Positions 1 through 64,000 of a DNA stretch of 64,000 nt are shown piece after piece (the first letter of the stretch is position 1; every line of letters starts with the position of its first letter). Origin of the DNA: Tetrahymena thermophila SB210 (lineage: Eukaryota; Ciliophora; Oligohymenophorea; Hymenostomatida; Tetrahymenidae); contig NW_002476250.1 in assembly GCF_000189635.1 (NCBI RefSeq), positions 248,001-312,000 on the forward strand, read 5' to 3'. The notes beneath the pieces are model-generated. The model did no database searches. It saw only the letters and a program-made list of their open reading frames with translations, and was not told the origin of the DNA. A program made the position numbers and the translations under genes.

Positions 1-1
1 T

Positions 2-3000
2 TATTGTAAATCAGCTTCCTAAGTATGTCTTGCAGATGGATAATTTTCTAGTTCACCTATCATTTAATCAAGTTTAGAATATTGCTCATATTAATTTACT
101 ATTTTTTCTAATTATTACTGCTAGCTAACAGATAAAAATAATAGTTCGCGTCAGGCAAAAGCGCAAGATGGCTCATGTTAATCTTTTAGCTCATGTAAAT
201 TTCTAATAAAATTATTTTCACTAAAATTTTCCTAATAATAATTAGCTAATTCAATATATTGTGCATTTGGAAATTATTGCCTTTATTAAAGTAAGTGTAT
301 AGATCTTGATTATGCTTACTAAACTTACAATTTACCTGCTAGGCTTAAAGATTCTACATGTAGTAGCGAAGGAGTCACAGTCAGCACATACTGTGCTTCT
401 AAATATTGTATTTATGCTTAACGTTGTGTCTAATTAAATCCATATTAATTGATTGGAAAAGAAATAAATACAACTAATTGCTTATTAGAAGGGTAAACAA
501 GTTAATATGGAGCAGCATTCTGTTATGAAGGGTAAATAATTATATTTAAATAAATATAATTAAAAATTTTTATTTTTTTTGTAGATATTGTAAAAGAGTA
601 AATCCCTTCACAAGTATTATTGAATGCATTAAAATTTAAGATGAAGCAACCTGGGCCATTGATACAAATGGAATGTGTTTATCGAAGGTTTAGGCTTAAT
701 CAGCTACAAACATAGTACGTTGTTTATTTATTAAATAATTTTTGTTGTATTTAATATTTTATTTCAGTAATATTGCATTCCTAATAGATATTGCTTAGAT
801 CCAAGTGGATATTGTAGACTAACATAGCCTAATGAATGCATTGATTAAAATTACAGATGTGCAAATTAATTAAGCACAACTTAATGCAGACAATGTAATT
901 TATCTTAATGCCTTATTCCATAAACACACACATGTATTTAAGTTACACCTGAATATTGTATCGGCTATGATAGTATAAATTTAATTTAATTTAACTGATT
1001 TTTATATGAAAATAATATATTTAAGATTAGTGCCAACTTATTGATCCAATTAAGCCTGTGATGTGTAAAGCTTGTGCAAGAAATGCATGCTATTTCTCTG
1101 CCTCAAGTAATTCAAATTCATTAAAAACTCAAGATTTTATTATTCATATTTAATCAAAGAAACTTGTTCATCATTTTAGAGCATTTATCTTTAAAAAACT
1201 TATTGTATTAAATGGAATGACTATGATTAAAACTGTACTTTTTAAAATATGGATAATCAAAATGATATGTGTGGAGCTTAGGATGGCTAATGCATTAGCA
1301 TGAGTACTAATAAATGTCTAAAGTGCAATAGCTACACAGTATAAATTGGAGATTTAAAGTGCTACACTGCTGATTAAATTACTATAATTAAATAATAAAG
1401 CTAATAAAACAGCGGAAATACTCCTGTTGTTCGTTTATTTTAATAAATTATTAATTATGTTAAAGAAGATGTGTATTTTGATCAAAATAACTAAACTCAA
1501 ATATGCTCAAATGGGTAATATTAAATAAAGAATTGATAATTTAGAAATATCTCACAATTTTTTTATTTTAAAGATGTGCTGCATGCAATTCTGGAAATAA
1601 CTGCACTAGGTGTTCATAAGATTATTTTTTATTTAAAAATATCTAATCGTAATAACAGATATGTTTAAGCTGCAACGTACCTTCATTTTAATATAATGAT
1701 TACCCTGAATATAGTTATATTTAACTCATGCAAAATTCTGCAATTGGATAATTCTACTAATTAAGTAATTATTACTCAAACATCATAGGCAAGTGCTCAT
1801 AGTGTAACACAAATTTAAACTAATGGTAAGATTAATTTCCAAAATTTTATTAAATAAAAATTTTTTTTGCTAAAAGGTATATGCCCTAGCTCAATAACTT
1901 ACTTTAGTGTAGTAGTTATGATATGTAGTATGGATAGCTTTAAAGATTTACCACTTTACCAAATATTCCTTCTTATTTTAAAGTAGTATAGGCAAACAAT
2001 AATTAATTTTAGCTCATATAGTCTTCACCCCCTGCTAGTAAATGTAAGAGAGCTTATTAAAATAGTGTTAGTTTTAATTTCTTTTTGATCAAAATTAACA
2101 AGGTAAAAAATCAAATTGTCAGACATGCAGTTTTGATAATTCAGGATTAGAAACGTGTTTAAATTGTGAAAAATTTTACACCTTAAACTTAAACAATTAG
2201 TGCATTTCATGTCCAATAAACTGCACATCTTGTTTTTATGGAGGATTTTTAAATGGATAAAGTATGAATTGGAATTAAAATACTGATTATTATGACTGGC
2301 TAAAAAAGTAAACTCTCACTCCTTAGTTATATAATCTCTATTGTTATGAGTGTAATCAAGGTTTTACTTTAAGTAAAGATTACAAGTCATGTTAAACATG
2401 TAGTTCAAACTGCCTTTAGTGTGTTTATAGTAAATATTAAACTTTAAGACTCCAAGTAATAATTATTTTTTTAATATAGCAAATGGCTTGATTTCATTAA
2501 TAAATAGATTCAATTTGTTAGATTAAAATGATTCAACTATAACATTAAAGTGTTCTTTGTGTTAATCCAACTACTTATTAAGCTATGATGGTAATTTATT
2601 TATACTTTAACAAGAAGAATGAGCTTAAACAATATTAAAAATTAAAAATATTGTTAACTTTTATTGATAATATATTATTTATTAAAAAGGGTAATCATGC
2701 TAATAATAGTAATCATAATGTATTGATATGTAGTATGGTGATGATGCTTCAAGAATATCATTTAGCTTAAATTATTATTTCTTACCTAGAACTTAGGCAA
2801 GTACTTTTTTTCATTGTTTTAAATGCATGAACACTCCAAGTTCTCGTTTAGTGGCTATTATTAATTCAGATAAAACTTCAAGTTGTGATGCTAGTAAGGC
2901 ATAAATAATTGGATGCACTTATGAAGTATAATATTAAATTTCAGGAATCAAAAAGATTTATTGTCTACAGTGTGATAATAATATGGTATTTCACTACGAA

Positions 3001-6000
3001 GATTCTCTTTAGTGTTATGGTTTTTGTAATCTTTAAGTATGATTTATTAATTTCATTTAATTTTTAAATTTATCCTTCTTTAATTTATAGATTCTAGGGT
3101 GTTAAAGTTGTTATTCTTACTAAGCATAAGATTCAAAAAGTCTAATTTACTAATGCACTTAGTGTAACTAGGGAATGCATCCAACTTTTACAGGATGCTA
3201 ATACTGTCCAACAGGGTGCAGCACATGTTATGAAAGTAATTTATAAAAAATAAAAATAAATTTTTTTATTAATGATTTATTATTAAATGCTATATTTTTA
3301 GTCTCATCATAAGCAGACACCAATAAAGAGATAGAAAATTTAACAAATCAAATTATCTACTATAATATACAAAATACCGTTTAAGATAGATTAAATTATA
3401 ACAAAAATAATTCATATAGAACAATATGCACAACTTGCTAATAAGGGTATATATTAGATACAGAAACAAATTTGTGTAAAAAAAGTAGCTGTGGAGATAA
3501 TTGTGGTTGGTGCTAGCTTATCAATTAGCAACCAATATGTATTTATTGTAATACTGCATTAATGAATTAAATCTTTTAATTATAGCAGTATATAGTTTCA
3601 TTATACTAATTGAGCGCCCTTAAGTAAGATGACATAGTTAATTTTAGCAACCAAAAAGACAACTGCTACCTTTGTCCTTTTGCGTAATAATTAAACAATT
3701 TTTTATTTGATGAATTTTCATTATTTTTTAATTTCCATTTAATTAGTCGAAAATAAAAACCAATAAAAATTTAAATAAAATGAGAATTTTAAAATTAGAA
3801 TACATTAACCATGAAAACTAACTTAAATTAGTATAAAAATAAATAATTTTAGTTTTAATTCAAAATTTTAACACAATCAGTATCAAAATTATAAAAATTT
3901 TTTAAGTTCTTACCTACTTTTTTGAGAGAGATTTAAAAGTTAATTTTTTTAAAAAAGATGTAAAACATGTAATACTACAGATACTTCCTAGTAAAGTACT
4001 AATTTGTATAACACATAATGCTTTTCATGTAAAGATATTAACAAAATTAATACTCCTCTTAAACAGGATTATGAATTTAGATATGATAATGAGAGATAGA
4101 GATGCACTTTGTGTAAAAGAAATGATCAAAGCTGTTATTACACTAAAAACACAACTATCTACGCTTAATGTAAAAACCTTAATAGCTAAATTGGAGATGG
4201 AACAATAAATAATCCAATCAATTTATTAAGAACTTAAGAAGTTAAATGGGATTAAGTTATACTCAATGAAGACAACTATTTAAAGTCTGTTGTTTATTTA
4301 AATGAGCTTTCGATAAAAGAGTTATATGTTAATATTATCCTTTTGGGGGATTAGTGTGAGGTTGATGATGATATTTTAATTAAAACCACACTTATGCAAT
4401 AATTTTAAAGCTTAAGAGTTTTAAATATCACGATATTAAATTCTTAGAGGGTTTAAACTGGCAATATTTTTTAACCTTTTTATAAATTAAAAATATATAA
4501 CTAAATATTGATATCTGGATTTTCTCATGTTACATTTAAGAATGTGAATATTATTTAGCATATTCTAACATATAGTTCAAATACAGTTAAAATTTAAGGT
4601 TGGAAAAATATCCAAAGTGTTGAATTCATTTAAGTTAACATTATTTCAAATGTAGTTGAACAAATTTAGCAAAAATTCTAAAATATGTATTATGCATCTT
4701 TCTAAATTTAACTAGTTGATTTATAGTAAAGTCTAAAACTTAGTGAATTTTAAATGCTAGCTTTCTAATTATAAAAAAGCACTTTTTTCAAACTAACCAA
4801 TTAATAGAGCAATCCAAAAAATATAACTTTAGATTTCAACTAAGTTCAAATTCAGCAAGTAAATTATTTAATAATATATTTTTTTTACAAATATTTAAAT
4901 TTAAAAAAGAATAAATTGATTAACTCAGTATTTCTAGAAGTTTAATCTGAAATTGTCAATTTTATAAATAAAAATTTTCTATTGATAAACAATTAATTAA
5001 CGAATTCCTCTCAACTATTTAATTTCAATGCTTAATCAAGTTTAAGCTATGTTAATTCTTAGCAAAGCTAAATAAATATTGTAAACAATACTGTTTAAAA
5101 CCTATCTTGCTTCTTTTTAAATCCCAATTATATCTAAAATAATATCTATGATATAGTTATTGAAAATAATATGTTTGCTAATATTTTACAATCTCATGGA
5201 GTTTACAATTTCAACTTAATTTAGATTGTGAAAATGTCAATCAAAAATAACATATTTAAAAACTAAATTCTATTTTAAAGTTTATAACAATCTTCTTAGT
5301 TGACTTAGTAGTAGTATTCATAGTAAGTGTCTACTTTTTTATTTAGTAATTTAAATATTTTACTCAATTAAGTTCAAAACCAAGAAATTATGATAGTAAA
5401 AATTGTTGGAAGTTAAGGCTTGTCTTAACAGATAAATATTAGAGATGTTTTGATTAATTAGTAAGTTAGTAATGTTTAACAAATGAGTTGTTTTATCTTT
5501 TCTATAAGTAATTTAAATACAGCGATTATTTAAGATTTATAATATCTTAATTCTAACTACCCTAGCATTATTTCTACAAATGGAATTAATCATTTAGTTA
5601 TAAAAAATATTGTATTATTTTATGATACATCTTTCATTAATTCAATAAATTAATATTTGCTATACTTAAGTAACACTGCTTAAAATTTGCTAGTAAAGAA
5701 TGTCAAAGCAAATAATTTGAAATCAACTAATAGCATAATCATGATTGATAACTAATTATTAGATACTTAACTACCCTTTAATTCATAAAGCTAAGTGAGG
5801 ATATAGGATTTAATTTTTGATAATAATTCTTTAAATGTTGTTAATGTAATTTCTACTATAGCTGCTGTTAGGATTTTTTCTATTTAACAACAAGTTATTT
5901 TTATTGATAACATCCTTTTCTAAAAAAATTCTATTTATCTTTCAAAAGATACTGTAAAATTTATTTAAATTTAATATGAAGTAATTTTTTTACTAATTTT

Positions 6001-9000
6001 TATAAAAGATTTACTTAGGAACAGAATCTGGTTCAGGACTGAGTATAAATGCTTCAAGAAGCACAATATATATCACGAAATCACTATTCTAAGATTAATT
6101 TAGCTAAATATCAAGAAATACTCTAGTTGTTGAGGCTCTAAATTTGAATATAGTTTCAACAAAATTTTAAAATACAGCTAACATTGATAGTTATCAATTA
6201 AGTAATACTCAGGGATGTTTTCTTTTTGCTTCAGTGTGTAATTTATAAATTTCAAAATCTATTTTTACCAGAGGATTTGCTTAAAGCGGAGGAGCTATTT
6301 ATTTGTAGCCAATAAAATAAGCTCTCCATTATTTAAATGATGTTGAGATTGATGGAAATATTTCTTCATTCAATTAAGTATAGAGCCAAGGCGGAGGAGT
6401 ATTTTTAGATACTTCGAAGTGTGAATCTATTGATTTGTATATCAAAGATTCTATAATATAAAATAATTACTCTCTTTAATCAGGTGGAGCATTGTATGTT
6501 ATTAACTCTCTCACTAAAATTTTTATTTCTATTTCTTCATGCATTTTTATGAATAACTTTTCAGGAGCGGATGGATCTTCATTAAGTGCAATATTTCCAA
6601 ATCAATCAAAGGGAAATCTTTTGATTGAAAATTCAAGCTTTCTATATAATTAATAAGAATTAGATCAAAATTTATTCAGACAAGCTATAAAATACTTTAA
6701 TTCTAATAGCTTCTTGTAATCCAGCATTTTAAATTTAGGAAATTTTGTGAATGTGGTGATTTAGAATAACATTTTTAGAAATATTCAATCATATTAATTA
6801 AGCAAGAGGAGCTTGAAAGCTAATAACTAAAATATTGTTTGTATGGGAACAATCGTAATAAATTAATGTCTAAGCTTATTAGATAAATAAAATTCTTACC
6901 AAAATATTTAATAGTGCTAGTCAGCTATTAGTATAAACTGTTAGATCATTTCTATAGATAGCTCAAATTATCGCTAGATCCAAGACTTTTAAATCTCAAC
7001 TACTTAAAATATGCCAAATAGTTAAGATATGAATTATCTTATTTTGTATTCAGCTCAGTTCTTAATTGATATCAGATTTGCAAATTTTGAAAATATAATT
7101 TGTTAGTATTGTCAAAGAAGCTCATTGATCTTATCTTCAAAAACTGTCAAAATAACTTCTTCTACTTTCACAAATAATACTTCGAATAATGGTGGAGCTT
7201 TATTATTTAATGACTATTAAAACAATTAGTAATTTATGACCATAAAAAGTTAAAATTTATAAACATCTAATTAATTATATATTTAAAATTCTACCTTTAA
7301 AAATAACTTTTGTTAAAATGATGGAGGCTCCATTTATTTAAATGCCACTAATAACTTAGTTGCATCAATTGCTAATAGTATATTTAGTAATAATACATCA
7401 AAAAATAATGGGGGAGCTATTTATAGTAATCAACTTCTTCCTTAAACATAGTCAACTATTTCTATTATTTCATCTTTAATACTAAACAATTAAGCAAATA
7501 AAGGAGCTGTATACTACTCCTTGAGCAACCCAATAAATTTGTAAGATCCATCGAATTATATATAAAATAATAAAGCATTAGAGTTTGGAGCTGAAGATGT
7601 TTTTATACCATCAAGTTTTTTATTGATATATGATAAAGGATAATTTAATAATTTATACGCAATAAACCTAACATCGCAAACACTTGATGTAAAAAATAAA
7701 TATTTTTTATTAAATTAAAATTAAATTTTCGAATATAAAATAGGTAAATTTTTATGGAGTGTTTTTGACTAATCATAGAGAATAATTCAAAGAAATAAAA
7801 GATGATATTTATTTAAATTTAGTTTACGATAGTAGTGTCTTGAGTATTACTCCTTAAAATATTCCTTTTTAAAATGGAGTGTTCAATTTAACCAAAGAAC
7901 TGACTATTTATGGAAAATTAGGGATGAAAATTTAAGTTTAGCTGAAATTAATCTATTCAAATTAAAAATATTCAAATGTTTTCAATTAAATAAATAATTA
8001 TCTTGAAAATCAAAAAATAACATTTTAACTGCAATAATACTGCTATCCTGGCTAATAGATAGTGTAAGTAAAAGGTAAATATGACACTTGCACTTAGTGT
8101 TAATATCAATTTTATAGCTTAGAATAAAATAGCAAATATTGCTCCAAGTGCAATATTGATGCAGCTGTTTGCTATTAAGACTAAATTTTACTAAAAAATG
8201 GTTATTGGAGAGAAAATAACAAATCTGATATAATTCTTTCATGCTCTGATAATAATTAAAATTGCATAGGTGATCTTAACCCATATGATGAGTCAAGATA
8301 GTCATAAAAAAAATTTAATTCTACTTAAAATTATTATTGCAAAGTTGGTAAATTAACATAAGCAAATTTCTTTTTAATTTTAAAGGTCTTATTTATAAAT
8401 TAGGTCACATAGGAGCTTTGTGCTAAGATTGCGATTTGATGGCACAATATTGGAAAGATTCATTTATGTAATACGGTAATAAACAATGCATCAAGTAATT
8501 TTAATTAAAATTTAGATTTTTTGTTTTAATTAATTTTGTTGTATTAGTTGTAAGAATACATAGAATATCCTCATAATATTTTTGGTGATACTAGCTTTTT
8601 TTGTAGTTTTTGCCTTGATTCAGATATACTAAATAATAAAATCCACATATAATCAGATCCTTATTAAATATTGCAAACTAATTGGATTGGACACAAAGCA
8701 AGTTATTACTAAAACTGATGACACTGCAATTTATATAAAGATTTTAGTAAATTATTTATAAATTCTGTCAATCATTATTGATGCGGATATAGGTATACCT
8801 TTTTAAGTAGCTAGGATTATCAAATCAATAGCTAATCCCTTACAAAGTGCTTTAGAAACATAAGACTGTTTATTAAAAGAAATTTACCAAAATCTACAAT
8901 TTTAATTTAACTTTATTTATTTTAGAGTAGTCGCTTCTTAAGTATTTTTATTGCTTGTAATACTTTGTATTTTGTTATTAATAACGACATGGAGCTTGCT

Positions 9001-10272
9001 TTTACGTAAAACACACTATCTTAAATCATACTTCAAAGTTGCTATATTATACTTCTTAATCGCTAATTAACCTGGAGTACTAAATATCATTTTAGGAACA
9101 GTAATTTAATTAAAAATAATTTGAATTAATTTAAGAATTTAATTTTTATATAGGCATCTTGCAACTAAATTGGAAGCAAATATTATATAAAATAATACTC
9201 TTCTATTGAATGCAATTAAAATCACATGGTTTATTCCCTAACTCTTTTGTTCCCAATTTTACTAGTTTGGACTTTAATATTTTAAGCCCTGCTATTTTTC
9301 TTGTTAAGAACAAAAAGATTTGACTTAGATAAAATAAAAGTTAGAATTGGCTTTGGATATCTCTATCAGGAATATACTCTAAAGACATATTAATGGGAAT
9401 AAATTAAAATATTTTAGAAGACATTTTTAATCTTTTCATCTAATTTATTATTCTCTAACTCTATTTTAAATCTTGCGTGCTAATTATTAATAAATCTTAT
9501 TTATAAACTCCTTTCAAACCATAGTAAAATTGATAAATTAAATAAATATAATTTAACATAAATAAATTTTAAAATAGTTAAACCATATTAATCTGCAAAG
9601 CTTAATAAACTCGACAATTAATGTAGTAATATTGGTTGTATATCTTTAGGATTAGGAATAATTATGACCTAATCAAAATAAATTTACCTAGAATTAGCAG
9701 CTCTTTTTTTGCTAGCAATTATTAACTTTTTTGGCTTAACCTTAATCTTTTTAAGGGTTTTTGAACAAAAAATAGACAAATTAAAACAATTATTTGAATC
9801 TATATATCCCTTTTTATTAAGATCTCAATTCTTCAAAAAGCATTTTATGCATAAAATTCATTTTATTCCAAGAAAAAAAATAACAGATCTATGGGGTTTT
9901 TTGAGAAAATTACTAACTAAATAAAAACTAAAGTATACCAAACTTTAAAGAAAAGAAGAATTCTATTTGATTAAAATGAAAAGATATTATAACCATTCTC
10001 AAAGTATTTTATTTAATATTGTTCATGTACAATACATTTATTAATTAATTAATTATCAAATAGATATGCTCACTCAAGTCACCTTAGAAAAGCACAAAAT
10101 ATAAAAAATTTTAAAAAAGAATCTTGAAAAAATTTAAGCTAGAACTTCAACATCTAATTTAGAAATAAGCCAAGTAAATTATCTAAATGCATCTATTGAA
10201 TTTGCTCAAAATAGGAGTTTTGATGTGCTAGAAGAGCTTGATTAATAAGAAAAAAAATCAAAACTCTAATGA
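2..10272 (+). CDS. Giant Cys-rich, beta-helix, multi-TM surface protein (5' end outside window)
   Basis: The frame is open from base 2 and runs, through many short introns, to TGA at 10270-10272. Clear introns include 532-584 and an unusual 274-nt one at 3684-3957, both phase-consistent. The first 4 kb encodes dense cysteine repeats of furin/growth-factor-receptor type, for example around 3430-3560 (CTTCQQGY, CGDNCGWC). From about 4.2 to 7.6 kb come parallel-beta-helix style repeats with recurring Gly-Gly-Ala/Gly-Ser turns (GGGVFLDTS, SGGALYVIN, NGGAIYSNQ). About 8.0-8.5 kb returns to Cys-rich EGF-like sequence (GHIGALCQDC). Then come several hydrophobic segments (the first near 8945-9005, VFLLLVILCILLLITTWS; another near 9700-9760) and a basic cytoplasmic tail ending LEELDQQEKKSKLQ. 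Known ciliate families share this architecture, usually as uncharacterised transmembrane proteins; a surface or adhesion role is inference. One gene rather than two is favoured because cysteine repeats continue across the 274-nt intron. Exact exon ends were not all resolved. Confidence 0.8.
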
Positions 10273-10918
10273 ATGATCAAAAATAAATCCAAATAAATTT
10301 TAGCAAAAGGATCAAACAAATTAATTTTACAGAATAAATACCTATAAATAAAAATAAAATAATTTTTTTTGTTTTACTTTGAAATATCGACTTACTTTAA
10401 AATTTTAATTTATAAGATACTCATGATGTTAATTAGAAGCTTAATTTTTAGTTATTATGTTAAAAACACTACTTCACTCTATATACTATAAAATTATTTA
10501 AATAAAATAATAATTGATTATTTTTACTTCAATTTATACTATGTTGCTTATTTAAAATCTAATATTGAATAAATACCTAAAAATAAAATATTTAAAAAAT
10601 TATTTTTATGTTAAAATAAGATACAGTGCTGTATTTCAATTTAATTATTTTAAAAAACTCAATTATTGTAAGTTTAACTAAAATGTTTAAAAGAAAACAT
10701 AATTTAACTCATTAAATTTTAAAAATATTTTAAATAAATTATGGAAATTTTCAATTTCATTTTATGTTTGAAATTTTATTTTAAGACATCTTTAATAAAT
10801 AAGGAAAACATTATTTATAAAATGAATAGCTACTTTTTTAATATGAATTATACAATATAAATAAATAATAATAATATTGATTGATACCAAATCAGAATTT
10901 TTAAATTTATTAAATCAA
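10273..10918. other. Intergenic, AT-rich
   Basis: Between the giant surface-protein gene and the next start. Poly-A/T tracts and short ATTTAAAT-type repeats only; no coding or RNA signal seen. It should hold the 3' UTR of gene 1 and the promoter of gene 2. Confidence 0.6.
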
Positions 10919-12001
10919 ATGGTGTCCTCATTGGATATAGATTCTTTATATTCTTTTAAAAGTTTACTTTCGTACTATTAACTACTCAGCTACTTATAAA
11001 AAATTTTACTTGCTTCTAATTCATTTTTATTAGAAGGAGAGTATTTTTATTTGAAAGTACTCAAAAAACTATTAAATTAATCTTTTGTTAATGTACTTCT
11101 AAATTTATAATTTTCATTAAAGTTTTATTTATTTTCAGTCGTGCTAATAAACGGCTACAAGTTATCGAAGCTATGCTGAATTTATATTTGTTAATCGAAT
11201 TATTTTTCCTAGAATGAAGTGTTAACCTTTTGGTAGTAATTTGAAGATGATCCCAGATTTAAAGATAAGTTTAGCTTTTTTTATGTGTTTTAGTTTATTA
11301 AGTTTGGCAATTAATTATTTTATTCTATTTTATTTGTAAGTATCTTACTAGGTTTAGGGATTTAAACTTAAATTCCATTAAATGTATAGAATGGTTTAGA
11401 AGAGGTGATTTAATTTTTTTAATTGTTAGAATTTAATTATGTCTAATAGATTGAATAAAACTTTTATTTTGTTTGGCTATGTATTTTATTATTAGTATTC
11501 TCGTTTCGATCATAATCTTAAGATGAAGTATATTAATTTGCTTTTGGTTAATTTTTATTAGAAGAATTTGATCTTATTTCATTAAATATTTCATTAAATT
11601 GTTATTATTCATTTTTTTATGAAATTTAAATTTTAGGTAAATAGTTTTGCTTTGAACTGCTAAATTAAGGTCCATGCTAACTGATTTAAGGTAAATTTTG
11701 TATTCCATACTTTACACTAAGTGGTGATTTGCTCTGCTAAACGTTCTACCTATTAAAATCTTCGTTTTTATCTAATAAAATTTCTGAAACCCTGTTGTTA
11801 CAATTTTACTTGATTTCAGTCTTTTTATTTTTCTTTTATATAATTAATATTCAAATAAAATTTATTTTAAATAAATTATTTTACTCCATGCTAATTTTAG
11901 TTATGTTGATTGTATCTATTGTTCTCGTTGCATTTACCAACAACAAAATTTTCTTTATTGAATTACAAATTTTTAGTAGAAATTTGTATTTTATCTAATG
12001 A
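10919..12001 (+). CDS. Small polytopic membrane protein, unknown function
   Basis: Preferred model: exon 10919-11086 joined to 11213-12001, phase 0, 318 aa, TGA at 11999-12001. It starts MVSSLDIDSLYSFKSLLSYY. The second exon is open for 263 codons and carries several hydrophobic stretches, such as FYSILFVSILLGLGI near the middle and a C-terminal pair ISVFLFFFYII and SMLILVMLIVSIVLVAF, so a multi-pass membrane protein is likely. Between the exons lie two candidate acceptors. The first, TTTTCAG at 11138-11139, gives a different frame ending at 11408; the second, TTTTTCCTAG at 11211-11212, gives the long frame chosen here. No family was recognised. The last 186 nt overlap the antisense frame of the neighbouring gene, so one of the two 3' ends may be wrong. 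Confidence 0.55.
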
Positions 12002-13079
12002 CAGTTCAGTTAAAGAATTTAAATTATTATTTTAATTAGACTAGGAAGGACCATAAAATTGTGATATATTCTTTTTATTATCTTTATGATCATCAGAAAT
12101 TTCAGTTAAATATTTTGACACTATAAATTTTTTATCTTCGCTGTTATCTTATGATTCACTTTTGGAATTATTGTTATACATTAACTATGAGCTTGAGCAC
12201 TTAATCTCTTAAGACTTATTTTAATCTAAGTATTTAATATTTTTCTCTGACTTCTTTGGGTGATTTTTATTTTTTTACATCTATATAAATAAGGTAAATA
12301 TTATGACATTATTATTTTTATAAGAAAATGTTCAAAAAAGATATTATTTTAAATTATTATTAAGGGCACATTTTATTGAATAAAGATTTACCTTTTTAAA
12401 AATTTTTAATTTATTGCCATTGAAAAAATCTTTTAAGAATTTATCTTAAAGAGGATCATATTCTTAATATGCTTGTTACTTTGAGTTTCCATCTACTTTG
12501 AAAGGCTATTCCTATATAAATAACCTAAACCTAAAAAAAATCTCTTTACTTTAGTATCAAACACAAATATTGAATAATATACTTTTTTTTTTTATTTTTA
12601 GGAGCTTTAAAGTTAATAGGAGGCTAATTGTATGATGCCTAAATACTATTTTTAACTGGAGTTTAAGATTAAGATTAAGACTTAGATTGCTTAAAGGTTT
12701 AAAGATTATTTAGTACCATTTTATTACTATACTTAAAATCTGATTCAGTCATTTCAGCTTCAAGTAAGTTATTAAGTCCTTCTTTAAACTTACTAGAGAT
12801 AGGAGATTGAAGCTCAGCCGTTTTGGCAATCATAAAATCTTCATTTATTCTCCTATCTATTGCAATACAATCATCTTTACTCATTTTATTTTGTTAATCT
12901 TTATCACTCAAATCATGATTCTCTTAATATTCATAAATTTGTTTTTTTAAAGGCTCAAAATCAAAATCAGTTACTACGCAAGAATTATTAGGTAGTTGAT
13001 TTGTTCTTGCTGATTATGGTTTAGACATTTCTTCTGTGATTGGAGAAAAATTGATTCCATCATATTTGTTAAATTACAT
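11816..13079 (-). CDS. Hydrophilic Asn/Gln/Lys-rich protein, unknown function
   Basis: Three exons in transcript order: 13079-12583, 12530-12392, 12280-11816. The phases fit exactly (497, 139 and 465 nt) and encode 366 aa. It starts MQFNKYDGINFSPITEEMSK; TGA is read at 11818-11816. Exon 1 includes a mixed-charge helical stretch (CIAIDRRINEDFMIAKTAEL). The rest is low-complexity Asn/Gln/Ser/Lys with no signal peptide or membrane segment. The gene is transcribed divergently from the channel gene at 13581, with about 500 bp between the two starts. The last 186 nt lie antisense to the end of the membrane-protein gene ending at 12001; an unrecognised intron near 12000 could shorten this gene. No family recognised. 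Confidence 0.6.
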
Positions 13080-13580
13080 TTAAAAATGAATTTTGTGAAT
13101 GTAGTGTTGCTTATATTACAGTGCAGATATATTTGATTATGAATTAATTCAATATTAAATAATTAATTTGCTAAAAGTTTTAACTATTAAATGAATATCA
13201 AATATTTTAACAGAAAAAAAAATAAAATAAAATTTTATAATATGATTTTTAAAAATAAAATAAAAGCATTTTAAATTATTTAATTAAGTAAAATCGCAAA
13301 AATAAATTTAATTTCTCCAAAATAAATTCTAATTTTAATTCTGAAATAGTAGATTTAAATAATATCATTTAACTATATTATGAAATATATTAATAAAATT
13401 CTTAAATATACTATTCAGTTCATTTGATAATAGGTAGGCAATTCAATTATCAAACGTAAAAGAAAAATATTGTTAAAAAATTGTTAAATTTTTTAATTAC
13501 AATTAATACACTAAATAATTAATAAATTCTATTAATTAAGCTTAATTTATTAGTATAAAACTCAAGTAGAATTAAATTTT
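13080..13580. other. Divergent intergenic region
   Basis: The gene at 13079 is read leftward and the channel gene at 13581 rightward, so this 500 bp must serve as upstream DNA for both. It is almost pure A/T with homopolymer runs; no specific motif could be identified. Confidence 0.5.
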
Positions 13581-16500
13581 ATGGATTAATAACAAAACTT
13601 AGAGATATATGATAGCAATGTTAAATAATCATATAATTTGAAGAATGCTTGTTAAGTAAGCTAAAGAATGTCAAATTTTAGTAGTATGCATTTTCTTTAT
13701 TTTCTATAAAACTTTAATATTTTTAAAATAAAATTGTTGGCATTTAGATTGTAGATTAAAATCGAATGATTTTATTTACAAACTAGGATAAGATTTTATA
13801 TTTACAAAACATAGAATATAATGAGATGTAAGGGTTAGATTCAGGCAAGTCTCTTTACTAAAAAAAAGAAGAATCTTAGTTATTCACTCAGACAAATGAA
13901 AATCCAGATATCATAAATTCTAAGTAGTTTAAAGTAAGTAGGTTTAATAGCTTAAATAAATAAAACAGCATAATTAGAAAAAAGTATGAAAAAATTTATT
14001 TATTTGTAGAAAGTATTTTAAATATTTTTTTAAAGAACAATAAGCTAAGTAAATGAAATAGATGAATAAAAGTTACAAAACGGATTTCATTCTCCTTTTA
14101 CAAATTATGTAAGTAATTTAGAGGAGTAACAGCAAAAAGATAGTATCATCAAGACTAATAGCTTTTGCATTTAGAATGAGTTTTAATCAGAAAATGAAGG
14201 TTCTCCATCATCTCAAAAAAGCAGAGGGAGAGCTATCTAACGTTATTCTTTTAAAGATTTTGATACTTTGAATAGCAATCCTGGTTTAAAAATTAACGTA
14301 GAAGATGTTTTTAGCTATGAGTATCTATAGTTTATAAATGATAACTCGTACATACCTTCGGATGGTTTTTATTAAAAGTAAAAGCAAAAGTTGAAAAAAA
14401 TTTAGTAATAGAAAAGCTAAAAAAAAGTAAATAATTTTTAAATTTATTATCAACAAAAATATAAATATTTTTATTTTAAGGTGAGAGAGAGTATCCTTTC
14501 CAAATTTTTTAGGTATAGGAAAATTAATTAAGTAGCTGATAATGAAATTGAAAATAAAGGTAGTTAATTTATCTATCCATTAATTAGTTTTTAAAATATG
14601 ATTTTACTTACTTAACTAATGTTATAATTTAAAGATTACATTGGAAAAAGAACATAATATTAGGTGAAAAAAAGGAAATATGATTTCATAATCTCTCCTG
14701 ATTCTCCATTTAGAATAACATGGGATATTTCTATTATGATGCTGATCATTTATGCGATAGTAATTGACTGCATTCACATTTTTTTTTTTTTTATTTATTT
14801 ATTACTCTTTATTTGCAATAAATTGTTAATTGTTGCTGTAAATGTTTGTATTAAATATAGATACTAATCCCTTTTAGAGTTTCATTTGATCCAAATGATT
14901 AGTTTAGTATGTTGGTACAGTTAGATAATATATTTGATTTTGTTTTTTTAGGAGATATTCTTCTAAATTTCAATACTGCAATCTATAGAAAAGGTAATTT
15001 GATAAGAAAAAGAAAGTAAATTGCTATTGAATATCTAAAAATATGGTTTTGGATAGATTTATTTAGTTCTTTTCCTTATGATATGGTAGTTTAATCAGTT
15101 ATTAATAAAGAAGAATAATAACTACAGACATATGATACCCAAGCTTAAGCAAATACCAGTTCAAATTAGTCGAATTAATCTTCTTCTTCTTCTGCATAAT
15201 TTTCCTTACAAAAAGCATAATAAATTATTAGAATTCTAAAAATATTTAAAATAATGAAAGTATTAAAGCTATTAAGAGTAGTAAAACTCAAGTTCATAAT
15301 TGAAAAGCTGGTTGAATATCTTAAACTTTCAAAATCTATGTTAGGAATACTAGGATTTTTAAAACTCTCCTCTATAATATTATTTATTGCTCACTGGGTT
15401 GCATGCATGTGGTTTTATGTAGGAAGTTAATTTCCTGATAATGGATGGATTGTTTCATAAGATTTGTAAAATGAAACTTGGTAGTTTTAATATGTAACTT
15501 CAATATATTGGGTAATAAATTAAATTTAAAATTCAAAAAATAAAAAATGATATATGTATTATTTAATAGGCAATAACTACTATGGTGACTGTTGGATATG
15601 GAGATATTGTTCCAAAAAATTTAGAAGAGAGGCTGTTTGTCATATTTGTCATGCTTATGGCTTGCGGTATTTTTGCATATACAATGAATACAATGGGATC
15701 TGTGCTTTCATAGATAGAGAGCTTTTCTTCAGAATACAAAAAGGAAATTTAGCAAGTGAACATATACTTAGACAATAAAAAAATTAAATTAGAATTGAAA
15801 ATTAGAATAAGAAAATATTTAGAATATATTTATGAAAGCAAGCAGAAGAACTAGATTGATGAAACAAACCTCTTTTCTAAGCTTTCCTCATCTCTAAGAA
15901 ATGAGCTTATACATTAAATAAATGAAAAAATTATAAATGATTGTCATTTATTCACAAAGCTATTTAATTAATAAAATATGGAGTAGTTTCTATTCTAGAT
16001 TTCAATTAATCTATTAGAAAAAATCACTATTCCAGAAGAAATAATTATCAACTAAGTAAAATTATTGTATTATCTTTAATAAATAGACAAAGTATTTTAT
16101 TTATCTAATTAGGAAGAGAGTGGAGGTGACGATGACTAAAGCATGTATTTTATTTAGGATGGAGAGGTAGAAATATTTTATTAGCACTCTAATTCTAAGA
16201 CTATTCTAAAGAAACTTGGAGTAAAATATAATAAAATTTATTCATTTTTATAATATTTAAAAAATTTTATTAGGCTGGGAGTTACTTTGGGGAAATAAGT
16301 TTTTTTACTAATTTGTAAAGAACGGCATCAGTATAGAGTGTTAATTTTGCCAGTCTATATTATTTAAAGAGATCAGAGTTTATTAAAATTCTTTAAAAGT
16401 TTCCAAATTAAAAGGTAAAAACATGATTTAAATAAAATAAATTAATTAATCAAATTTTAAATTTTATAATTTAAGGAAATATTCTACGAAATTTCGGATA

Positions 16501-17770
16501 AGATAAAAAATTATAACAATTTTAATTGCCTTAATATTTAATGCTTTTCTTGCTAGCAATTAGGACATATTTCAAAAAATTGCCCAAACTTGTCTTTTTA
16601 TTTTTTCAAAGACTAATTCATTGAAAAAATGCTTTAAAATAGAAAGAAAAAGGGAACAGATTTTTAAAGAAGAAATAATTTAAAATTAGCAACTATAAGA
16701 GATATAGACATAATAAAACATTCATAACAGAAATTAGAATAAACACCTTTAATTCTATCTTATATTAGAGTACATGATCTTGATAAAGAAATTAAAGAAG
16801 ACTAAGAATTTGTATTTTAAAACTTAAATGATAAATTATTTAAACTTTTTTTTTTTCAGTTATAAACAGGAAATAAATTAGTAAACACACTCAAAAAAGC
16901 AATTTTAAATTCATAAAAAATAAATACATCCCATAAAAACTAGAAAAAGGCTTAATAAATATTTAGTAATTAACAGAAAAATGAATTAAATTTGTAAATG
17001 GTAAGCTATAAAAATTAATTTAAATTTATTCAAAAATTTATTTATTTTATTATCATTTATTAATAATTTTAAAACTAATTTTTTAATTCCTTCTAAAATA
17101 TTTTTAATCTTAGGCATATTGGACAAAAATAGATGAGTTTGATAAAGTAAAAATATATGATCACTACTTTATACATAATAATGTTGAATAAGCAGATGAA
17201 AATGATTAATTTATTTAAAATGGTCATCTTTTAAAGTCTTCAAAATTTTCTTTTGACAAAATTTCTGAAAAAACTCCATAAAATCCTTTATTGATTCATA
17301 AAAGAAGAAAATTTGTTAATGCTTAAGGCACTATTGATAAAATTATACCATTTGTAAGTTTAGACTAAGAATTTAAATAATAATCTTCTTAAATATAGTA
17401 ATTTTAAGAAGATCAATCTGAATCTTCAGAATCTTCAGTAAGTAAAAACCAATCTTATGAAATTAGCTAATCACAATAAATTAATAAACAACCAGTATAA
17501 AATATTTAAGAAAAACAGGAAAGCGAAAATGATAAAAATAATGATGACTTTGGTTCATAAGCTTAAACCATAAAAAATTCATAAAAATTAATTTTTTTTG
17601 ATTAAATGGAATAAAACTATGTAGAAAATATTTAAGATTATGAAGATTATAATTTATAGATATCAGATAATTAAATTAATTATTATAATTAGTGCATTTA
17701 AAATTAAATAGATAAAAAGCAAATAAATTAATTAAACCAATCTAAATCATTATAAATAGATTAAATGTGA
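13581..17770 (+). CDS. Voltage-gated K+ channel with cyclic-nucleotide-binding domain and CCHC zinc knuckle
   Basis: Starts MDQQQNLEIYDSNVKQ; ends at TGA 17768-17770; about eight introns (for example 15511-15570 and 16221-16273). S1 lies near 14720-14765 (WDISIMMLIIYAIVI). S2-S3 lies at 14925-15090 (LDNIFDFVFLGDILLNFN, WFWIDLFSSFPYD). An Arg/Lys-spaced S4-like segment covers about 15225-15330 (IIRILKIFKIMKVLKLLRVV). The selectivity filter TVGYGD is at 15588-15605, followed by S6. A C-linker precedes a cyclic-nucleotide-binding domain at about 16080-16420, with the phosphate-binding-cassette signature GEISFFTNLQRTASV. Directly after it, 16542-16583 encodes a C-x2-C-x4-H-x4-C zinc knuckle (CFSCQQLGHISKNC). 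The remaining 1.1 kb is a Gln/Asn/Ser-rich tail. The pore signature predicts K+ selectivity, and the domain order matches EAG/HCN/CNG-like ciliate channels. Cyclic-nucleotide gating is inferred, not shown. Probably a ciliary or cell-surface membrane protein. Confidence 0.88.
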
Positions 17771-18472
17771 TGAAAGAAACCTTATTAAAACTCTCAAGAT
17801 AGATAAATATAACTTATTATCAACGAAATAATTTATAGCAAAATGTAATTAAAAACTATTTTTAATTAATTTAAAAAACATTGAAAAAAAATTATATTAA
17901 ATATTCTGATTATTCTTAAAAAAAAATTATTTGAAATACTCAAAGGTTTTATACTTTTTTACTTTCTATGTCTATATTTATATATTTATTTATTCGAAAA
18001 GATTAAATAATTTAAAGATTTATCTTTTTTCTATTGATAAATAAATTTTTTGTAAATTTGTTTTTCCCCTCATTTTTAAAAATTGATAGTAAAATGATAG
18101 AAATAATTATGTATTTTCGGATCTACTAAATATAGATTATGTTTACTTCTAACTTGTGGTTTAAAATTACTTTTTCTTAGAAAAAAGTTTGTAGATTAAT
18201 GCTCTAATCACTTATTTTTATACCTCTGATGTTATAAAAGAAAATATTATTAAAAAATTTGGAAAAGAAGGATTTTGATATAATGTAATGTAAAAGAAAT
18301 CATTTAATTATGAAAAAATAGAAGAAATTTATTATTAATATTTTAGAATCAATCTTATAATGATTAATTAATTTAAATATTTATATATAGAAAGTAGAAA
18401 GTATTAATATTATTAAATTAAAAAACAAGCAATATTTTATACATATATAATAAGCAAGCGCAATCAATCATC
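17771..18472. other. Intergenic, AT-rich
   Basis: Holds the 3' UTR of the channel gene and the promoter of the LRR gene. Open frames here are short and low complexity. Nothing else was seen. Confidence 0.5.
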
Positions 18473-19102
18473 ATGACAGAATAAAAAGGAATAATTGATC
18501 TTTCTAATAAAAAATTAAACTCTATCAATGAAATATTTATAAAAGATAAAACTTAAATCTACCATTTAGATTTGTCCTACAACAATCTTAAAAGAGTAAA
18601 TGGACTAGAAAGCTTTACAAATCTTAAGACCTTAATTATAGATCATAATCAATACTCAAGTCTGATTCATTTTCCTGTCCTTTAAAATTTAGATACTTTT
18701 TCAGCTATAGCAAATTAATTTAACGATCTTAATGAATTTTTGATTTTGTGTGTATCTAAGTTTCCTAAGCTTACCAATCTTAGCATCTAAAAAAATCCTA
18801 TGGTTCCTAGCTTAATTAACGCAAAAGAATATTTTTCGTACAGATCAAAAGTATTATAAGAAAGACCAGAAATATAAATACTAGATAGCATGCCTTTAGA
18901 GCCTGTAGATATGACTATTTTTGATAACATTCCATAGTAATCCGAGTAAGAAGAAGAACCTAAAACCATATAAAAAGCACGTCTTATTCTTCCTGATTCT
19001 AATGGTATAGTTGAGTGTGACCCTAGATATGCTATTGATAAAAAGAAAAAATTCTCTTCCAGATCTGAAGGTAATCGCTTCTTAAAAAACAAGGACTTAT
19101 GA
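18473..19102 (+). CDS. Small leucine-rich-repeat protein
   Basis: Intronless, 209 aa, start MTEQKGIIDLSNKKLNSINE, TGA at 19100-19102. Residues about 8-110 hold SDS22-like leucine-rich repeats (IYHLDLSYNNLKRVNGLE, FTNLKTLIIDHN, FPKLTNLSIQKNPMV), closing with an LRR-cap-like segment around KEYFSYRSKVLQERPEIQIL. A charged C-terminal tail follows with several Glu and Lys/Arg clusters. This layout resembles short SDS22/LRRC-type scaffold proteins that bind phosphatases or axonemal partners; the particular partner cannot be told. The LRR consensus is visible; the function is inference. It is convergent with the gene ending at 19628. The long open stretch on the opposite strand at 18787-19113 is a shadow of this gene. 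Confidence 0.85.
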
Positions 19103-19627
19103 AAAATAAACAAATCAGTATAGATAAAAAGTATTTAAAATATAATATTTGTAAATAAATATTTTTAATTCAAGTTAGTTATATGTTTGTTTGTTATATA
19201 TATAATACAATTTTTTGACTCTTTTTTGCAAATGTTAAGAAATAAATCTTTTTATTAAATTTAATAGAAAAATCAAATATAAGCTTAAAAAATAAAAAAT
19301 AAATTTATTTTATTCATTTTTATTTATAAATAATATTTTTAGTTAAAATTAAAATCTCTATACTGAGCTTAATTACTAAAAAATATTTAGATTTATTAAA
19401 TATAATTGCTAAAAAGGACTAAAAGCGTATAAAATTTAATATAAGAAATGGATAGCTATTGGTCAAAAAATAAATTAGTGTTATATTACTAACTAAATCT
19501 ATAATTTGGATAAAAATAACCATACATAAAAATTAATTTTAGAGTTATTAAAAAAATTATTTTTAAATAAACAGGCTTTGACCAATTACAAATTAAATAT
19601 GCTATTATTTTTATTATATTAATAAGG
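19103..19627. other. Convergent intergenic region
   Basis: Lies between the 3' ends of the LRR gene (+) and the receptor-like gene (-). Both 3' UTRs must fall here. AT-rich, with no further signal seen. Confidence 0.5.
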
Positions 19628-22093
19628 TCAATTATTAATTTATTTGTCAGAGGAACTTTATTAATTTTAAGTTATTTGGATTTGTTGCTAGCTTAAAATT
19701 GAATTTCTTTTTTCTTAATGATTTTGTTATCTTTGTGATAGAAGTTCTTGCTAATTAGAGCTTGATATGAATCTACTATCATCAACAGTTTAACTAGATG
19801 GGATCTAATTTGATTTAGAAGCAATAGATATTTTATGCTATTATTAGTACTGATAAGCACTTTCAGAAATAAATTAAGGTATAGTAAACTGATTTTATTG
19901 ATTGAACATATCTGGTGAATTAATTTCAAAATGTTCTTCTTTATTAAATTAACGATTTGAATCAATATTATCTTATCTCTACTGTGCTTGAGTTGACTTC
20001 TTTTTAATCAAGTTAAGAATCTGGTTAAATTGCATCTAATCTGATTTGCTTTAATATTACATTTAGTTTTATATTATTTATTTGTTCGTTTAACTTTATG
20101 GTGACTATTCGAAGCAAACGTCTGAATAAATTTAATTTGATTAAAGTTAGTTAGGAGTTTGTGAAGGACTTACAATTGATCTCCTTTATCTCCTTCTTTT
20201 TTCTATCTGATTATTGGTTTCTTATTAATGATTATCCTATAAACTTTTACTTTTTATTTTTTCTTAATCTTCTATTTAAGCTATGTCTTATTGATAATTT
20301 TATTCTTCATTTTCTTCGTTTTAATATTATAGAAATAGTTTATCAAAATCTATTTTATTTACTATTGGTGGTAATGATGGTAGTAATTATGTAGCTTATC
20401 TCTTCTCTTAAGGAGAACAGTTTTACTAAGATGATTTGCCATAATCTTACATTTCTAGATTCTTCTCAACATCTTCATTGATCTTGCTTTTTCCAGGTTT
20501 TTTAGATTACTAAGAAATTTTGCTATTTTTCTAGCTATTTAGCACATAGGGAGGAGAAGGTGAGCGTTCCTCCACAAAATTCTTTTATTATTTGTTTCTC
20601 TAACTTTCTTGATATTCTGAAATTTGAAATTTTTAATTTCTCCAGCTATTTTATGGTCTTTCTTTAAGATTTTTATGAGAATTTAAGTTTATCGATACAT
20701 TTTTAGATTTATCTCTTGCAAAATCATAATGAATACTATTTTCAGCTTCGTTGTATTATTCGTTATTAGCTTCTTATTGGCCAGGGAGGGTATTAATTTC
20801 TTCTGGTTTTTTAGTTTTATTTTGTGCTTATTCAATGTAATCATATTCCACAGCTTACCCTAAATTACTCTATCGTTCTTAAATCTCAATATTTATATTA
20901 TCATCAACCATTGTAACCTTGCTTCTCTTCTTAAATTTGATTCTTTTACCAACACCTTCTTCATCAGTGGATTATAATTTTCTAATACCATCTGAAATAT
21001 TATCTTATTCTATAGATCTCTTTGCCATGTTTTATATTTGGTATCCTTTTGCATCTAAATAATGATCATTATTTTTTTACTAGTTCTCATCGTTATCATC
21101 CTCAGCATCTTAATCTTTGTTATCTTAAATAAAAATATCCTGATTTTAATCATCTTCTTCATCACTATCAGTGTATTTTGCCTCATATTTATACTTTTGC
21201 ATTTTTGAGAATATTCTCATGTGATAAGTGATAAACAAAGTAATAAAGCATAAAATAAATAACCCAAGTGCTAGAATAACCCAAAAAGTTACTGTAATTA
21301 CTTTTAAAGAATCTCTTAGTGATGAAGGCTTACCATTAATTTCATAGTATGCTTGATTAAGATAATATGTTTAATAATCTATTGTTTAATTTAGGCAACC
21401 ATTATCACAATTTAAGAGATTAGTTAAATCAGAATCAGAAATTACGCTATTTTGATTATTTTCAATATAAGTTATGCAATAGTTGTAGCAATATATTTAA
21501 ATCTAAGTTACATTGTAATTACTAATAGCCGTTTAGCAGGCTAACTAGTTTGTATAACAAGTTAGGAATATTTACCTATAAATTTAAAAGTTTTACTGAT
21601 TAGCATTTTCTATAATCATATTGCTACAATTAACCTAATAACACTTTAAATAATACTAATAAAAAGGATAATTAACTGTTTGGTTTTCATTAGTATATAT
21701 AACTTTCCGTTAAACAGTTGATAAGCATTGACTTTAGCATTTTATGTAATTATTAAAATTTTAGCTGACAAATTTAGCTGTAACATTATAGTAGCAAGTA
21801 TCTAAGCACAAGTCATAATAAATTTAGAAATCTGCAACCTAAGAGCAGGAATAAGTACTTGATGTGCAAGAGTAAAAGTATTGATAATCCTATAAATATT
21901 GTGTATCGTTTACTTGATATTGTGAGCATACTTATGAAGAACAATATTGAAATTAATAATAGGCAGTATTGTTTTCAATTTATAATTAGAAATTAGTTAA
22001 AGCCAATTATTCAAAGCTAAAAATTGCTTTTTCAACTAATATTGCAAAGCATAAAATTATTTTATTCAAGATAATTTTATTTTTGGTTGACAT
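19628..22093 (-). CDS. Single-pass Cys-rich receptor-like protein with Gln/Asn-rich cytoplasmic tail
   Basis: Intronless, 821 aa, 22093 down to TGA at 19630-19628. Residues 1-27 (MSTKNKIILNKIILCFAILV...) look like a signal peptide. Residues about 30-255 form an extracellular region with many cysteines, often spaced CxxxC (CLDTCYYNVT, CQSQCLS, CYNYCIT), and Asn-x-Ser/Thr glycosylation sites. A single membrane span follows near residues 275-300 (VTFWVILALGLFILCFITLF). The rest is a long cytoplasmic tail: first acidic (YTDSDEEDDQNQD), then basic (KRIKFKKRSK), then Gln/Ser/Asn-rich to the end. No catalytic domain was found. The domain order fits a type I surface protein of a ciliate-specific family. 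The intronless structure over 2.4 kb is notable beside its intron-rich neighbours. Function unknown. Confidence 0.82.
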
Positions 22094-23207
22094 ATGCTTT
22101 GTTATTACTAAATTTCTATCAAATAATTTCTATTTTTTATATCAAAGTAGAAATATAAAATAATAATTTATATATCAAACCTATTTCTGATATTTACTTT
22201 TTGATTTTAATTATTAAATGAATCCAAAATCAATATTTAATATAAAGAAATTTTAATCATCGCATTTTTCTTTAATCAATATCTTAACAAATTAATTAAT
22301 TGATGGATTTTTATATTAAATTTTGCAGACTTGATATTAGATTTTTAGGATTTATTAATCAGGTTCATAATAAAAAAAATTTATTTATAATAAAATTAAT
22401 TCTAAATTTTAAAAATGTTCAAATTTAATAGTAAAACTATATAAAATACACTGTTGTATAAAAGTAAAAATAATTTTCTACTTTAATTTCTAAATAGTTT
22501 TGTAAATTTTTAAATTCTTTTAGTAAATGAGCCTAAAAGAAAAGAAATTTTTATCTAACATTTATTAGACATTAATTAATTGAATTTAGATATAATGTAA
22601 AACATTTTCAATAATCTCACTAAAACTTTTGTTTTAATTATTTTTACATTATTAAATCTTAATAAATAAGTATTAGCTAGTTTATAAGCTTAAAATAATT
22701 ATGTTTTCTAAATTTATTCTAAAATAAATTTTGCAAATTTTGAATTTATTTTTAATAAATAAAACTAAAAAAAAAAAATATTTTTTCTCATAATATGAAA
22801 TTAATTAATTGATGATGTATGTATTTAAAGATACAATAAATATTTCAACAAATTAATTTATATTTCTATTTTAGCAATTTCTTAACTATCTTCATTATTT
22901 AAAAATTTTTTTAATTTATTCTCAAGAACGTTTCATTAAATCTTGAAAATGTTCTAAATAAAAAAATCTATTAAAAATCAATTTTTTATTTAAAATTTTT
23001 TTAGCCTAAAATAATTTAAGTAATTTATGTATTTATTTATTTAAAAATACTATAAACAGTTTCTATAAAATAGTATATAAAACAAATTAATTAATTAATA
23101 TCTACAACTTTTAGTTTAATAATTTATGATATTATAAAATCGTATAAAAATAATTTTTAACTATTTTTATAAATTTAAAATAAATACATTTATTGATTGA
23201 TTTGACC
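22094..23207. other. Intergenic, 1.1 kb, very AT-rich
   Basis: Upstream of the receptor-like gene and downstream of the coiled-coil gene. Long A/T tracts with repeated ATTTAT and TTAATTAATTAAT words. No RNA gene or plausible exon could be supported. Confidence 0.5.
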
Positions 23208-25621
23208 TCAAAATTCATAAGTCTACTTTTTATTTCCAATAGCCTACTTTTCAAATTATAAAATTTTTTCATCCTTTACTTTTCTTTCTAAAGATAATCT
23301 ATTTAGCATTTCTTTTGTCCTTGAAGATTAGGTCCCTTTAGGTGTATGCTTAAATTTATTCATCCTAAATAATGATATTTTTAAATATTTAATTATATAT
23401 CTATAAAATAAGGATTACTCTTAGGCTATATTAATATTTGGTTGCTCATAAACTTTGGATTTTTACTCAATAGTGCCAATTATTTTGTCTCTTTTTTAGC
23501 TTTCTTCTCTTATCCTCTTTTCTATTTCTAAATTAAAGAAAAAACATTTACTAAATGATAAAAGATAATATTCTATTTACCTTCATCTATTTTTCTCTTT
23601 TTCTCTTCAATTATGGCAAATGATTTATTTATGTGGTCTATATTATTAGTTGGTGTGAAAGAGGTTGAGAGGTAATTTATTTGATTAAATTATTCAGGAT
23701 TTAAACTTATATTTGTCTAAGAAGTATCAGTACATTTTTAATTAAATGCACTTATAGGTGGCTTTAAAGACTACCTTTTTTATCCTAAATTCGGACTTGA
23801 ATTATCATTTTATGATAACATTGTATTTAATGCTTAGTTTGAAGATACATTTGTGCTGCTATATCTATTACTTTTTGTGCTATTATTTTCAAAGTAGTAA
23901 TCATATTTGATAAACTACTTACTAGATAAAGGATTTTCAATCTCTATATTTTTCTATCCATTTGATGCAAAAATATTTTCATGCATTGAGTTACTTCTTC
24001 CAGATCTCTTAGATTCGAATTCTTCATTAAGATTTTTTCTTGAATTTTAAAAAAATTTAAACTAAATCTAAATAAACTAATTTAAATTATGCTACTTTAT
24101 AGATGAAATGCAAGTTGAATTATTAAGTAAAGCGTTAGATGGTTAAGTCTAAGAAGAAGATGATGAAGAAGATTATTAAATTGAATACAGCTTACTTTAA
24201 GATTTTTTATTTCCATTCAATAACTACTGCTACTAAATATTATAACTGCTTGAATTAGCCATACTATTATTTATTTACTCACTTCCATGGTTTGATGAAA
24301 GTCGTTGAGATTAAGGAATTTGCTATTATTAAGGTGTCTTTGGCTATGAATTCAAAAATTTTTGAGATAAAGGTAAAGTTTGTTGTGCATTATTGTTTTG
24401 TGTTTATATTTATAAAGGTTATTATTTTTTATTTAAAGGAGAAGTATTTGATGAAGCAAAATTTGGAGAGTTATTATAGGATATTAGATGCTTTTCTTAG
24501 CTCTCTTCCTACTGCATAAGTTTTTCTCCTAATTTTTTACTTGAACTTTAATCTACAAAAAATTTTCTATTAGTATCTTAAAATGTTGGCAAAGGTTTTT
24601 CGTTTTCATCTGCTCCTCCTTAACCAGTTAATCTGCTCATTTTTTTATTTTGTGTAGGAGTATTTCCATTCACCTAACCTTTAAATAAAAATAATTTCTA
24701 AATCAAAAAACTTTTTTCTATTCAAATAAAATATTGTCAGACATAATTTAAAAATTTTTACTTGCAAAGGGCTGACTATCAAGCTATTTTTTTATTTAGG
24801 AAACTTAAGAATTCAAATTATTGAAATTCGAATTACATTTCTTTACAATACTATACAACGAGTTGATTTCTGATGCTATTTATTCTGAAAAATGTTAACT
24901 TGGGTTATGTAATTACAAGCCAGCAATAGACCCATTAAGCTTTAAAGACTTTATCATTGGTTCCTAAATAGATATTTTATCGTCTAAATTCTAAATATTC
25001 TAGATCATATTGTTGCAATTAACTTAAATTAGCTAAATCTCCTGGTCTAATTTCTGAAATTTGAATTTTTTAATAAAGGTAAATCTAATGAAAAAACTAA
25101 TATACTCCTTATATGGCTTCATACTTTTCCAACCTATTCATGATTGCCTTAAATTTTTCTTCTTAACTTAAAAATTTTTTCTCAAATTGTATTTTTAAAT
25201 CAAGCATTTTATCTTCAAATTTCTTTATATTTTAAACTAAATTGCTTGTATTTAATAAGTTTCCATTTGTTGGGCTTTTCTCATCCTACGTGATTATTTT
25301 TTAATATAATTACAATAATTTTATATTATCAAACAAAGTTACTGTAATATTAGTTCTAGAGGGAGAATTTTTTGAGTTTGAAGGTGTTTATTAAAGGCTT
25401 GGCTTCCTTTTAGTGGCTGCTTCAATTTTACTTATCTTTTCTTCAAACTTATTTTAAGTTTATATTATTATAATTAAGCTGGATTGAATATCATATAAAT
25501 TCAAATATACTTTAGAAAACAGAGAGTCATATAATTCAAATCTCTTTCTAATTGGATCTGCATCAGACTATTCTGTGCGAGATGATTATTGCTGCTAAGC
25601 AAATTTAGCTGTTTATTTCAT
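23208..25621 (-). CDS. Coiled-coil, Ser/Gln/Asn-rich protein, unknown
   Basis: Starts at 25621 with MKQTAKFAQQQQSSRTEQSD and ends at TGA 23210-23208; at least six exons. The first intron is 25286-25342; another lies near 24675-24755. The N-terminal 300 residues contain heptad-like stretches (QNKFEEKISKIEAAT, VQNIKKFEDKMLDLKIQFEK, LNSQVSQIKKQL) typical of coiled coils. The central 400 residues are Ser/Gln/Asn-rich and disordered. The C-terminal exons return to charged helices (FAIIEEKKRKIDEKRGQEKK) and end RLSLERKVKDEKILQFEKQ..QTYEF. A cytoskeletal or ciliary scaffold would fit, but there is no diagnostic domain. The frame stays open slightly upstream of the chosen ATG, so a short 5' exon could be missing. 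Confidence 0.72.
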
Positions 25622-26225
25622 AACCCTAAAATCTAAATAATACTTAAGCTATATTTGTCTAAATTACTTTTAAAGATTTTGTTGATTTAATATTAAGTTA
25701 TTGTAAAGGTTTCTTGAAGTGTATTTAATTTTTTGAGATTTACTTTGTTTTTAAATTTTAAGAGTCAAATTTTGCTGTATATTAAATATTAAGTACATTA
25801 ATATTGTATAAATCAAATGAAATAAATAAATAAATTAAAGGGGATTTAACATACTCAATTCAAATTATTGGTGGTATATTCAAAAATTTATTCGTTTGAA
25901 ACGACCACTAAATTAAATCTTATTAATTTATTTTCCTTTTTGTCTTAACTATAAATTTAATACTCATATTTGAATTTCAGTTGATAGATTAAATTTATAT
26001 TAATTCAATCCATATCTTTTGCATATTTTAATTATGCTAAATAACTGTATAAAAATTTGTAACATAAATTTAATTTAAAATAAAATTTTTTTTACTGTTA
26101 AAATCAGAAAATTAAGTATATTAATATGAATTAAAAGTTAAAACAACAAATAAAAAGTAATATGTAAATAAAAATACTAAATAGAATTATTTAATCTAAA
26201 TTTTTGATAAAATAATTTCGATTTT
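25622..26225. other. Intergenic between two leftward genes
   Basis: Holds the promoter of the gene starting at 25621 and the 3' UTR of the gene ending at 26226. AT-rich; no feature identified. Confidence 0.5.
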
Positions 26226-27109
26226 TCAAAATTTCTTCTTTTTCTCTGTGGTGGAATAATTATTCAAACTGTTTGATAAAATATTTTTATATGTTTATTT
26301 TAAAAATAAAATGAATGTAATTTACTTGGAATTTTCTTAATTTATTTTCTAAGCTGAAAATTGGTAATAGCTTTTTGAGTTGGATTGAGACCTAATTAAA
26401 TTTTAATTTTCCCTTTAGAGAGTTTGATATTGTTAAACTAAAATTTCATAGTTAAATGCTTATCTGGATAATTCATCGCTGGTTTGCTATTTTAATTTAT
26501 CTATATATGTCTTTTATTCAGATAGTTTTTCTTCTAGTAAATTAACCCTATTTATTAACGTTTAATTACATGCCAATAGCTCACCATACCCCGTTTAAGT
26601 TATTTTTTTAAACATCTCAGAAATTTCATTCTCTGTATCAGATAGTTGCTTCTACAATTTTTCAATTTATACCCTAAAATCTTAATTTTCTCTCTCTAGC
26701 ATGTATACTTGTCTTTTATAAAGAAGTTCTTTTTCTTAATTATTCTTTCAATAAAATAATTTTTAGAAAGTATAATTTAAAAAAAATAAATTTACTTATT
26801 AGATATTTTCCATTTCTATTTAAATAGCATTGTTTTTGACAAGCATTTCTTCGTAATCCTTATTTAAATTGAGTTTCTATAAATCATTTGAAATAAGCTA
26901 TTATATTTCTTAATTTAGCTTCTCTATTTAGTTTACATACATACTTTTAACCTATCTTAGCATAGTAACCTCAGAGTTAAGTTCTTCATTTAAAAGCTTT
27001 TCCTAATAATCTAAATAAATGTTAATATCCCAAAATAAACAAATAGATTTTTACAAGACTGCTTGAGTTCTTCAAATATGATTTTTATCTATTTGACACT
27101 ATCTTCCAT
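26226..27109 (-). CDS. Coiled-coil protein
   Basis: Starts at 27109 with MEDSVKQIKIIFEELKQS and ends at TGA 26228-26226, reading TTEKKKKF. Four exons with introns near 27015-27060, 26745-26800 and 26265-26325. Almost the whole protein of roughly 240 residues is predicted coiled coil with repeated Leu/Ile/Val at heptad spacing (MLRQVKSMYVNQIEKLNQEI, YKRQVYMLERENQDFRVQIE, VNLLEEKLSEQKTYIDKL). It has no membrane span, signal peptide or enzymatic motif. Such proteins in ciliates are often basal-body or axonemal components; that is inference only. It lies on the same strand and in the same direction as the gene ending at 23208. Confidence 0.8.
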
Positions 27110-27632
27110 TTAATCAATTATTTTAATTTATTACATTATAAGCTATCATACACTAAATATCTAATTTTTATTTAATTATTCGGAGTAAAATTCAGTAAAT
27201 AAAAAATATAATTTAAATTATTTTTCATAAATTCATTCCAGAAAAAAAAAAATTAGCAAAAAAAACTATAAATACAAACAATTAATTAATTTTCAAAGAA
27301 AAAACAGTAATCAAAAATATAATCCTTTTAAATGAGTTTTTTGAAAAATAAAATATTTTTTTAATTTTTCATTTTATTAAAAACAAAATTAATTGTGAAT
27401 AAAATCTTTATAAATTTTTTATAATTTAATAAAAATAACTTATTTTATTGTAAGAAGATTTATTATTATTATTAATATGAAAGAGAATAGATATTTATAA
27501 ATATATTAACTAAATTTTAGTAAATAAATATACTTATTAATATTATTTTTATTTAAATAACTAACTAATTTTTAACTAATAAATCAATTAAGAGGTTTTA
27601 TTTTATTTCAATCAGATGTAGCTTAAAAAAAG
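27110..27632. other. Intergenic, AT-rich
   Basis: Upstream of the coiled-coil gene and downstream of the zinc-finger gene. A poly-A run near 27242-27256 and TTATTATTATTA near 27463. Nothing else seen. Confidence 0.5.
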
Positions 27633-30600
27633 TCAGTCCCTCTAATTACCCTTCTTATTGCTCTTTTTAAGCATGACTTTACTACTTGTTTTTGTTTTTT
27701 TAATTAACTTATTTATTTTTAATGATTAAGCTTTCTTTCTTTACACACCACTAGCTATTCTTTCATCTCCTTTTGAATTTATGGATGATTGTGACTAAGA
27801 TTATGAATTTGATGAAGAGTTTTAAGAAGTGTAACTCTTAACTGAATTTTCCTATTGAATATTATTTTCTTCATCATCATCATCATTTTTTTATTTTTTA
27901 TTTTTCTTTTTGAAAAGTTTGTTAATTTGAATCATTTTTATTTTATTACTGCTATTTTTTGTTAAGTTTTTGCCTATTATTTAGTTGTTTTTTTGAAAGT
28001 TATCTAATTTTTAATTAAAGATTAAATTTATTTTTTTAGATAAAATTATTTTTACTTATTGTATTTATAACTAGTTCATTTTGGAAAGGTAATAAGTCTG
28101 CAATAAATTCTTGTGTATTCAAATTATTTATGTCAACTATGGGGAATTCTTTATCAGTGTGAGTTTTATACTTTTCTCTAAATATATCTATATTCTATTT
28201 CAGCATTTCAAATTTATATTTTTCTCTTTTATTCACTTATTGACATAATTACTTTAATCTCTCAACTTCAACTATTTTTTATGTGTGTTCATCTTTTAAT
28301 TTTAATCCTTTTACTGAATTTTTTATACCTCTGCTATTCATGTTTAATTGCTACTCTTAATATTCTCTTTACTAAAAAAAAGTTAAATAAAATAATTAAA
28401 ATGTTAAAAATACTCTTTGCTAGGACATCTGCTGAGAATAATATTCAAACACAGATTCTCTTTGAATTAAATTAATATCTCCTCCTAATAAAATATAAAT
28501 TCCTTTGTATTTCATGAGTAATTCATTTCGAAGACATCTAGTACAATAACAATTTCCCTTTTGAAATATATTTTTAATTCATGCTTTTCTTAAAATACTA
28601 TTTTAATTTTACTTAGCAGAAAGGGCAAAGCCAATCTTACTTATCTTTAATTTCTGAAAGAATTAAATCGTAATTTTATTTTAGACAAGATCTACAGTAC
28701 ATTCTTTTGCAAACCAAATCTCCATCTACTTTTTAGAACATAGTATAGCAGTTTCTTTTTTTGTTGACTTGAGGCTTCTTACTGTTTGTATTGTCAGATT
28801 CAACTAAATTAAATAAAATTTCTTTCAAAGCTATTAAAAAAATAATTGTTTACTAAATTAAAATAAGAAGGGATCAGTAACAATATAATTATGGACAGGT
28901 ATTCCCATAGTAGATGCTTTATACTTGCATTAAAAAAGAATACTCTTTTTAAACAAATGTTTACAGTGATGACATATTTCATACTAATTCATTTTATTTC
29001 CAGGTTATTCTTTTTAAGTTATCAAATCCTTAATATTTTTTAGCTTCAATTAGTTTGGCTTATCTCTGTTTTTTTATATATAATTCCATCCTAAAAACTT
29101 TATAAAATTATATATATTTTTATTGTTTTTATTTTATAATTTATCTATTTTACGTTGTTTGCTATATGAGAATACAGCGTTTTTTAAGGAATGTTATAAA
29201 AAGAAAATAAATTTTAATCTCTTAAAGAGTTCAACTCATCTAATAACTACTCACTTATCCATTCTGCTGAATCATTATAAGCTGACTCAAACCTTAATTC
29301 AAATTATGGCTAATTGTATTTGTTTGTGTATCCAGTAATGCATGAAATAGTTTCCGAAAGCTATTTCTTCTCCAATCTTAAAATAGTTTAATGTAAAAAT
29401 GAAGCCTACAAATTCATATTCTCCATTTTAGCAAAGTGTTTCTCAAGCAAAAGGTGCTTTTGTTCCTCATTATAATCTTTTTGTATGTGAATATTTTCAT
29501 TTTTAGACTTTGAAAGAATATAATCTGTTTCCAAATATATCATTTGCTACTTACAAAATTCCATTTTAAGTTGCTGCTCTAATCTGAATAAATTATTTTT
29601 AAATAAAAAACTTTAATGCCATTTTCTGATATGTGTATTTTTTGATTTTACCTTTAAATATTCTTATGATTTTGTTGATTTATTTATTTTAATTCTTCTT
29701 TTAATTTTACAGTTTCCTCCAACAGTTGATCTTCTTCTTCTTGTATTTCTTTGTATAATTATGAGTTTTAAGCAATATTCTAGATAATCTATAGCAATTA
29801 GTTTTTTTCATTTTGAAATGCTTCAAGTTAGCTTTAATAACTAGATGAATTTTTAGGAATTTATTTCTTTTTGGTTTGCAATATTTTTTATATGAGAGAT
29901 TTATCCTTAATATATTGATTAGCAATAAGAAAAGTAATTCTCATATGAAGTAGCAGATTTTCATAGTTTAGATTAGATAAGTCATCATCTTAATACTACC
30001 TTTGGACAGATTCATCTAAGATATATTAAACAGCTAGCTAAGCTCTCCAATCGTCCCATTCTAACTCCTAATTGTCAGCTTTTATGAATTTAAAATGAAA
30101 AATTATAAAATTTTGTAATTGTTAATTTTTATAAAACAAAATAATTCTAATAAATTCATAAATCAAAAATAATTAGATATATATGAAATAAAAATCCTAA
30201 AATTTGATTGGATAATCTTATTTGAGCTCAGATTTTTCATAAAAAATTATATATATCGTTGTTATCTTGATAAATAGAAAAGATAAAGCAAATTTCCCTA
30301 TTTAGTTTATAAGAAGTGCTCATTAATGTTATGCAATTATTAATGAAACATTAAATTTTTATTATTATTTAAATAAATATTTACGCTCAATAGGAGTATT
30401 GAATAAATTTTTTAAATACTCAAGCTTATTTTCATCCTAACTTTGCACTCTCCTTAAATATGTGCTATTGACATGTCTCCAAAATTATCTCATTTAATGA
30501 TCTGTTTAAGACAATCCTTGTATTTACTAATAATTTATCTAGTAATTAACACTTCGAACTTTCAGAAAATTGCTATTAATTCCAAAAATAAAAGTTAACA

Positions 30601-30919
30601 AAATAATTTTTCCCATTTTCCATTTTTTTGATTTTTAATATCTTAATAATGCTTAAAATAAACTCTAATACTTTGTAAGTGGATCATATAAATCAAAGTT
30701 ACTATTTTTTTTATCAAGTTTAATTATTTTTTCGAGTGCATTACGAGAATCATCATCATCCTTTCCTTTTTGATCCTTTTTTTTCTATTATTCTGCATTT
30801 GTTTCCTTCACATTTTGTAATTTTGTAATTTCTCCTTTCTCTTTTTTAATATGATTCTTTTTTTTTTATTACTATTGGAGCAATCTTTTTTCTAGTAATT
30901 TCTGCTTTAAACGACCCAT
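27633..30919 (-). CDS. CDCA7-like zinc-finger protein (zf-4CXXC_R1 type)
   Basis: Starts at 30919 with MGRLKQKLLEKRLLQQQQKK and ends at TGA 27635-27633, with about ten exons. The N-terminus is Lys-rich. A middle region (about 29.6-30.1 kb) holds WDDWRAQLAVQYILDESV followed by long charged coiled-coil helices. The diagnostic part is at about 28530-28975: a first CxxC pair (EICHHCKHLF), a further Cys (FQCKYK), then C..C...YCRSCLKQNYDLILSEI, an aromatic spacer, and WLCPFCQGNCYCTRCLRNEL, which continues across an intron. This order (CHxCR, CxxC-LxNRY, WxCPxCRGxCNCxxC) is the signature of the CDCA7/R1 zinc finger, which in animals recruits the HELLS remodeler to hemimethylated DNA and in plants occurs with JmjC domains. 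The tail is Ser/Gln/Lys-rich with acidic and basic runs, fitting a nuclear protein. The chromatin role here is inferred from the family. Confidence 0.82.
28530..28975 (-). other. CDCA7/R1-type zinc-finger domain
   Basis: Segment of the gene at 27633-30919 encoding the CHHC, CRSC, CPFC and CYCTRC cysteine clusters, split by introns between 28564-28615 and near 28830. All expected paired cysteines are present in order, including the terminal GNCYC motif, which argues that the finger is intact and can bind zinc. Confidence 0.8.
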
Positions 30920-32453
30920 TTTTTACTTAAAGACTAACGATTGATACGAAACCTAATCTTTGAGCTGTTTTTTGCTATATAACTTATATTTTGTGTAAAA
31001 AAGCTTAAAACCTTTTATTATTTACTTATTTTTTTGTTAATTTTAATTTCTAAATGTGTTTGTTTATGTATTTTTTTACTTCAAATTAAAAAGAGATTCT
31101 ACCTATCTTCAATTATTAATTTATTGTATTAACAATAACATTAATAATACTTTTGATTCCAATTTAAAGCAAGTTCCCTCTATTAAACTTATTTTCAAAT
31201 TATTTCATGATTTAAACATTTGTAAATACCATAATTTTAAATCTATCAATTCAGTAAATAACTTAAAACCTTATAATTATGATTTAGAATTATTTTGAAA
31301 GAGTAAAAGTTATAAATTTAAATACTTTTAATAATTTTATTTGAACAAAAAGACAAAAAGAAAAAACATTTTAAGTCTGTTTTCTTAACAGATTCATTTC
31401 TAAATAATTAATTTAAAAGTATGAATTTTTGATCAAATATTTAGCAGGATTAAAATCAAATACTAAAAAAATATCAAAAATTTTATTTTATCTAAATCAT
31501 TTTTAAAACTATTAAATTTTTTATTTTCATAAATTTTAAATATATTTTTTTTGACTTATTGAAATTTATGAAATAAAAATTTTAATTTTTTTTTCAATAT
31601 TAAATATTTTAAATAATCTTTTTTGTTTAATATTAAATTTATTTTAGTTAAATGAAATTTGATTATTATATTTTTTATTTTATTCATTGTATATTATAAA
31701 TTTAAAATTTAATATTTTGAGAGAAATAATTATTTTTATTTTATCATAAGAAACATTAATTGTTACTTTTAATGTAACAAAAATTTTATGAGATCATATT
31801 GCATTAGTTAAAAAAGACTTTTACAAGTTTAATAAATATTAAAATAGATTATGAATAAAACTAAAGTCGTCAAAAGAAAAATAGAAAGAATTTAACTTTC
31901 TAGAAAAAAAATTTAATTGGTTTCTTACATAAAAAATTTTAAAGATTACAAAAAAAATATAAAAAATAATAAAAATAGATTACACCTAGTTATCCTTAAA
32001 ACAGGTAGAAATAACACTCAATTCTTTTTATGTATTTAAATAAGTTAAAATATAAAATTTATATATAATATTTTATATTTTTGAGAATTAGTAGTTCAGT
32101 GTATGTATTTAAGAATAGAATTAGAGTTTCAATAGCTCGTTTTATGATATTTTTTGAGTTTTATTTACTAACCTACAATTTAAATTCTTTTTTCTATTCT
32201 TTCATTTTCAAAATTCTGATCACAAAAATCTGGAAATTTTCTAAAATTTCAAATAATATTAATTTAAGAGTAGGTAAAGTAGTTAATATAAAACTTATTT
32301 AGAAATAACAAATAAAATAATAAATAACATTTTGTTTTATATATTCACAATTTAAGCTTGCACAATAGTTGCATATTTTTTAAAAAGCGTATGTTTGAAA
32401 AAAACAGAAAAATAGATCTCATATAAAACTCAAGCAATATACAATACATCAAA
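30920..32453. other. Divergent intergenic region, 1.5 kb
   Basis: Lies between the starts of the zinc-finger gene (-) and the ABC transporter gene (+). Extremely AT-rich, especially 31310-32050, with long T and A runs. The frames at 31056-31298 and 32081-32302 are low complexity and lack splice-supported extension, so no gene is called. Confidence 0.5.
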
Positions 32454-34641
32454 ATGCGTAATCAAAGTGATTAAGATAGATATTCTACAATTAGCTAAAG
32501 TACCAATGAAAATACTTTAGAACTTCCAATATAAGGATAAGATGATGATTCATATACCACAGAAAAAGCAAATTAAAAAGAACTAGATTAAGATATATTA
32601 AAACATGACAAAAAAGACAAAGAACCACCTAAGAGAGTCAACATATTTGCTTAAAAACATCGCAAAAATCTAATGAGATTTCTTTAGTATTCATGGGAGA
32701 ACAAAAAATTTTTAATATTTGGAAATATAGGGTTGGTTGTTACATCTGCCTGCTAAATATCTCTACCTTATTTAACAGGTAGAATGGTTGATGTCATAAG
32801 CACTGATAAATCTTCTGAAGATCTAACGTAAGCAATTTTAATTTACTATATTATTTAAATAAATATATAGCTATTTTTAACCATTTTATCTTAAATAAAT
32901 TAAAGAAAATGGGATTTAAATATAATTTATTCAATTTAATAATTTTTTAATAATTCATTTCAATAATTTTCATAAATTAATTAAATAAATAAATAGATGG
33001 TTGGCTTTAGCTTTTGTTACTCTAGGAGTGTTTTCAGCTATATTTTCTTTTGTTAGAGGATATTCGTTTAATATACTAGGAGAAAAAGTTATGTTAAAGT
33101 TGAGAAGTGAACTTTTTGATAAATTTGTTTAAAAAGATGTTGAATTCTATGATGTAAACAAAAGTGGTGAATTGATGAGTAGAATAACAAGTGACACAGC
33201 TATTGTTTAAAGTGCTGCAAGTGACAGCTTATCAATTCTACTTAGAAATATTATTTAGTTTATAGGTAGTTTTATTATACTTTGGATAATTTCTTATGAG
33301 TTGACTATGATACTCTTTATAATAGTGCCTCCACTTATAATAGGAATAGCTGTATTTATCAGGTTATTCAAAAAATACTCAAAATTATATCAAGATAAAC
33401 TTGCTTTGGGTAATTCTTTTGCTAACGAAGCATTTGGTAACATCAGAGTAGTAAAGAGTTTTGCAAGAGAACAGAAAGAGTCTTAAAATTTCTACAAATA
33501 CATGTAAGATGCTTATGTCTATGGAGAAAAAAAATCACTTCTACATGGATCCTTCTTAGGAATAGTTACTCTTTTAGGAGAAGGAGCAATTTTATGTGTA
33601 TTATGGTATGGAGGTAAGTTAGTCTTAGAAGGAAAATTAACAACTGGATAACTATCCTCTTTTATCCTTTACACTATTACTCTCTCTACAGGTCTCTTAG
33701 CAGTTGGTGGAATTTCTAATTAGATAATTACTGCAGTTGGAGTTTCTGAGAAGTTATTTGAAATGATGGATGTTGAAATATCAATTAAATCAGGAGTAAA
33801 AACAAAAAATAGCTTGGAAGGTAATATCTCTTTTGAGAACGTAACCTTCGAGTATCCAACTAAAAAGAATGTTGATGTAAATTAAATTAAACTATAATAT
33901 TTTCTTATTAATAATTTTTAAAATTAGGTTTTGAAAAATGTAAACTTTGAAGTAAAATAAGGACAAGTAGTTGCTTTAGTAGGAAGTTCTGGGAGCGGTA
34001 AATCTAGTACTGTTAGCTTGATTTAAAGATTTTACGATGTTAAATAAGGATTAATTAAATTGGATAATATTGACATTAAATAATACAATATAAATTGGGT
34101 TAGAGAATAAATAGGCTATGTTTCTCAAGAGCCTACTTTATTTTCTGGTACACTAAAAGAAAATATAGTTTATGGAGTTAATTCTTATACATAGCAAGAT
34201 ATTGATAAAGCCCTTGAAATGGCCAATGCAAAATAATTTGTTTATGATACTACCATTTTCCCTGATGGTCTTAACACACTAGTAGGAGAAAGAGGTGTCA
34301 AGCTATCGGGAGGATAAAAATAAAGAATAGCTATAGCAAGAGCTTTAATTAAAAATCCTAGAATTTTAATATTTGATGAAGCAACTAGCGCTTTAGATGC
34401 TGAAAGCGAATACCAAGTATAAAAAGCTATAGACAATCTCATGGTTCATGGCTAAAAGACTATAATTGTAATAGCACATAGATTAAGTACTATTAAAACT
34501 GCAGATACAATAATAGTTATATAAGATGGAGAAGTAAAAGAAATAGGAAACCACAAATAGCTGCTATCAATAAAAGATGGATTTTATACTAAACTAATTC
34601 AAAGATAAATTTCAGGTGCTGATGAATTAGACTTGCAGTGA
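32454..34641 (+). CDS. ABC half transporter, ABCB family
   Basis: Exons 32454-32827, 32997-33876 and 33928-34641; phases fit exactly and give 655 aa. Residues 1-65 are hydrophilic. A type-1 ABC exporter membrane domain follows, with about six spans ([69 protein letters not shown] and two later). The nucleotide-binding domain has Walker [11 protein letters not shown]-loop YVSQEP, signature LSGGQ (its Gln is TAA at 34315), Walker [13 protein letters not shown] and switch His IAHRLST, so it should be active. One NBD plus one membrane domain at this length matches ABCB half transporters (TAP, ABCB8/ABCB10-like), which work as dimers. The N-terminus is acidic and polar, not an obvious mitochondrial presequence. 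Substrate is unknown; peptide or organellar export are the main family options. Confidence 0.92.
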
Positions 34642-35518
34642 GTGAATTTGGAATTTTATATAAATATTTATCTTATAGAAAATAAATAAATAAAAATAAG
34701 AAATATCATTTTATTATAAAAAATTGATTAAAAAATAAAAATAAAAATTAACAAATTTAATAAATAATATTAAATTAATTTGATATATTCAAACTATTAA
34801 TTTTTACATGTCAATATCATAATTTATAGAGGATCTATTAATTATTCATATTTGTATTTCAATTATTTCATTTTTGAAAATAATAATTAAAAATTTATTT
34901 TATTTTTAAAATTAACTCATTAGAATATCATGTAATATAATTTCACTTTTTTTAAAGTATTACTTAATTTTTTATTTAATTTAACAATTAGAGTTGAAAT
35001 AATCAAAATTTATATTCTGATTAAAAATTTTTTTAATGCTAAATAATAAGGATTTGATGTATACTTTAATATTTGTAGATTTTTTTAATTTCTATGTACA
35101 GAAATTAAAGTAAAAAAATATATTATATATACGATATTTAATTTTTTATCTTTTTTTAGTTTTTTGCATCTGATTTTAAATAGTTAAGTATTGTGTAGAA
35201 GTATTTATTTTCATATTTTTATAATTAGATCTTCTTAAAAATATTTTTAATATGTTAGAAGAAATTCCTTTAAAGTAAAATTAATTTTGAATTTAATTAC
35301 TAACAAATATTTTATTTTATTTTTATAAAATCAAGTCATAAAAATTATTAAATTAATATTACAGCCATGAAAAATTTATCAATATCTATAAGCTCCTTCG
35401 TATTAATTTTTTGATGATATTCAATTGTTAGAAAATTAGACACAAAAATTTATATTAAAAATATATTTTGAAATAATTACAAAAAGAAAAAATTTTAAGA
35501 TAGCTCATTTCTTAAATT
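34642..35518. other. Intergenic, AT-rich
   Basis: Downstream of the ABC transporter gene and upstream of the helicase gene. Long T runs and no supported exon or RNA gene. Confidence 0.5.
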
Positions 35519-40236
<4,718 letters not shown>

Positions 40237-40872
40237 GATAATCAATCCATCTTGCCCTCTTTTTTTATTTCTTTTAATAACCTAAATACTCAATTAAAAA
40301 ATAAATATTTCATTTAAAAAATTTGTTTTAATTGCATAATCCATCCATTTTTAATTAACAAAATTCTATTGTTTTGAAACAATTAATGTAAAATTATTAT
40401 ATTCTATATTCAATAAAAAAAAAATATTTTTGTTTTATGATTAAATTTTTTATTTGTTTCAATAAAAAATACTTTAAAATTATTAAATAAAAAGATCATC
40501 AATCATTTTAATATTTACATAATCAATTAATAGAAAAAATTATTTTTTTAATATAATTTTTCCTATTTTAAATTGCTTGTAATAGTTAGATGTAAGTAAG
40601 ATTTCCTTATTATAAAATGCTTTTAAGGAAGGAGTTTTGTGTTAAAAAGTAGAATCAAAATATATTTACTGAATTGTTCTAAAATTATATTTTAATTATT
40701 TTAATAGTCTGAATAACTAATAATTGGTTCAGTGAAAAAAATAAGGTAAGATACTAAATGAATAATAACATTTAATTAATCATATAAGAAGCTTTATACA
40801 TGACTGTACTAACATAATTAATAATTAAAAAAAAAACATAAACTAATTTTTATATTAAAAAAAAAGATATAT
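40237..40872. other. Intergenic, AT-rich
   Basis: Between the helicase gene and the large LRR gene. A small inverted repeat TTCCTT / AAGGAA sits around 40600-40630. Nothing else seen. Confidence 0.5.
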
Positions 40873-43800
40873 ATGAGCTTAAACCATATAGATATAAAAA
40901 ACCTTAGCCCAGTTAAGTAAAATAAATATTATTTAAGACAGAATGGCTCTCTTGCAAACTTGAGGACTAACTTACAAAGTACTTCTATACTTAAAAAGTA
41001 ATAAGTTAAAGATAATTCCATTTTGAGCTCAGCTTATGATGAATCATTAAATAAATTAAATTATAATCCTTCTTCTACAAGTCTTAGATCAATATCTTAA
41101 AATCCTCGCTCCTTCTTAGTGACTGACGCTCCTTCTAATCCTAATTTATCAAACTAAAATAAAAGTTCAACAAAGTTTAGATTTCCAAGTGAGATAGAAA
41201 TTAACATGGATAAACTAAATTCTGATACTATCCATAAAAAGAGCTATGCAGATTTGGTTAGGAAATAACCTAAAGAGAAAATAACTAAAGCTGTATAAGA
41301 TTTTGAGCGCTATATGATGACACCAATAAGTGGTACACCAAAATGCTATGGCGATTTCGAAAGTGGATCTAAACTAAAGAATACTCTACAAGCATTGAAG
41401 TTACCACCTTTAGTTAATCATAGCTAAAAGATTGAAGCGACTGTAGATAACATTAATGATGAGCTTTAAAAGTATAAGTATTTAAATAAAATTGTTGAGG
41501 TAGACGGATTTTATGACAAAAGCCATGACCTCAAAGTATCTATGCTTTCATATACCATGCGTTCCCCTCATACACTGCCCAGAAGTTTGGGAATTAATAA
41601 ATCACTCATCAATGACAAAAGAAAAGTAAAATATTCTTCATTTTTGTTCTATTTTTTTTTTGAAAATATCTACTTTGATATATCTTTGAAATTTGCTATA
41701 TGCTAAAAGTAGATTTTCATAAAATTTACTGGAATCAAAAAAGACTCCTCCCCACCAACTAGATTTTAATTAATTATAATATTTAAATCTTTTTTTAGTT
41801 TAAACTATAAAACTCATATTGAAGAAATCTTATTTATTTATTTTGAATGAAATAGCTTTTATGTTAATTTTTTTAATCATTCATAATTTTAACAAAATGA
41901 TAATTATAGATTAATATTTCAAGTCAATTTATTGGCGATAAATACAGTGAGATGGCAAGTGAAGCTTTAAGACATGAGGATCTAGAAAAAGTTGAGAGTG
42001 TAAAGCTAAAAGATAATAATCTTACTTCTTCATCCTTATCTAAGATAGTTCAGAGTCTTCCAAGAAACATCTAAAAATTGAATTTGGCAGAAAATTTTAA
42101 ACTTGGTAAAGAAGGTATTTTGCACTTAGCTCCTGCTTTACAGCAAAAGAAATATATATATCTCAGTGTCGTAAATTTAGAAAATACAAATTTATAAGAT
42201 GAAGGTGCATAATTAATTGTTTAATCTTTAATTAATTCAACAAACGTGTAAGTTTTAAACCTATCAAGAAATTCTATTACAGATGCTATAGGTCCTGCTT
42301 TAAAGCAATTTTTAGAGGTATCTGACTCTCTATCTGAGCTTTACATGCATTGGAATAAGTTAACCTCAATAGCTGGTTGTTAGATTGCAGATGCACTGAA
42401 AATAAATGATAATCTTATGGTAAAAATAATTTGCTTTTTTAATAATATTTTAAATTAAAACATATTATCTAATTCACAAAGGTATTGGATCTTTCTTTCA
42501 ATGGTTTAGGGAGTCATTTTGGATTGAATTCTAAAATGTGTGGCAAAAAGCTAATAGAAAGCTTAAATAGATAAAAAAGTAATATGAGGCATTTAGATAT
42601 ATCTTATAATAATTTTACTGTCGAAGAAGGAAGAATAATTTAAGAAGCAATTAAAGGAAATGATGGTATTATAGGATTTCATTTTGAAGGAAATTGTAAT
42701 GATATGTTTTATGTTGATTCTAGAGGTTTTTTAATCGAAAGAAAATTAGGCGAAGAAATCAAAGAATAGCTTCATTTAAAGAAAAAGCGTATTTAAGGGG
42801 TTAAATTTTTAGGTTAAAATAAAATTTAAAACGATTTAATGAATGTTGTGGATAATTGTTGGATTTGTGATGGATGGACAGAATTATAGTTTGCTGTAGA
42901 AGGAGTTGGAGAATGTACTTTTTTGCATTTTGATTTTGAAGGTTATAGACCAATATGCATGGATAAATAATCTGACGGTAAGTTTACCCTAATCAAGATG
43001 TGTCCTCCTCGTAAGAAAATAAGATTCTTTTTTACTGATCCAACATCACTTGTTGCATTTACAACGGAAGGTTACTAAAAGGAGAAATAATTAAATATTC
43101 ATAATAATGCTGTTGCTTTTAAAACTTACTAGTAAACTCTTGAGGGTTCTTTAGCTAATATTCCTAACGTTGAAGAAGATAATGAATAAGAACTCAAAAA
43201 ATCTAAAGTTTTAAATAACTCTAGTTCTTAAAAAAAGATTCCAACTAGTACTTCTATTGCAAATAATGAAAGAAGCACCAGCAAATCAAGATTTGGGTAA
43301 AGTAGCTAAAAGAAAATTTAATAAAAGGATACAAAGCCTAAAAACGATAACAAAAAAGAATTTTCTGATACGATGAATCAGCTTGTTTACAATGAAAAAA
43401 CAGGAAAATATACAATAACTTATTAAGATGGCACTCCTGTAGATTATGAAATGCCAATTTACTTTAATGTTTATAAAACTGATATAAATAAATCTGTTTT
43501 TTCTAAGTATAAAGATGTCCAGATATTATCATATCCACGTGTTCCAGAAAAAGTAGTTCAATTAAGTGCAAAAAGTGAATGGGTAGTAGAGAAAAGTATA
43601 TTTAAAGATTATATAAAAGATAATGAAGACTTAATTGATAAGTGCTTTGAATTTGACTTTAGTTAATCTCGTATTGCTAAAGTTGTCACAGATAAAGATG
43701 ATCTAGCAAAAGTAAAATCAATATTAAAGGAAAATTATAGAAAAATTAAAAGGAACTACAAGCTCTATTCGTCCTATGCTTCTGGTGAAATTTTTTGTAT

Positions 43801-45405
43801 TGCTTAAAATATATTATCTTAATTTGCTATTAAGTGTGGTATTATCGATAACAAATTCTCTTTTGCTGATTTAGATTACAATATCATAGCTACATCATCT
43901 GTTTAAAAGACAAATAATTACCTTAATCCTGATAAAGTATTGATTAGATACAAGTTCATGGAAATATTTGTAAGAATAGCAGGAGATAAATATATTAAAT
44001 ATGGAAAGTGTAAGAAATACTCTGAAGCCTTGATAGAACTTTTTAGTGATTCAGTACTACAAGAATAGTTAGACCAAGCAGACGATGCACAGGAATGGAG
44101 ATATACTAAGTAATTTATATTCAAAAAATTTTTATTTAATACTAAATTTCATTAATAAATAGATTTTGGAATGAAGGATGCGACATCATCTTCAAACAAA
44201 ATATGGATTTAATAAAATCTCTTTGGAATCAATTTGCTGATTCTCGTAAAACAGAAAAGAGAAGCTTTATGAATTATAAAACTATGAATATCTCTGAATT
44301 TAGAGATTTTATAAATCACTTTGAATTTATTGACACTTCTTTTAACGAGAGAGATATCAACATGGTTTTTAACATGTCTATGCAGACTTGCATAGATGAA
44401 ATTAGTAGTGATAAGCACTTATTAATGAATTTCAATGAATTTTTAGAATCTATTGCAAGAATTGCAGAAATAAGAGTTTTCAAAGAAGAAGAAAAAGAAG
44501 ATGCAAATAATTAGTCAGAAGAAGAAGAAGAAGAAGAAAACAATGATGATGAAGATGAAAGAAACAGCAACTAAATTAGTGAAGAAGGAGATAATAATGA
44601 AGATTTTGAAAATAGTAATAATAATTAATCTGAAAAAGATTCCTCTAGGTATAACTCAAAAAGAAATTCATTTGAATAGCCACAACAACAATAACAAAGC
44701 TCATTAGCATATATACAAGATAATACTTCTGAAAATGAAGACAACCAAGAAGAAGAAGAACAGCCTAAGTAAGGAAAATCTGTTATGTTTTTTAAGTAGA
44801 AAACTATTGATATAGATTAAGTTAAAAAATCTATGACAAAATTAAATTAAGTGAATAGTTCTTCTAGACAAAATACTCCAAGCAAGCAAAGAGATAATAA
44901 ATATAAAAGCTCAAATTCTTTGAGAGGGTCTCAAATTGATTTAGACAATCAAGAAAATAATGATGATGAAGAAGAAACTTAAACAAAGACTAAAACTAAA
45001 ATAAGATTTAAGGATAGTCAAGTAGAATTAAATTCTAAAACAAATAATATAGATCTTGATTTTTAGAGAAGACAGGAAAGAAAATTGATAAAATAAGTGC
45101 CTTTAAAATTTAAACTATTTTAACTCATAAGTTATATCCTTAAAAAATAAGCAGAAAGAGCTAAGGTATTCAAATTAGTTATTTCATAATTAAAATTTTT
45201 ATATTTTTTACATTATATTTAGAAAGGAGATAAAAAGAGCTAAATCTATAAGAAATAATAAAGCTTAATAGATCTAAAGAATTCAATTATATCTGTAGAA
45301 AGAAGTAAGGATGGTAATGGATATATAAGAAGAATAGAAGGTAATAGACTCTTTTAAAGAGCAACAGATAAGCTGCAAGTAGAAGATTAACAAACAAAAA
45401 AATGA
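40873..45405 (+). CDS. Large LRR protein with WICDGW module and EF-hand-like region
   Basis: Exons 40873-41625, 41910-42419, 42482-44109, 44163-45165 and 45223-45405, all in phase, 1358 aa. Residues 1-250 are Ser-rich and basic with no clear fold. Residues about 255-480 are ribonuclease-inhibitor-type leucine-rich repeats (QKLNLAENFKLGKEGILHLA, VLNLSRNSITDAIGPAL, VLDLSFNGLGSHF, HLDISYNNFTVEEG). Just after, a module NCWICDGWTELQFAVEGVGE continues with FLHFDFEGYRP and MCPPRKKIRFFF; it looks like a beta-sandwich, but no family name was recalled with confidence. Residues about 800-1000 are helical and end in an EF-hand-like region (INMVFNMSM, LLMNFNEFLESIARIAEI) without a clear calcium loop. The C-terminus is highly acidic (Glu runs), then basic. 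Similar LRR proteins with this tail occur in ciliated protists, so an axonemal role is a reasonable guess only. Confidence 0.82.
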
Positions 45406-45836
45406 ATTAAATTATCAAGCTATATTAATAAAAATTATCTACTTAAAAAATAAATATTTCATTTATAATTTGTAACTAAAGCAAATAATATTTTCAATTT
45501 ATAAAAATATAAAATCTTTATTAAGTTTAATCAAAAAAAAAGTAATTAATAATTTAATTTAAATATATAAAATAATATTTTAAAATCAATTTTTTTGTTT
45601 GGAGAGAATGTTAAATTTTGGATTAAAAAATTAGCAAAAAAATGAATACCAAAAAGTATTTATTTATTTGGGATACTTATTTACTAAATATACAGCATGT
45701 AATTATATATACTTTAAAATCTTAATTAATTAATATTAATTATAAATAATGTTTTCATTATTTTGATGTGAAATTTTTTAATTTAGTTAAGTTATAAATA
45801 CAAATCAAATTTTTTTGACTTTAATTCATTTTTTTT
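45406..45836. other. Convergent intergenic region
   Basis: 3' ends of the LRR gene (+) and kinase gene (-) face each other here. AT-rich with TTAATTAATTAATATTAATTAT near 45723-45745. No other feature. Confidence 0.5.
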
Positions 45837-48800
45837 TCAAAAATTTCCATGTAAAGTGTGTCTTTTGTTCAAATTAGTTGTGGAAGAAGGAATCATTCCA
45901 AAATCTAAAGCTTTCTGGGGAGTCTAAGAGTCCTTCATAGATGATTTCTGTGATTTAGAAACATTAGTTGAAAGTAAAGACTGCTTTTTACTTTATGATG
46001 TTATGTCTTCAAAATATTTAATAAAATTGTTTTTAGCAGAGTATAAGTTATCATTTATTGACAATTTTTTGTGTTAAGGTTCTAATGATTTTCTGCTGTT
46101 TTAATTTGATTTTTACTTATTGTGAGTTTTTTTAGTCGCTGATTTAATCATGTTTGGATTAATTCTTTGCAAAGATTACTGGTTGTTAGAGCCAGAAGAC
46201 ATCATATTTAAATCAGAAGTAAGGTAATGCTAGAGCATAGAATTAGACTAAATTTATTATTATGAAGACATTATTGAAGGGATATTCAAATTTGAAGATT
46301 GTCCTAGAGATTGATATGGACCACTAGATGATTCTGATGAAGACACATTGTTTCTATGAAGATTGGTTGTTGTTATACTAGTGGTTATGCTACCTCCTAA
46401 AGAGCTTGAAGGCAACAAAAGAGAAGATTGAGCCACCTTTGCCAAGTTAGTTGAAGAGAGACCTGTCATGTTCCCACAGCTATTCTTTTTCTTTTAGATA
46501 GCCCCACCTATTTAATAATTATTTTCTTTATTATTGATTGAGTGGATGTTGTGATTATTACTAATTTTACTGCTCATAGCAGCTGAAGGAGTCGTAGTTG
46601 TTGTTGTAGCATAAATATTTTTCGACTAAAAAGATAGAGATTTTGCAGCAGCATTAGAGATAGATTTTTAATTATTGTTGTTAGAATTAGTTTAAGAATT
46701 TGTTGTAGTATTAGCTGTGTTTGTACTGTTCATATTGTTTGAATATGAGCTTGTTGCACTATTTGGGGGATAAGATAGAAGATGGGATTAAAGCTAATTA
46801 GATTAATTCTATCCAATAGTACTGCTAATTGGCTACAAATCATTTTACAAAGAATTACTGCAATAAGTATTATCATTACGTACACTGTTGGAGGCAGGAT
46901 GTATGATCGAAAGAGAGTCTTCTCTCTTTTCTAATGGGGCTTTCTTTTTAGCATTAGCATTAGATGCAGTAACTGGTCTTTTTGCCTCCAACATCTGATA
47001 ATTCTTAGGGGAATAGCAAGGAGACATATATCTCTTTTTATCTTAAGAAGAAGAAACTGCGTGATGGGCAGCAGTTGAATTTGTTGTGGTTCCACCATAT
47101 TGATTCATTTGAGCTTAATTTTATGCTAGTTAGTTAATTTGATGGTAATTCAGATGATGAGAGTTAGGTGCATTAGAATTTACACCTGTCCCACTATTAT
47201 TTTTTAAGCTTTTTGTAGAAAAGCTCATCTAACCCTTCAGGAAACTCTTAATAAGAGCTGCAGAATCAACAGACTTGTCCTTAATTTAAGTCTGTACATT
47301 ATTATAACCATTTTTCAAAATATCTAAATCTAAAAATTTATTTTAAGGTTTAAGCATAGCTGCTGCAACTGCAATATTACCATTTAAAGTATTTGACATA
47401 TTCATTCCTAAGTGAGCATTTTAGTTGCTCATGTTATGATTATTTGTTCCATAAACAGAACCACCTATGCTATTATTAGCTATAAAGCTAGGTTTGTTAG
47501 AAGTGCTTTTCTTAGCTGTATTTTACTAACTGCTAGCCTAATTACGCGAAGCACTATTTTCTGTATTTGTGCGCTTCTATGATGTAAACTGTTAGATAAA
47601 TTAATTATTTGCATTTGTCGTTGTTGTGGATGTAGAATTCGAATAGCTTTGATTTGAAATTCCATTTGATAATTTAATTGGAACACTATTTCTTGAAGAG
47701 CTAGGGCACTGCTCATTTTAGTTAATACCAATTTGACTTTGCCCGTTTCCATAAGAAATATTGTTAATATTTGTATTTAAACCGCTATTAACATTAGTAG
47801 TATTTGTAAAGTAATAGCTATTGTTATTGTTGTTATTGCTATTTATGCCTGCATTAATATTATATACCCCACTTTGAGAAACACCTACACAGTTACTTTT
47901 ATTATTTTAACTAGTATCTTAAATATTAAAAGAATTTTGTTGGTGATGTATTGCACCTTGTTATCTTGAATAGCTTGGAGCTGCTGATGTCTGATGAGAT
48001 TGCATTGAATTGTGCATTTTCTTTTATTAAGATCTTTTATCATTCTGTAATGTACTTTGAGAGTGATTATTTTATGTAGTCATTGGGAAGCTTTCTCTTC
48101 CTTAAGTGTTCACTTGAGTATTATTTGGTTCTTTCTCTATTTCTATTTCCAAAAGGTTTTGTCTGCTATAATTTTTAAAAATTTAATATATAATTTTAAA
48201 AGGATTGATTGTCTTTATTTTTAAAGAATATATCAGAAAATATTAATACCTTAACAATTTTACGGAGGTAGGATTTACGTAATAAAAAAAGCTGAAAAGA
48301 GATTCTTTGTTATTTTTACGAGAGGTGATGTTTGGTACTTGTATTTCTCTAAATTCAGAGTGTATATATGATTGATTTATGTCTATTTGTATAGGAGGCT
48401 AAATCTTTAAGTTTAGAATATCCTTCCAATTCACATCACTAAACCATTTGCATGACTTAATGTCTTCAAATGATTTTATTCTATGATTTGGTCTCTTATC
48501 AAGCAACTAGTAGAGTAACTCTCTTAGATGAGGATTTAAATAATCTGGAACTTCGAGTTCTTCATTTGCAATATTTTTCAATATAGTTTCAGTATTGTTA
48601 GCATAGAATGGAGGCAATCCAGTAACTAACTCATATAAAAAGGCACCAAGTGTATAGAAGTCAACTGAATAGTTGTAGCCTTAACGCAACAAGACTTCAG
48701 GTGCCATATATTCGGGAGAACCGCAGAATGAATCAGTCATCTCTTCTCTATGCATTCCAATTTTAGAAAGACCAAAGTCTGTCAATCTAACATGACCATC

Positions 48801-50177
48801 CATATCCAATACAATATTTTCAGGCTAATTTTTAAAAAAAATTATCAATTAATAAACCTAATAGCATAAATAAATACATAATTTTTAATTTTATTTAAAG
48901 AATTATCTGTTAGAAAATTATCTTCAAAATTAATAAAAAAAATTATTAATTTATATGTTTACTTTCAAATCTCTGTAAAGAATCTTATTCGAGTGAAGAT
49001 ACTCAAAGCAAATCAAAATTTCTACAAAGTAAAATTTTGATTCATTTTCTGTTAATTTACGATTTTAAAGGTGAAAGAAGAGCTCTCCTCCACAATAGAA
49101 TTCTAAAAGGAAATTCAGGTGATACTCAGATTCAAAGCATGCATGAAGACTTGCAATGAATGGTGCTTTTGCAGCGTCAATTAAAATTTTTCTTTCACGC
49201 AATAACTACTCTAATCTTTTATATTCACTCAAATGAGTTTTGGGAATCATTTTGAGGGCAAATAATTTACAAGATTCTCTATGTCTAACTGTTTTAAAGA
49301 ATAATAATTTTATTTACATTTTCAATTAGTAGCATTTTCAAAAATATTTTTAAATTAGCTTGATGAAAGTTCAAATATTTTCATTTGTTTAGTAATTTTT
49401 GAATTTATCTCCCTAAAATATTAATTATTTGCTTGATTATTTAGTTAGTTAGATTGATTGATTGATATATAGATAGATAGATTGTTAGATATTTAATACA
49501 AAGCATACCAATTTGAAAATAAGCATTCAACTTTGTAATTTTCTTTGATTATGTTAAAAATTAATTAGTAGGTTTTAAATTTTTTGAATATTTTTAGAGA
49601 TAATTCAATCCCATAATTTGCTTAATAATAGCTGATTAAATAATAATTTTGAGAAGCTTTATTAAAAAGCAAACACATTTATTTTTTCATGAGGATATTT
49701 AAAATTAAGCAAGATAGAAATGAAAGATAAAATTGAATAATTACCTAAAAACACATCAGATGTACCTCCCTTTCCCAAGCACTTTAAGAAAGTGAAGTCA
49801 TGAATATTTAATTCTTATTCTTTTTGGTTAGCCTTATCGCTTTTTTATGCATAAACTGGCTTAAGAAGGATGTTTTCTCTTATCTGATTAACTTTTTTAT
49901 TAGGCTGAGTTAAATAGTAATCTATAACTTCATTTTCACCAACAGTTTCCAAGCAGACTATATTTTCATAGTTTGGAAAGAGAATTTGTTAGGCCAAAGC
50001 TTTGACTCTCTAAGTTAATCTGGCTACAGAGCTATCTTTGGGTACTCTTACTTCGATGCTATTATCTTCATCTAAGTAAATTATGTAAACCAATTAATTT
50101 AATTCATCTTTATATTCTCTGCTCATTTATCCGTTAATGAATTAAGAAGAGCTATTTGGGGTTTTATTTCTACTCAT
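45837..50177 (-). CDS. AGC-family Ser/Thr protein kinase with long Asn/Ser-rich tail
   Basis: Exons in transcript order 50177-49745, 49288-48963 and 48824-45837, in phase, about 1248 aa. Residues 1-110 form a compact N-terminal domain ([20 protein letters not shown]) that could be ubiquitin- or RA-like. The kinase starts with the glycine loop [11 protein letters not shown] and has the Lys in [10 protein letters not shown], catalytic loop [19 protein letters not shown], the AGC activation segment [15 protein letters not shown] and [21 protein letters not shown]-terminal hydrophobic motif, [10 protein letters not shown], resembles the FxxFxY site of S6K/PKB/PKC kinases, so phosphorylation by a PDK1-like enzyme is plausible. 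The last 750 residues are Asn/Ser/Thr/Gln-rich and probably disordered. All catalytic residues are present. An intron just after the hydrophobic motif (48250 downward) looks possible by signal but breaks the phase, so read-through is preferred. Confidence 0.88.
49289..49744 (-). other. Long kinase-gene intron (456 nt) with GATT/GATA microsatellite
   Basis: Borders are set by the kinase glycine loop (VFL) and the following [14 protein letters not shown] segment. It contains tandem TTAG, GATT and GATA tetranucleotides at about 49439-49482. It is several times longer than the usual introns in this window. Confidence 0.7.
49439..49482. repeat. TTAG/GATT/GATA tetranucleotide microsatellite
   Basis: Consecutive tracts of TTAGTTAG, GATTGATTGATT and AGATAGATAG lie within the first intron of the kinase gene. 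Slippage-type repeat; likely length-variable. Confidence 0.8.
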
Positions 50178-52082
50178 TTTTGCTGGTGACAAACTTTTAA
50201 CTCTTTATAGCATTACTTCCTTCTCTCAAGAATAAATTCTAATTTTTGCTATTTAAACCTATTTTTTTTAAGTCTTTATCCTTGTATTTCTAATTGGTTT
50301 TGTTAACAAAAATATTATTTCTTAACTATACTTTCTATCTTAACAATTTATTATTTGTTTCTTATTTTCTTAATATTATTAATCTTTACTTTTTGATTTT
50401 TAAAAAGAAATTAAATACAAAAGTGTTTATGAGTGTATGAATGAATGAATTAGTTAATTTATTAGCACATATTATTTAGAATTTTTTCCATAATTTTGAA
50501 TTACGTTGAAGAACTCATTTAAGTATCATTATTTTTTTTACATTAAAATATATTAGAAATTATTCTTTATTTTTTAAACTGATTCAATTTAATTCATAGT
50601 CAATAAAGCTGGTTAGTGATACTATTTATTATTTTATTGAAATGCGCTTACTGAATTTATTAGATCATAAAAATATGTGGTAAATAATTTTTTTATTTGA
50701 AATGTTAAAAGGAAATTTAATATAGTTCTAAGTACAAAATAGAATATAAACATTTAAAAATTATCTAATAATTTTTTACTAAATTCAGATAAAATCATTT
50801 TCCATATCATAAAATTAATAATTATGTATCTTTAAAATAGAAAATTATATAAACATATTACTAGTTTTGCATAATTGTGAAACATATCTTTACTGCAAAT
50901 TTTACCTGGTTCGAATTAATTACAAAATAATTGTTGAATTTTTAATAAGAAACAAAAATAGTCTACAATAAATTCAAACAAAAAAAAGCAAATCTTATTT
51001 ATCAGTTTAATTTCTGTAAAAATAAAAATATAATATTTTTATATAATAAATTTTTTGTGTTAATTATTAGCTACATTTATTTAAAATTAAAATTAAAGTA
51101 ATTATTACTATTAACCTATTCTTATATTCTAAAAAAGGAAATATTCTGTTAATAAATAGATAATTGCCATTAAATTTTATTATCTCCTTTCTTAAAATAA
51201 AATTCACTTATTTTAATTAAAGTATGAAAAAATATTTATTTTTTTTCTTAAATAAATTATAATTAAATGAGGTAGCAAATCTTACTTTTAACTTATTTAT
51301 AATTACCAAACTTGTTAATAGGATTATAGGCAGTGTTCACAGGGTTAAAATTTTTTTGTAAATACCTAAAGTTTTTTTTAATTTAAAAATTTTATATATT
51401 GCTTACCATTTTATAAAAGTTGGAGATATTTCAAACAGCCTATATATTTTAATATTTAATTTAATAAATTCATTTACAAGATTTATAAGAAAAAAATATG
51501 AATTTTATTTACTATGAAAAAAACTTTTTATTTAAACTTTTATTTTTATTAATAAAATAAATTACACCAAATTATTTTAAATATTGTAGCAAATTTAATA
51601 ATTTCATCATATTGATTGTTACTTTAATGATTACATTTTGAAAGTTTGACGTGTTATTATAATAATAAGTAAATATATTAGAGATAGGCATAAGAAATAT
51701 TTTATTTACTAAAGTAGAGCAATAAAAAGAAAAAATTATCATTTTTGAGACTCTATGATGAAATAATATTTTAAATGATTGATTATTTTAAATATTTTAA
51801 TAAAATATATAAATTACGTTTTAAATATTGGTTAGCTATCTTATCTTAGTTTAATAATATAATAAATATTATTTGGGCGTGTAATTTAAATTTTACAGAA
51901 TATTTACTAATTTAATTAATCAATTCATTTTTACATATTAATTAGGTTTTAATTTTTTTACATAAGTAGGAATTAGTTTTTGGCAGTATATTAGATTAAA
52001 CATAATTGATAAACTTTAATTGCTGAAAGACATATTAACTATAAAGAATGAGTCAAATTTATATTAAGTTAGAGTCATAGTA
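50178..52082. other. Divergent intergenic region, 1.9 kb
   Basis: The longest gap in the window, between the start of the kinase gene (-) and the leucine-rich gene (+). Very AT-rich. A short GAATGAATGAATTAG repeat lies near 50440. No exon, tRNA or other RNA gene could be supported. Confidence 0.5.
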
Positions 52083-55000
52083 ATGTTTTACAGAATAGTT
52101 GTGACTTTAGATTTTAAATTTTTTTGTTCTATTATTAGAGAGAACACAAAGCTAATATTAAGAACCATTTCCAATTTCAAATTAATTAATACAATAACTT
52201 TGGAAGTAGAAGCTATCTCTTTTTTTAATACAATACCACCTGAATTTTCTGATTTATATCATATTAAAGTTCTAGAGATGAGATTTATTTCGTAATTTTT
52301 TTTTGCATTAGAGGTTATTTTATCTGAAAAATAAAATCAAATTGATTTTAAATATATAGTAATTGTTTTTCACTGGAAGATGAATACAAAGGATTATTAT
52401 AATTTAAAGAGCTGCTAGCTAAATTTTATCAACTAGAAGAACTTATCTTGATATTTTAAAAGTAACAAATTTTTTTAAAATGGTTTTATATTTTAGCAAT
52501 TTTAATTTAAACAGCTGCTAATCAGTAAAAATTCTATCTTTATTTTAGAAATAATGCACATAGAAAAGCGTGTAAATACATATAATTAGTGATTTACTTT
52601 CCTAATCAATATATTATTTCAATTAAATACTTCTAATAGAAATGAAATGATCAGTTAAAATGAATCCTTTTTGTAGAATCTTAAAAAACTTAGCATTTAG
52701 CAAATAAAGTATTTTTATTTCAAAGCAAATTTAAAATACTTATATCTTATGTATAAATAAGCTCTTTCATGGACATTTCTAATGAAGAAATAGCAGATAT
52801 AAATTAGAATGATTTAATATTTGAAAATATTAATGAGAGTAATTCTTTTCCTAACTAATTTTCTTAAACCTATTTTTAATATTTTAAAAAAAGTCAGAAT
52901 TATAGTCTAATTATGCTTTTTTGATTCGGATCTAATGCTGAAATTTCTATAAAAAATATTCAAAAACCAAAAAATCATCAAGATTTAGCTGGACGAAATA
53001 ACCATTTAATATAATTATTATTTAAAATCCTTAACGTATTAGACAAAACAAAAGGAAGTTGATAATATAGTGAGAGATGTGATAATCTAATTTCTAAAAA
53101 CATACTAAGTAGAAATTGATGAAATTAATTTTGAAATACTCTCAGATTTAGAGTTAGATGACTCGATTTAAACTATTACAGACATTTATTAATAGAAATT
53201 ATAAAGTATTAGCATATTCATGTAAAATTATTTATTTATTACTTTAACAAATTTAACAAAATTCTTTTAATTTTTAGGAAAGAGATAAATATTGTAAGAA
53301 GCTTAAAGGAAATATTTGAAAACATTCAATTTTAAGTTATTAAGCTCCATTTAATGTAACTTATTAAATATTAATAAAAAAATTATGTAATCTTATTTAA
53401 AATTAACTTAAAAAATAAATAGGAATTGTTATCTAACTGATGAAGTTATGTAGTAATTAATCCTAGGTTTATCTTTATAAAAACTTGCTAAGATTATTCT
53501 TATTGATGTCTCTTTAAATATTTGTAACAAGTCAAACACATTAAGCATGAAAAACTCTAAGGTGAGGAGCAAATTATTTTTTTAAGAAGATGTTTATTCT
53601 CTATAAACTACATATGAATTTTTGATTTAAATGCAATCAAAATAGCTTAAAAATATATGTTTAACAACGCCTTGCTTCGACCTTAAATTAGAACAATAAA
53701 TTCTCTATTTTACTTTAAAATAAGGAAATATACAGAAATATGAGTTAGATTTTTTTAATTTGATGATTTCTTCTGATCGAGAAAGCATTACAGAACTAAT
53801 TTTAAGTTATGATTGGTATATTTATCTGTTTATTTTAAATTCAATTTTCTAATTAATTATTAAATAAGCTAAAAGGCTAATGTAAATAAACTCTTACACC
53901 TTTGGAAGAGTTTTTCAACCCTTTAATATTTAAAATCTTTCAGTGGATTTTTCAGGTAAACTTTATTTATTATAATATAAATCCTTATTAATTTTTATTT
54001 CATTTCAAACTCTAAAATATTTTAAGTTTGAATTTCAAAAATCTAATTAATGTGTTTAATTGTTAGTTATTTAATTAGTTAGTTAATTAATTAATGAGGA
54101 TTTATAGTATTTTAATTTACAATTATAAATTATATTTTAAAAATAGTACCTAAAGTTAGCTGGATGACTAATAAACAAAATAATTTTTTGGAATTTTAAA
54201 TTAATTAAAGTAATTAGAAACGCTTGAGCTTACTGGACCAAAGTAAATTAAAACTAGTATGTTAAATAATAAGAATTATTTATTTATAAAAGTTTGCTTA
54301 CTGAAAAGAAATAGGAAGAATATTTAGAAGTTGCTTTAAAAAATTAAATTAATTTGAAAGTGCTAAATATAAAACTAAAATTTTTATAGTAAGATTAATT
54401 TTTTGACATTTGAATTTTAAATTTCTTTTAATAAAGAAATGTCAAGATTTGTAACATATGCTAATCAATAAGCTAAGGGCTATAGTATTAAACAAATTTA
54501 ATAAGCCTGACAATTGTTGTTTTTTCGTAAATAATCTTTAAATTATCCTTAAATTTAATTCTAATTTATTTTATTCAATAGGGATAATATTAATTTATAA
54601 GATGGAGATTCTCTATTTAATTGTTTAAAATATTTACTAAAATTAGAATACCTAAAAATTGTCTTTAAAAAGTATTTTATTGCTTTGGTAGAAGAAAAAA
54701 TAATTTTTTATTAATTAAAATTAAAAGTATCATGGCTTCTCTCAATATAAAGGTAAAGGAGAATTACAAGTTGCAAGAAAATCTTTTTTCAAATCTAAAA
54801 TATTTAAAGTTTTTGAAACAACTAGAAATAAATTTTCAGTAAATTATCTAAAAATTAAATTAGTTTTTCAAAAGTTTTTTAATAAATATACAGACTAAAC
54901 TCATCTTTTGATTGTGATTAAATCATTCTTGACAGCTGTAAGCTACCTTCAATTTAAAATTTAAGGCTAAATCTAGGGTAAATTAAATATTCCTTTCCTT

Positions 55001-57051
55001 TTTTAATAAATTATAAAGAGAATAGCATTATACTTAGAACTCATATTCAATTAAATAGTCTTTACAAAGCATTTTAACTGGCGAAAATGTAAAAATAATT
55101 AAAAGTAAATGCAAATATAATAATTTTTATTATATTTTATTAAGTAAGACAATAAAAATCTGAGTATTTATATTGATGTGAACAACCTCACTTTTTATTT
55201 TTTGAGAGAAAATTATGAAATTTTATTAAATGCAGGTGATTGCTTGTATAAAAATAGTCAACTTTTCAAAAATAATTTTGAATAAGATATTTAATTTTAA
55301 AATAATGTGCTTTAAAGTTTGATATAATATGACAATCTCAAAGATTAGATGAAAATCTTTAATTTCTAAATGATGTAAATATCATTTTAAAAATCTAATT
55401 AAATTCATTATAAATTTAAAAAAGTAATATCAATCTCAATGAACAAGATAAATTTATCAACTAATATTATGAATTATCAAATTTTTTGTAAAAATACAAT
55501 CAATTACAATACGTCAGTTTAAGCTTTAAGATGTAATTCATTCAAAATTTATGAAAATTATTTGATAAAAAATTTAATGATTTAAAAGGATTAATCTTGA
55601 CTTGCTAGTTGCTATTTTAGAAACCTGTTCTGCTATGAAAAATTTAGTTTAATTTAAGATAAATACTTCATTCCTTTTTGAATAAAATAGCAGTTAAACA
55701 GATGAAAACATTTAAAAAATAAAAAATTATGTGAGCTCAATTTATCAAAATTGCAAAACACTAAATTATCTCGAATTTTAAAATCAATCAAATTTAATAG
55801 AAAACAATTTTTGCCAGACTACTAAAATTAAAATGAAGTTAGATTTATTGCATAGTTTTTTTGAAATTAAAGTACTTATCTGCTTCTTACCATAGTTAAG
55901 CTTGATAGACTCTTTAAAGCTAGATATATACCCGTAAGATTCATTATTTTATAAATTTAAAAATTAACTTGTTATTTTAATGAATAATTTTTAAAAATAT
56001 TTTTTAGATAAAATTAAACATCTAGTATTTTGTTAGATTCAGTTAATTTGATAAGTCCTTTAATTAATTCAATGTCTAAATTAGCATTCTTTCACACCAA
56101 ATTAATATCTACTTTTAATGCTAATTTACAGATCCCCGCTTCTTTCTTACAATTTTTAAAAGTAAATAACTGCTTTTTTAATTTGAATTTCAAATGATAT
56201 TTTATTATAATAGATATAAAGCTGCCTAAATTAATACAGTTTGTCTTTCCCTCAGGTTGAATTTAAATTCTTGTAAGATTAGCCCATTAAATAAGGATGT
56301 ATTCAAATATTACTATATGACTGTAGTTCAATTGTAATAGTTAATGAATTCCTGAAAACTAACCAAAACTATATCTTTGTAAAATTATTTTTATCAATTT
56401 TGATAGTATTTTTTAAAATAGAATGATAAATCAATCAATCATTCATTAAATCAATTTAATTTTAAACAATAGGAAATAAGCTTAATTTTGAAATGTAAAA
56501 AGCTTTAAGAAAAAGTGGGAATCGGTGAATTTATTAAATAGTTAAGCACTATGAAAATGCTACAGAAATTTATTATTCAAAGCGATTCTAAAATTTTCAG
56601 ATATAATAGAACTTTTAATTATCTTTTTGTGTTTTCTCTCTTTATATGTTACAGATAATTTTGTAGGTAGAAACTGTTGAACTAATCTATCGCATTTAAA
56701 AAGCTCAACTAGTTTTATAGATCAGAAATATACTATGACATGATAAAGCTTGGGCTAACTCCTCAGCTCCCACAGATAGACATTCAATATAATGATTTTA
56801 TAGAGAGCTTTGTTGGTGGATAAATAGGTTTCGAGAATGTTGGAGAAGAAGATTTTCTTGATGTAAATAGGTTTATAATTTATACTGAACCTATAAGCAT
56901 AGATCAAGGGTAAATATAATTTATTATTTTAGGCTTAAATTAGAAAAAAATATAATTTTTTTTAACATATTAATAAAGAAATGACTCATTTGCATTTTAG
57001 TTTTTAAACGCTTCAGATAAAAATGTGCAGCTTGATGAATTTTTTATGTGA
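52083..57051 (+). CDS. Many-exon leucine-rich-repeat-like protein
   Basis: Read as one gene from MFYRIVVTLDFKFFCS to TGA at 57049-57051, with many short exons separated by introns of about 50-100 nt. Examples of splices that restore the frame: near 52292-52360 (into NCFSLEDEYKGLLQ), 52835-52901 and 53219-53278. Recurrent segments have leucine spacing of degenerate LRRs (LLAKFYQLEELIL, LILGLSLQKLAKIILIDVSL, NCLKYLLKLEYLKIVF). The final exons are more charged and better conserved in style (KLNQFYRSEIYYDMIKLG, FIESFVGGQIGFENVGEED) and end LNASDKNVQLDEFFM. The upstream ATG at 52047 is in a different frame and hits TGA soon. The layout fits large ciliate LRR families known only as hypothetical proteins. 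Two adjacent genes, with a second start near 52771, cannot be excluded. Exon borders are only partly resolved. Confidence 0.5.
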
Positions 57052-58262
57052 TATTGAATGAATTTTAAAATATTTAAGATATCTACTTTTTTACTTTTGA
57101 GAAAGTAAGGAGTAGAAAAATAAAATCTAGCTTTAATTAATATTTTTACTTTTGTAATTTTAAGAATGTATAAGACTATTTATTCATAAATTTAAAAAAA
57201 ATACTTTTGGGTGATAGTAAAACAAAATTATTTGCATTTACTAAGTGTCTCATTCTGATAATTTCATTTTTTAGTTCTATGAGTAAAGTTACTTAACATA
57301 TTGTTAGGCAAATGGTAGGAGTTTTATTTAACGGCCTAGAAAAATTTTAACTTTAGACTTAAATTTTTGAAAAACATATTTAGTCTATTTCAAAAGTATA
57401 TTTACTAGCGTAAAATAAACAATTTATTCTATTCTATAATTGATTTCTGAGACATTAATTTATTTGTTAAATTTAAACTATGAGTCTTAGAGGGTAGATA
57501 TCTAGAATCAACATTTATTGTTTTTGTTTGCAGAAAACAATTGATACCTTTTACATGAACCTATTTATATGGTTATTTTCTCGATAACAAATGGAAATTA
57601 AAAATAATAACAATTTTTTTGATATATTTGATTAAATTTTGCGAACGAACGGACTTTTGCATTAGTATATCATTACGAGCAGAATCAATAGATTTTTCTC
57701 GATTAAGATATAATTAAAATGCATTATTTTATCTAGAAAACAACAACAACTATTAAAGGTTTTCTCCCCAAATAATTTTTTAACAATTTTTAAAAAAGCA
57801 AACCTATTTCAAATATTTTTTTTCAAGAGATTTTCCGCTTTCTTTTTATTTTTTTATTTATTAATCAATCAATTAATTGATTGATTGATAGAACTGATAC
57901 TCCAAAGCAAATTAATACCTCTTTAAAATTTTTTGAATTTTTTTTTCTTAAATGACTTTTTATTTGGAAGTAATCAATAGGTCTAGATTAGAAGTCTATC
58001 AACCAATATTGATGGATTTTATTTTTATTTATTATCTAAATTGATGAGAGAAAAGATTTTGAAGAGAAAGAAAAGAAAGTGTTTGTTAAAAAAAGATATA
58101 ATTTATATTAATTTTATTTGGATTTAAGAAAGGAATTGATTGTTATTTGATAATAATTATTATAATCAGTATAAAAATAAATATTAAAGAAAAAAGTAAT
58201 AGCATTTATTACCTTTTTAAAAGAATAGTATCTTTAGGTTATTTAGGTTAAAGACTACATAA
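57052..58262. other. Intergenic, upstream of the transporter gene
   Basis: Contains somewhat less AT-biased patches near 57290-57340 and 57640-57720 and a perfect 24-bp palindrome at 57863-57886. No exon or recognised RNA gene. Probably holds the promoter of the strongly codon-biased transporter gene at 58263. Confidence 0.5.
57863..57886. repeat. Perfect 24-bp palindrome
   Basis: The left arm AATCAATCAATT is followed immediately by its reverse complement AATTGATTGATT. It is made of GATT units and lies about 380 bp upstream of the transporter start. It might form a cruciform or bind a dimeric factor; function unknown. Confidence 0.75.
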
Positions 58263-59789
58263 ATGTTTTGGGATAAGGACTTCTTCCCTAACACTTCTTA
58301 CAAAATGAAGTGTTAGTTCTACGTTATGTGCTTAATTTGGGCTTTCTAAGGTCCTGTTATGAATAGTATTCCATTCTTGTTCTAAAATCCTCAAGATATG
58401 GAGTGTGAAATTGATGGCACCTACACCCCTTGTACTGTAGAACAAATGTGTGCAAATAAATACAAATATAGATATCCTGACGAAATCCACATTTAAAGTA
58501 TTACTTAATAATTCGATTTTGTTTGTGACAAGCAACTCACTGTCGCCTCTATCCTTGGTTTAGCTATGGGCGGTTAAATTTTGGGTTATATTTTAATCAT
58601 GCTCTACGATTTCCCCAAGAAAATCAAGTCTCGTATGATTCTCTACACCGTCCTCGCTGAAGTTATTGTTCTTTTCTCAGTCAATTATTCTGATTTGAAC
58701 ATAATTTCTATTTCTGCCATTCTCTTTGCTTGGAATTTCCTCTTTGCTTTCTATTTTGGCCAATAGTACGCTTACATTTGCGATATCTACTCTGCTGACA
58801 TCAACAACTGGGCTCCAGTTATTCTTGGATGTATGATGCCCCTCTTCGGTATTGTTTACATTGGTTTTGCTTATGTCTCTAGCGATTGGAGAAATCATTT
58901 AACTAAATTCACTGCTATTCCTCTTCTTATCCTTGTTCTCGTTTTTTACAACATGTACGACTACAGAGATGACGAAACTGTTGACCAAACCGTTGAAAAA
59001 TCTAAGAACTCTCGTATTGAAGGTCTTGATTTAATTTCTACCTTCCTTTCTCACTTGAAGGAATTACTCTCTTCTGAAAGATGGATGATGAATAGTATCG
59101 TTTACTTCCTCTGTTGGGTAGGCAGTAACTGTGCTTATACTACTACTTTCTTGGTATTCAATGATATCACTGTTGGTACTTTTTATAAGAATTTGTTTGT
59201 TACTGCTATTTTTGATTTCGGTTCAGCTTTTGTTGCATTCTTCTTAGCTGTCTACTGCCGTAACAACAACCGTGTCAAAGATTTAATGTTCTGGACTGCT
59301 ATTGTTACAGCAATTATTCAAATCTCTTCTGCATTCTTCCCTCACAACACTACTTCAACTCGTACAAGCTACTTCTTGACTATGGCTCCTATCCTCATTT
59401 CCAAGGCTTACAGCAAGATCTTCGTTTCTTGTTTGCTTATTGATATGCCTAACTAGGTCCCATTCAAGTTCTTACTCATCCTCTTCTCTCTTTCCAACAT
59501 TTGCTCTCTCATTTTCGGTAGTATGATGCCCTTGTACTACGTATTCATGAATCAAATGGGTGTCTCCGTCTTCATCACCTTCGGTATTGTCACATTAATT
59601 ACAGCAATATACGTTTCAAAGATGACCTATATGTCAGACTTTGAAAAGAAGCAAAGCGAAATTGAATAGGGTGATCAATAGCTCCCCCCTCAAATGGCCA
59701 TGGTCCAAACTCATGTTAAGAGAAATAGCCAATAAGAAAATCAAGAATCTACCTAGTAACCCCTCATTCAAATGGATACTAGAGAGTGA
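58263..59789 (+). CDS. SLC22-like major facilitator transporter
   Basis: Intronless, 508 aa, start MFWDKDFFPNTSYKMKCQFY, TGA at 59787-59789. The N-terminal span is followed by a Cys-bearing loop (CEIDGTYTPCTVEQMC) and then SITQQFDFVCDKQLTVASIL leading into LGLAMGGQILGY; this 'FDFVCDK' before TM2 resembles the WDLVCD segment of SLC22 organic cation/anion transporters. About twelve hydrophobic segments follow (FLFAFYFGQQYAYICDIYSA, PVILGCMMPLFGIVYIGF, IPLLILVLVFYNMYD, NSIVYFLCWVGSNCAY, LFVTAIFDFGSAFVAFFLAV and others). The cytoplasmic tail is Gln-rich. MFS carriers of this type move small organic ions across the plasma membrane. Codons are markedly C-ending (TTC, CTC, AAC, GTC), unlike neighbouring genes, which suggests high expression. 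Substrate unknown. Confidence 0.85.
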
Positions 59790-61089
59790 TTTGTTGATTG
59801 ATTTATATAATAACTAGCAATAAAATAAGTAGAAAATAAATTAGTACAAAGAAAAACTTCTATTTTCTAATTTAATATGCAATATATAATTTAATATTTT
59901 TTAGTTAATTAATTAGCAGCAAGCATGTCATCAAATTTTATGTTTTTTTATCATAAATCCAACTCATTCAACTTTTAAACATTTTATTCAATTAATCATA
60001 TAAATCTTAATTTGATAATATTATTTATTTCTCCTTAATAATCTTATTATTTAAAGTATTTCAAGTCTAGCCTTACTATAACTAAAATTAGTTTAATTCA
60101 AAATTATTTAATAAATGTTCCTTTGATAATACAAATAAAAAAGGGATGCATAAATCCTTTGTCTAATTATAAATAATTTTTTTCTTTTAAATTTAATAGA
60201 TTTTAAGTTCTAGCATAAAAGCAAACATTTTTAATATATAAATATGATAAGAAAATTATATCTGAAAGTAGAAAATTGAAAATATATTCTATTAAATGTG
60301 AAATTAAATTCTTTTAATTAAATATGTTATCTAATTTATTCGCATTATAATGTTCTGAATATAGAAAATCAACTCATTATTATTGAATTAATCAGCCTAT
60401 AAATTGGTATTTTCTTTAAAATAGAAACCTGTCAAAGATGAATTTTAACAAAAGTTTTGAACTTAAAATTATGAAAAAAGATAAACAAATGAATATAAAA
60501 TCTATTTCTATTTTATAAAATTTCACATTTTTAAAAATAAACCAATATAATCAATTAAACAAATAAATTTAGTTAAGGATAAAAAAATCATAATTTTTAC
60601 AAAAAACTTTAGGCTTTCCTTTAAGTTTAAAATAATATTTATGAGAATAATTAATAATACTTATTTTTTAAAGATAGAAAATAAAAATTCATATAAAAAT
60701 ATTTTTTCTCTTTATAAAGAATTTAATTATTTGTAAATTTTTAATTTAATTTCCAAATTATATTATTTAATATTTTTAATGAGAGTTTCTTAAAAAGTAA
60801 GAATTACTTTTTTATTAACCATTATGAATAAAAGTGATGTCAATTGTTATTTTTTAGCAATCTTAATTAATTAATTTAAATGATTTTTGATCAAAAATTT
60901 ATACTTTTTATATTAATACAAATCTATATTAGTTTTAAACAGAATTTTTAGTTGTATTTTTCATTAAATTGCTGACTTGCTCCTTTATTAAGTAAGGTGC
61001 TAACCGAGTACATAATTTTGAATTATTAGTAAGTACTTAATAGCACAAAGAGCAAGTGATTTTATTTATTTATTTATAATTTTAGTATT
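59790..61089. other. Convergent intergenic region, 1.3 kb
   Basis: Lies between the 3' ends of the transporter gene (+) and the gene ending at 61090 (-). It holds the inverted repeat at 60976-61056 close to the latter gene's stop; otherwise AT-rich with nothing seen. Confidence 0.5.
60976..61056. other. Two-tier inverted repeat, possible structured RNA
   Basis: The outer arms CTTGCTC (60976-60982) and GAGCAAG (61050-61056) enclose inner arms TATTAAGTA (60986-60994) and TACTTAATA (61034-61042), giving 7 + 9 bp separated by a small internal loop. An alternative inner pairing GTGCTA/TAGCAC (60997-61002 / 61041-61046) competes with the second helix, and AGTAC/GTACT can extend it. It starts about 34 bp beyond the stop of the gene at 61090, so it may be a 3' UTR hairpin of that gene or a separate small RNA. 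No known RNA family was recognised. Confidence 0.5.
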
Positions 61090-62418
61090 TCAGCTAATTA
61101 CTATTCCTTTTCTTACTGGAGGCTTTCTATTTTATTTATTATTTTTATCATTTTCAAATATATTACTATTAAAAAGTTCAGGATAGAATTTCTCCAAGAA
61201 TAACTCAGAATACATTTGATATTCTACTGAAAATGGAGCTTAAACTGAATTTTATTCTAAATCTAAATTGTTTTAGCTTGTTCTAATGTCTAAAATAGCT
61301 TTTATTTATTGAACACTTATATCGAAACGAATTATTAGACCATATAAATCGTACTTTTCTATCCAACTTGGCCTATCATCAAAAGTTACTTGCTATAAAA
61401 CTACCTTGCAGTTTATAACAATCCCATCATATGTTCTTAGAATAAATGGTTATGGTTCTGTTTCTTTTATTTCATTGTTTAGGGCTTACATAACTAGTAA
61501 AAAAAATTTCAAGCGAAAATCCCCTGTTTTTTCGTTATAGTAGTTTTAACCACGATATACTAAATTTTCTATTTAGTTGATTTCAATGCCTAGCAAACTA
61601 CATAGAGAGAAGCTAAATCCAGATTTAAATAATTCAATTTCACCTGTTATGTAGTTAGTTCTGTAAAGTTCATAATCATAAAATGCTGAAGGATCTAAAT
61701 TATCCTTAATCCATTACTTAAAATATTTAACAAATTGCTCTTACAACTACGCAAAATCCTCTTTCTTTTTGGCACTCTTTATCATTTTAGCCTTCTAAAT
61801 AGATATTTGAGGTAACAAATAACTTTTTACTATATATTAATATACTGTTAACTCTTAAGCAAGCTCAAGATAGTCTTAATTTTACATCTTAATGAACCTA
61901 TCAATTAGAAATTAAAAATCCACAATACCGCAAGAGGATAAAGGGTTTAAAACTATATCAACAACTGATAATTAGAAATCTTTAACCACATATATAGGGC
62001 TATGCATTCTTTCAACATATAAAATTAAATTATCATGAAAAGGATCCTCATAGTCTTTATAGTAGGTCTCTACTTCTAAGCATCCATATAAAGTGATTAA
62101 ATGATCTTAACTAATCTCTTTAAATAATGGCTAATAAGGTACTATCATTAACTACTTTTTAGTGAATCTTTTTGACTGCGATTTGCTTAATTTAGCGATA
62201 GTTTTTTTTATTCTTAGATTGTGAATAACCCTCAAAGCTCCATCATTTCTCTCAATATTATTATCATGGAGTAAGTTTTCATTTGAGTCATTTGCAAGAC
62301 TGTTTTTGCTCTCAGTAATTTAGTTAGCATTTTACAAATCAGACTAACAATAAGATTATTCTTCAATATCAGTGGCAATTTTTTCATCTGATTCTAACAT
62401 TAATTCTTGCCTGATCAT
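61090..62418 (-). CDS. Intronless protein of unknown function, possible PAS-like region
   Basis: 442 aa, from MIRQELMLESDEKIATDIEE at 62418 to TGA at 61092-61090 after KPPVRKGIVIS. Residues 1-100 are acidic and Asn-rich, followed by a basic patch (NLRIKKTIAKLSKSQSKRFT). The middle is a folded-looking mix of aromatic and hydrophobic residues (HLITLYGCLEVETYYKDYED, DFQFLIDRFIKMQNQDYLEL). Residues about 270-370 (FKSGFSFSLCSLLGIEINQI, FRLKFFLLVMQALN, PFILRTYDGIVINCKV, DLYGLIIRFDIS) have the order and length of a PAS-type sensor fold, though no signature residue proves it. No membrane span or signal peptide. The basic patch could be a nuclear localisation signal, so a regulatory role is possible; this is weak inference. 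Confidence 0.75.
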
Positions 62419-64000
62419 TTTAATATTTCAAATGTTTTTAAATGGAGTATAAAGATTAGTAATTATCTATTTTATCTTTGATTAAAAGTATTGACTATTT
62501 TTTATAATTTTCTAATAGAAAAATAGGAAATACTGCCTTTAATATATGCAATTTAGAAATTTAATTTATTATTGCGATGCATATTTCATTAAGATTGTTG
62601 TAGATTAAATATATTGGTTTATTTAGATTATATCCTTTTAGAATTCATAAAAGAAATTGTAAGAACTAGTTCAAATACATTAAAAAATGACTAATAAGAA
62701 TAAATTTCACCTTTTTTTAGATTAATTCAGGTATAAAATAATTGAACTTACTTTATTAGCTGGATTACAAATATTTAAAAGGCTTAATTTACACTTAAAC
62801 AGTATTTATAAAATAAGTTTATAATAATTAAATTAATTCTAATGACTTTCACCTTCAAAATTTAGTATTTCAAACTTTAGAATAATTATATATTTTAAAT
62901 TTATTAAAATATAAAAATGAATAAAAAATAAATACATATCCTAGAAAAAAGTAATAAAAAATAAATCAATTATCAATAAAATAATTTATTTTTAATTTAT
63001 ACTTCTATCATCAATTTTTTAGAAAGAAATCTTTGATATCTAGAGACAATCTTCAATATAAAACCTAAATAATAAATATTTAATATTAAAAAATAATAAA
63101 TTAAATATATAAATACCAAATAATTTTTAATCTTTTTTGAATGCATTTGTAAACTATAAATACTCCTTAGACTGTGGTATTATAATTTTATAAATTGAAA
63201 AATCTAAGATAATTAATTTAATTTAATAAAATCTAAACTTCAAAATAAATCTTTTAATAATTCATTAATGATAAAATTTTTTAAATTCTTAAATGCTAAA
63301 AATTTGATAAATAAAAAGTTATTTTAATCAATTGATTTCATGGGAATATTAAGGAAAATGCCTTTTTTTACCCCCCATGCCCATAAACGCTCCGATTGTA
63401 AATTCTCTTTTATTTCTATCATAGAATGAAGAAGAAAAAAAATACTTTATCAATTAGAAATCTATTTTTTGATGGATAAATTCTTTTATAATTTTTTTAA
63501 AAGTGAATTTTAAAACTGATTTAAATTATACAATTTTATTTTTTACCTATTGATTTCAAGAATCAATTCTAATCAAAAATGAGTAAAATGTAAATCCTAC
63601 TATAAATCAATGATTATGATACTATATTTTTATTATAAAGACTTTTTTTAATTTAAAATGTATATTATTTTTATTATTTTAAAGAATTTTTATAAAATAA
63701 AATATTTTTTCTTAAAAATAATATACCAAAAATTTGAAATTGCGTAAAAAGAGTTAAGAGCAGTGAGGATCTAACTAATTAAATAAATGTATTTTTTTTA
63801 CTTAATTTTGAGACATTTATTAGAATAGGGTAATGGCTAGTAAAATTTAAAGATAGAAAATGAGATAAAAATATTTTTTTTTAAACTTTTATTATTTGTA
63901 CCTTAAATAGATATTTATCTATTCTCAAGGTTGCTATTAGAATATAAAGTGATGATAGTTTAGAATTTTCAATCAATATACTAAAAGAGAAAACAAGAGA
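62419..64000. other. Intergenic, 1.6 kb to window end
   Basis: Upstream of the gene at 62418, running to the window edge. Very AT-rich except a short GC patch at 63371-63400 with a run of six C's followed by ATGCCC. No exon or RNA gene could be supported. Confidence 0.5.

Follow-up and report, generated by a model that had tools for sequence, protein, structure and literature searches.

A divergent zf-4CXXC_R1 zinc finger gene in a ciliate genome where HELLS and C5-DNA methyltransferase were not detected

Introduction

The locus described here raises the question of what a zinc finger of the kind known from CDCA7 might do in a genome in which the usual companions of that protein have not been detected. 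According to the accessible part of a survey of R1 fingers, CDCA7 (or CDCA7F) is always accompanied by HELLS and almost always by DNMT1 (PMC10538959). In the excerpted text of another study, R274 and Q275 of CDCA7 contact the hemimethylated CpG, R304 contacts the backbone, and binding requires the conserved C terminus that follows the finger (PMC11343034). A preliminary description of a 64,000-nucleotide stretch of DNA (hereafter the window; positions 248001-312000 of contig C259) had proposed a CDCA7-type finger at 28530..28975 and had suggested that it could have a different role in a ciliate. Since R1 variants are widespread in eukaryotes, as the available portion of the survey reports (PMC10538959), a ciliate R1 variant is unsurprising as such. 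In the literature searched, no R1 finger in a ciliate appeared in the titles and abstract openings of the matches listed, and the supplementary tables of the survey may list one.

Results

The gene lies on the minus strand. Its predicted model (30159..27633) has eight exons and encodes 714 amino acids in the ciliate code, ending at a TGA stop; with TAA and TAG taken as glutamine codons, the frames stay open. All seven introns begin with GT and end with AG, are 42-68 bases long and contain 11.8% GC, compared with 25.3% in the exons, the overall GC content being approximately 23%. The features of the model are listed below, where C334 denotes the contig that carries a paralogue.

27633..30159, minus strand: whole gene, spliced model of 8 exons and 714 amino acids
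30138..30159, minus strand: exon 1, start codon, 22 bases; inferred, and the least certain exon
29652..30078, minus strand: exon 2, WDDW and coiled-coil-like N-terminal region (coiled coil by eye)
29154..29583, minus strand: exon 3, end of the coiled-coil-like region and the 89-residue module at residues 205-293, which is kept in C334
28854..29097, minus strand: exon 4, CHHC, cysteine 3 and the beginning of the insert between cysteines 3 and 4; frame backed by R[DN]KPN and CHHC, both also in C334
28613..28803, minus strand: exon 5, end of the insert and cysteines 4-8 (spliced model, Pfam)
28414..28557, minus strand: exon 6, cysteines 9-11 and the conserved post-finger segment KGIYxLxGGDI; 17/34 residues identical to C334 over residues 447-480
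28534..28974, minus strand: zf-4CXXC_R1 finger (PF10497), cysteine 1 to cysteine 11, with two introns inside
28056..28371, minus strand: exon 7, helical-looking segment with the VERLKQLCQQVNKREKYK region common to C334 (alignment)
27633..28003, minus strand: exon 8, S/Q/K-rich tail (spliced model)

All of the cysteine blocks named in the preliminary description are present, on the minus strand from 28974 to 28534, and splicing is indeed required to join them, as two introns (28853-28804 and 28612-28558) spread the finger over three exons. The first of these is one of 25 listed donor-acceptor pairs that preserve the reading frame right through the finger, and 11 of the 25 also retain CHHC and cysteine 3. 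It was preferred because it has the usual size and because the C334 gene is interrupted there by an intron of identical phase, support that is partly circular. An upstream frame, IEAKKYQGFDNLKRITWK, was attractive by composition and was rejected, with no GT donor seen that would join it to the CHHC frame and with the R[DN]KPN frame present in C334. The spliced protein also contains the WDDW stretch (residues 15-18), the coiled-coil-like N-terminal half (by eye) and the S/Q/K tail that had been described.

The searches of the genome covered a 101-Mb assembly of 445 contigs. Tandem CCCCAA repeats are found at both ends of contig C4, and on C4 only among the matches listed. Such end repeats are a trait of macronuclear chromosomes in Tetrahymena and its relatives, and the source is therefore probably a Tetrahymena-like macronuclear genome. 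Elsewhere in the window, Pfam recognises the membrane region and ATPase of an ABC transporter (32719-34638, plus strand) and a protein kinase catalytic domain in a 1028-residue open frame (45840-48923, minus strand), and a 306-residue frame on the plus strand (39316-40233) matches the KH-domain family PF23469 with 42 bits.

All 11 signature cysteines of the R1 finger were found in the spliced protein, at residues 335, 338, 350, 406, 411, 414, 434, 437, 441, 443 and 446. They fall into four blocks, namely CHHC (335-338), FQC (350), VCKRMYCRSC (406, 411 and 414) and CPFCQGNCYCTRC (434, 437, 441, 443 and 446), with the spacing CXXC X11 C X55 C X4 C XX C X19 CXXC X3 CXCXXC. A Pfam search with the whole spliced protein matched PF10497 (zf-4CXXC_R1) over residues 388-450 with 32.1 bits (E 1.3e-7; cut-off 22.7), which bears out the family named in the preliminary description, and a copy of the protein from which the insert had been removed matched with 42.3 bits (E 8.9e-11). 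In the search with the whole protein, Mce4_CUP1 (0.074) was the sole other family at E<=10, and no RING or PHD model came close. Two occurrences of a relaxed pattern covering cysteines 4-8 (C x3-7 C xx C x16-21 C xx C) were counted in the six frames of the window, while its mean in 40 Markov-1 simulations was 0.0; the pattern exceeds chance.

An alternative explanation is that the cysteine block belongs to another finger, such as RING or PHD, or is a chance match. A RING-type family, zf-C3HC4_4, did appear in the scan of a shortened fragment, at E 5, and when the finger was used as a single-sequence query of the PDB, a Teashirt structure (2dmi, E 0.012) ranked above the CDCA7 chains 8yv8, 8tle and 8tlk, whose matches were weak (E 0.07, 0.24 and 0.37). 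The 2dmi match lies mostly within the insert and is spurious, and Teashirt was rejected as a relative. The ligand pattern is conserved in C334, and against the E values of PF10497 for the whole and shortened proteins, all other families reached E 0.07 or worse. We therefore consider this alternative extremely improbable, and it appears largely refuted on the profile and the ligands: the RING, PHD or ligand-losing outcome that the preliminary description had named as fatal to its claim gave way to an R1 profile with 11 of 11 ligands after splicing. Cysteine 393 was rejected as a ligand, its counterpart in C334 being asparagine. The finger is, from its profile and cysteine pattern, a divergent form of zf-4CXXC_R1.

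Little else in the protein was recognised. No CDCA7 match was found in the remainder, in keeping with the observation that it does not look like animal CDCA7. For the module at residues 205-293, Pfam and PDB profile searches found nothing relevant; it is chromo-like by eye, and a single-sequence model gave helix-strand-strand-helix-helix at low confidence (pLDDT 50). Pfam found no JmjC domain in the whole window protein and no match to exon 7, the PDB gave none for the C334 counterpart of exon 7, and no partner-binding domain was recognised in the window protein with either Pfam or the PDB.

We then compared the finger with the criterion for CDCA7 orthologues, which in the accessible part of the survey consists of the 11 cysteines together with R274, G294 and R304 (PMC10538959); the same part gives the spacing CXXCX10CX4CX7CXXCX19CXXCX3CXCXXC for vertebrate CDCA7 paralogues (PMC10538959). 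The class I residues were placed by counting from the cysteines, using the published spacing and numbering. By this count, the counterparts of R274, Q275, G294 and R304 in the window protein are K339, H340, R408 and N418, and the positions of G294 and R304, which lie in a stretch visible in the PDB-matched CDCA7 chain, are altered in all three R1 genes found in this genome. Judged by its residues and spacing, the window protein is not CDCA7 (class I), as all three residues are changed and the C3-C4 and C4-C5 intervals differ (55 residues instead of 4, and 4 instead of 7). The term 'CDCA7-type' thus holds for the presence of an R1 finger and fails in the strict class I sense (K339, R408, N418 and the two intervals). 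Because the counterparts of R274, Q275, G294 and R304 are all changed, it is unlikely that the window protein would read hemimethylated CpG.

Two further R1 genes were found, and PF10497 is above its cut-off in all three (32.1, 28.6 and 34.6 bits). With the finger exon as the query, the genome yielded one further place, on C334, that was 54% identical. This gene (minus strand, locus L034) is a full-length paralogue with a spliced protein of 1070 amino acids, whose tail is very acidic and then lysine-rich. The first 686 residues of C334 were aligned, and identity along the length of the window protein was 33%, amounting to 26/43 in the finger (residues 402-446), 46/181 in residues 1-204 and 31/89 in residues 205-293. 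All 11 ligands are kept between the two, as against none of the four other cysteines. In our reading, six of the seven C334 introns match the phase of window introns 2-7, four of these being at the identical alignment column and two merely near, and the CHHCKH of the window gene corresponds in C334 to CHHCRQ, which retains the equivalents of human R274 and Q275. A further segment of C334, DMERVRLVISQVCRREKLK, gave no match in the PDB or Pfam, and a genome search with it found nothing elsewhere and missed the window gene too. Its suspected resemblance to the post-PHD regions of JADE/BRPF proteins thus gained no support.

A genome search with PF10497 returned only C118, with 35.7 bits; it overlooked both the window gene and C334, so further R1 genes may exist. 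The C118 gene (plus strand, L035:2727-4508) encodes a highly charged protein whose finger is without cysteine 8. Directly after the finger there is a borderline SSXT match of 25.2 bits (E 1.2e-5, 193 residues; cut-off 26.2), which rises to 26.8 bits (E 3.9e-6) on a 106-residue fragment. In a PDB scan of C118 the SMARCA4-SSXT fusion 7vrb came second at E 0.26, behind a tau chain at 0.097, and an SSXT search of the genome missed this SSXT place of C118. SSXT is the domain of SS18 that docks on BRG1/BRM. These matches suggest that C118 could possibly be an R1 subunit of SWI/SNF, a complex that in T. thermophila includes several unassigned proteins, Saf1 to Saf4, as described in the available excerpt of PMC5844071. 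In the literature searched, SSXT is unmentioned in the 10 listed of 18 matching papers.

The association with HELLS and DNA methylation that the preliminary description mentioned for this finger gained no support here. PF00145, the C5-DNA methyltransferase family, had no match in the genome at E<=0.1. SNF2 (PF00176) gave 33 exon matches, spread over 19 places; by eye, 16 of these places were typed as CHD (2), SWR1, BRM, INO80, ISWI (2), RAD54, Mot1, Rad5/16 (4) and SMARCAL1 (3), with no HELLS-like member among them; the remaining places, on C236, C270 and C60, had no DDM1 match at E<=1e-5. The DDM1 query, an approximate sequence, matched genes of the CHD, INO80 and ISWI types. Its best match was on C154 (37-44%), in a gene with a chromodomain-like stretch, and it matched short stretches of INO80-type and ISWI-type genes at up to 58-59%. 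A tree of 15 SNF2 proteins of T. thermophila has the same groups and, in the part of that paper available, names no Lsh/HELLS (PMC9786623). The searches ran exon by exon and scored the best candidates, so that a HELLS or DNMT gene split over many exons could escape them; with this scope, a HELLS/DDM1-like remodeller and a C5-methyltransferase are probably absent from the genome. A search of the genome for the SRA domain gave no match, and its controls were silent too. Just past the end of the window, C259:314025-316004 holds an SNF2 gene of the Rad5/16 type, one stretch of which looks RING-like by eye; some 36 kb separate it from the R1 gene, a proximity that is probably chance.

These results bear on the possibility that the window gene is a genuine CDCA7 orthologue that has evolved fast, still senses hemimethylated CpG and works with an undetected HELLS. 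The retention of CHHCRQ in C334 would fit this possibility, as would two features of the window finger that are exactly those of class I, its 19-residue C6-C7 interval and its terminal CxxCx3CxCxxC. However, the changes at G294 and R304 extend to all three genes, the C3-C4 and C4-C5 intervals depart from those of CDCA7, and neither a C5-methyltransferase nor a HELLS-like gene was found. In addition, the accessible part of the survey reports CDCA7 to be absent in all available SAR genomes except Tribonema (PMC10538959). Overall, we regard orthology with CDCA7 as very unlikely.

We also considered whether a class II-like finger might dock on ISWI, as in plant DDR1-3, which combine R1 with DDT and WHIM1. 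Substitution of G294 and displacement of cysteine 4 towards the C terminus, both seen in the window gene, are class II traits in the available text of the survey (PMC10538959), and the genome has two ISWI-type genes by eye. On the other hand, no DDT or WHIM match was found with Pfam at E<=10 in either the window protein or C334 (a search in which HMMER filtering discards the majority of hits weaker than roughly 0.1), cysteine 4 is displaced far more than in class II, and R274 and R304 of the window gene are changed as well. Docking on ISWI is thus a doubtful explanation.

A genome profile search for MT-A70 gave eight exon matches on four contigs. Another possibility is that the window protein reads the state of adenine methylation (for example, hemi-6mApT) and conveys it to a chromatin complex, a role that would stand in for that of CDCA7 in 5mC. 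MT-A70 is present at four places in a genome where no C5-methyltransferase was found, and another R1 gene carries a putative domain for docking on SWI/SNF. In the excerpts available, hemimethylated ApT is described as the preferred substrate of AMT1, and 6mA readers are still sought (PMC12695648, PMC11760949). We consider this explanation improbable on the whole.

Discussion

Our findings point, with moderate confidence, to the window gene encoding a nuclear adaptor that docks on DNA or nucleosomes by means of a divergent zf-4CXXC_R1 finger and that is uncoupled from 5mC and HELLS. Because the finger is a divergent form and no HELLS or C5-methyltransferase was detected, the gene probably has a chromatin job other than sensing half-methylated DNA, the use to which the finger is put in plants and animals. 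The finger and the conserved post-finger segment KGIYxLxGGDI would sit on the surface DNA of the nucleosome, as the CDCA7 finger does, and the coiled-coil-like N-terminal half and the module at residues 205-293 would hold a partner complex, which probably remodels or modifies chromatin and is distinct from HELLS. The earlier suggestion of a different role for the finger in ciliates is thus a reasonable one, and it gains some support from the three R1 proteins without detected 5mC machinery, one of which has a borderline SSXT match.

What departs from the survey is the presence of R1 fingers where CDCA7, HELLS or DNMT were not detected, together with the R1-SSXT arrangement. A genome with three divergent R1 proteins, in which HELLS and C5-methyltransferase went undetected, separates the finger from the 5mC pathway and offers a natural test of the past or possible role of the finger without 5mC. 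The source looks like a relative of Tetrahymena, a genetically tractable group in which 6mA is in active use and for which the excerpts available name no 6mA reader. A bolder proposal, which we think quite improbable, is that the R1 fingers of ciliates have been rewired, such that the three divergent proteins link remodellers other than HELLS, in one case SWI/SNF through SSXT, to another DNA state, perhaps the hemi-6mApT that replication leaves behind. If true, ciliates would have for 6mA what the CDCA7-HELLS pathway is for 5mC.

Several known systems can be compared with the adaptor that we propose. Proteins in Acanthamoeba and Taphrina join a chromodomain to R1, and residues 205-293 of the window protein are chromo-like by eye only. 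Like class III (IBM1 and JMJ24), the window gene keeps none of the three ICF residues and has a shortened C4-C5 interval; unlike class III, it is without a JmjC match, and its C6-C7 interval is not shortened (19). It shares with class II (plant DDR1-3 and fungal CDCA7F) the substitution of G294, here by arginine, and the C-terminal displacement of cysteine 4, but cysteine 4 is displaced much farther and Pfam found no DDT or WHIM1; outside fungi, in the available part of the survey, class II is reported only where CDCA7 is present as well (PMC10538959). The likeness to SS18/SSXT concerns C118 alone, in which an SSXT/SNH helical domain lies C-terminal of the finger (26.8 bits vs 26.2), whereas the R1 finger and the long charged region of C118 set it apart from SS18.

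The differences from CDCA7 and CDCA7L lie in the C3-C4 interval (55 vs 4) and the C4-C5 interval (4 vs 7), in the changed positions of R274, Q275, G294 and R304, and in a genome where HELLS and DNMT were not found. CDCA7 has conserved C-terminal helices after its finger, and the segment conserved between the window protein and C334 stands in the same position, the comparison being one of position alone. CDCA7 also has an N-terminal helix that binds HELLS. The window protein and CDCA7/CDCA7L nevertheless have in common eleven cysteines in the same order, with an identical first CxxC and, from cysteine 5, an identical CxxCx19CxxCx3CxCxxC.
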